DNA of 64,000 nt from Cellulomonas wangsupingiae (GTDB lineage Bacteria > Actinomycetota > Actinomycetes > Actinomycetales > Cellulomonadaceae), in the NCBI RefSeq assembly GCF_024508275.1, contig NZ_CP101989.1, forward strand, positions 1,736,001 through 1,800,000, read 5' to 3'. Of the stretch, positions 1-64,000 are shown one piece after another; within the stretch, counting starts at the first letter, position 1, and each line of letters opens with the position of its first letter. A program made the translations under genes and the position numbers. The notes beneath the pieces are model-generated. The model had not been told where the DNA came from. It worked only from the letters and a program-made list of their open reading frames with translations, and did no database searches.

Positions 1-100
1 GGACCCCGTGCTCGGGCGGATGCTCTCGGCCGTGCGCGCGCGCCACGGCGGGGACCTCGTGGACGACGCGGCCGTCGTGCTCATCGGGTGCGACGCGTGA
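1..100 (+). CDS. PP2C/SpoIIE-type serine phosphatase, C-terminal fragment
   Basis: Only the last 32 codons lie in the window (frame from base 2, TGA at 98-100). They end in [12 protein letters not shown]. An acidic pair followed by a hydrophobic strand is how PP2C/SpoIIE (RsbU-like) phosphatase domains usually finish, with the Asp helping to bind metal. The stop overlaps the GTG of the following histidine kinase by GTGA, so the two are translationally coupled. A phosphatase, CHASE3 kinase and Rcp1-like regulator in one operon is a familiar actinobacterial signalling arrangement. The identification rests on a very short tail plus context, so it is tentative. Confidence 0.55.
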   Translation, partial: DPVLGRMLSAVRARHGGDLVDDAAVVLIGCDA

Positions 101-1701
101 GCGCACCGACGACGGCCGCGCGCCCGCGCCGCGCGACGACCCTGCGGCAGCGCCTGACGGCGCTGCTCGTCGCGGCCGGTGCGCTGCTGGGCGTCGTGCT
201 CGTGCTCGCCGGGTTCGTGCTGTCGCGCGCGCTGGCGTCCCAGCACGAGGTGACGGAGGTGTACTTCGACGCCGTCACGATGGCCGACGCCGCCTACGTG
301 CGGCTCGTGGACGCCGAGACGTCGGTCCGCGGCTACGCGCTCACGGGCAACGAGATCACCCTGGAGCTGTACGACCGGTCGGTCGAGGACGAGGTGACGT
401 TCACCTCGCTGGCCGAGGAGCTCGCGGCCATCGCGCCGCAGGCGGACCTCGTCGAGCAGGCGCGGACCGCGGCCGAGGCGGCCGAGCGGTGGCAGGACGA
501 GTTCGCGGCCCCGACGGTGGCCGAGGTCCGGGCGGGCGGCCCGGGGGCCGTGTCGCCGGAGGAGGTCGAGGCCGGCCTGCTGCTGTTCGACGAGGCGCGC
601 GTCGCGATCGAGGCGTACATGGCCGAGCTGCGCGAGGCGCGCGCGAACGCGGTCGACGAGCTCGAGACCTGGACCACGGCGACCGGCGCGCTGGTGCTGG
701 TGCTGGTCGTCGCCGCGGTCGTGGCCGGCGTCTCGCTGTGGTTCGCGCTGCGCCGGTGGGTGCTGGGCCCGGTCACCGCGCTCGGTCAGGCGACCCGCGC
801 GGTCACGCAGGGCGAGCTCGGTCACGTCGTGCGCGTCGAGGGCCCGGGCGAGATCGAGGCGCTCGCGGCCGACGTCGAGCGGATGCGGCTGGGCCTGGTG
901 ACGCAGCTCGCCGAGCTGCGGACCTCGCGCGAGGAGATCTCCGAGGCGCACCAGCGGCTGACCGAGCAGGCCGAGGAGCTGCGCAGGTCCAACCGGGACC
1001 TCGAGCAGTTCGCCTACGTCGCGTCGCACGACCTGCAGGAGCCCTTGCGCAAGGTCGCGAGCTTCACCCAGCTCCTGCAGAAGCGCTACGGCGGTCAGCT
1101 CGACGAGCGTGCGGACCAGTACATCGACTTCGCGGTCGACGGGGCCAAGCGCATGCAGCGGCTCATCCAGGACCTGCTCGGGTTCTCCCGGGTCGGACGC
1201 GTGGGCGGCGAGGTCACCGACGTCGACCTCGCGGCCGCGCTCGGACGCGCCCAGGACCAGCTCTCCGAGCGCATCGAGGAGGCGGGGGCCGTCGTCACGC
1301 ACGACGACCTGCCCGTGGTGCGCGGCGAGGAGCCGCTGCTCGTGCAGCTGTTCCAGAACCTCATCGGCAACGCCGTGAAGTTCGGGCACCCCGACCGGCC
1401 CCCGCAGGTGCACGTGAGCGCACGCCGGGTGGAGGGCGCCTGGGAGCTCGAGGTCCGCGACAACGGGATCGGCATCGAGCCCCAGTACGTCGACCGCGTG
1501 TTCGTCATCTTCCAGCGGCTGCACGCCAAGGACCTCTACGAGGGCACCGGGATCGGGCTGGCACTGTGCAAGAAGATCGTCGAGTTCCACGGCGGTCGCA
1601 TCTGGATCCCGGAGACCGACGGGGAGGGGACCACCATCCGCTGGACCCTGCCGGTCGCCGAGGACGAGACCCCCGGCGACGGGGACGAAGGACGGAGCTG
1701 A
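97..1701 (+). CDS. CHASE3-HAMP sensor histidine kinase
   Basis: Membrane sensor kinase of 534 residues from GTG 97. That start overlaps the upstream stop as GTGA; a GTG at 88 is also in frame. TM1 is about residues 20-43, and the extracytoplasmic stretch of about 50-185 resembles CHASE3. TM2 is about 197-218, followed by a HAMP linker to about 270. HisKA holds the phospho-acceptor His311 in SHDLQEPLR, the version typical of phytochrome-like kinases. The ATPase domain shows the N box (LFQNLIGNA, Asn421), DNGIG (455-459) and GTGIGL (483-488). No cytoplasmic PAS or GAF domain is seen, so the signal is presumably sensed by CHASE3. The next gene, 1 nt downstream, is a single-domain receiver that is its likely phosphorylation partner. 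The ligand is unknown. Confidence 0.93.
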
Positions 1702-1702
1702 C

Positions 1703-2140
1703 ATGTCCGAGCAGAAGGTGATCGACGTCCTGCTGGTCGAGGACGACCCGGGCGACATCCTCATGACACGTGAGGCGTTCGAGCACAACAAGGTCCGCAA
1801 CCGCCTGTCGGTCGTGGCCGACGGGGTGAGTGCGCTGGAGTTCCTGCGCAAGGAGGGCGAGCACGTCGACGCCCCGACGCCGGACCTCGTGCTCCTGGAC
1901 CTCAACCTGCCCCGCATGGACGGGCGCGAGGTGCTCGAGGCGATGAAGTCGGACGAGAAGCTGCGCGCCATCCCGGTCGTGGTCCTCACGACGTCGGAGG
2001 CCGAGGAGGACGTCGTGCGCAGCTACTCGCTGCACGCCAACGCGTACGTGACCAAGCCCGTGGACTTCGACCGGTTCATCGACGTGGTCCGGCAGATCGA
2101 CGAGTTCTTCGTCGAGGTGGTCCGGCTCCCCGGGCGCTGA
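1703..2140 (+). CDS. Rcp1-like single-domain response regulator
   Basis: Receiver domain only, 145 residues, with no DNA-binding output. The acidic pair is in LLVEDDPGD, the phospho-acceptor is Asp66 in VLLDLNLP, the conserved Thr lies in VVVLTTSEA and the Lys in VTKPVDF. The insert between strands and the NxxR region resemble cyanobacterial Rcp1, which pairs with phytochrome-like kinases carrying the same SHDLQEP box as the gene before it. The start ATG lies 1 nt after the kinase stop and follows a purine-rich RBS (GACGAAGGACGGAG). It probably relays phosphate to, or modulates, the upstream PP2C phosphatase; that link is inferred from context. Confidence 0.92.
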
Positions 2141-2226
2141 GATGAGCAGCGCCGGCCGGATCGGGAAGAGAGCGCGCCCGGTCGGCGTTGTACCGCTCGA
2201 CACGACGAGAGCGAGTGTGGAGAGCG

Positions 2227-3171
2227 ATGCTGGACCCCCGGGACATCTACGACGTCGACACCGACGTGGCCGAGCGTGTGGCGCAGGCCGCACGGCACGG
2301 CGCCGGACCTGTGCTGCTGCACGCGGTGCGCGGGTTCGTCGACGCCGGCCAGGCCGGGCAGGTCGCGGTGGACCACCTCGTCGGTGACGGCGCGACGCAG
2401 CGGCTGGTGACGTTCGACGTCGACCAGCTCGTCGACTACCGCTCGCGCCGCCCCGTCATGACGTTCGACTCGGGCTGGACGCACTACGACGCGCCGGAGC
2501 TCGTGGTCGACCTCCTCGAGGACGCCCACGGCGTGCCCTACCTCCTGCTCCACGGCGTCGAGCCGGACGTGCAGTGGGAGCGGTGGGTGGCGGCGGTGCG
2601 GCAGGTCGTCGAGCGCTTCGACGTCCCCCTCGTCGTCGGGCTGCACGGCATCCCCATGGGGGTGCCGCACACCCGGCCGGTGTCCGTCACGGCGCACGCG
2701 ACGCGTGCCGAGCTGGTGGCGGACCACACCTCGCTCTTCGGGACGGTGCAGGTGCCCGGGAGTGCGGCGGCGCTGCTCGAGCTGCGCCTCGGCGAGTCCG
2801 GGCACGACGCGATGGGCTTCGCCGTGCACGTCCCGCACTACCTCGCGCAGTCGCCCTACCCGGCGGCCGGGCTGGAGGGCCTGCGTCACGTCGAGCGCGC
2901 GACCGGCCTCGACCTGCGCCTCGCCGCGCTGGAGCCGGCGGCCACCGAGGTGATGCAGGAGGTCGAGCGCCAGGTGGAGGGGTCCACGGAGGTCGCCGCC
3001 GTCGTGCACGCCCTCGAGGAGCAGTACGACGCGTACACCCGCAGCGTCGGCCGCACCAGCCTGCTCGCGCAGGCCGCCGACCTGCCGACGGCGGAGGAGA
3101 TCGGCGCCGAGCTCGAGCGCTTCCTCGCCGAGCAGACCGACCAGGACGGTGACGGCGGGCCCACCGGCTGA
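2227..3171 (+). CDS. PAC2 family protein
   Basis: A 314-residue protein of the PAC2 (proteasome assembly chaperone 2-like) family, recognised by the N-terminal LLHAVRGFVDAGQAG segment, the central VVGLHGIPMGVPHTRP, and VHVPHYLAQSPYP. Actinobacterial members form oligomers of unknown function; a role in proteasome assembly is known only for eukaryotic relatives. The residues after about 235 form an acidic helical tail rich in Glu. The start is set at ATG 2227 because GGAG sits 4 nt upstream; a TTG at 2188 would add 13 residues without an RBS. It stands alone between the signalling operon and the cold-shock gene, so context says little about its role. Confidence 0.85.
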   Translation: MLDPRDIYDVDTDVAERVAQAARHGAGPVLLHAVRGFVDAGQAGQVAVDHLVGDGATQRLVTFDVDQLVDYRSRRPVMTFDSGWTHYDAPELVVDLLEDAHGVPYLLLHGVEPDVQWERWVAAVRQVVERFDVPLVVGLHGIPMGVPHTRPVSVTAHATRAELVADHTSLFGTVQVPGSAAALLELRLGESGHDAMGFAVHVPHYLAQSPYPAAGLEGLRHVERATGLDLRLAALEPAATEVMQEVERQVEGSTEVAAVVHALEEQYDAYTRSVGRTSLLAQAADLPTAEEIGAELERFLAEQTDQDGDGGPTG

Positions 3172-3408
3172 CGGGTCGGGGCGCGGCCGCCGTGACCGGA
3201 TCGTTGCCGCCGCGGAGCGGGGCGAACCACTCATCTCGTGGCGTACGCCACACCGGGCGTGCAAGGATGCAGCCGTTGCAGTGGCATACGGACGCTCGAC
3301 CGGTCTGCTGCCCGCGGCCCCTCGGGGCGGCGGGCGTGAGGATCCGTCAGGTCCCCTGGAATGGCGGGGACGGGACCACCCGGTGCAGGACGTGAGACAT
3401 TGCGGCAC

Positions 3409-3430
3409 ACCGCGGGCACCGGCCCGCGGT
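3409..3430 (+). promoter_or_regulatory. Hairpin in the cold-shock gene leader
   Basis: A 9-bp perfect stem (ACCGCGGGC / GCCCGCGGT) with a 4-nt ACCG loop lies 31 nt before the cold-shock start codon. No T-run follows, so it does not look like a terminator for this strand. Structured 5' leaders are known to control cold-shock mRNAs in other bacteria; that role here is an inference. The rest of 3172-3408 shows no gene and no convincing promoter. Confidence 0.4.
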
Positions 3431-3461
3431 GGTCACCCGGTGGGACAGAAGGATGCTCGAC

Positions 3462-3665
3462 ATGGCACAGGGCGCGGTCAAGTGGTTCAACTCCGAGAAG
3501 GGCTTCGGGTTTATCGCCCAGGACGACGGTGGCCCCGACGTCTTCGTCCACTACTCGGCCATCGACACGCAGGGCTACCGCTCGCTCGACGAGGGTCAGC
3601 GCGTGGAGTTCGAGATCACGCAGGGTCAGAAGGGTCCGCAGGCGGAGCACGTCCGCCCGGTGTGA
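3462..3665 (+). CDS. Cold-shock protein, CspA family
   Basis: A 67-residue OB-fold single-strand nucleic-acid-binding protein. It begins [18 protein letters not shown], carrying RNP1 (KGFGFI), followed by RNP2 (VFVHY), both complete, and the length is standard for the family. It probably acts as an RNA chaperone that melts mRNA structure. The start ATG 3462 is preceded by AGAAGGA at 8 nt; in-frame starts further upstream have no homology. It is monocistronic, with a structured leader and a strong terminator directly after it. Confidence 0.95.
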
Positions 3666-3672
3666 CCTGACC

Positions 3673-3735
3673 GCCCGGCCTCGGCCGGGCGTCTGCGGAC
3701 GACGGGGCCGCACCCGACGAGGGTGCGGCCCCGTC
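3673..3735. terminator. Double hairpin terminator between convergent genes
   Basis: Two stems follow each other: GCCCGG/CCGGGC at 3673-3690, and a perfect 15-bp stem at 3701-3715/3721-3735 with a 5-nt loop (GACGA). They lie between the cold-shock gene (plus) and the end of the methyltransferase gene (minus, stop at 3754), so they can serve both strands. There are no clear U-tracts, as is usual in very GC-rich actinobacteria. Confidence 0.8.
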
Positions 3736-3753
3736 GCGCGTGCGGCCCCGCGC

Positions 3754-4638
3754 TCAGCCCGCGCCGTCCGCCTCGGGGTCGTGGCGCGGGACGGCGGCCC
3801 CCGCGAACGCGCGGGCCTCGCCGTCGTCGAGCAGGCGGGCGGGCACGGGGAGCGTCCGCAGCGTGCGCGCCAGCCCCGCGTCGTCCAGCAGCTCGCCGTC
3901 GTCGGTGCCGACGAGCAGCAGGTTGCCGTACCGGCGCCCACGCAGCTGGGCCGGCTCCGCGACCACGCCCACGTACCGGAACGCCGCGGCGATGGTCGCG
4001 ACCTCCGCGCGTGCGAGCGCCAGCGGGGGCTTGTCCGCGCAGTTCGCCACGTAGGCCCCGCCGGGGCGCAGGACGCGCCGCACCTCGCGTGCGAACTCCA
4101 GCGTGGTCAGGTGGTCGGGGGTCCGGTCGCCGGCGAAGACGTCGCGCGCGACGACGTCGTAGGTGGCGTCCGGCAGACGCGTCAGCTCCGCACGGGCCTC
4201 CCCGGTGCGCAGCCGCAGGGCCGGGGCGCGGGGGAGGTCGAACCACTCGCGCGCGAGCCGCGCCAGCTCCCCGTCCAGCTCGACGGCGAGCTGCCGCGCG
4301 GCGGGGTGGCGGTGCGCGACCGCCCGCGCCAGCGCGCACCCGCCGGCGCCCAGGTGCACGACCGTCAGGTCCGCGCGGCGCCGGGCCACCACCTCGACCA
4401 CCGCGGCGGCGTGCTGCATGTACTCGAAGTCGAGCAGCCCGGGGTCGTCCAGGTCCACGAAGGAGCTCGGGACGCCGTTCACCAGCAGGGTGGCGGCCCG
4501 TGGCCTGCCGGGCTCGGGCACGACCTGCGCGGTCCCGGTCGAGACCGGCACGGGGCCGTCGGGCCAGGCGGGGCCGCCGGGTGCCGACCGGGATGTCGGT
4601 GGTCGGCGGGACGATGGTTCACGACGTCGGGCAGCCAC
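3754..4638 (-). CDS. Spermidine-synthase-like SAM-dependent methyltransferase fold protein
   Basis: About 294 residues with a Rossmann-type SAM fold of the spermidine-synthase family. It has a short N-terminal strand region (LLVNGVPSSFVDLDDP, then LLDFEYMQHAA), the glycine motif VVHLGAGGCALARAVAH, the acidic strand-2 end QLAVELDGELARLARE, and YDVVARDVFAG after strand 4. Actinobacterial proteins of this type are annotated as spermidine synthase or fused MFS/spermidine synthase, but polyamine synthesis has not been shown for most. The start is uncertain: GTG 4638 is used here, GTG 4644 and ATG 4698 are also in frame, and the last falls inside the LexA box. It is divergent from the HEPN gene and may share its control. 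Confidence 0.75.
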   Translation of the reverse strand: MAARRREPSSRRPPTSRSAPGGPAWPDGPVPVSTGTAQVVPEPGRPRAATLLVNGVPSSFVDLDDPGLLDFEYMQHAAAVVEVVARRRADLTVVHLGAGGCALARAVAHRHPAARQLAVELDGELARLAREWFDLPRAPALRLRTGEARAELTRLPDATYDVVARDVFAGDRTPDHLTTLEFAREVRRVLRPGGAYVANCADKPPLALARAEVATIAAAFRYVGVVAEPAQLRGRRYGNLLLVGTDDGELLDDAGLARTLRTLPVPARLLDDGEARAFAGAAVPRHDPEADGAG

Positions 4639-4690
4639 GCGCACACGGTACGTCGTGGACCGGGCGGACGGGGTCGGGGGATTGACGAGT

Positions 4691-4706
4691 TCGAACATGT
4701 GTTCGA
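4691..4706. promoter_or_regulatory. LexA-binding SOS box
   Basis: The 16-bp sequence TCGAACATGTGTTCGA is a perfect palindrome. It matches the Gram-positive/actinobacterial LexA box (CGAAC-N4-GTTCG) at every conserved position. It lies 45 bp before the HEPN start codon and within the divergent promoter region of the methyltransferase gene. DNA-damage control of the HEPN gene, and possibly of both genes, is inferred. Confidence 0.8.
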
Positions 4707-4750
4707 AGATGAGCACGGCGGGCGAGCCGCCGCGACAGGAGGTGGGACCG

Positions 4751-5191
4751 ATGGTCGGACGTACGGGTGTGCTGGACCCCGCGACCCTCCTCCCGCAGTC
4801 CGCACAGCTGCTGGGACGGGCGGACGCCGAGCTGTTGGCCGCCCAGTTCTCGGGTGAGCCGTGGGAGATGTTCTCCCACGCGCACCTCGCGGCGCTGCGC
4901 GCCGGAGCCGCGCTGGTCGCCGCCCGCGGGCGGCCGTCGGGGCGAGGGGCGCCGCGCACGGTGTGGGGGATGCTCGACGCGGTGGCACCGGAGCTCCACA
5001 CGCTCTCGGCGCTGTTCGCCCAGTCGGCGTCGTTGCGCGCGGCCGTCGACGCGGGTCGTTTCGAGCTGGTCACACCGATCCGGGCGGAGCGTGCGCTGTG
5101 CGCCGCGGAGGACCTGGTGGACGCGGTCCGTGGCATGCTGGCCGACGACGCGGGGGCGACGCTCGACCTGCCCGCCGTCGCGGGCACGTGA
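4751..5191 (+). CDS. SAV_6107 family HEPN domain protein
   Basis: A 146-residue all-helical protein matching the SAV_6107-type HEPN family of actinobacteria. Recognisable segments are LLGRADAELLAAQ, the helix MFSHAHLAALRAGAALVAA, and the C-terminal IRAERALCAAEDLVDAV. HEPN domains often bind nucleotides or act as RNases, but the classical R-x4-6-H RNase motif is not obvious, so no catalytic role is claimed. The start ATG 4751 has an ideal AGGAGGTG at 6 nt; an ATG at 4709 would place the start beside the LexA box. From memory, relatives are often found near translesion polymerase genes; none is present here, but a consensus SOS box lies upstream. Confidence 0.85.
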   Translation: MVGRTGVLDPATLLPQSAQLLGRADAELLAAQFSGEPWEMFSHAHLAALRAGAALVAARGRPSGRGAPRTVWGMLDAVAPELHTLSALFAQSASLRAAVDAGRFELVTPIRAERALCAAEDLVDAVRGMLADDAGATLDLPAVAGT

Positions 5192-5340
5192 ATACCTGGC
5201 GCCGTGGTGCCGGGAGGTAGCGGTCCCGCCTGTCCGTGCCGCATGATGATGGCCCTGCCGACGGTCGCTCGACTACCACCTTGGTGCCAGCCGATCTATC
5301 CTGAGGCCACATAGTCCACCGGAGTGCGACGGGGGTCGGG

Positions 5341-5736
5341 ATGCCACTCTCCGAGTACGAGCAGCGCGTGCTCGAGCAGATGGAGCGCCAGCTGACGTCT
5401 GACGACCCTCGGCTCGCCAACACGCTCACCCGCCGTGGCGGTCATCGCGCCGCCACGCGCTACGTCGTTGCCGGCGCCGGAGCCGTCGTCGGTCTCCTGC
5501 TGCTCGTCATCGGGGCGGCCACGTCACGCCCGTGGCTCGGTGCCATCGGCTTCGTCGTGATGTTCGCCGCGGTCGCGTTCGCGTTCGCCGCGCCGCGTCC
5601 CGAGCGCACCGGTCCGCAGGGCACGGTCGCCCCCGACGGGACGGTGCGTCCGGCTCCGGCAGCAGCGAAGAAGCAGGGGTTCATGTCGCGGCTCGAGCAG
5701 CGGTGGGACCACCGCCGCGAGGGCGACGGGCGCTGA
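5341..5736 (+). CDS. DUF3040 family membrane protein
   Basis: A 131-residue protein of the actinobacterial DUF3040 family. It opens with the conserved amphipathic helix MPLSEYEQRVLEQMERQL, then DDPRLANTL. Two transmembrane helices follow at about residues 42-62 and 65-83. The C-terminal tail is basic and Gln/Arg-rich and presumably cytoplasmic. Function is unknown. In many actinobacteria this family sits just before the dcw cluster, as it does here with the tgpA operon inserted. The G-rich stretch before ATG 5341 serves as RBS. Confidence 0.88.
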   Translation: MPLSEYEQRVLEQMERQLTSDDPRLANTLTRRGGHRAATRYVVAGAGAVVGLLLLVIGAATSRPWLGAIGFVVMFAAVAFAFAAPRPERTGPQGTVAPDGTVRPAPAAAKKQGFMSRLEQRWDHRREGDGR

Positions 5737-5747
5737 GCCGACCACGT

Positions 5748-5766
5748 CCCGCGCCCCGGGCGCGGG
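5748..5766. terminator. Candidate bidirectional terminator
   Basis: CCCGCGC and GCGCGGG form a 7-bp stem around a 5-nt loop in the gap between the convergent DUF3040 gene (stop 5736) and tgpA (stop 5830). Position and structure suit a shared terminator; there is no U-run. Confidence 0.5.
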
Positions 5767-5829
5767 CGCGACGGGTGCGCCGCACGGTCCGCTCGCGCGA
5801 CCGACGTCGTCCGTCGGTGGCGGGCGCCG

Positions 5830-8157
5830 TCAGCCGATCCGGGCGGGTTCCGGCGCCGCGGCCTGCGTGAGCGCGTCGCGGACCCCGTCGCGCACCTGCC
5901 GCACCCAGGCGTCGAGCTCCTCCGGGGTGTGCACCTCGGCCGTCGGCGCGTAGCGCGCCCGTTCCACGGCCCGGGCGAGCCGTTCGAGGGCGTCGCGCGG
6001 TGGGCCGGCGAGCCCGCGTCCCGTCCGTGCGGCGACGACCTGGTCGACCTGCCGCACGACGCCGCGTGGGCTCGTCGCGTCCGACCACCGCACGTCGAGG
6101 CGGGCGAGCTCGCGGCGCAGCGCCCACCAGGCGTGCTCCGGCGTCGGCACCCACCGCCGACGGCGACGCACGAGGAGCGCAGCCACCGACGCCGCGCCGG
6201 CCACCAGCAGCACCAGAGCGACGCTCACCCCGACCGGCACCCACGACGTGGTCTCCTCGTCGACACCCGACGGCACGGTGGCCGGAGCGGTCGCCGCCGC
6301 GGTCGGCGCCGTTCCCTGCTGCTGCTGCGGTACCTCCTCGGTGAAGGAGCCCGCGCCCGAGGCGGCGCTGAACGGGTCCGCCCAGACGGGCGGCGGACCG
6401 CTCTGCGACGCGGGGGTCGGCTCGAACCGCACCCAGCCGAGCCCGTCGAAGTACAGCTCCGGCCAGGCGTGCGCCAGCCGGCCCGTCACGACGTACTCGC
6501 CGTCGTCGGTGCGCTGGCCGGGGAGGAAGCCGACCCCGACCCGCGACGGGATGTCGAGCGTGCGGGCCATCATCGCCATGGCGGTCGCGAACTGCACGCA
6601 GTACCCGCGGCGGTCCTCGAGGAAGTCCCACACCGCGTCCGAGGTCCGCGCGGGCGGCACGCGGGTGTCGTAGGTGAAGTTCGCGGCGGACCGCAGCCAC
6701 GTCTGGAGGTCCAGGGCCTGGTCGTACGGGCCGACGGAGTCCTCGGTCACCTGTGCGGCGAGCGCCGCGATGTCCTCGCGGTGCTCGGTCCCCGGCAGGG
6801 CCGTGTACAGGTCGGCGTCCGTCGGGCGGCCGACGCGCGCGCCGCGCAGGTCCTGCGCGGTCAGCGTCGGCACCTGCACGAGCATGCTGTACGTCAGACC
6901 GTCGCTGGTGGCGCGTTCCCCGACGACCTCGTCCCGCAGCGGGTCGTACCCCCAGTCGCCTCCGACGGCCACGGTGCGCGGGAACGTGCTGACCGGCAGC
7001 CGTCGCTCCCGCAGTGCGCCGACCTCGACGTCGACCTGGGCCAACGAGCCCACGGCCGGGTCGGGCGCGGTGCCGAGCACCTGCGGGTCGGACGCCAGGA
7101 GGGCGGCGGGGTCCCACGGGTCGAGCTGGTCGTTGTCTGTCCGCTCCCAGAGACGCCCGTCGAACGTCGTGAGCGTGAACGCGCGCAGCGGCCCGACGAG
7201 CCGGGCGTCGATCGCGGGTGTCGTCGGCTCGGTGGGCTCGCCCGTGGGTGCGGGCGTCGCGGACGGGTCCACGGTCGCGACGGCGGCCTCCGCCACGACG
7301 GAGTCCGCGCCGGCGGTCCCGTCGGGCGCACTCGGGTCGCTGACGCGGTACGTCAGGACGACCTGGCCCGAGCGGGCGCCCAGGCTCTCGCGCAGGTCGA
7401 GGTCGTCGCTGAGCTCGAGGGGACCGACGGGTCCGTCGCCGAACGTCGGCAGGGCCACGCTCGCCCACCCCGGCAGGTCCATGAGGGGCGGGCCCGCGAG
7501 CAGGCTCCCGCACGCCAGGACCACGGTGGTGACCGTCGCGGTGCAGATGCGGCGCACCCGTCCGGCGTGCGCGTGCAACGGGGCGGCACCGTACGCGAGC
7601 AGGGCGAGGTACGCGCACGCGGTCCAGAACATCGGCGCGGCGCCCGCGGGGAAACCGAGCACGATCGCGGGGATCCACAGCGCGAGGAGCGCGACGCCGC
7701 TGACCGCCGGCACCCGCAGCGTCAGCACGGCGGCGTCGACCAGCAGGTAGACCGCCAGCGCACCGATGACGACGAGCATCTCGCCGGGCCGCACGTCCGG
7801 CATGGGGACGTACGAGTCGTTGACGACCTGCACACCCTGGCGTGCCGTCGTCCAGGCGCGTGCGACGGCGTCGAGATCCGGCAGGAACTGCGGGCGGCCC
7901 GGGGGCGCGCCGTACCGCAGCACCAGCCCCACCAGGGCGACGAACGCCCCGACGGCCGTCGGTACCCACCACGTGCGGGTGGCGGCGCGCGCCAGGCCGG
8001 TGGCGCCGGCGACGACCAGCACGGCGACGAGGGAGACGAGCAACCAGCGGCGTCCGGCGACGAGCCCGGTGAGCGCGAGCAGGCCGGACCACGTCGCGAG
8101 CACGGCCAGGGCGCTGCCCACGACGACGCGTCCGCCCCGCTCCGGGCCCGGCGTCAC
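5830..8157 (-). CDS. TgpA-like transglutaminase membrane protein
   Basis: A 775-residue protein with about six N-terminal transmembrane helices (residues about 10-240), a large extracytoplasmic domain with a transglutaminase-like core, a further TM near residue 620 and a DUF4129-like cytoplasmic tail. The papain-like residues are visible: Cys in EDRRGYCVQFATAMAMMAR, His in GRLAHAWPELYFDG and the acidic partner in WVRFEPTP. The GTG start overlaps the stop of the DUF58 gene (GTGA). moxR-DUF58-tgpA is a widely conserved operon of unknown physiological role, often linked to envelope or secreted-protein processing. In many Micrococcales it lies just upstream of mraZ and divergent from it, as here. 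Confidence 0.92.
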   Translation of the reverse strand: MTPGPERGGRVVVGSALAVLATWSGLLALTGLVAGRRWLLVSLVAVLVVAGATGLARAATRTWWVPTAVGAFVALVGLVLRYGAPPGRPQFLPDLDAVARAWTTARQGVQVVNDSYVPMPDVRPGEMLVVIGALAVYLLVDAAVLTLRVPAVSGVALLALWIPAIVLGFPAGAAPMFWTACAYLALLAYGAAPLHAHAGRVRRICTATVTTVVLACGSLLAGPPLMDLPGWASVALPTFGDGPVGPLELSDDLDLRESLGARSGQVVLTYRVSDPSAPDGTAGADSVVAEAAVATVDPSATPAPTGEPTEPTTPAIDARLVGPLRAFTLTTFDGRLWERTDNDQLDPWDPAALLASDPQVLGTAPDPAVGSLAQVDVEVGALRERRLPVSTFPRTVAVGGDWGYDPLRDEVVGERATSDGLTYSMLVQVPTLTAQDLRGARVGRPTDADLYTALPGTEHREDIAALAAQVTEDSVGPYDQALDLQTWLRSAANFTYDTRVPPARTSDAVWDFLEDRRGYCVQFATAMAMMARTLDIPSRVGVGFLPGQRTDDGEYVVTGRLAHAWPELYFDGLGWVRFEPTPASQSGPPPVWADPFSAASGAGSFTEEVPQQQQGTAPTAAATAPATVPSGVDEETTSWVPVGVSVALVLLVAGAASVAALLVRRRRRWVPTPEHAWWALRRELARLDVRWSDATSPRGVVRQVDQVVAARTGRGLAGPPRDALERLARAVERARYAPTAEVHTPEELDAWVRQVRDGVRDALTQAAAPEPARIG

Positions 8158-9422
8158 GAGGCGCTCCCCAGCAGGCGCAGCCAGCACTGGACGGGGTCCT
8201 CGCCCGCCGTGACCTGCGCGACCCGCCAGCCCGAGCGGCGCAGGGCCGTCGCCGTGTGGTGCGCTTCGCGTGCGTCCGTGGCGTGGCGGCCGTCCTCGCG
8301 CACCAGGGCCCAGCCCTGGGCGGTGTCGGCGACGTGGGCGAGCGCGGCCCGTCCGGGTGCGCTCAGCGGCCCGATGACGGCGAGGACGATCTCCCCGGAC
8401 GCGTGCGACGTGTCCAGCAGCCGGACCGCGTCGAGCAGCGCGGCCTCGCCGTCGGTGCTCGTGCGCGCCGGGGTCAGGTCGAGGGTCAGGTCCAGGAGCG
8501 CGGCGCGCGCCTCCGGTCCGCTGCGGGCGTGGACGTACGGGGAGGCGGCCCGGGCCGCGCCGGTGGCGGTGCCCACCGCGATGCCGGACCCGGCGAGGCG
8601 CACGGGGTGCCCGCTGTCGAGCATCGCCAGCGCCATCGACGCCGCGACCGAGATGGTCCACTCGGTCGTGCTCGGGCGCACCGGCAGGTCCATGAGCACG
8701 GACACCGGGCGCATGCCGGCCCGCTCGTCCGACCGCACGAGCAAGGTCCCGCGCCGTGCGCTGGACGTCCAGTGGACACGGCGCAGGTCGTCGCCCTCGC
8801 GGTAGTCGCGCAGGTTGGCGTCGTCGGTCGAGGGCGTCCGGGCGCCGAGCGCGACGCGGTCGGGCTCGCCGACGAGCACGTCCGAGGGAGCGGGCAGCGC
8901 GACGACGGCCGGCCACACCGCCACCTGCGACTCGGAGCCGAGCGTCGTGCGGGAGCGCACGACGCCGAACGTGTCCGTGCGCGTCACGACGAGGGGGCCG
9001 AGCGGCCAGCGTCCCCGCTGGGTCGCCCGGACGGGGTACCGGACCGTCGCGTGGTCCGCGCGGCGCTGCACGCGGGCCCGCAGCGCGCGGCCTCCGGACA
9101 GCTCGACGGCCGCCTGCTCGGAGAAGCGCAGGCCCGCCAGGCGTGCGCGCCCGGCGCGGTCCGACGCACGGATGTCGACGCGCACCTCGGCCTCCTGGCC
9201 GACGTGCACCGGCTCCGGGTGGACGTCGCGGTGCACCTCGAGTCCGCGGCGTCCCCGCACGGTGTCGACCAGCACCACCGCGACGAGCGCGGTCACGGGC
9301 ACGGCCAGCAGCAGCACACCCATCCGCACCAGGTCGAGCGAACCCAGCCCGATGCCCGTCTGCAGCGCGACGACCCCCGCGGCCGCCAGCGCCCAGCCGC
9401 GCGCCGTCGGGCGCCGACGCAT
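8154..9422 (-). CDS. DUF58 domain protein
   Basis: 422 residues. Two N-terminal transmembrane helices (about 9-55) precede an extended beta region and the DUF58 signature DANLRDYREGDDLRRVHWT. A von Willebrand A-like fold follows, starting at VSVLMDLPVRPS. DUF58 proteins are the usual partners of MoxR ATPases and are thought to be acted on by them. The start ATG overlaps the moxR stop as TGATG, and the end overlaps tgpA, so all three genes are translationally coupled. A metal-site DxSxS is not clear, so ion-dependent binding is uncertain. Confidence 0.92.
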   Translation of the reverse strand: MRRRPTARGWALAAAGVVALQTGIGLGSLDLVRMGVLLLAVPVTALVAVVLVDTVRGRRGLEVHRDVHPEPVHVGQEAEVRVDIRASDRAGRARLAGLRFSEQAAVELSGGRALRARVQRRADHATVRYPVRATQRGRWPLGPLVVTRTDTFGVVRSRTTLGSESQVAVWPAVVALPAPSDVLVGEPDRVALGARTPSTDDANLRDYREGDDLRRVHWTSSARRGTLLVRSDERAGMRPVSVLMDLPVRPSTTEWTISVAASMALAMLDSGHPVRLAGSGIAVGTATGAARAASPYVHARSGPEARAALLDLTLDLTPARTSTDGEAALLDAVRLLDTSHASGEIVLAVIGPLSAPGRAALAHVADTAQGWALVREDGRHATDAREAHHTATALRRSGWRVAQVTAGEDPVQCWLRLLGSAS

Positions 9423-10420
9423 CAGCCCAGCGCTCGCCGGGCCCGGGCGAGGGGCTCGGCGGCGGGCAGCGGTGTGCGCGCGACGATGTCGGAGACGACG
9501 TCCTGCGTCGTGCGGCCCGACAGGCGCGACTCGGTGCTCGGCAGGAGGCGGTGCGCCAGCACGGGGACCGCCAGCTCCTGCACGTCGTCGGGCAGGACGT
9601 GGTCGCGTCCCGCCATCGCGGCCAGCGCCTTGGCGGCGCGCAGCAGCTGGATGGCCGCGCGCGGCGACGCGCCCAGCCGGAGGCCGGCGTCCTCGCGGGA
9701 CGCCGTGACCAGGTCCACGATGTAGCGCTTGACCGTGGGCGCGGCGTACAGCCGCCGAGCGACGTCGATGAGGTGCTGGACCTCGGCCGCGTCGGTCACC
9801 GGACGCATCCGGGCGAGCGGGTCGGACGCCTCCTGGAGGTCGAGCATCTCGAGCTCGGACTCCACGCTGGGGTAGCCGACCGTCAGGCGCGCCATGAAGC
9901 GGTCGCGCTGCGCCTCCGGGAGCGGGTACGTGCCCTCCATCTCCACGGGGTTCTGCGTGGCGACCACGAGGAACGGCCGGGGGAGCGGGTACGTGCGGCC
10001 GTCGACGGTGGCCTGCGCCTCCTGCATGCACTCGAGCAGCGCCGACTGCGTCTTGGGCGACGCGCGGTTGATCTCGTCGCCGATGACGACGTGCGCGAAC
10101 ACGGGACCGGGCCGGAACTCGAACTCGTGGGTCTGGGCCCGGAAGATGTTGACACCCGTCAGGTCGCTGGGCAGCAGGTCCGGGGTGAACTGGATCCGTC
10201 CGACCTGCGCGTCGATGCTGCGCCCGATCGCCTTGGCCAGCGTCGTCTTGCCGACCCCGGGCACGTCCTCCAGCAGCAGGTGCCCCTCGGCGAGCAGCGT
10301 GGCCAGCGACACCCGGACGAGCTCGGGCCGGCCGGTGACCACCGACTCGATCCCGGTACGCAGACGGTCGACGGTGTCGACGAGCCTGTCGAGCTCGTCG
10401 GGGGACGGCAGTGCCTGCAT
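9422..10420 (-). CDS. MoxR family AAA+ ATPase
   Basis: 332 residues, the standard MoxR length. It has Walker A VPGVGKTT (53-60), Walker B VVIGDEINRASPKTQ with the catalytic Asp-Glu at about 115-116, sensor 1 ATQNP, and the arginine-rich LPEAQRDRFMARL. MoxR ATPases act as chaperones that help mature or insert partner proteins. The following DUF58 and TgpA proteins are the expected partners. The ATG at 10420 has GGGAG at 7 nt. A candidate promoter lies immediately upstream, in the divergent gap with mraZ. Confidence 0.95.
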   Translation of the reverse strand: MQALPSPDELDRLVDTVDRLRTGIESVVTGRPELVRVSLATLLAEGHLLLEDVPGVGKTTLAKAIGRSIDAQVGRIQFTPDLLPSDLTGVNIFRAQTHEFEFRPGPVFAHVVIGDEINRASPKTQSALLECMQEAQATVDGRTYPLPRPFLVVATQNPVEMEGTYPLPEAQRDRFMARLTVGYPSVESELEMLDLQEASDPLARMRPVTDAAEVQHLIDVARRLYAAPTVKRYIVDLVTASREDAGLRLGASPRAAIQLLRAAKALAAMAGRDHVLPDDVQELAVPVLAHRLLPSTESRLSGRTTQDVVSDIVARTPLPAAEPLARARRALG

Positions 10421-10447
10421 GTGCGACTCCCTCGGCGGAATGCGACG

Positions 10448-10478
10448 AGCGTACGCACGACGGGCACGTGCCGGGCAA
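10448..10478 (-). promoter_or_regulatory. Candidate moxR operon promoter
   Basis: Reading on the minus strand, TTGCCC (10478-10473) and TACGCT (10453-10448) are 19 bp apart. A start point near 10441 would leave a leader of about 20 nt carrying the GGGAG site. The -10 fits the TANNNT pattern seen elsewhere in the window; the -35 is weak. Of the 456-bp gap, 10479-10727 shows nothing else recognisable. Confidence 0.4.
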
Positions 10479-10727
10479 GGTTCACCCGCTCCGGGCCCGC
10501 CGGGTCGTCCTCCACTTCCCTCCCCGGAGCGCCTGCGCCGCGCCGGCCGCACCCTCCGCGCCGGCCCGTGGCGGCCACCGTGCCCGGGTATTGCCGCCTT
10601 GCTGCCGGTTCGTCGGGCGGGGCGCGCGAGGTCGCGTCGCGGGCCGGCGAGGGACGCGCCGGGCCCCCCACTTCGCTCCACCGCGATGACCTGCGAAGAC
10701 GCGCATCAGATGGGTGAACTTGGCCTC

Positions 10728-10763
10728 TTGACAAGATGCGGGTGGAGGGAAGTGGAGTACCGT
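10728..10763 (+). promoter_or_regulatory. mraZ (dcw) promoter
   Basis: A consensus -35 TTGACA (10728-10733) is followed by TACCGT (10758-10763), a good actinobacterial -10, but the spacing is long (24 bp). TACCGT is therefore probably used with an extended or -35-independent arrangement, or the true -10 is less canonical. TACCGT overlaps the TGGRG box array, which would let MraZ block initiation. Confidence 0.55.
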
Positions 10764-10787
10764 GGGGCCACGTGGAGAGGGCGGGAG
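10743..10787 (+). promoter_or_regulatory. MraZ operator: array of TGGRG boxes
   Basis: TGGAG (10743), TGGAG (10753), TGGGG (10763) and TGGAG (10773) recur exactly every 10 bp with 5-nt spacers, and a degenerate fifth copy GGGAG follows at 10783. MraZ is known to bind direct TGGG-type repeats with 5-nt spacers upstream of its own gene in Escherichia coli, so this is very likely its autoregulatory site. The array covers the -10 and probable start point. Confidence 0.75.
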
Positions 10788-10876
10788 AGATCTCGTCCGA
10801 CGGGCGGTCCGGCGGTCTCGGGCGCCTTTCCGCACCGGGGGGTTGACGACGTGGGGCCGACCAGGAGGGGAGTGAG

Positions 10877-11350
10877 GTGTCACATGACGCGAACAGCGGC
10901 TATGGCTCCTTCGCGCCCTTCCTCGGGACGTACACGCCGCGCCTGGACGACAAGGGGAGGCTCATCCTCCCGGCGAAGTTCCGGCCGCAGCTGGCCGGAG
11001 GGCTCGTCATGACGCGCGGACAGGAGCGCTGCCTGTTCGTGCTGCCGATGGACGAGTTCCGCCGGATGCACGACCAGCTGAGGACCGCTCCGGTCACGAG
11101 CAAGCAGGCGCGTGACTACCTGCGCGTGTTCCTGTCCGGGGCCAGCGACGAGCTGCCCGACAAGCAGGGTCGTATCTCCATCCCGCCGATGCTGCGCACC
11201 TATGCCGGCCTCGACCGGGACGTCGCCGTCATCGGCACCGGTACCCGGGTCGAGATCTGGGATCTCGCCGCCTGGGAGACCTACTTGTCCGAGCAGGAGG
11301 CGGGTTACGCCGACACGACCGAGGAGGTCTTCCCGAACGGCCCCTTCTGA
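10877..11350 (+). CDS. mraZ: Transcriptional regulator MraZ
   Basis: A 157-residue protein with two AbrB-like/SpoVT repeats. The first is in [21 protein letters not shown]; the second is around [16 protein letters not shown], each with the DxxGR core. MraZ forms a ring that binds direct repeats upstream of the dcw cluster and usually represses it. The GTG start has GGAGGGG at 6 nt and gives a short extension (about 14 residues) before the family's usual first residues. It is the first gene of the dcw cluster; a box array lies 90-130 bp upstream. Confidence 0.95.
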
Positions 11351-11656
11351 GCCGTCGGCAGGCCCGCACCGGGCCACCGCGTCGCACCCGTCCCGACCGC
11401 ACGGCCTCCACCGTCCGCACCACCACCGCGGACGGTGCGGCCCCGTACACCCCCAGCCGCTCGCCCTCGCTCCGCCCGTCGAGACCTCCCCCCGTCCGTT
11501 CTGACGCCACTTCCCCGGCGCCAGAGGGTCGGTGGGGGATCTGGCCGGACGGTGGAGGGACCGTTCGGCCATCCACATGTATCACCAGCACCACCAGCAC
11601 CATCCGTCACATCTGCACCACGGCAGAACGACGGCGACGACCCGGGAGGAGGGGCG
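11351..11656 (+). promoter_or_regulatory. mraZ-rsmH intergenic region with hairpin
   Basis: 306 bp without a gene. It contains a 10-bp stem (11409-11418/11428-11437, CACCGTCCGC / GCGGACGGTG) with a 9-nt loop and no U-run. Two further TGGRG-like boxes, TGGGG at 11533 and TGGAG at 11553, are 20 bp apart with a degenerate copy between them. The hairpin may attenuate readthrough from mraZ, and the boxes may be a weak second MraZ site. No clear -10/-35 pair was found. Confidence 0.4.
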
Positions 11657-12661
11657 ATGGACGAGCAGACCGACGGCGGGGCCGCGGGCCGCCACACGCC
11701 CGTGCTCCTGCAGCGCTGCCTGGACCTCCTGGCGCCCGCGCTCGCGGTCCCGGACGCCGTCATGGTGGACTCGACGCTCGGCATGGGCGGCCACACGGAG
11801 GGCGTGCTGCGCGCCTTCGAGCACGTCCGGGTGGTCGGCATCGACCGCGACCCGCAGGCGCTCGCGCTCGCCTCCGAGCGGCTCGCGCCGTTCGGGGACC
11901 GGTTCACCGGCGTGCACGCGGTGTACGACGAGATCACCGACGTGCTCGAGGACCTCGGCATCCCCGCGGTGCAGGGCGTGCTCATGGACCTCGGCGTCTC
12001 GTCGCTGCAGCTCGACGAGGCCGAGCGCGGCTTCGCGTACGCGCACGACGCCCCGCTCGACATGCGCATGGACCCCACGACCGGGCCGACGGCCGCCGAC
12101 GTGCTCAACACGTACGAGGAGCGGGACATCGCCCGCGTGCTGCGTGTGTACGGCGAGGAGCGGTTCGCCTCCCGGATCGCGCGCGGCATCGTGCGACGGC
12201 GCGAGCGGGCACCGCTGACGCGGACGTCCGAGCTGGTGGAGATCGTGCGTGCCGGCGTGCCGGCCGCGACCCGCCGCACCGGTGGGCACCCGGCCAAGCG
12301 CACGTTCCAGGCGCTGCGCATCGAGGTCAACGGCGAGCTCGCCGCCCTCGAGCGGGCCGTGCCGGCCTCGATCGAGGCGCTGGCGGTGGGCGGACGCATC
12401 GTCGTCGAGTCGTACCAGTCCCTCGAGGACCGGATCGTCAAGCGCGCCCTCGCGGCGGGCGCCACGTCCAGCGCCCCACCCGACCTGCCCGTCGAGCCGG
12501 CCACGCACACGCCGTACCTGCGCCTGCTCACGCGTGGCGCGGAGGAGGCGGACGCCGAGGAGCTCGCCCGCAACCCGCGGTCCCAGTCCGTCCGTCTGCG
12601 TGCCGCCGAGCGCCTGCGCCCCACCCCCGACCACCTGCGCACCCCGAGGAGAGCCGCATGA
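11657..12661 (+). CDS. rsmH: 16S rRNA (cytosine(1402)-N(4))-methyltransferase RsmH
   Basis: 334 residues, usual length for RsmH (MraW). It methylates N4 of C1402 in the 16S rRNA decoding centre using SAM. It opens with [13 protein letters not shown], then the SAM loop [11 protein letters not shown]. The family signature [19 protein letters not shown] is followed by PLDMRMD, and [16 protein letters not shown] and [16 protein letters not shown] are near the C-terminus. ATG 11657 has GGGAGGAGGGG at the right distance. The stop overlaps ftsL as ATGA. Confidence 0.96.
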
Positions 12662-13077
12662 GCGCCCTGCCCCAGGCCGCCGCCCGTACCGGTGCCGCCC
12701 GTGCGTACCCGCAGCCCGCCCGCCCCGCCGTCGCCCCGCCGCCCCGGCTGCGGGTCGTCCGCGCGCCCGCCCAGGCACGGTCCCGGGTGCCCTTCGTGCT
12801 CGCCTGCATGGCGGTGCTCGGCGGCGCGCTCCTCACGGCGCTGCTCCTGAACACGCAGATGGCGTCGCTCGCGTTCGAGCGCTACGAGCTGTCCAACGAG
12901 CTGGGCCGCCTCCGGCAGGACCGCATGGACCTCGTCGCGCAGCTCGACGCGCGCTCGTCGCCCACGCAGCTCGCGGAGGCGGCACGCGCCCGGGGCATGG
13001 TCGAGGCGAACGGCACCGGCTGGCTGCGGCTCGCGGACGGCAGCGTCCAGGGAGCCCCGGCACCCGCGGACGGCTGA
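12658..13077 (+). CDS. ftsL: Cell division protein FtsL
   Basis: 139 residues. A Pro/Ala-rich cytoplasmic N-terminus (1-42) is followed by one transmembrane helix (about 43-63) and an extracytoplasmic coiled coil ([22 protein letters not shown]). FtsL-type bitopic proteins bridge FtsQ and FtsI/FtsW at the septum. Sequence identity across the family is low, so the call rests on topology, size and position between rsmH and ftsI. The start overlaps the rsmH stop as ATGA. Confidence 0.9.
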
Positions 13078-13079
13078 GC

Positions 13080-15065
13080 ATGGCCTCCACCGGTCGCAGC
13101 GCCCCGGCCGCCCGTCCCGCACGTCGGCAGCCGGGATCACCCGGACCGCGCGTCGCGCCGGCCCGCGCCGGTGGGCATGGCACGGTGGGCCGGGTGAGCG
13201 AGCGCGCCGGCACCGTGCCGCACCGTCGGCCGCCGCAGGACCCGCCGGGTCGGCGGGCCGGCGTGGCGCCGCGCGCCACCGCGTCCCCGGCCAGGACCGG
13301 CGGACGCCCGCCGGGCGCCGGCGCGACCGGTCCCACCGTCGTCGCGTCCCGTCCGCGCATGATCGCGCTCATCGTCGTCCTGGTGCTCGTGCTCGTGACG
13401 TTCACCGGGCGCCTCGTGTACGTGCAGGGGATCGCGGGCCCCGAGCTCGCGCAGGAGGCCCGCGAGAACCGGATGACGACCGCCCGCGTGCTGGGCGCGC
13501 GCGGCGAGATCACCGACGCGAACGGTGTCGTCCTGGCGACGTCCGTGGAGCGGTACCACGTGACGGTGAACCAGAAGCAGGTGGCGACGTACCGCGCGCG
13601 CGGCACGTCCGAGGGCCTGGACGGCGCCGCGGGCGTGGCGTCCCGGCTCGCGCCGCTGCTGGGCCTGAACGCGGCGGAGCTGGGCGGTCGCCTGGTCGGC
13701 GACCGGGGCTACGTCATCGTCGCCCGCGACGTGCTCCCGGACGTCGCGCGCGAGGTGCGCGCGCTGCGCCTCGACGGCGTGGGGGTCGAGAAGGTCGCCG
13801 ACCGCGTCTACCCCAAGGGCACCGTCGCGGGGAACATCGTGGGCTTCGTGAACTCCAACGGCACCGGGCTGCAGGGGCTCGAGTACGCCCTGGACGCCGA
13901 CCTGAAGGGCGCGGAGGGCGAGGACCGCTACGAGCGCGGCAAGGGCGGGCAGCCCATCCCCGGCGGGCAGCAGGAGGCGACGCCGGCGCAGAACGGCAGC
14001 TCGGCGCGCCTGACGATCGACTCCGACCTGCAGTGGAAGGCGGAGGAGGAGCTGCGGGCCAAGGTCGCCGAGACGGGCGCGGACGGGGGCACCGTCGTCG
14101 TCATGCGCCCGCGGACCGGGGAGGTCCTCGCGCTCGCGGAGTCGACCGCGTTCGACCCGAACGCACCGGGGGACCAGGCGACCACGGCGTTGTCGAAGAG
14201 CGTGTCGGAGGTGTTCGAGCCCGGCTCGACGAGCAAGGTCGTCACCATGGCCGCCGCGCTCGAGGCCGGCGTGGTCGGGCCGACCGACCGGTTCGAGGTG
14301 GCCGACCGCTGGACGACCCCGCACGGCGAGACGATCAAGGACTCGCACGACCACGGCGTGGAGAAGCTCACGGCGACCGGCATCTTCGCCGAGTCCTCCA
14401 ACGTCGGCACGGTGCTCATCGGTCAGCGCCTGTCCAAGGAGCAGCGCCACCAGTACCTCTCGGCGTTCGGCTTCGGGACACGCACGGGCATCGAGATGCC
14501 CGGCGAGTCGCCGGGCATCCTGCACCCGGTCGAGAAGTGGCAGGGCCGCGACGAGTACGCGGTGCTGTTCGGGCAGGCGGTCTCGGTGAACGCGCTGCAG
14601 GCCGCGAGCGTGTTCGCCACGGTCGCGAACGACGGCGTGCGGGTCGCGCCCCACCTCATCGCGGGCTGGACGTCGCCGGACGGGCAGTACACGCCCGTCG
14701 CGCAGGCGCCGGGCACGCAGGTGGTCTCCCCGCAGACCGCGCGGACGGTGCTGTCGATGATGGAGAGCGCCGTCGACGAGGGCACGGGCGGCGACGCCGC
14801 GATCCCCGGCTACCGCGTCGCGGGCAAGACCGGCACGGCGCAGCGGTTCAACCCCAGCGGCTTCACGGCGTCCTTCATCGGGGTCGCCCCCGCGGACGAC
14901 CCGCAGGTGGTGACGGCCGTCATCCTGCACAACCCGCGCTCGTCGATCTTCGGCGGCACCGTGGCGGCGCCCGTCTTCTCGACGGTCACCAGCTACGCGC
15001 TGCAGCAGCTGGGCGTCGCGCCCTCGGGGACCCCGGCGAACCTCTTCCCGGCGACGTGGGAGTGA
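13080..15065 (+). CDS. ftsI: Septal penicillin-binding protein FtsI (PBP3)
   Basis: Class B transpeptidase of 661 residues. A basic, Pro-rich cytoplasmic segment of about 93 residues precedes one TM helix (about 95-115). The pedestal domain begins at RMTTARVLGARGEITDANG. The transpeptidase domain has SxxK at 383-386 (STSK), SxN at 439-441 (SSN) and KTG at 583-585. It cross-links septal peptidoglycan with FtsW. ATG 13080 lies 2 nt after the ftsL stop; GTG 13195 would shorten the N-terminus. No PASTA domain is present. Confidence 0.95.
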   Translation: MASTGRSAPAARPARRQPGSPGPRVAPARAGGHGTVGRVSERAGTVPHRRPPQDPPGRRAGVAPRATASPARTGGRPPGAGATGPTVVASRPRMIALIVVLVLVLVTFTGRLVYVQGIAGPELAQEARENRMTTARVLGARGEITDANGVVLATSVERYHVTVNQKQVATYRARGTSEGLDGAAGVASRLAPLLGLNAAELGGRLVGDRGYVIVARDVLPDVAREVRALRLDGVGVEKVADRVYPKGTVAGNIVGFVNSNGTGLQGLEYALDADLKGAEGEDRYERGKGGQPIPGGQQEATPAQNGSSARLTIDSDLQWKAEEELRAKVAETGADGGTVVVMRPRTGEVLALAESTAFDPNAPGDQATTALSKSVSEVFEPGSTSKVVTMAAALEAGVVGPTDRFEVADRWTTPHGETIKDSHDHGVEKLTATGIFAESSNVGTVLIGQRLSKEQRHQYLSAFGFGTRTGIEMPGESPGILHPVEKWQGRDEYAVLFGQAVSVNALQAASVFATVANDGVRVAPHLIAGWTSPDGQYTPVAQAPGTQVVSPQTARTVLSMMESAVDEGTGGDAAIPGYRVAGKTGTAQRFNPSGFTASFIGVAPADDPQVVTAVILHNPRSSIFGGTVAAPVFSTVTSYALQQLGVAPSGTPANLFPATWE

Positions 15066-15075
15066 CCGGGCGGGG

Positions 15076-15081
15076 TAGATT
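15076..15081 (+). promoter_or_regulatory. -10 element giving a leaderless murE transcript
   Basis: TAGATT ends 7 nt before the murE ATG in the 23-bp gap after ftsI. No Shine-Dalgarno is present between it and the start. Spacing and sequence match the leaderless promoters seen at lspA, dnaE, hisD, hisC and hisH. Confidence 0.55.
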
Positions 15082-15088
15082 TCTCCCC

Positions 15089-16657
15089 ATGACGTCCCCC
15101 CTGGACCGGCTCCGCCCGGAGCACCCACCGGTCCGCAGGGTCGACGACCTCGTGGCCGCCTTCGGCCTCGCCGCGACGGGTGCACCCACCGCCGGACGCA
15201 CGTTCACCGGGGTCACGGTGTCGAGCGGCGACGTGGAGCCGGGCGACCTGTTCGTCGCCGTGCCCGGCCTGCGGGTGCACGGCGCGCGGTTCGCCGACGA
15301 CGCCCTGGCCCGCGGCGCGGTCGCCGTCCTGACGGACCCCGACGGCGTCGCCCTGCTGCCCCCGGCCGCCGACGTGCCCGTGCTGGTCGTCGACGACCCG
15401 CGCGCGCTGGCCGGACCGGTCGCCGCGTGGGCGCTGGGCGACCCCGGCACGCGGCTCGTGACCGTCGGTGTCACCGGCACCAACGGCAAGACCACGACCA
15501 CCTACTTCGTCGACGCGGCCCTGCGCGCGGAGCACGCGCGCACCGCGGTGCTGGGCACCGTCGAGCTGCGGATCGGCGACGACGCGGTCGAGAGCCCGCG
15601 CACCACGGTCGAGGCCCCGGTGCTGCAGTCGCTGCTGGCGCTCGCGCACGAGCGCGGGGCGACGGCGCTGACCACCGAGGTGTCGTCGCACGCCCTGGCC
15701 CTCGGACGCGTGCACGGCGTGCGCTTCGACGTCGTCGGGTTCACCAACCTGCAGCGTGACCACCTCGACTTCCACGGCGACATGGAGGGGTACTTCCGCG
15801 ACAAGTCGCGGCTGTTCAGCCCTGAGCAGGCGCGGCGCGGCGTCGTGGTCGTCGACGACGTGTGGGGGCAGCGGCTGGCCGAGGAGTCGCCGATCCCGGT
15901 GCAGACCCTGAGCACCCACGTGGGCGCACCGGTCGCGGCGGGCGCCGACTGGGCGGTCGTCGAGGCGGACATCGGACTGGACGGCGTGGGGTCGCGATTC
16001 GTCCTGCGGGGGCCCGACGGTGCCCGGCACGAGGCGCACAGCCCGCTGCCCGGCCTCGTCAACGTGTCCAACGCCGCCCTCGCGATCGTGCTCGCGCACG
16101 CTGCGGGCGTGCCGGTGGACGCCGCGGTCGCCGGCGTCGCGGGCGCGCACGCCATCCCGGGCCGCATGGAGCGCGTGATCGAGCGTGGCGACGGCTGGCC
16201 GCTGTGCCTCGTCGACTACGCGCACACCCCCGACGCGCTCGTCCTCGCGCTCGAGGCGGTGCGGCCCATCACACCGGGCCGTCTCGTGCTCGTGTTCGGC
16301 TCCGACGGCGACCGCGACCGCGGCAAGCGCCCGATCATGGGGCAGATCGGCGCCCGCCTGGCGGACGTGCTCGTCGTCACCGACGAGAACCCCCGCTCGG
16401 AGGACCCCGCGTCCGTCCGGGCGGCCATCCTCGCGGGCGTGCGTGACGTGCGCCCCGACCTGGCCGACGTGCACGAGGCGACCAGCCGCGCGCAGGCCAT
16501 CCGCGACGCCCTCCGTCTGGCAGGTCCGGACGACACCGTGATCGTCACGGGCAAGGGCCACGAACCGACCCAGGAGATCGCCGGGGTGTTCCACCGCTAC
16601 AACGACCGTGACGTGTTCCTCGCCGCCCACGCCGAGCGCCGGGAGCAGCACGCGTGA
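15089..16657 (+). CDS. murE: UDP-MurNAc-dipeptide--amino acid ligase MurE
   Basis: 522 residues. It adds the third amino acid to UDP-MurNAc-L-Ala-D-Glu with ATP. The P-loop is GTNGKTTT (130-137), the carbamylated-Lys region lies in FRDKSRLF, and LVDYAHTPDAL and VVTGKGHEP are conserved. The substrate-recognition motif reads ENPR (433-436) instead of the DNPR of meso-diaminopimelate ligases. Cellulomonas walls contain L-ornithine at position 3, so the acceptor may be L-Orn; this is inferred. The start is at ATG 15089, with a likely promoter of its own, and the end overlaps murF (GTGA). Confidence 0.94.
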   Translation: MTSPLDRLRPEHPPVRRVDDLVAAFGLAATGAPTAGRTFTGVTVSSGDVEPGDLFVAVPGLRVHGARFADDALARGAVAVLTDPDGVALLPPAADVPVLVVDDPRALAGPVAAWALGDPGTRLVTVGVTGTNGKTTTTYFVDAALRAEHARTAVLGTVELRIGDDAVESPRTTVEAPVLQSLLALAHERGATALTTEVSSHALALGRVHGVRFDVVGFTNLQRDHLDFHGDMEGYFRDKSRLFSPEQARRGVVVVDDVWGQRLAEESPIPVQTLSTHVGAPVAAGADWAVVEADIGLDGVGSRFVLRGPDGARHEAHSPLPGLVNVSNAALAIVLAHAAGVPVDAAVAGVAGAHAIPGRMERVIERGDGWPLCLVDYAHTPDALVLALEAVRPITPGRLVLVFGSDGDRDRGKRPIMGQIGARLADVLVVTDENPRSEDPASVRAAILAGVRDVRPDLADVHEATSRAQAIRDALRLAGPDDTVIVTGKGHEPTQEIAGVFHRYNDRDVFLAAHAERREQHA

Positions 16658-18084
16658 TCGCCCTCACTGCGGCCGAGATCGCGGCCGCCACCGGCGGCAC
16701 GCGCAGCTCCGTCGCCCCCGAGCACGTCGTCACCGGACCCGTCGTCACCGACTCGCGCGAGGTCCTGCCCGGCGGGCTGTTCGTCGCGCTGCCGGGCGAG
16801 CACGTCGACGGGCACGACTTCGCCGCGACCGCCGTCGAGGCCGGGGCCGCGCTCGTCCTGGCGGCCCGCGAGCTGCCCGGTCTGCCGTGCGTCGTCGTGC
16901 CCGACGTCGAACGGGCGCTCGGCGACCTCGCCCGCGACGTGCTCGTGCGGCTGCGGGACGCCGCCGCGGAGCCCGGGGGCAGCGGCCTGCGGGTCGTCGG
17001 GGTGACCGGTTCGGTCGGCAAGACGACCACCAAGGACGTGCTCGCCCAGCTGTGCGGCGCCGTCGGGCCGACGGTCGCGCCCGTGCGCTCGTTCAACAAC
17101 GAGATCGGACTGCCCCTGACGGTGCTGCGGGCCGACGAGCAGACCCGTTTCCTGGTCCTCGAGATGGGGGCCAGCGGGCCCGGCCACCTGACGTACCTCA
17201 CCGACATCGCACCGCCGGACGTCGCGGTCGTGCTCGTCGTGGGCCAGGCCCACCTCGGCGGGTTCGGTGGCGGCATCGACGCGGTCGCGCGCGCCAAGGC
17301 GGAGATCGTCCTGGGACTGGTGCCGGACGGGACGGCCGTCCTCAACGGTGACGACCCGCGGGTGCGCGCCATGGCGGACGTCGCCCCGGGGCCCGTCGTG
17401 CTGTTCGGCGCCGCACCCGACGCGCAGGTCCGCGTCGAGGACGTGCGCCTCGACGCGCTGGGCCGGGCGCGTTTCCGGCTCGTGCACACGCTGGACGGTG
17501 CGCGCGACGCGCGCGACGTCGAGCTGCGGCTGGTGGGGGAGCACCACGTGCACAACGCGCTCGCCGCGGCGGCCGCGGCCCTGACGGTGGGCATCGACCT
17601 CGACACCGTGGCGGCCGGGCTGTCGGCCGCCGACGCGCTGTCGCCGCACCGCATGCACGTCGTGGACCGACCCGACGGCGTGACCGTCGTCGACGACTCG
17701 TACAACGCCAACCCCGACTCGATGCGGGCGGCGCTCAAGGCGCTCGCGGTGATCGCCGGCCGCGAGCGTCGGTCGGTCGCCGTGCTGGGGGAGATGCTCG
17801 AGCTCGGCGAGGAGTCGCGTGCCGCGCACGACGCCATCGGGCGCCTCGTCGTGCGGCTCAACATCGGGCTGACGGTCGTGGTGGGCGAGGGCGCGCGTGC
17901 GATCCGCGACGGCGCCAACCACGAGGGCTCGTGGGGCGACGAGATCGTGCTGGTCGACGACGTGGCCACGGCGGCGCAGCTCCTCGCCGAGGAGCTGCGC
18001 GCGGGTGACGTCGTGCTCGTGAAGTCGTCGTACGGGTCGGGGCTGTGGCAGCTCGGCGACCTGCTCGTGGGAGCGGACGCATGA
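16654..18084 (+). CDS. murF: UDP-MurNAc-tripeptide--D-Ala-D-Ala ligase MurF
   Basis: 476 residues, normal length. It joins D-alanyl-D-alanine to the UDP-MurNAc-tripeptide, completing the pentapeptide. The ATP loop is [13 protein letters not shown]; the central domain has [13 protein letters not shown] and [14 protein letters not shown]; the C-terminal domain has [15 protein letters not shown]. The GTG start overlaps the murE stop (GTGA) and the stop overlaps mraY (ATGA), so it is translated in a tight chain from murE to murG. Confidence 0.96.
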
Positions 18085-19163
18085 GGGCGGTCCTCATCTC
18101 CGGCGGCATCTCGATGCTCGTCGCGCTGCTCGGCACACCGTTGTTCATCCGCTGGCTCGTGCGGCGTCAGTACGGGCAGTTCATCCGGCAGGACGGCCCG
18201 ACCGCGCACTTCACCAAGCGCGGCACGCCCACCATGGGTGGCGTCGTCATCATCGGCGCGACGCTCATCGGGTGGGCGCTGGGCCTGCTGCTGACCGGGA
18301 CGGCACCGAGCGCGTCGGCGGTGCTGGCGCTGTTCCTCATGACCGGACTGGGCGTCGTCGGGTTCCTGGACGACTTCATCAAGATCTCGCGGCAACGGTC
18401 CCTCGGCCTGAGCCCGCTGTGGAAGATCGTCGGCCAGGGCGTCGTCGGGGTCGTGTTCTCGGTGCTCGCGCTGCAGTTCCCCAACGAGCAGTTCCGCACA
18501 CCCGCCTCGACGCGCATCTCGTTCATCCGTGACACGAACCTCGACCTGGCGTTCGCGGGTGCGACCGTCGGGCTGATCCTGTTCGTCATCTGGGCCAACT
18601 TCCTCATCACGGCCTGGTCGAACGCCGTGAACCTGACCGACGGGCTCGACGGGCTGGCGACGGGCGTCTCGCTCATCGTGTTCGGCGCGTACGTGCTGGT
18701 CGGCGTGTGGCAGTTCAACCAGACGTGCCAGTCGATCCTGTCCGCCGGCCCGCGGTGCTACGAGACGCGCGACCCGCTGGACCTGGCGATCGTCGCGGCT
18801 GCGATCACGGGCGCGCTGTTCGGGTTCCTGTGGTGGAACGCCAGCCCCGCCAAGATCTTCATGGGTGACACCGGCTCGCTGGCCCTCGGGGGCGCGCTGG
18901 CCGCGCTGACGATCCTCACCCGCACCGAGATCCTCGGCGCCATCATCGGCGGGCTGTTCGTGCTCATCGTGCTCTCGGACGTCATCCAGATCGGCTTCTT
19001 CAAGATGACCGGCAAACGGGTGTTCAAGATGGCACCCCTGCACCACCACTTCGAGCTGTCGGGGTGGGGCGAGGTGACGATCGTCATCAGGTTCTGGATC
19101 ATCGCGGGCCTCTTCGTCGCGCTCGGGGTCGGCATCTTCTACGCGGAGTGGGTGGCGCAGTAG
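18081..19163 (+). CDS. mraY: Phospho-MurNAc-pentapeptide transferase MraY
   Basis: 360 residues with about ten transmembrane helices. It transfers phospho-MurNAc-pentapeptide to undecaprenyl phosphate, making lipid I on the inner leaflet. Family motifs are [17 protein letters not shown] (catalytic Asp pair), [25 protein letters not shown] and the histidine motif LHHHFEL. The insertion with two Cys ([15 protein letters not shown]) in a loop near residue 220 is unlike the E. coli protein and may be extracytoplasmic. ATG overlaps the murF stop. Confidence 0.96.
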
Positions 19164-20633
19164 GTGGACGCACGCTTCGACGGTCGTACCGTCCTCGTCG
19201 CCGGGCTGGGGGTCTCGGGCCGGGCCGCCGCGCAGGTGCTCGCCGACCGCGGCGCCCGCGTCGTGACCTTCGACGAGCACGCCCGCGAGGCGGACGTCAG
19301 GGACGTGGCGGCGCTCGTGGCGGACGGCCTGGCCGGTGCCGACCTCGTCGTCACGTCGCCGGGGCTGCCGCCGTCCCACGCGGTGCTCACCGCCGCCCGC
19401 GAGCGGGGCCTGCCGGTCTGGAGCGAGGTCGAGCTCGCGTGGCAGGTGCGCGTGCCGCGCGACGGCGGCGACGGCGAGGCCGCGCCGTGGCTCGCCGTGA
19501 CGGGCACCAACGGCAAGACGACGACCGTCGGCATGCTGGAGTCGATCCTGCGGGCGGCCGGCCGCCGCACGCTCGCCGTCGGCAACGTCGGCACCCCGGT
19601 GGTGCTCGCGGCGGTGGACCCGGCGCTCGACGTGCTGGCCGTCGAGCTGTCGAGCTTCCAGCTGCACCACACGCACTCGATGTCGCCGCAGGCGGCGGCC
19701 GTGCTCAACGTCGCACCCGACCACCTCGACTGGCACGGCTCGCTCGAGGCGTACGCGGCCGACAAGGGACGCGTCTACGCGCGCGCACAGGTGGCGTGCG
19801 TGTACGACGCGACCGACCCCGTCACCGAGGCGCTGGTGCGGGACGCCGACGTCGTCGACGGCTGCGTGGCCGTCGGGTTCACGCTCGGGATGCCCGCCGT
19901 GGGCCAGGTCGGCCTCGTGGAGGACGTGCTGGTCGACCGCGGCTTCGCCCGGCTGCGGCACACGCACGCCGCCGAGCTCGGGACGCTGGCGGACCTGGCC
20001 CAGCTCGCCGGCCCGTCGGGCGTCGTCCCGCCGCACGTCGTGCGCAACGCGCTCGCGGCGGCGGCCCTGGCGCTCGCGCACGGGGTGGACCCCGCGCACG
20101 TGCGCGACGGTCTGCGCGCCTTCGCCCCCGGTGCGCACCGCATCGTGACCGTCGGCGTCGTCGACGAGGTCGCGTACGTCGACGACTCCAAGGCGACGAA
20201 CGCGCACGCCGCGTCGGCGTCGCTCGCCGCGTTCGAGCCGGGATCGGTGGTCTGGGTCGCCGGTGGGCTGGCCAAGGGCGCGCAGTTCGACGACCTCGTG
20301 CGGGCCCGGCGCGACCGGCTGCGCGGCGTCGTCCTCATCGGCGTCGACCGGGCTCCGCTGCGCGAGGCCCTCGCCCGACACGCTCCCGATGTGCCGGTGA
20401 TCGAGGTGGACGCCGGTGAGACTGAGCCGGTGATGACGCGCGCCGTGGACAGCGCGCGCCGGCTCGCCGCCGGCGCGCCGGAAGGTGTGCCCGTCACGGT
20501 GCTGCTCGCTCCCGCGTGCGCGTCGATGGACCAGTTCGCGTCCTACGCCGCTCGCGGCGACGCGTTCGCGGCGGCGGTGCGCGCCCTGGGTGCCGAGGCC
20601 GGTCGGGAGCGGCACGCGGACGGTCGGCCGTGA
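19164..20633 (+). CDS. murD: UDP-MurNAc-L-Ala--D-glutamate ligase MurD
   Basis: 489 residues. It adds D-Glu to UDP-MurNAc-L-Ala. The N-terminal Rossmann fold starts VLVAGLGVSGRAAAQVL; the ATP loop is GTNGKTTTVG, followed by LAVELSSFQL and NVAPDHLDWHGS. The C-terminal domain begins near GAHRIVTV and has VDDSKATNAHA. The GTG start directly abuts the mraY stop (TAG GTG) and has no clear SD, so it relies on coupling. The end overlaps ftsW by GTGA. Confidence 0.96.
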   Translation: MDARFDGRTVLVAGLGVSGRAAAQVLADRGARVVTFDEHAREADVRDVAALVADGLAGADLVVTSPGLPPSHAVLTAARERGLPVWSEVELAWQVRVPRDGGDGEAAPWLAVTGTNGKTTTVGMLESILRAAGRRTLAVGNVGTPVVLAAVDPALDVLAVELSSFQLHHTHSMSPQAAAVLNVAPDHLDWHGSLEAYAADKGRVYARAQVACVYDATDPVTEALVRDADVVDGCVAVGFTLGMPAVGQVGLVEDVLVDRGFARLRHTHAAELGTLADLAQLAGPSGVVPPHVVRNALAAAALALAHGVDPAHVRDGLRAFAPGAHRIVTVGVVDEVAYVDDSKATNAHAASASLAAFEPGSVVWVAGGLAKGAQFDDLVRARRDRLRGVVLIGVDRAPLREALARHAPDVPVIEVDAGETEPVMTRAVDSARRLAAGAPEGVPVTVLLAPACASMDQFASYAARGDAFAAAVRALGAEAGRERHADGRP

Positions 20634-21901
20634 GCGCCGGGTCGCCCGTCCGGCCCCGCACGGCACCGACCCGCGCCGTGACCCCGCCCGGGGGCACGCC
20701 CGAGGTCCGCGAGCCCTCGCTGCTGGGCACCTGGAACTCGGCGGTCACCAGCTACTACGTGCTGCTCGGAGCGACGCTCCTGCTGGTCGCGATCGGGCTG
20801 GTCATGGTGCTGTCGAGCTCGAGCGTCGAGTCGCTGGCCGCGGGCAAGTCCCCGTACGCGGTGTTCTTCGACCAGACGCGGTACGCCCTCGTGGGCCTGC
20901 CGGCGCTCGTGGTGATGTCACGCCTGCCGGTGCGCGTGCTCAAGGCCCTCGCCTGGCCGGCGCTGGCGGGCGCCATCGCCTTCCAGATGCTCGTCTTCGT
21001 CCCGGGCCTGGGCTGCGGCGCCGGTGGCAACCGCAACTGGGTGTGCCTGCCCGGCTTCTCCGCCCAGCCCTCCGAGGCCGTCAAGCTGGCGCTCGCGATC
21101 TGGCTCGGCGCCGTCCTGGCGCGCAAGCTGCGGCTGCTGCACGAGTGGAAGCACGCCCTGGTCCCCGCGGTGCCCGTGGCCGGCGTCGCCATCGGCGTCG
21201 TCCTGCTGGGCAAGGACCTGGGCACGGCGATGGTCCTGGTCGTGCTCGTCGCCGGGGCCATGTTCGTGGCGGGGGTGCCGCTGCGGATCTTCGCGGTCGC
21301 GGGCGCCGTCGCCGCCGCGGGGGTCGCCCTGCTGGCGATCGACAGCGAGAACCGGATGACACGCATCACGGCGTGGCTGTCGGCGGAGTGCGACGTCACG
21401 AACGAGTGCTACCAGACGCTGCACGCCGGCTGGGGCCTGGCGACGGGCGGGTGGAGCGGCGTCGGGCTGGGGCAGAGCGCCGAGAAGTGGTCGTACCTGC
21501 CGGCGGCCCACAACGACTTCATCTACGCGATCCTGGGGGAGGAGCTCGGCTTCGTGGGCACGGTGCTCGTGCTCGCGCTGTTCGCGCTCCTCGCGTTCGC
21601 GATGATCCGCATCATGCGCCGCCACCCGGACCCGTTCGTCAAGATCGCCACGGCGGCGGTGTTCGCCTGGGTGATCGGCCAGGCGATGATCAACATCGCC
21701 GTCGTCATCGGGCTGCTGCCCGTCATCGGTGTCCCGCTGCCGCTCGTCTCCGCCGGAGGATCCGCACTCATCATGACCATGGCCGCGCTCGGCATGCTGC
21801 TCGCCTTCGCCCGGACCGAGCCGGGGGCCGCCGAGGCGCTGTCCGCGCGCGCCTCGGTCGTGCGCCGCTCGCTCGCCGTGATCGGGCGCACCCGTGGCTG
21901 A
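20630..21901 (+). CDS. ftsW: Septal peptidoglycan polymerase FtsW
   Basis: 423 residues, a SEDS-family glycosyltransferase that polymerises lipid II at the septum together with FtsI. About ten transmembrane helices start near residue 42. SEDS landmarks are NWVCLPGFSAQPSEAVKLAL, LLGKDLGTAMV, PAAHNDFIYAILGEELGF and PLVSAGGSALI. The N-terminal 35 residues are Pro/Thr-rich and cytoplasmic. The GTG start overlaps murD and the end overlaps the murG-murC gene by 8 nt. Confidence 0.95.
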   Translation: MSAGSPVRPRTAPTRAVTPPGGTPEVREPSLLGTWNSAVTSYYVLLGATLLLVAIGLVMVLSSSSVESLAAGKSPYAVFFDQTRYALVGLPALVVMSRLPVRVLKALAWPALAGAIAFQMLVFVPGLGCGAGGNRNWVCLPGFSAQPSEAVKLALAIWLGAVLARKLRLLHEWKHALVPAVPVAGVAIGVVLLGKDLGTAMVLVVLVAGAMFVAGVPLRIFAVAGAVAAAGVALLAIDSENRMTRITAWLSAECDVTNECYQTLHAGWGLATGGWSGVGLGQSAEKWSYLPAAHNDFIYAILGEELGFVGTVLVLALFALLAFAMIRIMRRHPDPFVKIATAAVFAWVIGQAMINIAVVIGLLPVIGVPLPLVSAGGSALIMTMAALGMLLAFARTEPGAAEALSARASVVRRSLAVIGRTRG

Positions 21902-24590
21902 CGCGACCTCGGTGCTCCTCGCGGGCGGCGGCACGGCCGGCCACGTGAACCCGCTGCTGGCCGTCGCCGACGAGCTGCGTCGTCGTCACCCGCGCGGCAG
22001 GTTCGCGGTGCTCGGCACCGCCGAGGGCCTCGAGGCCCGGCTCGTCCCCGAGCACGGCTACGACCTGGCCGTCGTCCCGCGCGTCCCGCTGCCACGGCGC
22101 CCCACGCCCGACTGGTTGCGCCTGCCGGGTCGCCTGCGCGCCGCCGTGCGTGCCGCGGAGGAGGCGATCGACGCCATCGACGCGCAGGTCGTCGTGGGCT
22201 TCGGCGGCTACGTCGCCACACCCGCGTACCTCGCCGCCCGCCGCCGTGGCGTGCCCGTCGTGGTGCACGAGCAGAACGCGCGCCCCGGCCTGGCCAACCG
22301 GCTGGGAGCCCGGCACGCCGCTGCCGTCGCCGTGACGTTCGAGGGGACGGCGCTGCCGAGGGCCCAGGTCACCGGGCTGCCCCTGCGCACCGCCGTGCTC
22401 GACCTGCTCGCCGCACGTGCGGCGGACCCCGCGGCCGCACGCCGCGCGGGCGCCGCGGCGCTGGACCTCGACCCGGACCTCCCGACGCTGCTGGTGACGG
22501 GCGGCTCGCTGGGAGCCGTCAGCGTCAACCGTGCCGTCGCTGGGGCTGCCGACGCGCTGCTGGCGACCGGCGCCCAGGTGCTGCACCTGACCGGCCGGGG
22601 CAAGGCGGACGACGTGCGCGCCGCCGTCGCCGGCGTGCCGGGTGCGGACCGCTACCACGTCGTGGAGTACCTGACGGCGATGGACCGTGCGCTCGCGGTC
22701 GCGGACGTCGTCGTGGGCCGCTCCGGGGCGGGCACGGTCTGCGAGCTGGCCGCGCTGGGCATCCCCGCCGTCTACGTGCCGCTGCCGATCGGCAACGGCG
22801 AGCAGCGGCTGAACGCCGCGGGCGTCGTGGCGGCGGGCGGTGGCGTCCTCGTCGAGGACCGCGACCTCACGCCCGAGTGGGTCCGCGCCCACGTGCCCGT
22901 GCTCCTCGGCACGGGCGACGCCGCCGAGGTCCGTGCGCGCATGGGCGAGGCGGCGGCGCGCGTCGGTGTGCGCGACGGCGCGGCCCGCGTCGCGCGGCTC
23001 GTCGAGGCGCAGCTGCCCGTGCACGTGCGGGCCTCCGCCGCTGCGCGCAGGCCCGCACCGGCGCACGCGGCTGCGGTGGCGGACCCGGGCGAGCGCGGTC
23101 CCGTCGCGCTGGCCGACCTGGGGCGCGTCCACCTGGTGGGCGTCGGCGGGGCCGGGATGTCGGCGATCGCGCCGCTGCTCGCCGCGCGCGGTCTGCGGGT
23201 CAGCGGCTCCGACGCGCACGACGGCGCGGCCCTCGGACCGCTGCGGGACGCGGGTGTCGAGGTCCACGTCGGGCACGACGCGGCCCACGTCGAGGACGTC
23301 GACACGCTCGTCGTGTCGTCGGCCGTGCGGGCGTCCAACCCCGAGGTCGTCCGTGCGCGCGAGCGCGACGTGCCGGTGCTGCACCGCTCGGAGGCGCTCG
23401 CGGCGCTCATGGCCGACCGCGACGCCGTCGCGGTCGCCGGCGCCCACGGCAAGACCACGACGTCCGGCATGATCGCGGCCGCGCTGGTCCACGCCGGCGC
23501 CGACCCGTCCTTCGCCATCGGCGGCGTCGTGCGCGCGACCGCGGGCACCCTCGGCGGGTCCCGGCACGGCGACGGGCCGTTCGTCGCCGAGGCCGACGAG
23601 TCCGACGGGTCGTTCCTGGCGTACGAGCCGCTCGTGGCCGTCGTCACGAACGTCGAGCCCGACCACCTGGACCACTACGGCACGCGCGAGCGGTTCGAGG
23701 CGGCATTCGAGCGCTTCGCCGACCGCGTGCGCGACGGCGGGCTGCTCGTCGCGTGCTCCGACGACCCCGGTGCGGCGCGGCTCGTCGCCGCGACGCGCGC
23801 CCGCCTCGCGGAGCGCGGGGTCGAGGTGCGCACCTACGGCACCGGCGAGGACGCGGACGTGCGCGTCGGTGACAGCGTCCGCACGCCCGACGGGCGCTGG
23901 CAGGTCGACCTGACGCCGCGCGACGAGCCGCCGGTCACGCTGCGGCTGCAGGTGGCGGGGGCGCACAACGCGCTCGACGCGGCGGCCGCCTGGTGCGCGC
24001 TGCGCCGGCTCGGTGTGGGCGCGTCGCAGGCGGCGGCCGGGCTCGACGACTTCGTGGGGACGGGACGCCGCTTCGAGGACCGTGGCACCGCGGGAGGCGT
24101 CCGGGTCGTCGACGACTACGCGCACCACCCGACGGAGGTCGCCGCGCTGCTGCGGGCCGCACGCCAGGTCGCGGGGGAGGGGCGTGTGCTCGTGCTGTTC
24201 CAGCCGCACCTCTTCTCGCGGACCCGCACGTTCGCGCGCGAGTTCGGCGAGGCCTTCGACCTCGCGGACGCGGTCGTCGTCACCGACGTGTACGCGGCGC
24301 GCGAGGACCCGGACCCGACGGTCACCGGGGCCTTGGTGGCCGACCTGGTCCCCACCCCGGGCAAGGCCGTCCACGTGCCAGGGCGCGAGGAGGCGGCGCG
24401 CGCCGTCGCCGCGCTCGCGCGGCCGGGCGACCTGCTGCTCACCGTCGGGGCCGGTGACGTGACCGAGCTCGCGCCCGTCGTGCTCGCGGAGCTCACGGCA
24501 CGTGCGGACGCGTCGGCCCCCGCCGGCGCCCACGACGCGACGGGCGGCACGCCGCCCGTCACCGGGACCGCCGGCGGTGCGCTGCCGTGA
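21894..24590 (+). CDS. murG-murC: MurG-MurC fusion: lipid II synthase plus UDP-MurNAc--L-alanine ligase
   Basis: One uninterrupted frame of 898 residues encodes two wall enzymes. Residues 1-375 are MurG, which adds GlcNAc to lipid I: GGGTAGHVNP (11-20), VHEQNARPG, VTGGSLGA and GRSGAGTVCELAALGIP. Residues about 376-404 are an Ala/Pro/Arg linker. Residues about 405-898 are MurC, which adds L-Ala to UDP-MurNAc: GVGGAGMS (416-423), ATP loop GAHGKTTT (516-523), NVEPDHLDHYG and VDDYAHHPTEV. All catalytic motifs of both halves are intact. The order matches the murG-murC order of normal clusters, so the fusion arose by loss of the stop/start junction. An in-frame GTG in the linker has no good RBS. 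Confidence 0.95.
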   Translation: MADATSVLLAGGGTAGHVNPLLAVADELRRRHPRGRFAVLGTAEGLEARLVPEHGYDLAVVPRVPLPRRPTPDWLRLPGRLRAAVRAAEEAIDAIDAQVVVGFGGYVATPAYLAARRRGVPVVVHEQNARPGLANRLGARHAAAVAVTFEGTALPRAQVTGLPLRTAVLDLLAARAADPAAARRAGAAALDLDPDLPTLLVTGGSLGAVSVNRAVAGAADALLATGAQVLHLTGRGKADDVRAAVAGVPGADRYHVVEYLTAMDRALAVADVVVGRSGAGTVCELAALGIPAVYVPLPIGNGEQRLNAAGVVAAGGGVLVEDRDLTPEWVRAHVPVLLGTGDAAEVRARMGEAAARVGVRDGAARVARLVEAQLPVHVRASAAARRPAPAHAAAVADPGERGPVALADLGRVHLVGVGGAGMSAIAPLLAARGLRVSGSDAHDGAALGPLRDAGVEVHVGHDAAHVEDVDTLVVSSAVRASNPEVVRARERDVPVLHRSEALAALMADRDAVAVAGAHGKTTTSGMIAAALVHAGADPSFAIGGVVRATAGTLGGSRHGDGPFVAEADESDGSFLAYEPLVAVVTNVEPDHLDHYGTRERFEAAFERFADRVRDGGLLVACSDDPGAARLVAATRARLAERGVEVRTYGTGEDADVRVGDSVRTPDGRWQVDLTPRDEPPVTLRLQVAGAHNALDAAAAWCALRRLGVGASQAAAGLDDFVGTGRRFEDRGTAGGVRVVDDYAHHPTEVAALLRAARQVAGEGRVLVLFQPHLFSRTRTFAREFGEAFDLADAVVVTDVYAAREDPDPTVTGALVADLVPTPGKAVHVPGREEAARAVAALARPGDLLLTVGAGDVTELAPVVLAELTARADASAPAGAHDATGGTPPVTGTAGGALP

Positions 24591-25807
24591 GCCCGCAGCG
24601 TCCGCCGGCACCGCGCCCGGGACGCCCGTCGCCCACCGCGCGCCCTGCACCACCCCGTCGCGCGGCCCCGCGACGCCCCGCGCCGACGGACGACGCGACA
24701 CCCGGCGCGGCGCCCGCCGACGAGGTCGGTCCCGACGCGCGGACGTCGGCCGGTCAGCGGGGGTCGGCCGGGCAGCGTCCTGCCCGGCCCGCACGCTCCG
24801 GTGCGGCGCCGACGGGTCCGGCGCCGGAGGCCGGGACCCCGCGGGCCGGTGGCCGCGGCCGTGCGGCCGGTGGCTCGCGGACCGCCCCGACGGGCACGAG
24901 GAAGGCCGCGACGGGCTCGACGCCCGCGACGGGATCGACGCCGGCGACCGGCCCGACGCCCGCGACGGGCCCGACCCCGGGCGCGACGCCCGCGACCGGC
25001 CCGACGCGGACGGTCACGACGTACACCGTGGGCCGGTTCTCCGGGCCCGTGCGCCCGGCGGTGGTGTCCACGACGTCCCGCGAGCGGTTCGCCGAGCGTG
25101 CGCGGGCGCGGCGCAACCTCGCGCGCCGTCAGGTCGTGGCGGTCGTCGCCGGGGTGCTCGTCACCGGTGCCCTGGGCTGGCTGCTGCTGCTCTCTCCCGT
25201 CCTCGCGCTGGACCCGGGCGAGGTCGAGGTGACCGGCGCGGGGACGGTCGTGGCCGTCGACCAGGTGCTGGCGGTCGCCGCGGAGCAGGCCGGCACGCCC
25301 CTCCCGCGCCTCGACACGGTCGAGCTGCGTGACCGGGTGCTCGAGGTGCCGGGCGTGCGTGAGGCGCGCGTCGTGCGCGAGTGGCCGCACGGTCTGGCCG
25401 TGCAGCTCGTGTCGCGCGAGCCGGTCGCCGCCGTGCCGGAGGAGGCGCCGGCCGCGGGGCTCGTGCTGCTCGACGAGCAGGGCGTCCAGGTGGGCCGCGC
25501 AGACGTGGCACCGCCCGGGCTGCCCGTGGTCGACGTCCCGGTCGGTGACGAGCGGACGCTGTCGGCGGTGCTGCGGGTCCTCGAGCAGCTGCCCGCGGAC
25601 CTCCTGGCGCAGGTGGAGTCCGTGGCGGCGCAGACCCAGGACACGGTGACGATGCGGCTGCGGGACGGCGGCCCGCAGATCGAGTGGGGGAGCGCCGACG
25701 AGACACCGCTGAAGATCGCCGTCCTCACGGCGCTGCGAGCGGCGCCCGCCGCGGCCGACGCGACCGTCCTGGACGTGTCCGCGCCGCGGATGCCGGTGAC
25801 GCGCTGA
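24587..25807 (+). CDS. ftsQ: Cell division protein FtsQ
   Basis: 406 residues, longer than usual because of a cytoplasmic N-terminus of about 180 residues rich in Pro, Ala, Arg and Thr. Within it, residues 109-140 repeat TG(S/P)TPA. One TM helix follows (about 182-207), then the POTRA domain (about 208-280, VEVTGAGTVVAVDQVL, VREWPHGLAVQLVSREPVA) and the FtsQ beta domain. FtsQ links FtsL and late divisome proteins. GTG overlaps the murC stop (GTGA). Confidence 0.92.
   Translation: MSPQRPPAPRPGRPSPTARPAPPRRAAPRRPAPTDDATPGAAPADEVGPDARTSAGQRGSAGQRPARPARSGAAPTGPAPEAGTPRAGGRGRAAGGSRTAPTGTRKAATGSTPATGSTPATGPTPATGPTPGATPATGPTRTVTTYTVGRFSGPVRPAVVSTTSRERFAERARARRNLARRQVVAVVAGVLVTGALGWLLLLSPVLALDPGEVEVTGAGTVVAVDQVLAVAAEQAGTPLPRLDTVELRDRVLEVPGVREARVVREWPHGLAVQLVSREPVAAVPEEAPAAGLVLLDEQGVQVGRADVAPPGLPVVDVPVGDERTLSAVLRVLEQLPADLLAQVESVAAQTQDTVTMRLRDGGPQIEWGSADETPLKIAVLTALRAAPAAADATVLDVSAPRMPVTR
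24911..25006 (+). repeat. 18-bp tandem repeat inside ftsQ
   Basis: About five copies of an 18-bp unit (type ACGGGCTCGACGCCCGCG) at 24911, 24929, 24947, 24965 (expanded to 30 bp) and 24995 (partial). They encode TG(S/P)TPA hexapeptides in the cytoplasmic tail of FtsQ. Copy number could vary between strains without breaking the frame. Confidence 0.8.
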
Positions 25808-25871
25808 GCCCTCGCGGCAGTGGTCCGACGCAACGGCGTCGTGGCAAGTGCCGACACGCGCGCCCCGGTCG

Positions 25872-25900
25872 TTGATCCGGCGCGGGTCGCGACCTAGCGT
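25872..25900 (+). promoter_or_regulatory. ftsZ promoter
   Basis: TTGATC (25872-25877) and TAGCGT (25895-25900) are separated by 17 bp, the best sigma-70-type pair in the ftsQ-ftsZ gap. A start near 25907 gives a leader of about 130 nt. ftsZ is often transcribed from its own promoter in actinobacteria. Confidence 0.6.
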
Positions 25901-25932
25901 CACGACCTGACAGCACATCTGACATAACTCTA

Positions 25933-25949
25933 ACCCTCAACCTGAGGGT
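25933..25949. promoter_or_regulatory. Palindrome in the ftsZ leader
   Basis: ACCCTCA-ACC-TGAGGGT, a 7-bp perfect inverted repeat, lies just downstream of the predicted ftsZ start point in an AT-richer island. It could be a protein-binding site or a short mRNA hairpin. No factor can be named from sequence. Confidence 0.5.
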
Positions 25950-26039
25950 GAAGGTTCACGAGCACGACCGCGTCCCCGCGTGTCGGGGCGAGCACCAGCG
26001 GCCCGGCGCGCCGCGACCCGCGAACGAGAGGCACCCACC

Positions 26040-27311
26040 GTGGCAGCTCCGCAGAACTACCTGGCGGTCATCAAGGTCGTCGGCATCGGCGGAGGCGGCG
26101 TCAACGCCGTCAACCGCATGATCGAGGTCGGCCTCAAGGGTGTCGAGTTCATCGCCGTCAACACCGACGCCCAGGCCCTGCTCATGTCGGACGCCGACGT
26201 CAAGCTCGACGTCGGCCGCGAGCTGACGCGCGGGCTCGGCGCCGGCGCCGACCCCGAGGTCGGCAAGAAGGCCGCGGAGGACCACGCCGACGAGATCGAG
26301 GACGTCCTGCGCGGCGCCGACATGGTCTTCGTCACCGCGGGCGAGGGCGGCGGCACGGGCACCGGCGGTGCGCCGGTCGTCGCGCGCATCGCGCGGTCGC
26401 TCGGAGCCCTGACGATCGGTGTGGTGACACGCCCGTTCACGTTCGAGGGCCGGCGCCGCTCGGTGCAGGCGGACGCGGGGATCGAGGCGCTGCGCGCCGA
26501 GGTCGACACGCTCATCGTGATCCCGAACGACCGGCTGCTGTCGATCTCCGACCGCTCCGTGTCCGTCCTCGACGCGTTCCACTCGGCGGACCAGGTCCTG
26601 CTGTCCGGTGTGCAGGGCATCACCGACCTCATCACGACGCCGGGCCTGATCAACCTCGACTTCGCCGACGTGAAGTCCGTCATGCAGGGCGCCGGGTCCG
26701 CCCTCATGGGCATCGGCTTCGCGCGCGGCGAGGACCGGGCCGTCCAGGCCGCGGAGATGGCCATCTCGTCCCCGCTCCTCGAGGCCAGCATCGACGGTGC
26801 GCACGGCGTGCTGCTGTCGATCCAGGGCGGCTCCGACCTCGGCCTGTTCGAGATCAACGAGGCCGCCCGCCTGGTGCAGGAGGCGGCGCACGCCGAGGCC
26901 AACATCATCTTCGGCGCGGTCATCGACGACGCGCTCGGTGACGAGGTGCGCGTCACGGTCATCGCGGCCGGCTTCGACGGCGGCGGACCCGTGGTCCGCC
27001 GCGACGCGCGGGCCCTCGGCCAGGTCGGCGGCGCCACGGCGCGCCAGGTCCCGGCCGTCGCGCCGGTGACGAGCCTGCCGGCCGCGGCGACCCCGCGACC
27101 GGTGCAGCTGCCCGACGAGGACCTCGTCCCCGTCGGGACCGGCCGTGCCGCGGCCCGGCCCGGGGACATCCGTCCCGAGGCACCCACGTTCCTGTCGTCG
27201 CAGGCGGAGCCGCCGCCCGCCACGGGATCGCTCGAGGTGCCGCGGGTGCTGGCCGAGGAGTCGGCGCGCCGGGAGCGCGAGGAGCTCGACGTCCCCGACT
27301 TCCTGAAGTAG
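26040..27311 (+). CDS. ftsZ: Cell division GTPase FtsZ
   Basis: 423 residues. This tubulin-like GTPase forms the Z ring. The GTP-binding signature GGGTGTG is at 103-109, preceded by [13 protein letters not shown]; the T7 synergy loop is in [13 protein letters not shown] variable linker of about 320-410 is Pro/Ala-rich. The C-terminal peptide DVPDFLK is the actinobacterial type that binds SepF, encoded two genes downstream. GTG 26040 ([18 protein letters not shown]) has GAGAGG at 8 nt. It has its own promoter in the 232-bp gap after ftsQ. Confidence 0.97.
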
Positions 27312-27316
27312 CCCGC

Positions 27317-28105
27317 GTGACGGTCCGCCACGGGCCGCAGGGGGACGACGTCCTCGACGTCGTCCCCCTCGGCCCCGGCGTGCTGGCGGGCTTCACGTCC
27401 CGCCGGGGCGGCGGCAGCGCCGCACCGTGGGAAGGGCTCAACCTCGGCTCGGCCGTCGGCGACGACCCCGACGTCGTCGCCGCGAACCGCACGGTGCTGC
27501 AGCGGCGGGTCGGGGTGCCGGTGGTGCTCGCCACGCAGGTGCACGGCAACGACGTCGTCGTCGTCCACGAGGACTCCTCGGACCCGGGCCGACGCGCCGA
27601 CGGCCTCGTGACCACGTCGGCACGGGTCGCCGTGGCCGTCTACGTCGCCGACTGCGCGCCCGTCCTGCTGGCGGACCCCGTCGCCCGGGTGGTCGCCGCG
27701 GCGCACGCGGGCCGGGCCGGCCTCGTGGCCGGCGTCCTGCAGGCCACGGTCGACGCGATGGTCCGCGAGGGGGCCGACCCGGGCCGGGTCGTGGCCGCCG
27801 TCGGGCCCTGCATCGCGGGCCGGTCCTACGAGGTGCCGGCGACGCTCCGCGACGACGTGGCCGCGGTGGTGCCCGAGGCCGCGACGCGTTCCGCCGCCGG
27901 CACCCCGGCGGTCGACCTGGCCGCGGGCGTGGCAGCCGTCCTGCGCCGGTGCGGGGTCCGTGAGGTGCACGTCGACGGCCGGGACACCTACGCCGACCCG
28001 GCGCTGTACTCCCACCGGCGCGCGGTGCACACCGGGGGAGGTGCCACCGGGAGGTTCGCGGGGGTCGTGCGCCTGCTCGACGGCGGCGACCGGCGCGGTG
28101 GGTGA
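27317..28105 (+). CDS. pgeF: Peptidoglycan editing factor PgeF (YfiH/DUF152, laccase-domain)
   Basis: 262 residues of the YfiH/YlmD multicopper-oxidase-like family. Conserved metal and catalytic residues are visible: His in LATQVHGNDVVVV, Cys in VADCAPVLLADP and His in VAAAHAGRAGL; also GPCIAGRSYEVP. In E. coli this family prevents wrong amino acids from entering the peptidoglycan stem. It starts 5 nt after ftsZ. The PLP-binding yggS gene that often lies between pgeF and sepF is absent here. Confidence 0.92.
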   Translation: MTVRHGPQGDDVLDVVPLGPGVLAGFTSRRGGGSAAPWEGLNLGSAVGDDPDVVAANRTVLQRRVGVPVVLATQVHGNDVVVVHEDSSDPGRRADGLVTTSARVAVAVYVADCAPVLLADPVARVVAAAHAGRAGLVAGVLQATVDAMVREGADPGRVVAAVGPCIAGRSYEVPATLRDDVAAVVPEAATRSAAGTPAVDLAAGVAAVLRRCGVREVHVDGRDTYADPALYSHRRAVHTGGGATGRFAGVVRLLDGGDRRGG

Positions 28106-28288
28106 GGTCCGCGACGCGCGCGACACGCCCGCGTGTCGGCGGGCCGGGAGCGCCGGCCGTTGCTAGCGTCACCTGCGCAGGGACGTTCGACACCGCCATC
28201 GACAGGGTCCGGCACCGGCCGACCACGGCGAGGTGCGGTCGTAGCGGGCGCAGGAGTCGGGGAGGCCCGGCGGATGGGAGACGACGCG

Positions 28289-28768
28289 ATGGCCGGAGCG
28301 CTGCGCAAGACCATGCTGTACCTCGGCCTGGCGGACGACCGGTCCGACCACGAGGAGTACCTCGACGAGTACGAGGAGGCGGAGGTCGCCGTGCCGGAGG
28401 ACACCTACGAGGCCCAGGTCACCCCGCTGCACCGCGCGCCGCGGATGCAGGCCGCGCCCGCCCCGCGCGAGGCGGGCGACCTGCGCCGCATCACGACGAT
28501 CCACCCGCGCTCGTACAACGACGCGCGCAAGATCGGCGAGGCGTTCCGCGAGGGCACGCCGGTGATCATGAACCTCACCGACATGGACGACGCGGACGCG
28601 AAGCGGCTCGTGGACTTCTCAGCCGGGCTCATCTTCGGCCTGCACGGCGCGATCGAGCGCGTGACGAGCAAGGTCTTCCTGCTCTCGCCCGCGCACGTCG
28701 AGCTCGCCGGTGACGCCACCAGCACGCCCGAGCCGGCGGCACGCGCCGGCTTCTACAACCAGAGCTGA
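28289..28768 (+). CDS. sepF: Cell division protein SepF
   Basis: 159 residues. An N-terminal amphipathic membrane-binding helix ([17 protein letters not shown]) is followed by an acidic linker. The SepF core is at about 70-150: [44 protein letters not shown] and KVFLLSP. SepF anchors FtsZ to the membrane in actinobacteria, which lack FtsA. ATG 28289 is chosen because GGGAG is 8 nt upstream and the known amphipathic helix starts there; ATG 28274 is in frame. A TAGCGT -10-like box lies at 28164-28169. Confidence 0.95.
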
Positions 28769-28771
28769 CCT

Positions 28772-29056
28772 GTGGACCTGATCCGTAGCCTGCTCTACCT
28801 GGTCGTCCTGGCGTTCTTCCTGCTGCTGCTCGTGCGCCTCGTGCTGGACTGGGTCCAGTTCTTCGCACGGGACTGGCGCCCGACGGGGGTCGCCCTCGTG
28901 GTGGCGGAGGTCACGTACTCCGTGACCGACCCGCCGCTGCGCCTGCTGCGCAGGGTCCTGCCCCCGCTCACGCTCGGGTCGGTGCGCCTGGACCTCGCTT
29001 TCCTGGTCCTCGCGCTGATCTGCTCACTGCTCCTGTCCGTCCTCGGGCGGGGGTGA
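28772..29056 (+). CDS. YggT/YlmG family membrane protein
   Basis: 94 residues with two transmembrane segments (about 4-27 and 72-92) around the family loop LVLDWVQFFARDWRP and VTDPPLRLLRRVLPP. YggT proteins sit between sepF and divIVA in most Gram-positive dcw clusters and have been linked to envelope or osmotic functions, but the molecular role is not known. The GTG start is 3 nt after the sepF stop. Confidence 0.9.
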   Translation: MDLIRSLLYLVVLAFFLLLLVRLVLDWVQFFARDWRPTGVALVVAEVTYSVTDPPLRLLRRVLPPLTLGSVRLDLAFLVLALICSLLLSVLGRG

Positions 29057-29225
29057 ACGACTCCGCGACACGCCGCGGCGCGGGCGACGACACGCCGGGC
29101 GCAGCGCGCTGCACGGGAGTGACGGGAGGCGTGCGCCGCCCGGATTCTCCGCTACCGTGGCCCGAGGCGGTCGGTGGACTGACTGCCGCCGGCCAGAGCC
29201 AGTACGACCGACAGAGGTGACGACG

Positions 29226-29912
29226 ATGGCACTGCTCACCGCAGACGACGTCCTGAACAAGAAGTTCCAGGCGACGAAGTTCCGGGAAGGCTACGACCAG
29301 GACGAGGTCGACGACTTCCTGGACGAGGTCGTCAACACGCTGCGGGACGTCCAGGGCGAGAACGACGACCTGAAGACGAAGCTGGCAGCTGCCGAGCGGC
29401 GGATCGCCGAGCTCAGCCGGGCCGGTGCCCAGCAGGCCGCACCCGCCCCGAAGCCCGAGCCGACGCCCGAGCCCACCCCGGCCCCTGCCCCGGTCCAGCC
29501 GGCGCCCGTCCCGGCGCTCGCGCAGCCGCCCGTGGTGTCCGCCCCCGCGCCGGCGCGGGGCAACGAGCCCGAGTCCGCGACCGGCATGCTCGCCCTGGCC
29601 CAGAAGCTGCACGACGACTACGTGCGCAGCGGCCAGGAGGAGTCCGACCGGCTCATCAACGAGGCCAAGAGCCGCGCGAACCGCATCGTGCGCGAGGCCG
29701 AGGAGACGTCGCAGCGCACGCTCGGTCAGCTCGAGCAGGAGCGTTCGCTCCTCGAGCGCAAGATCGACGAGCTGCGCGTCTTCGAGCGCGACTACCGCAC
29801 GCGGCTCAAGAGCTACCTGGAGAACCTGCTGGGCGACCTGGAGAACCGCGGCAACGCGCTGCCTCCCCGGTCCGGGCAGGGGCAGCCGGTGGCGGAGAAC
29901 CAGAGCATCTGA
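29226..29912 (+). CDS. divIVA: Polar growth and septum scaffold DivIVA (Wag31)
   Basis: 228 residues. The N-terminal lipid-binding DivIVA domain reads MALLTADDVLNKKF, then FREGYDQDEVDDFLDEV. A coiled coil follows, then a Pro/Ala-rich hinge of about 55 residues (75-130), and a second long coiled coil (about 140-215) rich in Glu/Arg. It marks curved membrane at poles and septa and directs cell-wall synthesis. ATG 29226 has GAGGTGA at 5 nt. TACCGT at 29153-29158 is a likely -10, leaving a leader of about 60 nt. Confidence 0.95.
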   Translation: MALLTADDVLNKKFQATKFREGYDQDEVDDFLDEVVNTLRDVQGENDDLKTKLAAAERRIAELSRAGAQQAAPAPKPEPTPEPTPAPAPVQPAPVPALAQPPVVSAPAPARGNEPESATGMLALAQKLHDDYVRSGQEESDRLINEAKSRANRIVREAEETSQRTLGQLEQERSLLERKIDELRVFERDYRTRLKSYLENLLGDLENRGNALPPRSGQGQPVAENQSI

Positions 29913-30105
29913 GCGACGTCCGCCGCCGGAGGTGAGTGCCTGCCTCCGGCGGCGTCGTGGTGCCCAGGCAGGACGGCGCGGGCTACGCCTGGCGCCTGAC
30001 CTGGTCGCACGCCCGGGAGCGGTCGGGCAGCACCCCCGCCGTCCGCGGCCCCCGGCCCCCCGTCGACCCCCGAGGATCCCGACGCGGCGCGCCCGGCCTG
30101 TCCTG

Positions 30106-30134
30106 TTGTGCACCAGGGCAGACGCGCATAAAGT
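30106..30134 (+). promoter_or_regulatory. Promoter of the DksA/TraR-type gene
   Basis: TTGTGC (30106-30111) and TAAAGT (30129-30134) with a 17-bp spacer. The predicted leader is about 20 nt and contains GGGGGAA as RBS. The rest of the 250-bp gap after divIVA shows no feature. Confidence 0.6.
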
Positions 30135-30162
30135 CGCGGCACTCGAGACGGGGGGAACGTCC

Positions 30163-30621
30163 GTGACCATGAACCATGCACTGAGCACACTGACGGTGGG
30201 GTCCGAGGAGTGGCGGGGGGCGCTGGTCGGGCTCCTGCCCGTGCGCGACGGCGAGGAGCCGTGGACGCGGGCGGAGGTCGACGAGGTGACGGTCGACCTG
30301 ACGGCGGACCGCGAGAGGCTCACCGCTGAGCTGCTCGCGGCCGGTGCGGAGCTGTCCGACCTGCTGCGCAACTCCGGCGACGGTGCCGGGGACGACCAGG
30401 CCGACTCCGGCTCGTCCGCGCTCGAGCGTGAGCACGAGCTCACGCTCGTCAACAACACGCGCGACCTGCTCGAGCAGACGTCCCACGCGCTCGACCGCCT
30501 GGCGGCCGGCACGTTCGGCGTCTGCGAGTCGTGCGGGCAGGCCATCGGCAAGGCGCGCCTGCAGGCGTTCCCGCGCGCGATGCTGTGCGTGACCTGCAAG
30601 CAGCGGGAGGAGCGCCGCTGA
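30163..30621 (+). CDS. DksA/TraR family zinc-finger protein
   Basis: 152 residues from GTG 30163 (GGGGGAA at 6 nt); an ATG at 30169 would give 150. A helical N-terminal half is followed by the DksA-type C4 zinc finger: CESCG, then 18 residues later CVTC. The segment LDRLAAGTFGVCESCGQAI is typical. Such proteins bind RNA polymerase in the secondary channel, but actinobacterial forms lack a proven DksA function. It precedes lspA, as in many Micrococcales. Confidence 0.88.
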   Translation: MTMNHALSTLTVGSEEWRGALVGLLPVRDGEEPWTRAEVDEVTVDLTADRERLTAELLAAGAELSDLLRNSGDGAGDDQADSGSSALEREHELTLVNNTRDLLEQTSHALDRLAAGTFGVCESCGQAIGKARLQAFPRAMLCVTCKQREERR

Positions 30622-30629
30622 GCCGCCCG

Positions 30630-30635
30630 TAGACT
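30630..30635 (+). promoter_or_regulatory. -10 element giving a leaderless lspA transcript
   Basis: TAGACT ends 6 nt before the lspA GTG, in the short gap after the zinc-finger gene, with no RBS in between. Transcription would start at or next to the start codon. Confidence 0.6.
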
Positions 30636-30641
30636 CCTGCG

Positions 30642-31364
30642 GTGCCCACGACGGACGACGACCACGCCCTGCCCGACGACGGCCCGCGCCCTGCCGCACC
30701 CGCGGAAGGGGACGGGGACGTCACCGGCGGCGTGGTCGTCGAGCCGGAGAGGCGCCGTCGGCTGCTGCGGGCGCTCGTCGCGATCACGCTGAGCGTGCTC
30801 GCCCTCGACCAGCTCACGAAGGTGTGGGCGGTCGCCACGCTGGAGCCGCGGGTGCGGACGGAGCTGCTGGGCGACCTGTTCGGTCTGCAGCTCGTCCGCA
30901 ACCCCGGTGCGGCCCTGTCCATCGCGACCGGCCTGACGTGGGTGCTCACCCTCGTCGCCGTGGTCGTCGTGGTGGTCATCGTGCGGGTCTCGCGTCGCAT
31001 CGGGTCGTGGGGATGGGCCGTCGCGCTGGGGCTGCTGCTCGGCGGCGCGGTGGGCAACCTCGTGGACAGGATGGTCCGGGAGCCCGGGCCGTTCCGGGGC
31101 CACGTGATCGACTTCCTGGCGTACGGCGACCTGTTCGTCGGCAACGTCGCGGACATCGCGATCGTCGTCGCCGCGGGTCTCGTCGTCTGGTTGACGGCAC
31201 GGGGCATCCACGTCGACGGCACGCGTGACGGTGCACCGGAGGAGCACGCACCGGAGGAGCGCGCACCTGACGGGTACGCGCCGGACGGGCCCGCACCGGA
31301 CGGGCGCTCACCCGGCCAGGGCACGCCGTCGGTGGCGGCCGACGCCCGGGACGGTGACGCGTGA
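30642..31364 (+). CDS. lspA: Lipoprotein signal peptidase LspA
   Basis: 240 residues, longer than the usual 160-200. It cleaves prolipoprotein signal peptides in the membrane. Four TM helices span about 43-190. The catalytic aspartates are in [11 protein letters not shown] and [18 protein letters not shown] and [10 protein letters not shown] are also conserved. The cytoplasmic N-terminus (about 40) is acidic. The C-terminal 40 residues are a hydrophilic tail of imperfect APEEx/APDGx repeats, not needed by the family. The end overlaps rluD by GTGA. Confidence 0.94.
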
Positions 31365-32296
31365 GCGGCACCCGCGCGCTGCCGGTGCCGGACGGGCTGG
31401 CCGGCGAGCGGGTCGACGCCGCGCTGGCGCGGCTCCTGGGCCTGTCCCGCACGCGCGCGGCCGAGCTGGCCGGCGAGGGGGCCGTCCGCGTGGACGGACG
31501 CGTCGTCGGCAAGTCCGACCGCCTGGTCGCCGGCGCCTACCTGGAGGTCGACCTCGCGCCACCGGCGGCGCACGAGGTCCCGGTCGTCCCGGAGCCGGTG
31601 CCCGGCATGCGGATCGTGCACGACGACGACGACCTCGTGGTGGTCGACAAGCCGGTCGGCGTCGCCGCGCACCCCTCCCCGGGGTGGGCGGGGCCGACGG
31701 TCGTCGGGGCGCTCGCCGCCGCGGGGTACCGGATCTCGACGTCCGGCTCGGCGGAGCGGCAGGGCATCGTCCACCGCCTCGACGCCGGCACCTCCGGCCT
31801 CATGGTGGTCGCGAAGAGCGAGCACGCCTACACGGTGCTCAAGCGAGCGTTCAAGGAGCGCACGGTCGAGAAGGTCTACCACGCGCTCGTCCAGGGGCAC
31901 CCGTCCCCGACGACCGGCACGATCGACGCCCCGATCGGCCGCCACCCGTCCTCGGACTGGAAGTTCGCGGTGGTGGCGGGGGGCAAGCCGTCGGTGACAC
32001 ACTACGAGGTGCTGGAGATGCTCCCGGGCGCCTCGCTCGTCGAGGTGCACCTGGAGACGGGCCGCACGCACCAGATCCGGGTGCACTTCGCCGCGCTGCA
32101 CCACAGCCTCGTCGGGGACCTCACCTACGGTGCCGACCCGGCGCTCGCGGCGCGTGTCGGGCTCACCCGGCAGTGGCTGCACGCGATGCGCCTGGGCTTC
32201 GAGCACCCCGGCACGGGGCAGTGGTTCGAGGCGACGAGCGAGTATCCCGAGGACCTCGTCGCGGGTCTCGAGACGCTCCGGGGCGCGTACTCGTAG
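31361..32296 (+). CDS. RluA/RluD family pseudouridine synthase
   Basis: 311 residues. An S4 RNA-binding domain (about 15-75, [21 protein letters not shown]) precedes the RluA catalytic domain, with the catalytic Asp in [26 protein letters not shown] strand ([14 protein letters not shown]) and LVGDLTYG are typical. It probably modifies 23S rRNA uridines of the RluD set (helix 69); the exact target cannot be read from sequence. It lies between lspA and dnaE, a conserved order in actinobacteria, and is coupled to lspA. Confidence 0.93.
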
Positions 32297-32312
32297 CGTC
32301 AGTGGCGGCACG

Positions 32313-32318
32313 TAGGAT
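32313..32318 (+). promoter_or_regulatory. -10 element giving a leaderless dnaE transcript
   Basis: TAGGAT ends 7 nt before the dnaE ATG in the 29-bp gap after the pseudouridine synthase gene. No RBS is present. The position matches the other leaderless promoters in this window. Confidence 0.6.
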
Positions 32319-32325
32319 CGCCCGC

Positions 32326-35300
32326 ATGGCTGTTGCTGGTGGAACCGAAGACGGATCGTTCGTTCACCTCCACGTGCACAGCGAGTACTCGATGCTCGAC
32401 GGCGCGGCGCGCATCGGCGAGATGCTCGACGAGGCGGGCCGGCTCGGCCAGACGGCCATGGCCATCACCGACCACGGCTACCTGTTCGGGGCCTTCGAGT
32501 TCTGGCAGAAGGCCACGGACCGGGGCATCAAGCCCATCATCGGCGTCGAGGCGTACGTCACACCGGGCACCAGCCGGTTCGACCAGAACCGGGTGCGCTG
32601 GGGTGAGGCGCACCAGGCGGCCGACGACGTCTCGGCCCGCGGGGCGTACACGCACCTGACGCTGCTGAGCCGCACCACCGAGGGCATGCACAACCTGTTC
32701 CGGATGGGCTCGTTGGCGTCCCTCGAGGGCCAGATGGGCAAGTGGCCGCGCATGGACCGCGAGCTGATGTCGCGGTACTCCGACGGTCTGATCGCGACCA
32801 GCGGGTGCCCGTCGGGCGAGATCCAGACGCGCCTGCGGCTCGGGCACTACGACGAGGCGCTGCGCGCGGCGGGCGAGCTGCAGGACATCTTCGGCAAGGA
32901 GAGCTTCTACATCGAGGTCATGGACCACGGCCTCGACATCGAGCGCCGGGTGATCAAGGACCTGCTGCGCGTCGCCGAGGGCATCGGCGCCCCGCTCGTG
33001 GCGACGAACGACCTGCACTACACGCGTGAGGAGGACGCCCACGCGCACGAGGTGCTGCTGGCGGTGCAGTCCGGCTCGACGCTCGACGAGCCGACGAGCG
33101 ACCAGGGCGGCAGCCGGTTCGCGTTCAGCGGGTCCGGCTACTACGTGAAGTCCGCGGCCGAGATGCGCCGCACCTGGGCCGAGCTGCCCGAGGCGTGCGA
33201 CAACACGGTGCTGATCGCCGAGCAGTGCGAGGTCAAGTTCAACACCGGGGCGAACTACATGCCGCGCTTCCCCGTCCCGGCGGGGGAGAACGAGGAGTCG
33301 TGGTTCATCAAGGAGGTCGAGCGCGGCCTGCAGCGGCGCTACCACGGCTCGGTGCCCGACGCGGTGCGCAAGCAGGCCGAGTACGAGACGGGCGTCATCA
33401 CCCAGCTCGGGTTCTCCGGCTACTTCCTCGTCGTCGCCGACTTCATCAACTGGGCCAAGGCGCAGGGGATCCGCGTCGGACCGGGACGTGGCTCGGCGGC
33501 CGGTTCCATGGCGTCGTACGCCATGGGCATCACCGAGCTCGACCCGCTCGAGCACGGGCTCATCTTCGAGCGGTTCCTCAACCCCGAGCGCGTGTCCTGG
33601 CCCGACGTCGACGTCGACTTCGACGAGCGCCGGCGCGGTGAGGTCATCCGCTACGTCACCGAGAAGTACGGCGACGACCGGGTCTGCCAGATCGTCACCT
33701 ACGGCACGATCAAGGCCAAGCAGGCGCTCAAGGACGCGTCGCGCGTGCTCGGCTTCCCGTTCGCGATGGGCGACAAGCTCACCAAGGCGATGCCGCCGGC
33801 CGTCATGGGCAAGGACATCCCGCTGTCGGGCATGTACGACCCCGAGCACCCGCGCTACGCCGAGGCCGACGAGTTCCGGCAGGTCGTCGCCGCCGACCCC
33901 GAGGCGCAGCGCGTCCTGGAGACGGCCCGCGGCCTGGAGAACCTCAAGCGGCAGTGGGGCGTGCACGCCGCCGGTGTCATCATGTCCAGCGAGCCGCTGC
34001 TCGACATCATCCCGATCATGAAGCGCCCGCAGGACGGCGCGATCATCACGCAGTTCGACCAGCCGGCGTCCGAGGCCCTCGGCCTGATCAAGATGGACTT
34101 CCTGGGCCTGCGCAACCTCACGATCCTCGACGACGCGCTCGAGAACATCGTGATGAACGGCAAGCCCGCGATCGAGATCGAGACGGTCCCGCTCGACGAC
34201 CCGCCGACGTACGAGCTCCTGGGCCGCGGCGACACGCTCGGCGTCTTCCAGCTCGACGGCGGGCCGATGCGCTCGCTGCTGCGCCAGATGCGTCCGGACA
34301 ACTTCGAGGACATCTCGGCCGTCATCGCGCTGTACCGCCCCGGCCCGATGGGCATGAACTCGCACGTCAACTACGCGTTGCGCAAGAACGGCCTGCAGGA
34401 GATCGAGCCGATCCACCCCGAGCTGGTGGAGCCGCTCGAGGAGGTCGTCGGCGTCACGCACGGCCTGATCGTCTACCAGGAGCAGGTGCAGAAGGCGGCG
34501 CAGGTGCTCGCCGGGTACTCGCTCGGACAGGCCGACCTGCTGCGCCGCGCGATGGGCAAGAAGAAGAAGGAGGTCCTCGACAAGGAGTTCATCCCCTTCC
34601 AGGCAGGCATGCGCGAGCGGGGCTACTCCGACGCGGCGATCCAGGCCGTGTGGGACGTGCTCGTGCCGTTCGCCGGCTACGCCTTCAACAAGGCGCACTC
34701 CGCGGCGTACGGCGTCGTGTCGTACTGGACCGCGTACCTCAAGGCGAACTTCCCGACCGAGTACATGGCCGCGCTGCTCACGAGCGTGCGCGACGACAAG
34801 GACAAGTCGGCGCTGTACCTCGGCGAGTGCCGCCACATGGGCATCACGGTGCTCCCGCCGGACGTCAACTCGTCGTCGGCGAACTTCACGGCCGTGGGCG
34901 TCGACATCCGCTTCGGCCTGACGGCCGTGCGCAACGTCGGTGCGAACGTCGTCGACGCGATCGTGGCGGCGCGCGAGGAGAAGGGCGCCTTCACGTCGTT
35001 CACCGACTTCCTCGACAAGGTGCCGGCCGTGGTCTGCAACAAGCGGACGATCGAGTCGCTCATCAAGGCCGGCGCCTTCGACTCCCTCGGGCACGCCCGT
35101 CGGGCGCTGCTGCTGGTGCACGAGCAGGCGGTCGACGCGGTCATCGACGTCAAGCGCAAGGAGGCGACCGGTCAGTTCGACCTGTTCGCGGACCTGGGCG
35201 GCGACGACGAGACGGGTACGGGCATCGCGGTGACCATCCCCGACCTGCCCGACTGGGACAAGAAGCAGCGCCTCGCGTTCGAGCGCGAGATGCTCGGCCT

Positions 35301-35892
35301 GTACGTGTCCGACCACCCGCTGTCGGGCCTCGAGCACGTGCTCTCGGCGCAGGCGGACGTCTCGATCGCGACGCTGAACGCGGACGAGGCACGTCCGGAC
35401 GGCTCGACCGTCGTCGTCGCCGGGCTCGTGACGAGCCTGCAGCGCAAGATGTCCAAGCAGGGCAACCCGTGGGCGGCCGTGACGCTGGAGGACATGGAGG
35501 GGTCCGTCGAGATCATGTTCTTCGGCGAGACCTACCTCGCCTACTCCACGGTGCTGGCCGAGGACGCGGTGCTCGTCGTGCGGGGACGCGTGCGGCGACG
35601 TGACGACACGATGCAGCTGCAGGCGATGGAGGTGTCGATCCCCGACACCTCGCAGGCCGCGGACTCCCCGGTCGTCGTCTCGCTCTCCGAAGGGCGCTGC
35701 ACGCCGCCCGTCGTCGAGCGGCTGCGCGAGGTGCTCTCGACGCACCCGGGCGTGACGGAGGTCCACCTGCGTCTCACCAGCCCGGGACGGGCGCTGGTCA
35801 TGCGGCTCGACGACGGGCTGCGCGTCGAGCGCTCGCCGTCGCTGTTCGGGGACCTCAAGGCGCTGCTCGGCCCGAGCTGCCTCGCGTCCTAG
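32326..35892 (+). CDS. dnaE: DNA polymerase III alpha subunit DnaE1
   Basis: 1188 residues, full length for the replicative C-family polymerase. The PHP domain opens with HLHVHSEYSMLDG (His14-His18) and keeps its metal-binding histidines, so proofreading by PHP is plausible as in mycobacterial DnaE1. The palm holds the catalytic aspartates in PDVDVDF (426-432) and GPGRGSAAGS. RPGPMG, FAGYAFNKAHSAAY and the tandem HhH region follow. The C-terminal OB domain (about 1020-1110) has VVAGLVTSLQRKMSKQG. The ATG start is supported by the adjacent leaderless promoter. The DnaE2-type translesion paralogue is not in this window. Confidence 0.97.
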   Translation: MAVAGGTEDGSFVHLHVHSEYSMLDGAARIGEMLDEAGRLGQTAMAITDHGYLFGAFEFWQKATDRGIKPIIGVEAYVTPGTSRFDQNRVRWGEAHQAADDVSARGAYTHLTLLSRTTEGMHNLFRMGSLASLEGQMGKWPRMDRELMSRYSDGLIATSGCPSGEIQTRLRLGHYDEALRAAGELQDIFGKESFYIEVMDHGLDIERRVIKDLLRVAEGIGAPLVATNDLHYTREEDAHAHEVLLAVQSGSTLDEPTSDQGGSRFAFSGSGYYVKSAAEMRRTWAELPEACDNTVLIAEQCEVKFNTGANYMPRFPVPAGENEESWFIKEVERGLQRRYHGSVPDAVRKQAEYETGVITQLGFSGYFLVVADFINWAKAQGIRVGPGRGSAAGSMASYAMGITELDPLEHGLIFERFLNPERVSWPDVDVDFDERRRGEVIRYVTEKYGDDRVCQIVTYGTIKAKQALKDASRVLGFPFAMGDKLTKAMPPAVMGKDIPLSGMYDPEHPRYAEADEFRQVVAADPEAQRVLETARGLENLKRQWGVHAAGVIMSSEPLLDIIPIMKRPQDGAIITQFDQPASEALGLIKMDFLGLRNLTILDDALENIVMNGKPAIEIETVPLDDPPTYELLGRGDTLGVFQLDGGPMRSLLRQMRPDNFEDISAVIALYRPGPMGMNSHVNYALRKNGLQEIEPIHPELVEPLEEVVGVTHGLIVYQEQVQKAAQVLAGYSLGQADLLRRAMGKKKKEVLDKEFIPFQAGMRERGYSDAAIQAVWDVLVPFAGYAFNKAHSAAYGVVSYWTAYLKANFPTEYMAALLTSVRDDKDKSALYLGECRHMGITVLPPDVNSSSANFTAVGVDIRFGLTAVRNVGANVVDAIVAAREEKGAFTSFTDFLDKVPAVVCNKRTIESLIKAGAFDSLGHARRALLLVHEQAVDAVIDVKRKEATGQFDLFADLGGDDETGTGIAVTIPDLPDWDKKQRLAFEREMLGLYVSDHPLSGLEHVLSAQADVSIATLNADEARPDGSTVVVAGLVTSLQRKMSKQGNPWAAVTLEDMEGSVEIMFFGETYLAYSTVLAEDAVLVVRGRVRRRDDTMQLQAMEVSIPDTSQAADSPVVVSLSEGRCTPPVVERLREVLSTHPGVTEVHLRLTSPGRALVMRLDDGLRVERSPSLFGDLKALLGPSCLAS

Positions 35893-35910
35893 CCCGCCGC
35901 GCCGGGCGGG
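35893..35910. terminator. Short hairpin after dnaE
   Basis: CCCGCC / GGCGGG, 6-bp stem with a 6-nt loop, begins right after the dnaE stop and lies between convergent genes (next stop at 35922 on the minus strand). It is a plausible but weak bidirectional terminator. Confidence 0.4.
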
Positions 35911-35921
35911 GTGCTGCCGGC

Positions 35922-36140
35922 TCAGCCCTCGACGGTCGCCCGCTGCACGCCGCCGGGCAGGTCGACCTCGACGACGTCGCCGGGTCGCAGCTGGCGGCCC
36001 CGGCGCGTCTCGGGCTCGCCGTTGACGGTGACGGCGCCGTCGTCGAGCAGCGCGCGGGCGTGACCGCCGGTCTCGGCGATGCCGCCGAGCTTGAGGAACT
36101 GGCCGAGGCGGATGGGCTCGTCGTCGTGGCTCACGGTCAC
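35922..36140 (-). CDS. S4-domain RNA-binding protein (YbcJ-like)
   Basis: 72 residues, essentially one S4 domain: IRLGQFLKLGGIAETGGHARALL, then VTVNGEPETRRGRQLRPGDVVEV. Small proteins like this bind structured RNA, and E. coli YbcJ is the reference fold; the target is not known. The start is GTG 36140 or GTG 36134. It is divergent from the ArsR gene, with 20 bp between the starts. Confidence 0.85.
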   Translation of the reverse strand: MTVSHDDEPIRLGQFLKLGGIAETGGHARALLDDGAVTVNGEPETRRGRQLRPGDVVEVDLPGGVQRATVEG

Positions 36141-36158
36141 AGTCTCGCAGGTGCTGCT

Positions 36159-36180
36159 TAATGGTTGAGTTATATAACCA
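36159..36180 (+). promoter_or_regulatory. AT-rich palindromic site at the arsR start
   Basis: TGGTT-N9-AACCA spans 36162-36180, with an inner perfect palindrome GTTATATAAC (36169-36178). This AT-rich island stands out in the surrounding very GC-rich DNA. It covers the proposed start codon of the ArsR gene and is the natural candidate for its own operator. Confidence 0.55.
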
Positions 36181-36577
36181 GAGGTGCAAACATGGTGGTG
36201 TGCACCCGATGGACGCCCTGGGCGAACCCGTGCGGCGCCGTCTGGTCGAGCTCATCGGTGCGGGCGAGCGCCCGGCGGGAGAGCTGGCCGCGGCCGCCGG
36301 GGCGGAGTTCGGCATCAGCCAGCCCGCCGTGTCGCGGCACCTGCGGGTGCTGCGCGAGGCCGGGCTCGTCGTGTCACGGCCGAGCGGCAGCGTCCGCCTG
36401 TACGCCGTGCAGCCGGACGCCCTCGACGAGGTCGGGCGCTGGGCGACGTCCGTCGTGCGCACCTGGTCGCCGCGCCTCGACGCGCTCGGGACCGAGGTCG
36501 CCCGCGGCCGCCGGGCCGCCGGCGGACCACCACCACAGGACGCCGCGCCGTCCGCGGACCACCAGGAGGACGCATGA
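36161..36577 (+). CDS. ArsR-family transcriptional regulator
   Basis: 138 residues with a winged helix of the ArsR type that pairs with SRPBCC proteins: [21 protein letters not shown], recognition helix [18 protein letters not shown] and wing [17 protein letters not shown]. No metal-binding CxC is seen, so it is not a classical arsenic sensor. ATG 36161 is chosen because relatives begin MVEL/MVEY and CAGGTG lies 7 nt upstream. GTG 36200 and ATG 36209 are shorter options. An ATG at 36192 with a better RBS is in another frame. The stop overlaps the next gene (ATGA). Confidence 0.85.
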
Positions 36578-37079
36578 GCACGCCCGCACCGCACGACGGC
36601 ACGGTGACGATCCGCGAGGACGCGGCCGAGGTCACGTTCCGCCGGGTCTACGCAACGACGCCGGACGACCTGTGGCGGGCGGTCACCGAGCCCGAGCGCG
36701 CGCGTCGCTGGTTGGGCTCCCTCCACGGTGACCTGCAGGCGGGCGGCACCTACGAGCTGCGGATGGGGGAGGACAGGCCCGACGCCGACGACGTCGCGCA
36801 CGGCGAGGTGCTCGTCTGCGACCCGCCGCACGCCCTGGAGCTCACCTGGCGCTTCCCCGGCGAGGAGCAGTCGCACCTGCGCGTGACCGTCGCGGACGAC
36901 CCCGGCGGCGCCGTGCTGACCCTCGTGCACACGGGGCTCGACACGTCCTCGGCACGCGGCTACGGGGGTGGGTGGCACGTGATGCTCGACCGCCTCGACG
37001 ACGACGTCGCGCGCGTCCGGTGCGGTCCTGGGACGAGCTGTACGCGGACCGCGCGGCGCGCTACGCCGCCGCGGGCTGA
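36574..37079 (+). CDS. SRPBCC (AHSA1-like) protein with a C-terminal frameshift
   Basis: The START/Bet v1-like fold is clear for about 145 residues: [51 protein letters not shown] and [11 protein letters not shown]. After a (CG)4 tract at 37008-37015 the frame is lost. In the frame two bases away the expected ending [15 protein letters not shown] continues to a TGA at 37077-37079. Removing one CG unit restores it. As written the frame runs on without stop into hisD. The gene is either mutated by slippage or misread. It is the usual partner of the preceding ArsR regulator; its ligand is unknown. Confidence 0.75.
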
Positions 37080-37121
37080 CCGCGTCCCGGACGGCCCGCC
37101 CGGCCCGCCGCGCGGGCGTCC

Positions 37122-37127
37122 TAGACT
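37122..37127 (+). promoter_or_regulatory. -10 element giving a leaderless hisD transcript
   Basis: TAGACT ends 7 nt before the hisD GTG. The same hexamer and nearly the same spacing are found before hisC and lspA. It supports initiation at 37135 rather than readthrough from the SRPBCC gene. Confidence 0.65.
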
Positions 37128-37134
37128 CGACGTC

Positions 37135-38457
37135 GTGATCTCCCGCACCGACCTGCGCGGTCGCCGCCTGTCCCGCCGTGACCTGCTCGCCGAGCTGCCC
37201 CGGGCTGAGCTCGACGTCGAGCACGCGGCGGCCACCGTCGCCCCGATCCTGGAGGCGGTGCGCACGCGGGGGGCGGACGCGCTGCGCGAGCTCGCGGAGC
37301 GGTTCGACGGCGTGCGTCCCGTGCACCTGCGGGTGCCGGCGGACGTGCTCGCGCGGGCCACGGACGCGCTCGACCCGCAGGTGCGGGCCGCGCTCGAGGA
37401 GACGATCCGCCGGGTCCGTCAGGTCCACGCGGCGCAGCGCCCGGCGGACCTCACCGTCGACCTCGGCCCGGGTGCCCAGGTCCGCCAGCGGTGGCTCCCC
37501 GTCCGGCGCGTGGGCCTGTACGTGCCCGGCGGCCTGGCGGTGTACCCGTCGTCGGTCGTCATGAACGTCGTCGCCGCGCAGGAGGCGGGTGTCGCGTCGC
37601 TCGCCGTCGTGTCCCCGCCGCAGAAGAACCACGATGGGCTGCCCGACCCGGTCGTGCTGGCCACGTGCGCCCTGCTGGGCGTCGACGAGGTGTACGCCGC
37701 CGGCGGCGCGCAGGGCATCGCCATGCTCGCGTACGGCGCGGACGGCAGCGACGACGTGGACGGCGAGACGCTGTGCGAGCCGGTCGACGTCATCACCGGG
37801 CCCGGCAACGTCTACGTGGCGGCCGCCAAGCGCCTGGTGCGCGGGATCGTCGGCATCGACGCCGAGGCGGGGCCGACCGAGATCGCGATCCTCGCGGACG
37901 CGACGGCGGACCCCGTGCACGTCGCGGCCGACCTCATCTCGCAGGCGGAGCACGACCCGCTCGCGGCGGCCGTGCTCGTCACGCCGTCGGTCGAGCTCGC
38001 CGGTGCCGTGGAGGCCAAGCTCGCCGACCGCGCGGAGAGCACCGCCAACCGCGACCGCGTGGCCGCCGCGCTGCGTGGCTCGCAGTCCGCGATCGTCCTG
38101 GTGGACGACCTCGAGGCGGGCCTGGACGTGGTCAACGCGTACGGCGCCGAGCACCTGGAGATCCAGACGGTGGACGCCGCCGCGTGGGCGGACCGCGTCA
38201 CGAGCGCCGGTGCGATCTTCGTCGGGCCCTGGTCGCCGGTGTCGCTGGGCGACTACATGGCGGGGTCGAACCACGTCCTGCCCACCGGGGGGTGCGCGCA
38301 CTTCGCGAGCGGCCTGGGCGTGCACTCGTTCCTGCGGGCCGTGCAGGTCGTCGAGTACGACGCCGACGCGCTCGCGGCCGTCGCGGACCGGGTGGTGGCG
38401 CTGGCCGACGCCGAGGGTCTGCCGGCGCACGGCGAGGCCGTCCGCGCCCGGTTCTGA
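37135..38457 (+). CDS. hisD: Histidinol dehydrogenase HisD
   Basis: 440 residues. It oxidises L-histidinol to L-histidine in two NAD-dependent steps, the last of the pathway. Zinc ligands are in [10 protein letters not shown] (Gln, His) and [15 protein letters not shown] (Asp, His); the nucleotide region [15 protein letters not shown] and [17 protein letters not shown] are conserved. GTG 37135 is the family start (VISRTDLRG). It is the first gene of the his genes here, separated from hisC by the antisense recQ gene. Its frame is open upstream into the SRPBCC gene because of the latter's frameshift. Confidence 0.95.
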
Positions 38458-38472
38458 GCGCGGCCGACCGGC

Positions 38473-40632
38473 TCAGCCGACGCCGAGGACGAAGGGCAGC
38501 ACCTCGGTGGCGCCCGCGCGTCGCAGCAGGCGCCCGGCGACCGTGAGCGTCCAGCCGGTGTCCGTGCGGTCGTCGACGAGCAGGACCCGTCGCCCCGCGA
38601 CGCCGGCCTCGACGTCGGGCGGCAGCTCGAGGTGGCGCAGCACGTCGGCGAGGCGCTGCGCCGAGTTCACGTCGTGCCGCGACGGCGTGCCCGTCGGCAG
38701 CAACGCGCCCAGCACCGGCACACCGAGCAGTCGTGCGGTGCCCGCGGCCAGGTGCTCGACGAGGGCGGCACGGCTCTCGGACGCGATCGCCACGACCAGG
38801 TCGACCTGCGGCTGCCACGCCTCGAGCACCGTCCGCACGGGCGGCCGCAGGTTCACGGGCAGCTCGCCGGGCACCTGCTCGCGCAGGGCCTCGCGCAGCG
38901 GTCCGCCCCAGCCCAGGGCGTCGAGCCGGCCGACGGCGCGTCCCTCGGCGACCTGCTCGTCGGCCGCGATGCGGCCCTTGAGGTCGAGCCCGAGGGACCC
39001 GAGCCCGCTCGGCCACTGCCGGCGCGCGGTCACCGGCTCGCCCGGGACGGCCAGCAGCTCGCGGGCGTGGTCGACCGCCGTGGCGTCCGGCACCGCGCCG
39101 ACGCTCGTGCCCGTGCACCGGTCGCACCGGCCGCAGCGCCACCCGTCCGGCAGGTCCGGGTCGTCGAGCGCGGCGCGCAGGAACGCCATGCGGCAGCCGT
39201 CGGTGGCCTGGTAGTCCAGCATGGTCTGCTGCTCGGCCCGTCGTGCGGCCGTGACGCGGGCGTACCGCTCGCCGTCGTAGGTCCACGGCCGGCCCGTCGA
39301 CTCCCACCCGCCGCGCACGCGCCGCACGGCGCCGTCCACGTCGAGCACCTTGAGCATCCCCTCGAGGCGGCTGCGGCGCAGGCTGACGAACGTCTCGAGC
39401 GCGGCGGTCGACAGGGTGCCCTGGGAGTCCAGGGCGGCCAGGGTCGCGCGCACCTGGTCCTCCGGGGGGAACGCGGTGGAGGCGAACCACTCCCAGATGG
39501 CCTGGTCGTCGTGCCCCGGGAGCAGGACGACGTCGGCGCGTGCCGTCGCACGCCCGGCGCGCCCCACCTGCTGGTAGTACGCGATCGGCGACGACGGCGC
39601 GCCCACGTGCACGACGAACCCGAGGTCCGGCTTGTCGTACCCCATGCCCAGCGCGGACGTGGCGACCAGCGCCTTGACGCGGTTGGCGAGCAGGTCCGCC
39701 TCGGCCTGCTCGCGCTCGGTCGGGTCGGTCTGGCCGGTGTACGCCCGCACGTCGAGCCCCGCGGCGCGCAGGTGCTCGGTCACCTGGTCCACGGCGGCGA
39801 TCGTCAGGCAGTACACGATGCCCGAGCCCTGGAGCGTGGGGAGCGTCGCGGCGAGCCAGGCCAGCCGCGTCGCGACGTCCGGCAACGCCGTGACCTGCAG
39901 TCGCAGGCTGGGGCGGTCGAGCGTGCCGCGCAGCACGAGCGTGCCGTCGCCCGGCGCGGCGCCCGCGTCCGTCACGGCGAGCTGCTCCGCCACGTCCGCC
40001 GTCACGCGCGCGTTGGCGGTGGCGGTGGTCGCCAGCACCGGGACGCCCGCCGGCAGGTCGGCCAGGAGCGTGCCGATCCGCCGGTAGTCGGGCCGGAAGT
40101 CGTGGCCCCAGTCGGAGACGCAGTGCGCCTCGTCGATCACGACGAGCCCCGCGTCGGCGGCGAGCCGCGGCAGCACCTCGTCCCGGAACCCCGGGTTGTT
40201 GAGGCGCTCGGGCGACACCAGCAGGACGTCCACCTCACCCGCGGCGATGCGGGCGTGCACGTCCTGCCAGTCCTGCTGGTTGGCCGAGTTGAGGGTCTCC
40301 GCGGCGATGCCGGCGCGCCGCGCGGCGTCCACCTGGTTGCGCATGAGGGCGAGCAGCGGCGAGACGATGATCGTCGCGCCGCGCGGCGGCCCCGCGGCGC
40401 CCCGCCGCAGCAGCGCGGTCGCGACGAAGTACACGGCCGACTTGCCCCAGCCCGTGCGCTGGACGACGAGGACCCGCCGACGGTCCGCGACCAGGGCCTC
40501 GACGGCCTGCCACTGGTCGTCGTGCAGGCGGGCGTCGTCACGGCCGACGAGCGCGCGCAGCACCTCCTCCGCCTGCGCGCGCAACGCCGCCCGGTCGACG
40601 GCGGACGGGGCTGCTGCGGTGTGCGGAGGCAT
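38473..40632 (-). CDS. RecQ-type DNA helicase with C-terminal phosphoribosyltransferase-like domain
   Basis: 719 residues. SF2 helicase core: Walker A QRTGWGKS (58-65), [42 protein letters not shown], and motif [13 protein letters not shown] Cys cluster (C..., WRCGRCDRC) matches the RecQ zinc site. The last 140 residues form a PRTase-like fold, with [17 protein letters not shown] and the PRPP-loop-like [15 protein letters not shown]. An HRDC domain is missing. ATG 40632 is used because TACGCT lies exactly 7 nt upstream; GTG 40662 adds 10 residues. It interrupts the his gene series on the opposite strand. Confidence 0.9.
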
Positions 40633-40639
40633 GTCCGGC

Positions 40640-40645
40640 AGCGTA
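40640..40645 (-). promoter_or_regulatory. -10 element giving a leaderless recQ transcript
   Basis: On the minus strand TACGCT is followed by 7 nt and then ATG, with no RBS. The geometry equals that of the plus-strand leaderless promoters. Confidence 0.5.
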
Positions 40646-40709
40646 CGTCGGGCGGCCGACACGGGTGCGCCGGGCGCCCGGTGGCGGCCGGCCGGTGCGT
40701 CGCGGAACC

Positions 40710-40715
40710 TAGACT
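40710..40715 (+). promoter_or_regulatory. -10 element giving a leaderless hisC transcript
   Basis: TAGACT ends 6 nt before the hisC GTG. No RBS lies between. It is the start of the hisC-hisB-(unknown) unit. Confidence 0.65.
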
Positions 40716-40721
40716 CGGGAC

Positions 40722-41843
40722 GTGACCGCCGCCCCCGACCTGTCGCCCGGCACGCTGCCGCTGCGCCCCGAGCTCGTCGGCATCGAGCCCTACGGTGCCC
40801 CGCAGCTGGACGTCCCGGTGCTGCTCAACGTCAACGAGAACCCGTACCCGCCGTCCGAGCAGGTCGTCGCCGACGTGGCGGCGGCCGTCGCCGACGCCAC
40901 GCGAGGGCTCAACCGGTACCCGGACCGCGACTTCGCCGCCCTGCGTGCCGACCTCGCCGCGTACCTCGAGGTCGAGTCCGGCGTGCACCGCGCGCCCGAG
41001 CAGATGTGGGCCGCGAACGGCTCGAACGAGATCATGCTGCACGTGATGCAGGCGTTCGGCGGCCCCGGCCGCACGGCGCTGTCGTTCGCGCCCACCTACT
41101 CGATGTACCCCGAGTACGCGCGCGGCACGTCGACCGCGTGGGTCACCGGCCGTCGTGCCGAGGACTTCACGCTGGACCCCGAGCACGCGCGCGCGACGAT
41201 CGCGCAGCACGCGCCCAGCGTCGTCCTGCTGGCCAGCCCCAACAACCCGACCGGCACCGCCCTGCCCGCGGACACCGTGCGGGCGGTCCTCGACGCCGCC
41301 GCGCGCGTGCCCGGCGGGTGCGTCGTGGTGGTCGACGAGGCGTACGGCGAGTTCCGCCGCACGGGGACGCCGTCGGCGCTCGAGCTCCTCGACGCCGCTC
41401 CCCACCTGGCCGTGAGCCGCACCATGTCCAAGGCCTTCGGCCTGGCCGGCGCCCGCGTCGGGTACCTGTCGGCCTCGCGCGAGCTCGTGGACGCGCTGCG
41501 CGTGGTGCGGCTGCCGTACCACCTGTCGGCCGTGACCCAGGCCGTCGCCCGCGCCGCGCTGCGCCACGCCCCGGAGCTGATGGCGCAGGTCGGGTCGCTG
41601 CGCGCCGAGCGCGACGCGCTCGTCGTGTGGCTGCGCGAGCACGGCTTCGAGGCCGCCGACTCGGACGCGAACTTCGTGCTGTTCGGCAGGTTCGACGACC
41701 GCGAGACGGTCTGGCAGGGTCTGCTCGACCGCGGTGTGCTCGTGCGTGTCACGGGCCCCGAGGGATGGCTCCGGGTGTCGGTCGGCACCCCGGGGGAGAC
41801 GGCGGCGTTCAAGGACGCCCTGGTGGAGGTGGCGGGACGATGA
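40722..41843 (+). CDS. hisC: Histidinol-phosphate aminotransferase HisC
   Basis: 373 residues, fold type I PLP enzyme that converts imidazole-acetol phosphate to histidinol phosphate using glutamate. It has [12 protein letters not shown] near the start, [38 protein letters not shown], and the PLP lysine in [17 protein letters not shown]. The C-terminal Arg is in [12 protein letters not shown]. The GTG start follows a leaderless promoter. The end overlaps hisB (ATGA). Confidence 0.96.
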
Positions 41844-42451
41844 CTGAGGCACGCCGACGCACGGCGCGCATCGAGCGCAGCACGAGCGAGTCCAGCGTGC
41901 TGGTCGAGCTCGACCTCGACGGCACCGGACGCACGCAGATCGACACGGGCGTGCCGTTCTACGACCACATGCTCACGGCCCTCGGCAAGCACTCGCTGAT
42001 CGACCTCACGGTGCAGGCGAAGGGCGACACCCACATCGACGCGCACCACACGGTCGAGGACACCGCGATCGTGCTGGGCCAGGCGCTGCGCGAGGCGCTG
42101 GGCGACAAGCGCGGGATCTCCCGCTACGGCGACGCGACGGTGCCGCTCGACGAGGCGCTCGCCCAGGCGGTGGTCGACGTCTCGGGTCGCCCGTACCTCG
42201 TGCACACCGGCGAGCCGGCCGGGCAGGAGTACCACCTCATCGGCGGCCACTTCACGGGGTCGCTGACCTCGCACGTGCTGGAGTCGATCGCGCACCACGC
42301 CGCGTTCACCGTGCACGTCCGCGTGCTCGCGGGGCGCGACCCGCACCACATCGTGGAGGCGCAGTTCAAGGCGCTCGCCCGCGCGCTGCGCGCGGCGGTC
42401 GCTCTCGACCCGCGCGTCGACGGCATCCCCTCGACGAAGGGCGCGCTGTGA
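41840..42451 (+). CDS. hisB: Imidazoleglycerol-phosphate dehydratase HisB
   Basis: 203 residues, monofunctional dehydratase (no phosphatase domain). It removes water from imidazole glycerol phosphate. Metal-binding histidines lie in [43 protein letters not shown] and [17 protein letters not shown]. Length and motifs are typical. ATG overlaps hisC and the stop overlaps the next gene by GTGA, so the three are coupled. Confidence 0.96.
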
Positions 42452-42924
42452 GCGGGGACGACCTCGGCGACGTCCAGGTCCCGGACGACCTCTCCGGCCT
42501 GACCGCGGCGCAGTCGCCGACGGTCGCCGTCGTCGTCACGCAGGTGGCCGTCGCCGACGCGCTCGCAGCGGCGTGCTCGCTCGCCGGTGTCGACGTGGAC
42601 GCCGTCCCGTCGCCGGTCGGGGCGCTGGCGGTGCTCCGCGACCCGGCGGCCGGCCTGCCGGCCGCAGGCGCGGTCTCGCGCCTGCTGCGCCAGGCGCCGG
42701 TCGTGCTGCTCGAGCGCCGTGACGGCAAGATCACGGCGTCGCAGTGGGTGGGCGGCGAGCACCAGAAGGACCTGCCCGCCGGCCTGGTGCTCTCGGGGGC
42801 GCCTCCCGTGCTCGAGGACCTGCTGCTCGGGGAGCTGCCCGTCGGCGAGGTGGAGGGCGTGGTGTCGTCGGTCGGGCTGTCGCGCTGGAAGGCCATGCGC
42901 ATGCTGGCGGCCCACCGCCGCTGA
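42448..42924 (+). CDS. Conserved protein of unknown function in the his operon
   Basis: 158 residues, not assigned to a named family. An alpha/beta pattern is suggested: [21 protein letters not shown], then [36 protein letters not shown] and [16 protein letters not shown]. No membrane segment, catalytic motif or metal site is evident. It is translationally coupled to hisB (GTGA overlap) and ends 72 bp before hisH. I recall similar small genes between hisB and hisH in other Micrococcales, so a minor role in the pathway or its regulation is possible, but nothing in the sequence says which. Confidence 0.8.
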
Positions 42925-42983
42925 GCCGTCGGGGGCGGCGGTCCGTCCGCCGGACGCGGGGCGGACCGTCCAGGTCCCGCGGG

Positions 42984-42989
42984 TACCCT
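42984..42989 (+). promoter_or_regulatory. -10 element giving a leaderless hisH transcript
   Basis: TACCCT ends 7 nt before the hisH GTG in the 72-bp gap. No RBS is present. hisH and priA may be transcribed separately from hisC-hisB. Confidence 0.55.
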
Positions 42990-42996
42990 GTCCGGC

Positions 42997-43644
42997 GTGT
43001 CTCCTCGTGTTGTCGTCCTCGACTACGGCTTCGGCAACGTGCGCTCCGCGGTGCGTGCGCTCGCCCGGGTCGGTGCCGACGTCGAGCTGACCGCTGACAA
43101 GCAGGCGGCCCTCGACGCCGACGGACTGGTGGTCCCCGGTGTCGGCGCGTTCGCCGCCTGCATGGCCGGCCTGCGGGCCGTGGGCGGCGCCCAGATCGTC
43201 GACCGCCGCCTGGCGGGCGGGCGTCCCGTGCTGGGCATCTGCGTCGGTATGCAGGTGATGTTCGCCGAGGGGGTCGAGCACGGGGTGCGGACCGACGGTC
43301 TCGGGCAGTGGCCCGGCGTCGTCGACCGGCTCGAAGCCGACGTCGTGCCCCACATGGGCTGGGCGGAGGTCGAGCCGCCGCAGGGATCGGTCCTGCTCGA
43401 CGGCCTGGCGGGTGAGCGCTTCTACTTCGTGCACTCCTACGCCGCGCGGACCTTCCCGCTGAGCGACGCGCCGGCGGCGGGGGAGCACCCGCTGCCCGCG
43501 CCGCTCGTGACCTGGGCGGACCACGGGGGCCGCTTCGTCGCCGCGGTCGAGAACGGCCCGCTGGCGGCCACCCAGTTCCACCCCGAGAAGTCCGGCGACG
43601 CCGGCGCGCAGCTGCTGTCCCAGTGGGTCGGCTCGCTGCGCTGA
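42997..43644 (+). CDS. hisH: Imidazole glycerol phosphate synthase glutaminase subunit HisH
   Basis: 215 residues, class I glutamine amidotransferase. It releases ammonia from glutamine for HisF. The nucleophile Cys is in LGICVGMQVMF; the His-Glu pair is in ATQFHPEKSGD. LDYGFGNVRSAV starts the protein, and HMGWAEVEPP is the interface region. HisF itself is not in this window. The stop is followed after 57 bp by priA; AGCACCG/CGGTGCT (43644-43650/43674-43680) could form a hairpin in that gap. Confidence 0.95.
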   Translation: MSPRVVVLDYGFGNVRSAVRALARVGADVELTADKQAALDADGLVVPGVGAFAACMAGLRAVGGAQIVDRRLAGGRPVLGICVGMQVMFAEGVEHGVRTDGLGQWPGVVDRLEADVVPHMGWAEVEPPQGSVLLDGLAGERFYFVHSYAARTFPLSDAPAAGEHPLPAPLVTWADHGGRFVAAVENGPLAATQFHPEKSGDAGAQLLSQWVGSLR

Positions 43645-43701
43645 GCACCGCACGGCGCCGCCCCGTCCGGGGCCGGTGCTGCACACATCCGGAGAGGACC
43701 C

Positions 43702-44454
43702 ATGACTCCCACGCGTGAGCCCAGGCTCGAGCTGCTGCCCGCCGTCGACGTCGCCCACGGTCAGGCCGTCCGGCTCGTCCAGGGCGAGGCGGGCTCCGAG
43801 ACCGCGTACGGGGACCCGCTCGCCGCGGCGCTCGACTGGTACGCCGGCGGCGCCGAGTGGATCCACCTCGTGGACCTCGACGCCGCGTTCGGGCGCGGGA
43901 CGAACGCCCTGCTGCTCGGCAAGGTCGCCGCCGACCTGGCCGGCAAGGGCGTCAAGGTCGAGCTCTCCGGGGGCATCCGGGACGACGAGTCGCTCGAGCG
44001 GGCCCTCGCGACGGGCGCCGCCCGCGTCAACCTCGGCACCGCCGCGCTGGAGGACCCGGAGTGGACGGCGCGCGTCATCGCGTCGCACGGGGAGCAGATC
44101 GCCGTCGGCCTCGACGTGCGCGGCACGACGCTCGCGGCCCGTGGGTGGACCCAGGAGGGCGGCGACCTCTGGGAGGTCCTCGCGCGTCTCGACGACGCCG
44201 GCTGCTCGCGCTACGTCGTCACCGACGTCACCAAGGACGGCACGCTGCGCGGGCCCAACCTCGAGCTGCTGCGCGAGGTCTGCGCCCGCACGTCCGCGCC
44301 GGTGGTCGCCTCCGGCGGCATCTCGAGCCTCGAGGACGTCCGTGCGCTGCGCACGCTCGTGCCCGTCGGCGTCGAGGGCGCGATCGTCGGCAAGGCGCTG
44401 TACGCGGGGGCGTTCACGCTGCCGCAGGCCCTGGACGTCGCCGGGCGCCCGTGA
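43702..44454 (+). CDS. priA: Bifunctional HisA/TrpF isomerase PriA
   Basis: 250 residues, (beta/alpha)8 barrel. In actinobacteria PriA isomerises both ProFAR (histidine) and phosphoribosyl anthranilate (tryptophan). The general acid/base aspartates are in [15 protein letters not shown] and [15 protein letters not shown]; phosphate binding is in [11 protein letters not shown] and [13 protein letters not shown]. Dual function is inferred from the clade; plain HisA activity alone is possible if a separate trpF exists. GAGAGGA at 7 nt is the RBS. The end overlaps the SseB-like gene (GTGA). Confidence 0.94.
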
Positions 44455-45179
44455 GCGGCCGCGAGCTGCCGCCGTCGTCGCCGTTCGCGGGCGACGACGG
44501 GTCGGCCGACCCGGTCCTGGCCGACACGCTCGCCCGCTACGCGGTCGGCGACGGCTCGCTCGCGGACGTCGTCGCCGCTCTCGCACCCACGCGCGTCCTG
44601 GTGCCGGTGCTCGCCGAGCTCGAGGTCGCGGACGTGGTGGAGCACGACGGGCACGCGCACACCGTGGACAAGGAGGCGTCCGCCGGAGTCGTCGCCCTGC
44701 GCGCGCCGGACGGCCGCACGGCCCTGCCCGTGTTCACGGGCGTCGAGGCGATGGCGCGGTGGCGCGACGACGCCCGGCCCGTGCCGACCGCGGTGCCGCG
44801 TGCGGCCCTGTCGGCGGTCGCCGAGGGCTGGGAGGTGCTCGTGCTGGACGCGGCCGGCCCGGTGACCGTGGCGTTGCCGCGCACCGCCGTCTACGCGCTC
44901 GCGCAAGGGCTGGCGTGGGAGCCTGCGGTGCACGACGGTCGCGTCGCCGACGACGTGCGCGCCGCCGTGCGCGCGGCGGTGGCCGACGTGCGCCTGGTCG
45001 TGCGCGCCGACGCGGTCCCCGGGACGCGTGCCGAGGTCGCCGTCGAGCTCGGGCTGCCCCCCGGTCTCGACCGTGCGGCCCTCGACCGCGTGCTCGGTCA
45101 GGTCAACGCGGCACTCGCCCAGGACCCTGTGGTGACCGCGCGCGTGGACTCCCTCGAGCTGCGGCTGCGCGCGGCCTGA
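44451..45179 (+). CDS. SseB family protein
   Basis: 242 residues with the SseB N-terminal domain: [30 protein letters not shown] start, then [26 protein letters not shown] and [16 protein letters not shown]. The C-terminal half (about 150-242) resembles a second, diverged enhancer-like domain ([21 protein letters not shown]). SseB is named from enterobacteria, but actinobacterial members have no secretion role and no known function. Its position next to priA, coupled by GTGA, is conserved in Micrococcales as far as I recall. It converges on the GerW-like gene with 2 bp between stops. Confidence 0.85.
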
Positions 45180-45181
45180 GC

Positions 45182-45604
45182 TCAGCGCCGGCGGACGGCC
45201 CAGGCCAGGGCCCACGCGCTGGCGACGACGGCCACCGCGAGCTGGCCGCCGAGGATCACCCGGTTGACGTCGAGCGTGGGCTGCCAGTGCGCCCCGGAAC
45301 CGTCGACCACGAACACGCCGATCGGCTTGACGTGCGCCGCGAACCCGCCGCCACCGCCGTCGCCCGTGCCGTGGGCCGCGTGCCACGCCGTGCGCGAGCC
45401 GGGCTCCGCACCGCCCTCGTGCTCGCCCGGGGAGACGTCGCCGCCCCCGCTGCCCGCACCCGAGCCGGTCATCCCGGTCACGCGCGCGACCGGCACCACG
45501 AGGCATCCGTCGCGCTCGTACGCCTCACCGAAGACCCGGCGGACGGTGAACGTGTCCTCGGCTGCCCGGGTCAGCCCTGCGGGGTCGAAGCTGCGCTCTG
45601 CCAT
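45182..45604 (-). CDS. GerW (YtfJ) family protein
   Basis: 140 residues matching the GerW/YtfJ sporulation-protein family: VRRVFGEAYERDGCLVVPVARV, a Gly/Ser/His-rich insert, GGGGGFAAHVKPIGVFVV and a hydrophobic C-terminal helix (about 118-136) followed by RRR. In Bacillus relatives are needed for spore germination. The organism implied here does not form endospores, so the role must differ. GAGGGGA lies 8 nt before the ATG. It is the last gene of a minus-strand group with a protease lipoprotein and a coiled-coil protein. Confidence 0.85.
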   Translation of the reverse strand: MAERSFDPAGLTRAAEDTFTVRRVFGEAYERDGCLVVPVARVTGMTGSGAGSGGGDVSPGEHEGGAEPGSRTAWHAAHGTGDGGGGGFAAHVKPIGVFVVDGSGAHWQPTLDVNRVILGGQLAVAVVASAWALAWAVRRR

Positions 45605-45639
45605 GTCGTGTCCCCTCGTGGTGGTGACGCGCCCGGCCG

Positions 45640-46374
45640 TCAGCCGCAGGTCGGCGCCGGTGCGAACGCGGTGTCGTCCTCCAGCATGGCGCGCAACGTG
45701 CTCACGGGCACCAAGAAGCTCATGTTCTCCGCGTTCTTCGCGTACACGACCCCGATGACGCGCCCGTCGGCGTCCAGGGCGGCCGAGCCCGAGCTGCCCG
45801 GCTCCACCGGGGCGTCGGTCACGAGCACCTCGCCGAGGTTCGTGTGGAGGGGGTCGGTGACGGCGGCGACGACGCGCCCGTCGGTCACGGTCAGCCGCCG
45901 GCCCAGGGGGTAGCCGACCACCGTGACCGGGTCCCCGACCTGCGGGTCCGCCTCGGCCAGCACGGGCGCCGCGGGGAGCGCGTCGACGGTCCGTACCACG
46001 GCGAGGTCCGCCAGCCCGGCGGTGCTGGCCGCCTCGGCCGCCACGTCCCGACCGTCGTAGGTGCTCAGCTGCAGCTCGGCCGAGTCCGCCACGACGTGCC
46101 GGTTGGTGACCAGGGTGTGCGCGTCGAGCGCGAAGCCCGAGCCGGTCGACAGGGCGCCGCACCCGATGTTGCGGATGCGCACGGCCATGCGCTGCGCCGC
46201 GTCGAAGCCGTCCGGCGACAGCTGCGAGCCGTCCGCCTCCGCCCCCGGCGCGGGCACCGTCGTCGGCACGACGCTCGTGGGCACGGGGTCGGGCGGGGCG
46301 GGCAGGTAGGCACAGCCGGCCAGGAGCGCCGACGTCACGACACCGACCGCCGGGGCCGGCAGCGCGCGCCTCAC
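45640..46374 (-). CDS. Trypsin-like serine protease, predicted lipoprotein
   Basis: 244 residues. A lipoprotein signal is present: a hydrophobic stretch ending in the lipobox LLAGC at about residue 21. A chymotrypsin-fold domain follows, with the triad in TLVTNRHVVADS (His), LADLAVVRTVD (Asp) and VEPGSSGSAALD (Ser). No PDZ domain is present. GTG 46374 overlaps the stop of the upstream gene (GTGA) and puts the lipobox at the right distance; a start at 46422 would spoil the signal peptide. It probably acts as a surface-anchored protease or protease-like sensor. The substrate is unknown. Confidence 0.88.
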   Translation of the reverse strand: MRRALPAPAVGVVTSALLAGCAYLPAPPDPVPTSVVPTTVPAPGAEADGSQLSPDGFDAAQRMAVRIRNIGCGALSTGSGFALDAHTLVTNRHVVADSAELQLSTYDGRDVAAEAASTAGLADLAVVRTVDALPAAPVLAEADPQVGDPVTVVGYPLGRRLTVTDGRVVAAVTDPLHTNLGEVLVTDAPVEPGSSGSAALDADGRVIGVVYAKNAENMSFLVPVSTLRAMLEDDTAFAPAPTCG

Positions 46375-47036
46375 GACAGCTCGTCCTGCAGCGCGGCGTT
46401 CGCGTCCGTGGCGGCGCCGCACACCCGCTCGACGTCGCTGCGGAACCGCTCGATGTCGGCGGCGTCGTACGCGGTCGCGTCCTGCAGGTACCCGATGAGA
46501 CGTTCCTGCCCGTCGACGCAGCTCACGAGGGCGGTCGCGACCTGGCCCGCCGCCTCGGAGACGCGCTGCTGGTAGTCCGCGAGCTGCTGCTGCGCGGCCG
46601 TCGTGTCGCCGAGCTGGGCCTTCTCGTCGGCGAGCTCGGTGATCCGCGTCTGCGCGGTCGCCAGCTGCGCACGCGTGGCCTCGAGCTCACCGGTGGTCGC
46701 CTCGAGCTCGGCCTGCACCTGGGCCAGCTGCTCGCCGTGCGTCCGTGCGAGGCGCTCCCACGCGGCCGCCGACTCCTCCCACGCCTGCGTGGTCGTCCAC
46801 AGCCGCCACCCGAGCAGTCCGGACGCGACGAGCACCGCGACCAGCAGGACCGTCAGGACGGCCGTCGTGCGGCGCGCGGTCCGCGGTGGGCCCGTGCCGG
46901 CGGTGGGCGCACTCTCGTCGGGTCCGGTCACGGGGGGACCGGCCCAGCCCGGCGGCAGCGGTGCCGTCGGGGACGACACGGCCGGGACGGGGTGGTGTCG
47001 CCCGGGCTCGGGGGCGTGGCCGCTCGGTCCGGTCAT
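46371..47036 (-). CDS. Membrane-anchored coiled-coil protein of unknown function
   Basis: 221 residues. A Pro-rich cytoplasmic N-terminus (1-55) leads to one TM helix (about 57-77). An extracytoplasmic coiled coil follows at about 83-165 (EQLAQVQAELEATTGELEATR and TAQTRITELADEKAQL), and the C-terminal segment has two Cys (ALVSCVDGQ and VERVCGAAT) that could form a disulfide. No enzyme motif is seen. It is coupled to the lipoprotein protease gene downstream by GTGA, which suggests that the two act together at the cell surface; that is inferred. Confidence 0.82.
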   Translation of the reverse strand: MTGPSGHAPEPGRHHPVPAVSSPTAPLPPGWAGPPVTGPDESAPTAGTGPPRTARRTTAVLTVLLVAVLVASGLLGWRLWTTTQAWEESAAAWERLARTHGEQLAQVQAELEATTGELEATRAQLATAQTRITELADEKAQLGDTTAAQQQLADYQQRVSEAAGQVATALVSCVDGQERLIGYLQDATAYDAADIERFRSDVERVCGAATDANAALQDELS

Positions 47037-47081
47037 CGGCCCAGGATAGGGCGGTGCGGTCCTCGTCCCGCGGTCCGGGTG

Positions 47082-47459
47082 TCAGCTGACGGGGCCGGTG
47101 AACTTCTCGCCCGGCCCCTCGCCCGGGGCGTCGGGGAACGGCGACGCCTCACGGAACGCCAGCTGCAGCGACCGCAGGCCGTCGCGCAGCGAGCGTGCGT
47201 GCTGGTTGCCGATGTCCGGGGCGGCCGCGGTGACGAGGGCCGCCAGCGCGGTGATCAGCTTGCGTGCCTCGTCGAGGTCCCGGTGCCGGGCGCCGGGGCC
47301 GTCGGCGTCGTCCTCCGCGAGGCCGCACTTGACCGCCGCGGCGCTCATGAGGTGCACCGCCGCCGCGGTGATGACCTCCACGGCGGCCACGTCGGCCAGG
47401 TCGCGCACGGCCTGCGTCGCGGGGTCCGTGGTGGGTTCGTCGGCGGGGGCGTGGCTCAT
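47082..47459 (-). CDS. DUF1844 family protein
   Basis: 125 residues of the actinobacterial DUF1844 family: DLADVAAVEVITAAAVHLMSA, VKCGLAED, DLDEARKLITALAALVTAAAP and the ending PFPDAPGEGPGEKFTGP. It is helical and soluble, with no known function. In actinobacteria it lies next to infC; here the fur-catalase pair has been placed between them. ATG 47459 has a weak purine-rich region upstream. Confidence 0.9.
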   Translation of the reverse strand: MSHAPADEPTTDPATQAVRDLADVAAVEVITAAAVHLMSAAAVKCGLAEDDADGPGARHRDLDEARKLITALAALVTAAAPDIGNQHARSLRDGLRSLQLAFREASPFPDAPGEGPGEKFTGPVS

Positions 47460-47508
47460 GGGCCGATCCTCTCACCGACGCGTGGCGTCGCCCGCACCCG
47501 GGTGCGCG

Positions 47509-47540
47509 GACGGCCCCGCACCGTGGGGTGCGGGGCCGTC
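47509..47540. terminator. Terminator after the catalase gene
   Basis: A perfect 14-bp stem (GACGGCCCCGCACC / GGTGCGGGGCCGTC) with a 4-nt loop lies 33 bp after the catalase stop on the minus strand and before the DUF1844 gene. It separates the fur-catalase unit from the genes downstream. Confidence 0.8.
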
Positions 47541-47572
47541 GGTGGCCGGGTCGCCGGCCGTGCGGGGCTGGG

Positions 47573-49075
47573 TCAGGCGACCGGGATGCTCGCCGTGCCG
47601 GGCTCGCCGGTCTCGACGGGCGCGTCGATCGCGGTCAGGCGCCCGCGCAGCGCGGACCCCAGGCCGGCGTCGACGTTGGTCCAGTACTGGATCGCGCGCT
47701 CGCGGATGTCCGAGCGCTTCACACCGCCGACGTGGCCGGTGATCGTGTCGAGGAACCGGGCGCGTGCCGCGTCGTCGAAGACCTCGCGGTACAGGGTGCC
47801 GGCCTGGCCGAAGTCGTCGTCCTCGGGGTGCAGGGTGGCCGCCGTGCGCACCAGGGCGCCGTCGGACTCCCAGCCACCCTCACCCGCACGCGCCGGGTCG
47901 GCCGCCGGTCCACCGACCGAGTTGGGCGCGTAGACGGGCGTGCTCGCCGACGAGAAGTGGTACCGGGCGGCACCGTCCTGCGAGTACGAGTGCACCGGCG
48001 ACTGCGGCGCGTTCACCGGCAGCTGCGCGTGGTTGGTGCCCACGCGGTACCGGTGCGCGTCGGCGTAGGAGAAGATCCGCGCGAGCAGCATCTTGTCCGG
48101 GCTCGCCGCGATGCCGGGCACGAAGTTGCTCGGCGCGAACGTCGCCTGCTCGATCTGCGCGAAGTAGTTCTCCGGGTTGCGGTTGAGCTCCATCACGCCG
48201 ACCTCGATCAGCGGGTAGTCGCCGTGCGGCCACACCTTGGTCAGGTCGAACGGGTTGAAGCGGTACTCCGCCGCGTCGGCGTACGGCATGACCTGGACGC
48301 TCAGCGTCCAGCGCGGGAAGTCGCCGGCCTCGATGTGCTCGTGCAGGTCGCGGATGTGGTGGTCGGCGTCGGACCCGGCGAGCTGTGCGGCGACGTCGGC
48401 GGGCATGTTCTCGATGCCCTGCTGGGTCTTGAAGTGGTACTTGACCCAGAAGCGCTCACCCGCGGCGTTGATCCACTGGTAGGTGTGCGAGCCGAAGCCG
48501 TCCATGTTCCGCCACGTGGCGGGGATGCCGCGGTCACCCATGAGCCAGGTCACCTGGTGCGCCGACTCCGGCGAGAGCGTCCAGAAGTCCCACTGCATGT
48601 CGTTGTCGCGCAGGTGCGAGCCCGGCAGGCGCTTCTGGGAGTGGATGAAGTCGGGGAACTTGATGCCGTCGCGGATGAAGAAGACGGGCGTGTTGTTGCC
48701 CACGAGGTCGTAGTTGCCCTCGGACGTGTAGAACTTCAGCGCGAAGCCGCGCGGGTCGCGCCACGTGTCGGGGGAGCCCTGCTCGCCGGCGACGGTGGAG
48801 AAGCGGGCGAGCATCTCGGTCGTCGTGCCGGGCTGGAACAGTGCCGCACGGGTGTACGCCGAGACGTCGTTCGTCACGGTGAACGTGCCGAAGGCGCCAC
48901 CGCCCTTGGCGTGCACGACGCGCTCGGGGACGCGCTCCCGGTTGAACTGCGCGAGCTTCTCGACCAGGTAGTGGTCGTGCAGCGCGATCGGGCCGTCGGC
49001 ACCGACGGACAGCGCGTGCGCGTCGGACGCGACGGGTGCGCCGGAGTTGGTGGTGGTGGCGGGGACGTGGGACAA
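47573..49075 (-). CDS. katA: Monofunctional haem catalase (small subunit, KatA type)
   Basis: 500 residues, the usual size for small-subunit catalases. It breaks hydrogen peroxide into water and oxygen. The distal His is His55 in [15 protein letters not shown]; the catalytic Asn is in [15 protein letters not shown]; the proximal haem Tyr is in [15 protein letters not shown]. The start is TTG 49075, preceded by GAGAGGAA; no ATG or GTG is available near the homologous N-terminus. It follows the Fur-family gene by 74 bp on the same strand, so peroxide control is likely. Confidence 0.95.
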
Positions 49076-49149
49076 GGGTGGGTTCCTCTCGTCGACCGGG
49101 CGGACGGGCCCGGCGGGGATCAGGGTGCGCGCGACGGCGCAGGGGGGTG

Positions 49150-49563
49150 TCAGCCGGCGGACCGGCAGGTGGGGCACATGCCCCAGAAGGTGACCTCGGC
49201 CGTCTCGACCTCGAAGCCGGAGGTCGAGCTCGGGGTCAGGCACGGAGCGTGGCCGACGGCGCAGTCCACGTCGTCGACCGCGCCGCAGCCGTGGCACACG
49301 ACGTGGTGGTGGTTGTCGCCCGTGCGCCGCTCGTAGCGCGCGGGGTGCCCGGCCGGCTCGATCCGGCGCAGCAGTCCCGCGTCGGCCAGTGCGTGCAGCA
49401 CGTCGTAGACGGCCTGCACCGACACGGTCGGCAGGGTCGTGCGCACCTGCTGCAGCACCCCGTCGGCATCGAGGTGCGCGTGGCCCTCGAGCGCGTCGAG
49501 CACGGCCAGCCGGGGAGCGGTCACCCGCAGCCCGTGCTGCCGCAGCAGGTCGGTGTCGGTCAT
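49150..49563 (-). CDS. Fur family regulator, PerR/CatR/FurA-like
   Basis: 137 residues. The winged helix is [20 protein letters not shown], then [19 protein letters not shown]. The metal region has [10 protein letters not shown] and a C-terminal CPTC, i.e. the two CxxC pairs of the structural zinc site. His/Asp residues in DNHHHVVC fit a regulatory metal site. Proteins of this type placed in front of catalase genes sense peroxide and repress both genes. ATG 49563 gives [12 protein letters not shown] 7-1-7 palindrome lies 22 bp upstream. Confidence 0.92.
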
Positions 49564-49584
49564 GGCGGCAGCCCACCACGTTTT

Positions 49585-49599
49585 CTGGAATGATTCAAA
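49585..49599. promoter_or_regulatory. Candidate PerR/CatR-type 7-1-7 operator
   Basis: CTGGAAT-G-ATTCAAA has the 7-1-7 layout of PerR-family sites, with a perfect GAAT-N-ATTC core in an AT-rich patch. It lies 22 bp upstream of the fur-family start codon and 65 bp from the infC -10 on the other strand. Autoregulation of fur-katA is the likely purpose. Confidence 0.6.
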
Positions 49600-49663
49600 T
49601 ATCAGCGGGACGTCGTCGTGCGGGGCACTGCGGAGGGTGCCCCGGGGCCACCGGGGGCGTCTG

Positions 49664-49669
49664 CTAGTC
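49664..49669 (+). promoter_or_regulatory. infC -10 element
   Basis: TAGTCT is the best -10 in the divergent gap and would start a leader of about 310 nt before infC. No convincing -35 is seen 16-18 bp upstream. Confidence 0.45.
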
Positions 49670-49850
49670 TGTCCTCGACTGATTCGCGCTGTCGCGCGCC
49701 CTCGTCCTGTCGCACGGCCCACCGGGAGCATCCCGGGTGTCCGTGCCGGCGTCGGGGGCACGCGGCGGAGCGGATGCACAAGTGGAGCTTCTCCCACCTG
49801 GTCCCGACCGCTCGGCTCGTCCGACGACAGGGTCCGGGTCCCGGTCCGCA

Positions 49851-49881
49851 GGTCGACGGCTGCCGTCGACCTGGTCGACGG
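49851..49881 (+). promoter_or_regulatory. Alternative hairpins in the infC leader
   Basis: Three segments follow each other: GGTCGACGG (49851-49859), CCGTCGACC (49863-49871) and GGTCGACGG again (49873-49881). The middle one can pair with the first (9-bp stem, 3-nt loop) or with the third (7-bp stem, 5-nt loop), but not both. Such exclusive pairing just before a terminator-like hairpin is the layout of an attenuator. The rest of the leader holds a small CCGGGA/TCCCGG stem near 49720. Confidence 0.55.
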
Positions 49882-49909
49882 TCGTCATGCGGCCGTCGGC
49901 ACCGGACGA

Positions 49910-49945
49910 GGCCCCCACCTGTGCCCAGGGCGGGGGCCTTCCTCG
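49910..49945 (+). terminator. Terminator-like hairpin in the infC leader
   Basis: GGCCCCC (49910-49916) and GGGGGCC (49932-49938) form a 7-bp all-GC stem, followed by TTCCTCGTTCCT, one of the few T-rich runs in the window. It lies 38 nt before the infC start and after the alternative hairpins, so it is likely to attenuate transcription of infC-rpmI-rplT. Confidence 0.6.
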
Positions 49946-49983
49946 TTCCTGGGGTCCACCACGACGAACCCGAGGAGCACCAC

Positions 49984-51024
49984 ATCAGCGAGCCCCGCAT
50001 CAACGATCGGATCCGCGTCGCCGAGGTCCGACTCGTCGGACCCAACGGTGAGCAGGTCGGCATCGTCCGCCTGGAGGACGCGCTGCGTCTGGCCCAGGAC
50101 GCGGACCTCGACCTGGTCGAGGTGGCCCCGACCGCACGTCCTCCCGTGTGCAAGATCATGGACTTCGGCAAGTTCAAGTACGAGGCCGACATGAAGGCGC
50201 GTGAGGCCCGGCGCAACCAGGCCAACACGATCCTCAAGGAGATCCGCTTCCGCCTGAAGATCGACCCGCACGACTACGGCACCAAGAAGGGCCACGTCGA
50301 GCGGTTCCTCAAGGCGGGCGACAAGGTCAAGGTCATGATCATGTTCCGCGGTCGCGAGCAGTCGCGCCCGGAGATGGGCGTGCGGCTCCTGCAGCGGCTG
50401 GCGGCCGACGTCGCCGAGCTCGGGTTCATCGAGAGCATGCCGAAGCAGGACGGCCGCAACATGATCATGGTGCTCGGCCCGACCAAGAAGAAGGCCGAGC
50501 AGCGCAACGAGCAGCGTCGCGCCGCCGCGCAGGCCCACGACGACGACCCGTCGTTCGACGAGGGCACCGAGTCGCAGGCGCCGCACATCCCGTGGCCGCC
50601 CGTCGCCAGCCAGCGGCCCGTCGTGCTCGACGAGCCCCGGCCCGACGCGCAGCCCGCTGCCGCCGAGCCCGCCGCACCGGCGGAGCAGGCCGCACCGGCG
50701 CCCGCGGCGTCGAGCGCGCCTCGACGCCCGGCGGCACCTCGCCCGTCGACGTCGTCGGCCGCACCCCGGTCGTCGGCTCCCGCGCAGCGTCCGGCTCCGG
50801 CCTCGCGTCCGGCTCCGGCCTCGCGTCCGGCTCCGGCCTCGCGTCCGGCTCCGGCCCCGACGTCCCGTCCGGCTCCGGCCGCCGGCACGCCGCAGCCGCC
50901 GGCGCCTCGTCCGACGTCGACGCCGAACCCCGCTGCTCGTCCGGGGCCTCGGACGGGTGCGGCCCCCAAGCCCACCCCCCGGCCCGGCCCGGCCGCACCG
51001 GCGGACGGCGAGAAGTCCGACTGA
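49984..51024 (+). CDS. infC: Translation initiation factor IF-3 with long Pro/Ala-rich tail; non-canonical ATC start
   Basis: 346 residues from ATC 49984. IF-3 homology begins exactly at that codon ([19 protein letters not shown]), and GAGGAG lies 6 nt upstream. AUU/AUC starts that allow IF-3 to control its own synthesis are known for infC in other bacteria. The N-domain has [24 protein letters not shown]; the linker and C-domain have [36 protein letters not shown] and [16 protein letters not shown]. After residue about 170 a disordered tail of some 175 residues, rich in Pro and Ala, doubles the normal size. An in-frame ATG at 49774 would add 70 non-homologous residues. Confidence 0.92.
50791..50869 (+). 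repeat. 18-bp tandem repeat in the infC tail
   Basis: CCGGCTCCGGCCTCGCGT is repeated three times without change (50791-50844), then a 24-bp variant and a partial copy follow. The unit encodes PAPASR. The identical copies suggest recent expansion by slippage or unequal recombination. Confidence 0.85.
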
Positions 51025-51112
51025 CATCCGCACGGGCGCGCGCACCTTCGCGTCCGGACGACCCACGAGTCGCACGACCGTGCGATGCGAACGACAAGGA
51101 GACACGGCAGCC

Positions 51113-51307
51113 ATGCCGAAGAACAAGACGCACTCCGGTGCCAAGAAGCGGTTCCGGGTCACCGGCACCGGCAAGGTCATGCGCGAGCAGGCGAACGGAC
51201 GTCACCTGCTCGAGCACAAGTCGAGCCGACGCACCCGCCGCATCGCCGGTGACGTCGTCGTCTCGCCCGCGGACACCCCCAAGATCAAGAAGCTGCTCGG
51301 TCGCTGA
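51113..51307 (+). CDS. rpmI: 50S ribosomal protein L35
   Basis: 64 residues: [20 protein letters not shown], then the basic core [15 protein letters not shown] and the end IKKLLGR. Length and sequence are standard for bL35, a late-assembly protein of the large subunit. AAGGAG lies 11 nt before ATG 51113. It sits between infC and rplT in the universal infC-rpmI-rplT order, presumably one transcript. Confidence 0.97.
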
Positions 51308-51370
51308 CCCGCCGGCGCGTCAGCGCCCCTGGCGGAGGCATCGAGCCCCGGACAAGGCAAGGAGCATCAC

Positions 51371-51757
51371 GTGGCACGCGTGAAGCGGGCGGTCAACGCC
51401 CAGAAGAAGCGCCGGTCGACCCTCGAGCGGGCGAGCGGCTACCGCGGGCAGCGCTCGCGGCTGTACCGCAAGGCCAAGGAGCAGGTCACCCACTCCCTGG
51501 TCTACTCGTACCGCGACCGCAAGGCGCGCAAGGGCGACTTCCGCAAGCTGTGGATCCAGCGGATCAACGCGGCCTCGCGCGAGAACGGCCTGACCTACAA
51601 CCGACTCATCCAGGGCCTCAAGGCCGCGGGTGTCGAGGTGGACCGTCGCGTCCTGGCCGACATGGCCGTCAACGACGCCGCCGCTTTCACCGCGCTCGTG
51701 CAGGTCGCGAAGGCGGCTCTGCCCGAGGACGTCAACGCGCCTCGCGCCGCCGCCTGA
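51371..51757 (+). CDS. rplT: 50S ribosomal protein L20
   Basis: 128 residues, bL20, an early 23S rRNA-binding assembly protein. [15 protein letters not shown], then [39 protein letters not shown] and [11 protein letters not shown] are family-typical. The GTG start has AAGGAG at 7 nt. In some bacteria L20 represses its own operon through the leader; no such site was identified here. Confidence 0.97.
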
Positions 51758-51808
51758 CCTCCGCACGCGCCCGCCGCGACCCCCTGAGGGCCCGGCACAC
51801 GCCTGCGT

Positions 51809-51839
51809 CGCCCCCGCCGTCCACGTGACGGCGGGGGCG
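51809..51839 (+). terminator. Terminator after rplT
   Basis: A perfect 13-bp stem (CGCCCCCGCCGTC / GACGGCGGGGGCG) with the loop CACGT begins 51 bp after the rplT stop, followed by TCGTCGTCC. It ends the infC-rpmI-rplT unit. Confidence 0.85.
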
Positions 51840-51906
51840 TCGTCGTCCCGTCACCGCGGACGGGCGGCGCCCGGTGGCGGGTGCGCGGCGCAGGGTGGCG
51901 GGCAGG

Positions 51907-51912
51907 GATGAT
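51907..51912 (+). promoter_or_regulatory. Possible -10 element of a leaderless methyltransferase transcript
   Basis: GATGAT ends 6 nt before GTG 51919. The hexamer differs from TANNNT at the first base, but the geometry equals that of the leaderless promoters elsewhere in the window. Confidence 0.4.
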
Positions 51913-51918
51913 GGGGGC

Positions 51919-52755
51919 GTGCCCGACGAGCTCATGACGAACCCCCGTGCCGATCGCGTCAAGGCGGTGCGCGCCCTGACCGGCCGCAGCGCGCGGCGGC
52001 GCTCCGGCACGTTCCTCGTCGAGGGGCCGCAGGCGGTGCGGGAGGCGGTGGCGCCCGGCGGGCCGCGCGTGCACGACCTGTACCTGACGGCGGACGCCGC
52101 CGCGCGCTACCCCGAGATCGTGGCGGCGGCCCGCGAGACGGGCGTGCGCCTGCGGACGGGCACCGTCGAGGTGCTCGACGCGATGAGCCCCGACGCGCAG
52201 GGGGTCGTCGCCGTCGTCGACCAGACGCACGGCGACCTGGCCGACGTCCTGGCGGCCGGGCCCCGGCTCGTCGCCGTCCTCGCGCACGTGCGTGACCCCG
52301 GGAACGCCGGCGCGGTGCTGCGCGCCGCGGACGCCGCAGGAGCCGACGCGGTCGTGGTGAGCGCGGCCAGTGTCGACGTGCACAACCCCAAGGTCGTGCG
52401 GTCGACCGCCGGCTCGCTCTTCCACCTGCCCGTGGTCACCGGGCCGGAGCTGGCCGACGTCGTCACCGCGCTGCGGGCGGCCGGGCTCGCCGTCCTGGCG
52501 GCCGACGGGTCGGGGACGCACGACCTCGACGACCTGCTCGACGTCGCGGGCGCCGCGCCCGCGGGGGTGCCGGACCTGGCCGCACCGACGGCGTGGGTCT
52601 TCGGCAACGAGGCGTGGGGGCTGCGCGACGAGGACGTCACGCTCGCCGACGCCGTGGTGCGCGTGCCGCTGCGCGGGCGCGCGGAGTCGCTGAACCTCGC
52701 CACGGCCGCCACCGTCTGCCTGTACGCGTCCGGTCGGGCCCAGCGCGGCCGGTGA
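51919..52755 (+). CDS. TrmH/SpoU family RNA 2'-O-methyltransferase
   Basis: 278 residues. An N-terminal substrate-binding domain (VKAVRALTGRSARRRSGTFLVEG) precedes the SPOUT knot, with VLAHVRDPGNAGAVLRAADAAG, VFGNEAWGLRDED and the end RGRAESLNLATAATVCLY, the three family motifs. It 2'-O-methylates a ribose in rRNA or tRNA; placed between rplT and pheS it is probably the 23S rRNA enzyme usual at this site. GTG 51919 is used because of the -10-like box; ATG 51934 is the alternative. Confidence 0.92.
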   Translation: MPDELMTNPRADRVKAVRALTGRSARRRSGTFLVEGPQAVREAVAPGGPRVHDLYLTADAAARYPEIVAAARETGVRLRTGTVEVLDAMSPDAQGVVAVVDQTHGDLADVLAAGPRLVAVLAHVRDPGNAGAVLRAADAAGADAVVVSAASVDVHNPKVVRSTAGSLFHLPVVTGPELADVVTALRAAGLAVLAADGSGTHDLDDLLDVAGAAPAGVPDLAAPTAWVFGNEAWGLRDEDVTLADAVVRVPLRGRAESLNLATAATVCLYASGRAQRGR

Positions 52756-52772
52756 CCTGGCAGGGTGGTCCC

Positions 52773-53435
52773 ATGCGACTGTTCGCGGCGGTCCAGCCGC
52801 CCGACGACGTCCTCGACCACCTCGACCTCGCGCTCGCGGTGCTGCGGCGGAGCGCGTCCGCGCACGACGACGGCGTGCGCTGGTCGGCGCGCGAGACGTG
52901 GCACCTCACGGCCGCCTTCTACGGCGAGCTCCCGGACGCCGCGACGGACGGGCTGGCAGCCGACCTGGCGGGCGCCGCGGCCGTGGCCGCGCCGTTCGAC
53001 CTGCAGCTGCGGGGAGCCGGGGTGTTCGCGCACCGGACGCTCTGGGTCGGCACCGGGGGAGACGTGGCGGCGATGGTGGACCTGGCGGCGGCCGCGCGGA
53101 CGGTGGGCGAGGAGCACGGCGCGCCGCCGGACCCGCGGGTGCGGCACCGGCCGCACCTGACCGTGGGCCGGGCGCGGCCCGGGCCGCGCCCGCCGCGCCG
53201 CGGGTCACGCGCCGCGACGTCCGGGGGCAGGGGCGGCGGCAGCGGGCCCGGTCGGACGGCCGGTGGTGACCGGCGCGACCTGGACCCCACCGAGGTGTTC
53301 GAGCAGGCGCTCGCCGTGTACGAGGGTCCGGTGTGGCGGGTCGACGAGCTCGCGCTCGTCTCGTCCCGACCGGGCGAGGGGCGCGGCGGCGGCCCGCTGT
53401 ACTCGACCGTCGGCACGTATCGCCTCGGAGCGTGA
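52773..53435 (+). CDS. thpR: 2H phosphoesterase / 2'-5' RNA ligase family protein (ThpR-like)
   Basis: 220 residues with both HxTx-type motifs of the 2H superfamily: HLTAAFYGELP and HLTVGRARPG. The N-terminus MRLFAAVQPPDDVLDHLD is typical of ThpR, an RNA 2',3'-cyclic phosphodiesterase. A Gly/Arg-rich insert of about 35 residues follows the second motif (about 138-170) and is probably a disordered loop. Substrate in vivo is unknown. It starts 17 bp after the methyltransferase stop and presumably shares its transcript. Confidence 0.88.
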   Translation: MRLFAAVQPPDDVLDHLDLALAVLRRSASAHDDGVRWSARETWHLTAAFYGELPDAATDGLAADLAGAAAVAAPFDLQLRGAGVFAHRTLWVGTGGDVAAMVDLAAAARTVGEEHGAPPDPRVRHRPHLTVGRARPGPRPPRRGSRAATSGGRGGGSGPGRTAGGDRRDLDPTEVFEQALAVYEGPVWRVDELALVSSRPGEGRGGGPLYSTVGTYRLGA

Positions 53436-53505
53436 GGGGGCGGTGTGGCAGCATGGCGGCGTGCGCGACGTCCTGCTCACCCGTGCGGCGGGTGGTCACC
53501 GATTT

Positions 53506-53528
53506 GCGCGGCCCGTCCCGGGCCGCGC
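53506..53528. terminator. Hairpin between thpR and pheS
   Basis: GCGCGGCCCG / CGGGCCGCGC, a 10-bp perfect stem with a 3-nt TCC loop, 70 bp after the thpR stop and 79 bp before a pheS -10 box. It is probably the end of the upstream transcript. No T-box or Phe-rich leader peptide was found around it. Confidence 0.6.
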
Positions 53529-53606
53529 ATGCGCACGCGCACGCTGACCAGCGTGCCCACGTCGACGTCCTGCGGGACGGTCCGACGGCCCCGGGACGGG
53601 CGCGAC

Positions 53607-54764
<1,158 letters not shown>

Positions 54765-54765
54765 G

Positions 54766-57342
54766 ATGCCCCGTATCCCGCTGACCTGGCTCGGCGAGCA
54801 CGTCGAGCTGCCCGCCGGCCTCACGGCCGAGCAGCTGGCCGCCGATCTCGTGCGCGTCGGGCTCGAGGAGGAGGCGATCCACACCTCGGGCGTCACCGGC
54901 CCGCTCGTCGTGGGTCAGGTCGTCGACCTGACGCCCGAGCAGCAGAAGAACGGCAAGACGATCAACTGGTGCCACGTCGACGTGGGCGCCCACAACGTGC
55001 TCGACGACGCGGGGCAGCCCACGGTGCCGCGCGGCATCGTGTGCGGCGCGCACAACTTCGGTGTCGGCGACCGGGTCGTCGTCGCGCTGCCGGGCGCCGT
55101 GCTGCCCGGGCCGTTCCCCATCGCGTCCCGCAAGACGTACGGGCACGTGTCCGACGGCATGATCTGCTCGGCGCGCGAGCTGGGCCTCGGCGAGGACCAC
55201 GCCGGCATCATGGTGCTGTCGCGCCTCGGCTACGGCGAGGACGTCACGGCCCCGGGCACCGACGCGCTGCGTCTGCTCGGCCTGGCCGACGAGGTCCTCG
55301 AGATCAACGTGACACCCGACCGCGGGTACTGCTTCGCGATGCGCGGGGTCGCCCGCGAGTACGCCCACGCCACCGGCGCGCGGTTCACCGACCCGGGCCT
55401 GGCGACTGGCGACGTCGAGCGCGAGCGTCCCGCCGGCTTCGCGGTCGAGATCGACGACGAGGGCGTGGACGGGGTCGCGGGCTGCGACCGCTTCGTCGCG
55501 CAGGTGGTGCGCGGCGTGCGCGCGTCCGGGCCGTCCCCGGCGTGGATGCAGCAGCGGCTCACGCAGGCGGGCATGCGCCCGATCAGCCTCGCGGTCGACG
55601 TGACGAACTACGTCATGCTCGACCTCGGGCAGCCGATGCACGCCTACGACCTGGGGACGCTCACGGCGCCCGTGGTCGTGCGGCGCGCGCGGGTGGGGGA
55701 GCGCGCGACGACGCTCGACGACGTCGAGCGCACGCTCGACCCGCAGGACCTGCTCATCACCGACTCGACGGGGGGCCGCGCGGCGCGCGTGCTCGGGGTC
55801 GCCGGCGTCATGGGTGGCGCGGACTCCGAGGTCGGTGAGGCGACGACCGACCTGCTGCTGGAGGCCGCGCACTTCGACCCCGTCACGGTCGCGCGCTCCT
55901 CGCGCCGGCACCGGCTGACCTCGGAGGCGTCCAAGCGGTTCGAGCGCGGCGTCGACCCGCGGCTGCCGCGCGTCGCGGTCGCGCGCGCGGCCGCGCTGCT
56001 CGTCGAGCACGGCGGCGGCACGGTCGACGAGGCCCTCACGGACGTCGACCGCACGTCGGCGCCCGCGCCGGTCGCGTTCGACCCCGCGCAGGCGGCACGC
56101 CTGGTCGGCGTGCCGTACACCGACGACGAGGTGCGGGACACGCTCACCGAGATCGGCTGCACGGTCGACGGCACCGGGAGCCCGTGGCAGGTGCACGTCC
56201 CGACGTGGCGTCCCGACCTGACGGCGGGTGTCGACCTGGTGGAGGAGGTGGCCCGGCTGCGCGGGTACGACGCGATCCCGTCGGTCGTGCCGCACGCGCC
56301 CACCGGGCGCGGACTGACGCCGGGCCAGCGTGCCCGCCGCGCGATCGCCGACTCGCTCGCGTCGGACGGTCTCGTCGAGGTGCTCAGCTACCCGTTCGTC
56401 GCAGCAGGGCAGCTCGACGCCCTCGGCCTTCCCGCCGCCGACGACCGCAGGCGTGCCCTGCGTCTGGTCAACCCGCTCGCCGACGGTCAGCCGCTCATGC
56501 GCACGGACCTGCTGGTGACGCTGCTGGACACCGCGCGGCGCAACGTCGCGCGCGGCAACGTCGACCTGGGCATCTACGAGATGGGGCTCGTCACCCTGCC
56601 GGACGAGGGTGCCGCACCGGCTCCGCGCCTGCCCGGGGGTGTACGCCCGGGCGACGACGAGCTCGCCGCGCTCGAGCGCGCCGTGCCGGCGCAGCCGCTG
56701 CACGTGGCCGGTGTGCTGACCGGCCTGGCCGAGCCGGCAGGACCGGGCAGGGCCGGACGCAGAGCTGATCTCGACGACGCGCTCGGATACGCGCTGCGTG
56801 TCGCGCGCCTCGTCGGCGTCGAGCCGCGCGTGAGCGCCGACCGGGGGCGTGCACCGTTCCACCCGGGCCGGTGCGCGCGGCTGACCGCGCCCTCGGGCGC
56901 GGTCGTCGGGCACGCGGGCGAGCTCCACCCCAAGGTCGTCGCGGCGCTCGACCTGCCGGCACGGACCGTGGCCTTCGAGCTCGACCTGACGGCGCTGCTC
57001 GCCGCAGCACCGGCCGAGCCCGTCACCGCGGTGCCGGTGTCGACGTTCCCCGTCGCCAAGGAGGACGTGGCGCTCGTGGTGGCCGACGACGTGCCGGCCT
57101 CCGACGTGCTCGCGGCGGTGCGGGCGGGAGCGGTGCAGAGCCCTGCCGGTGACGTCCTGGAGGACGTGCACCTGTTCGACGTGTACACCGGCGACCAGGT
57201 GGGGACCGGACGCAAGTCGCTCGCGTTCGCGCTACGGCTGCGCGCCGCCGACCGGACGCTGACGGCCGCCGAGACCGCCGCCGTGCGGGAGGCGGTCGTG
57301 GCCGAGGCGCACGCTCGGGTCGGGGCCACGCTGCGCGCCTGA
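54766..57342 (+). CDS. pheT: Phenylalanine--tRNA ligase beta subunit
   Basis: 858 residues, full length. In order: N-terminal B1 and tRNA-binding (EMAP-like) domain (VVGQVVDLTPEQQKNGKTI, CGAHNFGVGDRVVVALPG), B3/B4 editing domain (about 205-385), B5 (about 415-490), the class II-like core, and the C-terminal anticodon-binding FDX-ACB domain (VSTFPVAKEDVALVV). It binds tRNA-Phe and edits Tyr. A strong terminator follows. Confidence 0.97.
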   Translation: MPRIPLTWLGEHVELPAGLTAEQLAADLVRVGLEEEAIHTSGVTGPLVVGQVVDLTPEQQKNGKTINWCHVDVGAHNVLDDAGQPTVPRGIVCGAHNFGVGDRVVVALPGAVLPGPFPIASRKTYGHVSDGMICSARELGLGEDHAGIMVLSRLGYGEDVTAPGTDALRLLGLADEVLEINVTPDRGYCFAMRGVAREYAHATGARFTDPGLATGDVERERPAGFAVEIDDEGVDGVAGCDRFVAQVVRGVRASGPSPAWMQQRLTQAGMRPISLAVDVTNYVMLDLGQPMHAYDLGTLTAPVVVRRARVGERATTLDDVERTLDPQDLLITDSTGGRAARVLGVAGVMGGADSEVGEATTDLLLEAAHFDPVTVARSSRRHRLTSEASKRFERGVDPRLPRVAVARAAALLVEHGGGTVDEALTDVDRTSAPAPVAFDPAQAARLVGVPYTDDEVRDTLTEIGCTVDGTGSPWQVHVPTWRPDLTAGVDLVEEVARLRGYDAIPSVVPHAPTGRGLTPGQRARRAIADSLASDGLVEVLSYPFVAAGQLDALGLPAADDRRRALRLVNPLADGQPLMRTDLLVTLLDTARRNVARGNVDLGIYEMGLVTLPDEGAAPAPRLPGGVRPGDDELAALERAVPAQPLHVAGVLTGLAEPAGPGRAGRRADLDDALGYALRVARLVGVEPRVSADRGRAPFHPGRCARLTAPSGAVVGHAGELHPKVVAALDLPARTVAFELDLTALLAAAPAEPVTAVPVSTFPVAKEDVALVVADDVPASDVLAAVRAGAVQSPAGDVLEDVHLFDVYTGDQVGTGRKSLAFALRLRAADRTLTAAETAAVREAVVAEAHARVGATLRA

Positions 57343-57363
57343 GCGCAGCGCTCGACGGGGCAG

Positions 57364-57399
57364 GACACGGGCCGCGGGGGACCTTCCGCGGCCCGTGTC
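57364..57399 (+). terminator. Terminator after pheT
   Basis: A perfect 14-bp stem (GACACGGGCCGCGG / CCGCGGCCCGTGTC) with an 8-nt loop, starting 22 bp after the pheT stop and followed by GTGCGTCC. It ends the pheS-pheT transcript. Confidence 0.85.
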
Positions 57400-57458
57400 G
57401 TGCGTCCGGGCGCAGCGACTCCCCGGCAAACCGGGAGGAACGCGACATCCTGCGAGGA

Positions 57459-57505
57459 GTTCACCAGAAAGTTACTGACGGGTAGTTGCGGCGTATCGGG
57501 TGAAC
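57459..57505. promoter_or_regulatory. GTTCACC-type elements before the nuclease gene
   Basis: GTTCACCAGAA (57459) is followed 12 bp on by GTTACTGACGG (57471), and GTTCACCCG occurs on the opposite strand at about 57497-57505. These resemble the 11-nt direct-repeat units of actinobacterial PHO boxes (GTTCACC core). TTACTG (57472) and TATCGG (57494) could be a weak promoter within the same stretch. Phosphate control is therefore possible, not shown. Confidence 0.35.
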
Positions 57506-57607
57506 CACGCATGGTGAGGTCGGTCGTCCAGGTGGCGGCCGCACCTGCTCGCGCGCCGGGGCGTCGTTCGCCGTCATCCCTCACCGCGCCGGAACGAGGG
57601 GACTCCC

Positions 57608-60600
57608 GTGCACGCACGACGACGAACGGCCACCGGAGCGCTCACGGCGCTCGCCCTGCTGCTCACGGGGGGCGTGGCCACCGCGGGAGCAGCCCAGGGC
57701 GCGGTCTCCACGGATGCACCGCTGCTGGTCAACGAGGTCTACGGCGGTGGCGGCAACTCCGGCGCCCCGTACGACCGGGACTTCGTCGAGCTGGTCAACC
57801 CGGGCGACGCGCCCGTGGACCTCACCGGGTACTCGCTGCAGTACGCGTCGGCGACGGGTGCCTCGTGGCAGGTCACGCCGCTGAGCGGCAGCGTGCCGGG
57901 AGGGTCAACGTTCGTCGTCGGGCAGGCGTTCGGGAGCAACACCGCCGCGCCCGACGTGCCCGTCGACCTCGAGGGCACCGGTGTGCCGATGAGCGGCACG
58001 AACGGCAAGGTCGCGCTCGTGCAGGGTCAGACCGCGCTGACCTGCGCCACCGGGTGCGCCGACGTCGACGTCGTCGTCGACCTCGTGGGCTGGGGCCCGA
58101 CGGCGTCGTCGTACGCCGGTGCCGGCCGCGCGCCGGCCACGACGAACGCCACGTCCGTCGCCCGTGACGCCGCGCACGGCCACACGGCCGACAACGCGGC
58201 CGACTTCACGGTCGGGGCACCGACGCCGACCCCCGCGGGCACCGCACCGCAGGAGCCGACGGACCCGCAGGCCGCGACCATCGCGCAGATCCAGGGCAAC
58301 GCCGATGCCTCGCCCCTGGTCGGGGTGCTCGTCACGACGTCCGGCGTCGTGACCGCCGCGTACCCGACCGGCGGGCTCGCCGGGTACGTCCTGCAGACCC
58401 CGGGGACGGGCGGCGGCGACGTGGCGTCGCGCACCGGGTCCGACGCAGTCTTCGTGTACTCGCCCGCGACGGTGGGGCAGGTCTCGACGGGCCAGCACCT
58501 GCGCGTCACCGGGACGGTCTCGGAGTTCGACGGGCTGACCGAGGTCACGGTGGCAGCGGCCACCGACGTCGAGGTCCTGCCGGCGGCCGACGCACCGGTG
58601 CCCGTGAGCGCGCCGTGGCCGGCGACGGCGGCGGCCCGCGAGACGCTCGAGTCGATGCTCTTCGCGCCGACCGGTGACCTGACCGTCTCCGACACGTACA
58701 GCACGAACCAGTACGGCGAGGTCGGCCTGGCGACGGGCACGACGCCGCTGGTCCAGCCGACCGAGGTGGGTCGCCCGGGGTCGGCGCAGGCCGCCGCGGC
58801 GCTCGCCGACAACGCCGCGCGTGGGGTCGTGCTGGACGACGGTGCGTCGACCAACTACCTGGGGGCCGGCAACGGTGGCCTCACACCGCCGTACGTCTCG
58901 CTCGAGAACCCCGTGCGCGTCGGCGCTGCCGTGCAGGTCATGCAGCCGCTGGTCGTCGACTACCGCAACAAGGCGTGGAAGCTGAACCCGACGTCGCAGG
59001 TCGTCGCGGGCGGGCCCGCTCCGGTGACGTTCGAGGACGACCGCACCGCCGCGCCCGAGCCGGTCGGCGGCGACCTGTCGGTCGCGTCGTTCAACGTCCT
59101 CAACTACTTCACGACTCTGGGTGACCAGGACGCGTCGTGCGTCGCGTACACGGACCCCAGCGGGGAGCCCGTGACCGTCCGCACGGGCTGCGACCAGCGC
59201 GGGGCCTGGGACGCCGAGGACCTCGCGCGCCAGCAGGCCAAGATCGTCGCGGCGATCTCCGCGCTCGACGCCGACGTCGTGGGCCTGCTCGAGATCGAGA
59301 ACTCGGCGCGGGTCGACGGCGTGCCGGACGAGGCGCTCGCGACGCTGGTGGATGCGCTGAACGCGGCCGCCGGGGCCACCACCTGGGCGTACGTGCCCTC
59401 GTCCGACGAGCTGCCGCCTGCGGCCGAGCAGGACGTCATCACCAACGCGATCATCTACCGGCCCGCCGCCGCGAGCCCGACGGGCCCGTCGCGTGCGCTG
59501 GGCGACCAGAGCGGGGACGACCAGGCGTTCGGCAACGCACGCGAGCCGATCGGCCAGGTCTTCACGCCGACCGAGGGCGGCGAGCCGTTCCTCGTCGTCG
59601 TCAACCACCTCAAGTCCAAGGGCTCGGCCGGCCCGTGGCCCGGTGACGCCGACGCCGGCGACGGGCAGGGCGCGTCGAACGAGTCGCGCGTGCGGCAGAC
59701 GACGGCGCTGCGCGACTGGGTGCCGACCGTGCAGGGCGACGCCGAGGCGGTCGCGCTGGTGGGCGACTTCAACGCCTACACGCTCGAGGACCCGCTGCAG
59801 GTCCTGTACGACGCGGGGTACGTCGACGCCGTCGCGACCCTCGCCCCGGGGCAGTACAGCTACTCGTTCGACGGCCTGGCCGGCTCGCTGGACCACGTGC
59901 TGCTCAACGAGGCGGCCGCGGCGCGCGCGACCGGCGCCGACGTGTGGGAGATCAACGCCGAGGAGTCGATCGCGCTCGAGTACAGCCGGTACGCCTACCA
60001 CGGCACGACGTACTGGGCGCCCGACGCGTACCGCTCCTCGGACCACGACCCGGTGGTGGTGGGCCTGGCCGCCGGCGCGAACGACGCCCCGGTCGACCTG
60101 ACGTTCCTCAACATCAACGACTTCCACGGGCGCATCGACGCGAACACGGTGAAGTTCGCGGGGACGGTCGAGCAGCAGCGCGCGGCGGCCGACGGCCCGG
60201 TCGCGTTCCTGTCGGCGGGCGACAACATCGGCGCGTCGCTGTTCGCGTCGGCGGTGCAGGACGACCAGCCGACGATCGACGTGCTGAACGCCCTGGACCT
60301 GGGGGCGTCGGCGATCGGCAACCACGAGCTCGACAAGGGGTACGACGACCTGGTCGACCGCGTGATCGCGGGTGGCGAGAACGCGGAGTTCCCGTACCTC
60401 GGTGCCAACGTCTACCGGGCGGGCACCACGACGCCCGCGCTGGACGAGTACGCGCTGCTCGAGATGGGGGGCGTGACCGTCGGCGTCGTCGGCGCCGTCA
60501 CCGAGGAGACGCCGAGCCTCGTGACCCCGGGCGGGATCGCGGGGCTCGACTTCGGCGACCCGGTCGAGGCCGTCAACCGCGTGGCCGCGGCGCTCACCGA

Positions 60601-62584
60601 CGGCGACGAGGTGAACGGCGAGGCCGACGTCATCGTCGCGCAGTACCACGAGGGCGCCGGCGCGGGCACGCCCGACGGCGCGACCCTCGAGGAGGAGCTG
60701 GCGGCGGGCGGTGCGTTCGCCGACATCGTCACCGGGACCGACGCCGCGGTGGACGTGATCTTCACCGGTCACACGCACAAGCAGTACGCGTGGTTCGGGC
60801 CGGTGGGCGACGGCGACGCGACCCGACCGGTCGTGCAGACCGGCTCCTACGGCGAGTTCCTCGGCAAGGCCGTGCTGACGTACGACCCGACGACGGACCG
60901 TGTCACGGCCGCCACGGCCGAGAACGTGGCGCGCACGACGACGCCCGACGCCGAGCTCGTCGCCGCCTACCCGCGGGTCGCCGAGGTCGCGCAGATCGTC
61001 GCCGACGCCCTCGCGCACGCGTCCGAGGTCGGCTCGCAGCCCGTGGGATCCGTGACGGCGGACGTCACGACGGCGTTCAGCGGCGGGCAGTACGTCGACG
61101 GTGTGTACGTCGGCTCCGCGCCCGGCACCACGACGGGCCGGGACGACCGCAGCCGCGAGTCGGCCCTCGGCTCGCTCGTCGCGGAGGCCCTCCTCGACAC
61201 GCTCGCCTCGCCCGAGCGTGGCGGCGCCCAGATCGGCGTCGTCAACCCGGGCGGCATGCGCGCCGAGCTGCTCCACGCCCCCGACGGCACGGTGACCTAC
61301 GCCGAGGCCAACGCGGTGCTCCCGTTCGTCAACAACCTCTGGACCACCACCCTCACGGGGGCCCAGGTCGTGACGATGCTGGAGCAGCAGTGGCAGACCA
61401 ACGCGGACGGCACGATCCCGAGCCGCCCGTACCTGCAGCTGGGGCTGTCCGACAACGTCACCTACACGTACGACGCCTCGCGCGAGCTCGGCGACCGGAT
61501 CACGTCGGTCACGGTCGACGGCGCGCCGATCGACCTCGGGGCCGAGTACCGCATCGGGACGTTCTCGTTCCTCGCCCAGGGCGGGGACAACTTCCGGGTG
61601 CTCGCCGAGGGGACCGGCACGGCCGACTCCGGCCTGATCGACCGGGACGCCTGGATCGCGTACCTGCAGGCGCACCCCGGCATCGGTCCGGACTTCGCGG
61701 AGCGTGCGGTCGAGGTGCCGGCGCTCACCGAGCCGGTCGCGCCCGGGGACGAGCTCACCTTCACGGTCGGCGGGATCAACCTCACCAGCCTCGGGGCGCC
61801 GGAGAACACGTCGGTCGAGGTGCTCCTCGGCGAGGTGTCGCTCGGTAGCTTCCCGCTGGTCCGGGGCGACGGCGCGGACGCGTCGGCGCAGGTGACCGTC
61901 ACCGTCCCGGCGGACCTCGCGCCCGGCGGGCACGAGCTCACCGTCGTCGCGTCACCGAGCGGCACGACCGCCTCGGTGCCGTTCACGGTCGAGGACGCCG
62001 GCGAGGTGTCGACCACGACGCTCACCGCGTCGCCGGGCACGCAGGTGTTCGGTACCCGCGGCACGCGCGTCCGGCTCACGGCTGTCGTCACGTCGCCGGG
62101 CCCGGTCACCGGGTCGGTGCAGTTCGTCACCGGGGACGACGTGCTCGGCACGGCGTCGCTGCGAGGCGGACGGGCGGTGCTCACGCTGCCGGCGGACACA
62201 CCCGTCGGCACGTACGAGGTCGTCGCACGCTACGCCGGCACGGACGCCGTGGCGGGCTCGCAGTCTGAGCCCGTGACGGTGACGGTCGCGCAGGCCACGA
62301 GCCGCACGTCGCTCGACGTGGTCCAGTCGCCCTTCCCGCGGCTGATCCCGTCCGTGTGGGTCGCGACCGTGGGTCTGGACACCGCCCGGCTGCCGGAGGG
62401 CACGGTCGAGCTGCGCGAGGGCGAGCGTGTCGTGGCGCGTGCGGACGTCGTCCTCGGTCTGGCGGTCGGGACCGTCCCGCGCGGCCTCGGCAGCGGGTCG
62501 CACCGCCTGACGGCCGTGTTCGTGCCCGACGACGCGGCGAACGTCGCGGGCAGCACGAGCCGGACGGTCACGGTCCGCGGCTGA
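57608..62584 (+). CDS. Secreted multidomain nuclease / 5'-nucleotidase
   Basis: 1658 residues. A signal peptide (1-30, cleavage near TAGAAQGA) is followed by a lamin-tail domain (about 36-170) and an OB-like region (about 225-325). An ExeM/NucH-type endonuclease-exonuclease-phosphatase domain follows (about 490-820: VASFNVLNYF, VVGLLEIEN, VVVNHLKSKGS, LVGDFNAY, SSDHDPVVVG). A metallophosphatase 5'-nucleotidase comes next (NDFHGRID at about 837, GNHELDKG, FTGHTHKQY), then its C-terminal specificity domain (about 1150-1320, with NPGGMRAELL). Three Ig-like domains end the protein; there is no LPxTG or TM anchor. It could take extracellular DNA to nucleosides and phosphate in one molecule. GTG 57608 has GAGGGGA upstream. 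Confidence 0.93.
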   Translation: MHARRRTATGALTALALLLTGGVATAGAAQGAVSTDAPLLVNEVYGGGGNSGAPYDRDFVELVNPGDAPVDLTGYSLQYASATGASWQVTPLSGSVPGGSTFVVGQAFGSNTAAPDVPVDLEGTGVPMSGTNGKVALVQGQTALTCATGCADVDVVVDLVGWGPTASSYAGAGRAPATTNATSVARDAAHGHTADNAADFTVGAPTPTPAGTAPQEPTDPQAATIAQIQGNADASPLVGVLVTTSGVVTAAYPTGGLAGYVLQTPGTGGGDVASRTGSDAVFVYSPATVGQVSTGQHLRVTGTVSEFDGLTEVTVAAATDVEVLPAADAPVPVSAPWPATAAARETLESMLFAPTGDLTVSDTYSTNQYGEVGLATGTTPLVQPTEVGRPGSAQAAAALADNAARGVVLDDGASTNYLGAGNGGLTPPYVSLENPVRVGAAVQVMQPLVVDYRNKAWKLNPTSQVVAGGPAPVTFEDDRTAAPEPVGGDLSVASFNVLNYFTTLGDQDASCVAYTDPSGEPVTVRTGCDQRGAWDAEDLARQQAKIVAAISALDADVVGLLEIENSARVDGVPDEALATLVDALNAAAGATTWAYVPSSDELPPAAEQDVITNAIIYRPAAASPTGPSRALGDQSGDDQAFGNAREPIGQVFTPTEGGEPFLVVVNHLKSKGSAGPWPGDADAGDGQGASNESRVRQTTALRDWVPTVQGDAEAVALVGDFNAYTLEDPLQVLYDAGYVDAVATLAPGQYSYSFDGLAGSLDHVLLNEAAAARATGADVWEINAEESIALEYSRYAYHGTTYWAPDAYRSSDHDPVVVGLAAGANDAPVDLTFLNINDFHGRIDANTVKFAGTVEQQRAAADGPVAFLSAGDNIGASLFASAVQDDQPTIDVLNALDLGASAIGNHELDKGYDDLVDRVIAGGENAEFPYLGANVYRAGTTTPALDEYALLEMGGVTVGVVGAVTEETPSLVTPGGIAGLDFGDPVEAVNRVAAALTDGDEVNGEADVIVAQYHEGAGAGTPDGATLEEELAAGGAFADIVTGTDAAVDVIFTGHTHKQYAWFGPVGDGDATRPVVQTGSYGEFLGKAVLTYDPTTDRVTAATAENVARTTTPDAELVAAYPRVAEVAQIVADALAHASEVGSQPVGSVTADVTTAFSGGQYVDGVYVGSAPGTTTGRDDRSRESALGSLVAEALLDTLASPERGGAQIGVVNPGGMRAELLHAPDGTVTYAEANAVLPFVNNLWTTTLTGAQVVTMLEQQWQTNADGTIPSRPYLQLGLSDNVTYTYDASRELGDRITSVTVDGAPIDLGAEYRIGTFSFLAQGGDNFRVLAEGTGTADSGLIDRDAWIAYLQAHPGIGPDFAERAVEVPALTEPVAPGDELTFTVGGINLTSLGAPENTSVEVLLGEVSLGSFPLVRGDGADASAQVTVTVPADLAPGGHELTVVASPSGTTASVPFTVEDAGEVSTTTLTASPGTQVFGTRGTRVRLTAVVTSPGPVTGSVQFVTGDDVLGTASLRGGRAVLTLPADTPVGTYEVVARYAGTDAVAGSQSEPVTVTVAQATSRTSLDVVQSPFPRLIPSVWVATVGLDTARLPEGTVELREGERVVARADVVLGLAVGTVPRGLGSGSHRLTAVFVPDDAANVAGSTSRTVTVRG

Positions 62585-62597
62585 GTCCGGTCCGAGA

Positions 62598-62626
62598 GGC
62601 GCGGCCGGGTGCGACCCGGCCGCGCC
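62598..62626 (+). terminator. Terminator after the nuclease gene
   Basis: A perfect 13-bp stem (GGCGCGGCCGGGT / ACCCGGCCGCGCC) with a 3-nt loop starts 14 bp after the stop codon. Confidence 0.85.
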
Positions 62627-62693
62627 CCTCGGCGCGTGAGTCCGCCCCGCGTTCTTGCCACGCGCGTGCGCGTGCGCTGCCACGATGTGCACC

Positions 62694-63203
62694 ATGACCG
62701 CGGAGCCCACCACCGCCTCGCTCACCGTGACCGCCGACCTCCTGCGCGCCATGACGCGCGACGGCACAGGACTGCTGCTGCGGCTGCGGGCGACGGTCGT
62801 CGCCTGGACGATCCTGGCGGTGCCCCTCGTGCTCGGGCTCCTGCTCGCGCTCACGGGCCTCGTCGACCTCGAGGTCGTCGCCCCTGGCCTCGTGGTGCTG
62901 TCCGCCGTCGCGATCGCCATGAGCCTCAGCGCGAGGCAGTCCGTGAGTCGCGGGCTGCGCGTCGCGCTGGCACCCGGCACGACCGTCAGCGCCGCGGTGG
63001 CCGACGACGCGCTGTTCTCGACCAGCGCCCTCGGGTCGTCCCGGACGACCTGGGCCGCCTTCCGGGAGCTGCACGTGCGCGGGTCGGCGGTGGTCCTGCG
63101 GCTGCGGGGCTCGTCGGCGTTCGTGCTCCTGCCGCGCGCGCTGTTCACGGACGACGACCTGGCGACGGTCGCCGAGCGCGTCGGGCGGCCCGCGGGCGGG
63201 TGA
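62694..63203 (+). CDS. YcxB-like membrane protein
   Basis: 169 residues. Two adjacent transmembrane helices (about 32-55 and 59-80) separate a short N-terminus (LTVTADLLRAMTR) from a C-terminal beta domain resembling YcxB/PH-like folds (VADDALFSTSALGSSRTTWAAFRELHVRGSAVVLRL, end FVLLPRALFTDDDL). Function is unknown. ATG 62694 is preceded by CACGAT at 7 nt, a weak match to the leaderless pattern. It stands alone and converges on the TrpB-like gene. Confidence 0.75.
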   Translation: MTAEPTTASLTVTADLLRAMTRDGTGLLLRLRATVVAWTILAVPLVLGLLLALTGLVDLEVVAPGLVVLSAVAIAMSLSARQSVSRGLRVALAPGTTVSAAVADDALFSTSALGSSRTTWAAFRELHVRGSAVVLRLRGSSAFVLLPRALFTDDDLATVAERVGRPAGG

Positions 63204-63233
63204 GCGCGCCCGACGCGCTCCTGGTGGCGTCGG

Positions 63234-64000
63234 TCAGACGTACTCGTGGTACGCGGGCAGGTCCAGCACCCCGTTGCCCGACAGCCCGATGACGATCGTC
63301 TCGTCCGTCGTCGCCGCGCGGGCGTGGGTGAGCGCCGCGGCCACGGCGTGCGTCGACTCCGGCGCCGGGATGATGCCCTCGGCACGCGCGAACTCGATGC
63401 CCGCGGCGAACGCGTCCTCCTGCTGCACCGCGACCGCGTCCATGAGCCCCAGCGCGTAGGCGTGCGACACCATCGGTGCCATGCCGTGGTAGCGCAGCCC
63501 GCCCGCGTGGATCGGCGGCGGCACGAAGTCCTTGCCGAGCGTGTGCATCTTCAGCAGCGGCGTCAGCCCTGCGACGTCCCCGAAGTCGTAGCGGTACTCG
63601 CCCTGCGTCATCGACGGGCAGGCGGCCGGCTCGCACGCCACGACGCGCGTCGTCGTCCCGTCGCGCAGGTTGCGCCCCAGGAAGGGGAAGGCCAGGCCGC
63701 CCAGGTTCGAGCCGCCGCCCGCGCACCCGAACACGACGTCGGCGCTCTCGCCGATCTCGTCCAGCTGCGCCAGGGCCTCGACACCGATGACGCTCTGGTG
63801 CAGCAGCACGTGGTTGAGCACCGAGCCCAGCGCGTAGTGGGCCTTCGGGTCCTGCGCCGCGACCTCCACGGCCTCGCTGATCGCCATGCCGAGCGACCCC
63901 GTCGTCGTCGGGTCGGCCGCGAGCATCGCGCGTCCCGCCTCCGTGAGGTCCGAGGGCGACGGGTGGCAGATCGCGCCGTACGTCTCCATCTGCATGCGGC
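63234..64000 (-). CDS. TrpB-like PLP-dependent enzyme (TrpB2 type), 5' end outside the window
   Basis: The last 255 codons of a fold type II PLP enzyme. The PLP phosphate-binding glycine loop is FGCAGGGSNLGGLAFPF; VVACEPAACPSMTQGEYRYDFGD and LHAGGLRYHG-type segments (IHAGGLRYHGMAPMVSH) match TrpB2 rather than classical TrpB. The end reads ETIVIGLSGNGVLDLPAYHEYV. The PLP lysine lies upstream of the window. TrpB2 enzymes can make tryptophan from indole and serine, often as a salvage enzyme; no trpA is adjacent on the visible side. Confidence 0.88.
   Translation of the reverse strand, partial: RMQMETYGAICHPSPSDLTEAGRAMLAADPTTTGSLGMAISEAVEVAAQDPKAHYALGSVLNHVLLHQSVIGVEALAQLDEIGESADVVFGCAGGGSNLGGLAFPFLGRNLRDGTTTRVVACEPAACPSMTQGEYRYDFGDVAGLTPLLKMHTLGKDFVPPPIHAGGLRYHGMAPMVSHAYALGLMDAVAVQQEDAFAAGIEFARAEGIIPAPESTHAVAAALTHARAATTDETIVIGLSGNGVLDLPAYHEYV

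Follow-up and report, generated by a model that had tools for sequence, protein, structure and literature searches.

Fusion of murG and murC in Cellulomonas wangsupingiae and its relatives, apparently made repeatedly from overlapping genes

The locus discussed here raises the question of whether two Mur enzymes, MurG and MurC, are truly encoded as a single protein and, if so, how such a gene arose. The window, meaning the whole stretch of 64,000 nucleotides of Cellulomonas wangsupingiae DNA that was analysed, contains on its + strand a murG-murC fusion gene (21894..24590), the translation of which gives 898 residues and a terminal stop (TGA). The stop-to-stop frame surrounding it comprises only 902 codons, so the start can lie at most a few codons further upstream. 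The gene shares 8 nt with the end of ftsW (21894..21901, +) and, at its other end, the 4 nt GTGA with the beginning of ftsQ (24587..24590, +). The genome is a single contig of 4,118,098 bases, in which the entire fusion frame occurs at one place. Our main reading, held with a probability of roughly 0.7, is that this is a bifunctional gene, that it came about by the merging of two dcw-cluster genes which once overlapped, and that such genes originated repeatedly.

The MurG part spans residues 1-372 (21894..23009, +) and contains both family-28 glycosyltransferase domains, PF03033 and PF04101. The TIGR01133 murG profile matched residues 5-369 with 247.1 bits in the protein and 249.9 bits in the genome, against a curated cut-off of 250.25. 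The MurC part, residues 406-877 (23109..24524, +), was matched by the TIGR01082 murC profile on residues 412-862 with 443.4 bits, above the curated cut-off of 335.1, and by PF01225, PF08245 and PF02875; all five Pfam domains exceeded their gathering scores. In an alignment of 30 fusions, the motif columns of both parts were nearly all invariant. The motifs GGGTAGHVNP, HEQN, GGSLGA and GAGTVCELA, which we take to be diagnostic of MurG, are kept in mostly invariant columns, as are GAHGKTTT, EADESDGSF, DHLDHY and DDYAHHPTE, presumably diagnostic of MurC, whose columns are invariant or nearly so. The two halves are predicted to fold as MurG and MurC; a solved MurG structure matches the first by fold, and a solved MurC structure matches the second both by sequence and by fold. 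The relative placing of the two domains is not fixed by the structure model (pTM 0.59), and the C-terminal tail, residues 878-898 (24525..24587, +), has a pLDDT below 50. Judged from its sequence, the product is a predicted bifunctional MurG-MurC protein. The earlier note had described one protein, open from MurG through MurC with both motif sets intact, and translation, profile matches and alignment confirm this. Moreover, no second murG or murC was detected in the one-contig genome, where the next best MurC-family match reached 76 bits and the next best MurG match 20.5 bits. Extra copies of either gene were likewise not found in the 14 fused genomes tested. The MurC cut-off was passed at one place per genome in all 14, and in all 14 one place lay far above every other MurG-like match; the MurG cut-off was passed at that place in 11 of them, the window's score lying narrowly below it.

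The open frame would be trivial if an error in sequencing or assembly had deleted a stop, a possibility that we regard as negligible. The same fusion is carried by 11 relatives at 86-91% identity to the window, which argues against a stop or frameshift missed at 23020-23110. The window belongs to a clade of 12 rows in which the 11 others are likewise fused, so murG and murC are not separate in all close relatives, the second circumstance that could have overturned the first description of the locus. In the family, 49 other loci from independent genomes have the same fusion, which is also present in database proteins from several sources; on the sequences of these relatives, the artefact reading is refuted. 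A frame check of the 50 loci classed as fused encountered no stop anywhere from the MurG domain through the whole of the MurC domain. One TGA had been flagged inside some matches, including that of one of the 11 relatives (G045), and the same check shows no interrupting stop.

The in-frame fusion was found in 47 of 72 decidable Cellulomonas genomes, and separate genes in the remaining 25. Among the 108 loci classified in the family, 50 are fused and 58 are separate. These counts leave out L073 and L074, which have runs of N across the linker region, seven genomes of the genus that gave no match or fragments, or in which the two halves lay on different contigs (G002, G007, G023, G032, G035, G056 and G076), and G106 of the sister genus. 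The family's other genera were sampled with 30 of their 133 genomes, chosen from the listed MurC matches, so that near relatives are over-represented; both genes are separate in all 30 of these rows. Beyond the family, two of 40 order-level loci were fused (L122 and L123), among 150 MurG matches listed and 396 genomes searched. A further 20 loci, 17 from the phylum and three from the order, included one fusion (L151) and one locus cut by a contig end (L160), the others being unfused; the phylum loci were frames of at least 771 aa among the matches listed, a threshold just above one frame of 765 aa and another of 769 aa. Elsewhere, a long open frame was mostly not a sign of murG-murC fusion.

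The organization of separate pairs suggests how the fusion may have been made. In all 58 of them the TGA of murG overlaps an RTG start of murC, by 4 nt (RTGA) in 55 and by 8 nt in three, and in 56 the murC frame is open for at least 60 nt back into murG. The murC starts of these pairs have a median Shine-Dalgarno energy of -8.5 kcal/mol, compared with a background of -2.7 kcal/mol. With such a stop-to-start overlap, a one-base slip is able to fuse the two genes: stops in the murC frame are usually absent for a long way upstream into murG, so that one small indel can suffice. As the separate relatives suggest, the ancestral murC most likely started at an RTG overlapping the murG TGA by 4 nt, one frame back. 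Given the observed geometry, an insertion or deletion close to the overlap, small and with a net effect of +1 or -2, would have fused both genes at once. In fused lineages the ribosome would then read through and the old murC start would decay, so that MurC would come to depend on the fusion. This dependence follows for four of the 50 fused loci, in which no ATG, GTG or TTG occurs between the end of MurG and the RVH of MurC and MurC must therefore be produced together with MurG; for the others it is probable.

The linker of the window, residues 373-405 (23010..23108, +), was modelled with low to middling confidence. It is rich in Ala, Pro and Arg, as had been claimed, although by the present boundaries it has 33 residues instead of about 29. 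The earlier note had also considered that MurC might be started internally at a linker GTG, and the window's linker does hold three GTGs. The best internal start candidate of the window, the GTG of Val376 (23019..23021, +), corresponds by eye to the murC start of separate relatives, but its energy of -5.9 kcal/mol is weaker than that of three quarters of native murC starts. A linker GTG with a Shine-Dalgarno energy of -6.3 kcal/mol or lower, the value that marks the 75th percentile among native murC starts, is present in 13 of the 50 fused loci, and additional free MurC is therefore possible there. These candidates, together with the three GTGs of the window, would fit the view that the frame is open, yet MurC is mostly a separate protein obtained by an internal start or by cutting. 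We consider this view improbable, since the window's best candidate is weak and four fused relatives have a linker devoid of start codons, which means that internal starts are not the general route to MurC in fused species; in the window alone one may be used.

How often the fusion arose was examined on trees built from MurG and MurC themselves. At least nine changes between the fused and separate states are required on the MurG+MurC tree, or 13 gains if fusion is irreversible, and two quick trees both gave these numbers, with some groupings differing. A single fused clade was rejected (delta lnL 563, p-AU 7.8e-83). After re-rooting on four outgroup rows, the 78 in-group rows form one clade. 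A single early fusion followed by many splits back to two genes nevertheless has some points in its favour: when fusions and splits cost the same, a fused root takes 10 changes and a separate root nine, and two separate rows (L039 and L041) sit in a group in which the other four rows are fused. This scenario is unlikely, however, because in the 4-nt RTGA overlap and in frame the separate pairs of the genus agree with the outgroups (55 of the total of 58), all 30 rows sampled from the family's other genera are separate, and a split costing twice as much as a fusion gives 12 for a separate root versus 18 or 16. Related species seem to have joined murG and murC many separate times, which suggests that cells can at least tolerate a physical link between the two enzymes and may profit from it.

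The linkers range from 8 to 134 aa across fused loci, are in frame in all 50, and are poorly conserved in both sequence and length. In one fused clade the linker is predicted as a 69-residue helix; the halves are predicted by modelling to be joined by a flexible tether, partly helical in that clade. MurC and MurG do not catalyse consecutive steps, so channelling is unlikely. A scaffolding role of MurG towards other Mur enzymes has been put forward (PMC6420597). Tethering of MurC at the membrane is plausible. The leading, though tentative, candidate for a use of the fusion would be a fixed 1:1 ratio, with MurC, the first ligase, held at the membrane site of MurG. It is quite possible, on the other hand, that no benefit of tethering is needed, and that overlapping genes in G+C-rich DNA slip harmlessly into one frame, with reversal becoming hard once the murC start and ribosome site have decayed. 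The one-step geometry of separate pairs and the coexistence of both states in the genus are in line with such a neutral ratchet, the main rival reading, as are the widely varying and fast-changing linkers (106 nonsynonymous versus 97 synonymous codon changes, counted over 14 overlapping and non-independent close pairs). It is opposed by the murC-ftsQ junction, which has a similar geometry (RTGA in 86 of 96 loci, and in 93 of these 96 a frame that stays open backwards for 60 nt or more), yet is fused in none of 97 loci. FtsQ is a membrane protein, however, and a murC-ftsQ fusion may simply be harmful, which weakens this argument. One locus (L108) had been flagged by a script as such a fusion, and a stop between the genes rules it out. 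Open frames of 1,000-1,500 aa had hinted at longer fusions; none of the 108 loci, each with an FtsW match, has an ftsW-murG fusion. We advance only with reserve the stronger proposal that selection, and not chance alone, accounts for the nine to 13 fusions of murG with murC in Cellulomonas plus its sister genus, and for three or more in other parts of the phylum, while the adjoining junctions stayed unfused in all loci examined. MurC held at the membrane by a flexible arm, or in one clade by a helical one some 10 nm long, might then improve precursor flow to the lipid II site.

The species of this genus have the same two enzymes joined in some and separate in others, show several designs of linker, and leave an adjacent junction of similar geometry unfused; they offer a natural experiment on whether Mur enzymes work as one membrane-held complex. 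The fusion also illustrates clearly how overlapping genes of G+C-rich genomes become one gene, apparently by a small slip. In the comparison below, 'C. gilvus' is taken to be Cellulomonas gilvus. New in the present work are the recurrence on trees, the junction geometry, the comparison of flanking junctions, the linker range, the linkers devoid of start codons and the predicted helical linker. Whether cytoplasmic Mur enzymes act as one membrane-held complex has been asked in order to explain why inhibitors active in vitro seldom block growth (PMC4929429). The earlier remark that no characterised MurG-MurC fusion was known agrees with our search of open-licence literature, in which no biochemical study of one was found, but the fusion itself was already in print: it was named in 'C. 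gilvus' (Laddomada et al., 2016; PMC4929429) and mentioned again in PMC6420597. As in the window, the same adjacent dcw genes are fused there in an actinomycete; the available part of PMC4929429 does no more than report its existence, giving neither a count nor a phylogeny, and nothing on linker types, on the mechanism at the junction or on activity. The 'MurG-MurC' mentioned in a passage of a Frankia paper (PMC7231273) is an operon and not a fusion. PMC4929429 also names an ftsW/murG fusion in 'K. flavida', in which the adjoining dcw junction is fused in an actinomycete, in contrast to its absence from our 108 loci. In Verrucomicrobium spinosum MurB/C and Chlamydia MurC-Ddl, as described in PMC4803751, MurC is likewise fused to a wall enzyme, but the partners and phyla are different; MurC is N-terminal in MurB/C, where the MurC part complements by itself. 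Like MurG-MurC, MurE-MurF of Bordetella pertussis is a single polypeptide made up of two Mur enzymes, here joined by about 20 linker residues, and is reported in PMC6420597 to be active and to bind MurG; unlike MurG and MurC, its enzymes catalyse consecutive steps, for which channelling is conceivable.

The gene at 21894-24590 on the forward strand encodes two enzymes, MurG and MurC, in one frame. The earlier note had read it as a single-frame fusion, and this reading was borne out: 898 codons are open, covering a complete MurG and then a complete MurC. The fusion is surrounded by the division/cell-wall (dcw) cluster, with mraY and murD upstream, followed by ftsW (read from the sequence), the fusion itself, ftsQ and ftsZ. 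By coordinates, its start overlaps ftsW by 8 nt (21894-21901) and its stop overlaps ftsQ by 4 nt (24587-24590). The outer ends thus still overlap both neighbours, and therefore the inner murG-murC junction alone has been lost. FtsQ (24587-25807) carries a long N-terminal tail rich in Pro, Ala and Thr, with TPATG-like repeats. In a profile search of the one-contig genome, the MurC cut-off was passed at one place only, other MurC-family matches reaching at most 76 bits, and the MurG profile gave 249.9 bits for the fusion (cut-off 250.25) and 20.5 bits for the second-best match. An open frame of 1007 codons on the opposite strand (21771-24794, minus) spans the entire fusion and is probably a by-product of high G+C content.

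The occurrence of the fusion was determined in 81 genomes of Cellulomonas and 221 of the family Cellulomonadaceae. Within the genus, 47 genomes had fused and 25 separate genes, 9 being undecided; the six loci fetched from the sister genus were divided equally (3 fused, 3 separate), and all 30 fetched from the remaining genera of the family were separate. A script sorted 108 loci into 50 fused and 58 separate. Some genus matches were flagged with an internal TGA in the genome search; none of the 50 loci called fused contained an in-frame stop between the MurG domain and the end of the MurC domain. Several close database entries bear the UniRef label 'Multifunctional fusion'. The matches listed in the order search included 150 MurG (counted by hand), 130 of them outside the family; all 43 loci with frames of at least 750 aa beyond those already sampled were fetched from these matches, and two were fused, L122 (101-2563) and L123 (273-2789; best matches named Buchananella), both outside the family. 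A phylum-wide search of 149 genomes added 17 loci with long frames, taken from the matches listed; L151, outside the family and from a genome listed as same phylum only, was fused, and one other ended at a contig edge.

Fused and separate states alternate repeatedly on the gene tree. A quick MurG+MurC tree of 108 rows required at least 9 changes of state, 7 of them forced by the starred branches alone, and a mixture-model tree also needed 9. A single grouping of all 50 fused rows was rejected (delta lnL 563, p-AU 7.8e-83). The main weakness of the tree is that it was built from MurG and MurC, the very genes that fuse. Irreversible fusion would require 13 gains on both trees. At equal costs, rooting in the fused state takes 10 changes and rooting in the separate state 9, a difference of just one, so the change counts alone leave room for splits. 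The junction favours fusions rather than splits, because separate pairs keep the same overlap in the genus and in outgroups: the murG TGA overlaps the murC start (ATG or GTG) by 4 nt in 55 of the 58 pairs and by 8 nt in the other 3. Fusion seems to have arisen many times.

This overlap is permissive for fusion. The murC frame lies one base back in 55/58 separate pairs. Its open stretch 5' of the murG stop has a median length of 616 nt and reaches 60 nt or more in 56/58. A net +1 or -2 indel close to the overlap would be enough to join the two genes fully in a single step, and the fusions may well have had such a one-step origin. In six aligned sets of fused and separate relatives the murG tail and murC head are kept and the spacer between them varies in length; the Val376 codon of the window fusion (GTG, 23019-23021) coincides, by eye, with the murC start of separate relatives. 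At the flanking junctions fusion is absent. The geometry of murC-ftsQ is similar (4-nt overlap in 86/96, an open frame reaching back 60 nt or more in 93/96), yet no fusion occurred in 97 loci, so geometry alone does not account for the number of murG-murC fusions. One flagged murC-ftsQ candidate was ruled out by a stop in between. The ftsW-murG junction, also never fused (0/108 loci), has a different geometry, with a 4-nt overlap in only 4/107. The control is imperfect, since FtsQ and FtsW are both membrane proteins and fusions to either may be harmful.

A neutral ratchet, in which overlapping genes slip into one frame harmlessly and the murC start then decays, making return hard, has somewhat less than an even chance of accounting for the fusions. 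The linkers of some species contain no start codon: in L011, L018, L023 and L080 (4 of the 50 fused loci), ATG, GTG and TTG are all missing from the end of MurG to the RVH motif near the start of the MurC domain, and starts further on would truncate the first fold element of MurC. Dependence of MurC on being made with MurG may extend to every species that carries the fusion. Additional free MurC is possible in 13/50 fused loci, the window fusion not among them, because the Shine-Dalgarno energy of a linker GTG there equals or betters the 75th percentile for native murC starts. In 14 pairs of close relatives (overlapping, non-independent pairs), linker substitutions at codon positions 1/2/3 numbered 57/65/138, with 106 nonsynonymous and 97 synonymous codon changes over 750 codons, as expected of translated, weakly constrained sequence. 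The peptide DPGERGPV just before the MurC domain is kept in all 12 rows of L001-L012, and the middle of the linker is variable.

AlphaFold2 predicted two confident domains with no fixed mutual arrangement for the window protein (mean pLDDT 89.7, pTM 0.59; linker blocks 53 to 86), and Foldseek matched these domains to solved MurG and MurC. Linkers of 66-134 aa characterize a fused clade of 12 rows (L059-L061, L063-L068, L070-L072); in nine of these (L059-L061, L063-L068) they are 33-42% Ala with abundant Glu and Arg. For P0099, a relative's protein with the same linker type, a single helix is predicted at residues 375-443 (~69 residues), continuing from the end of MurG and followed by ~50 residues with pLDDT under 50; at a helix rise of 1.5 Å per residue, its modelled length would be about 10 nm.

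Through the fusion, MurC would be tethered at the membrane, and we put the probability that this tether is beneficial at roughly 0.35 to 0.4. A literature search, with most subscription journals outside its reach, found no characterised MurG-MurC protein. A murG/murC fusion is already in print for C. gilvus, in Laddomada et al. (2016; PMC4929429), and PMC6420597 mentions that fusion again, shows binding of MurE-MurF to MurG and puts MurG forward as a scaffold.
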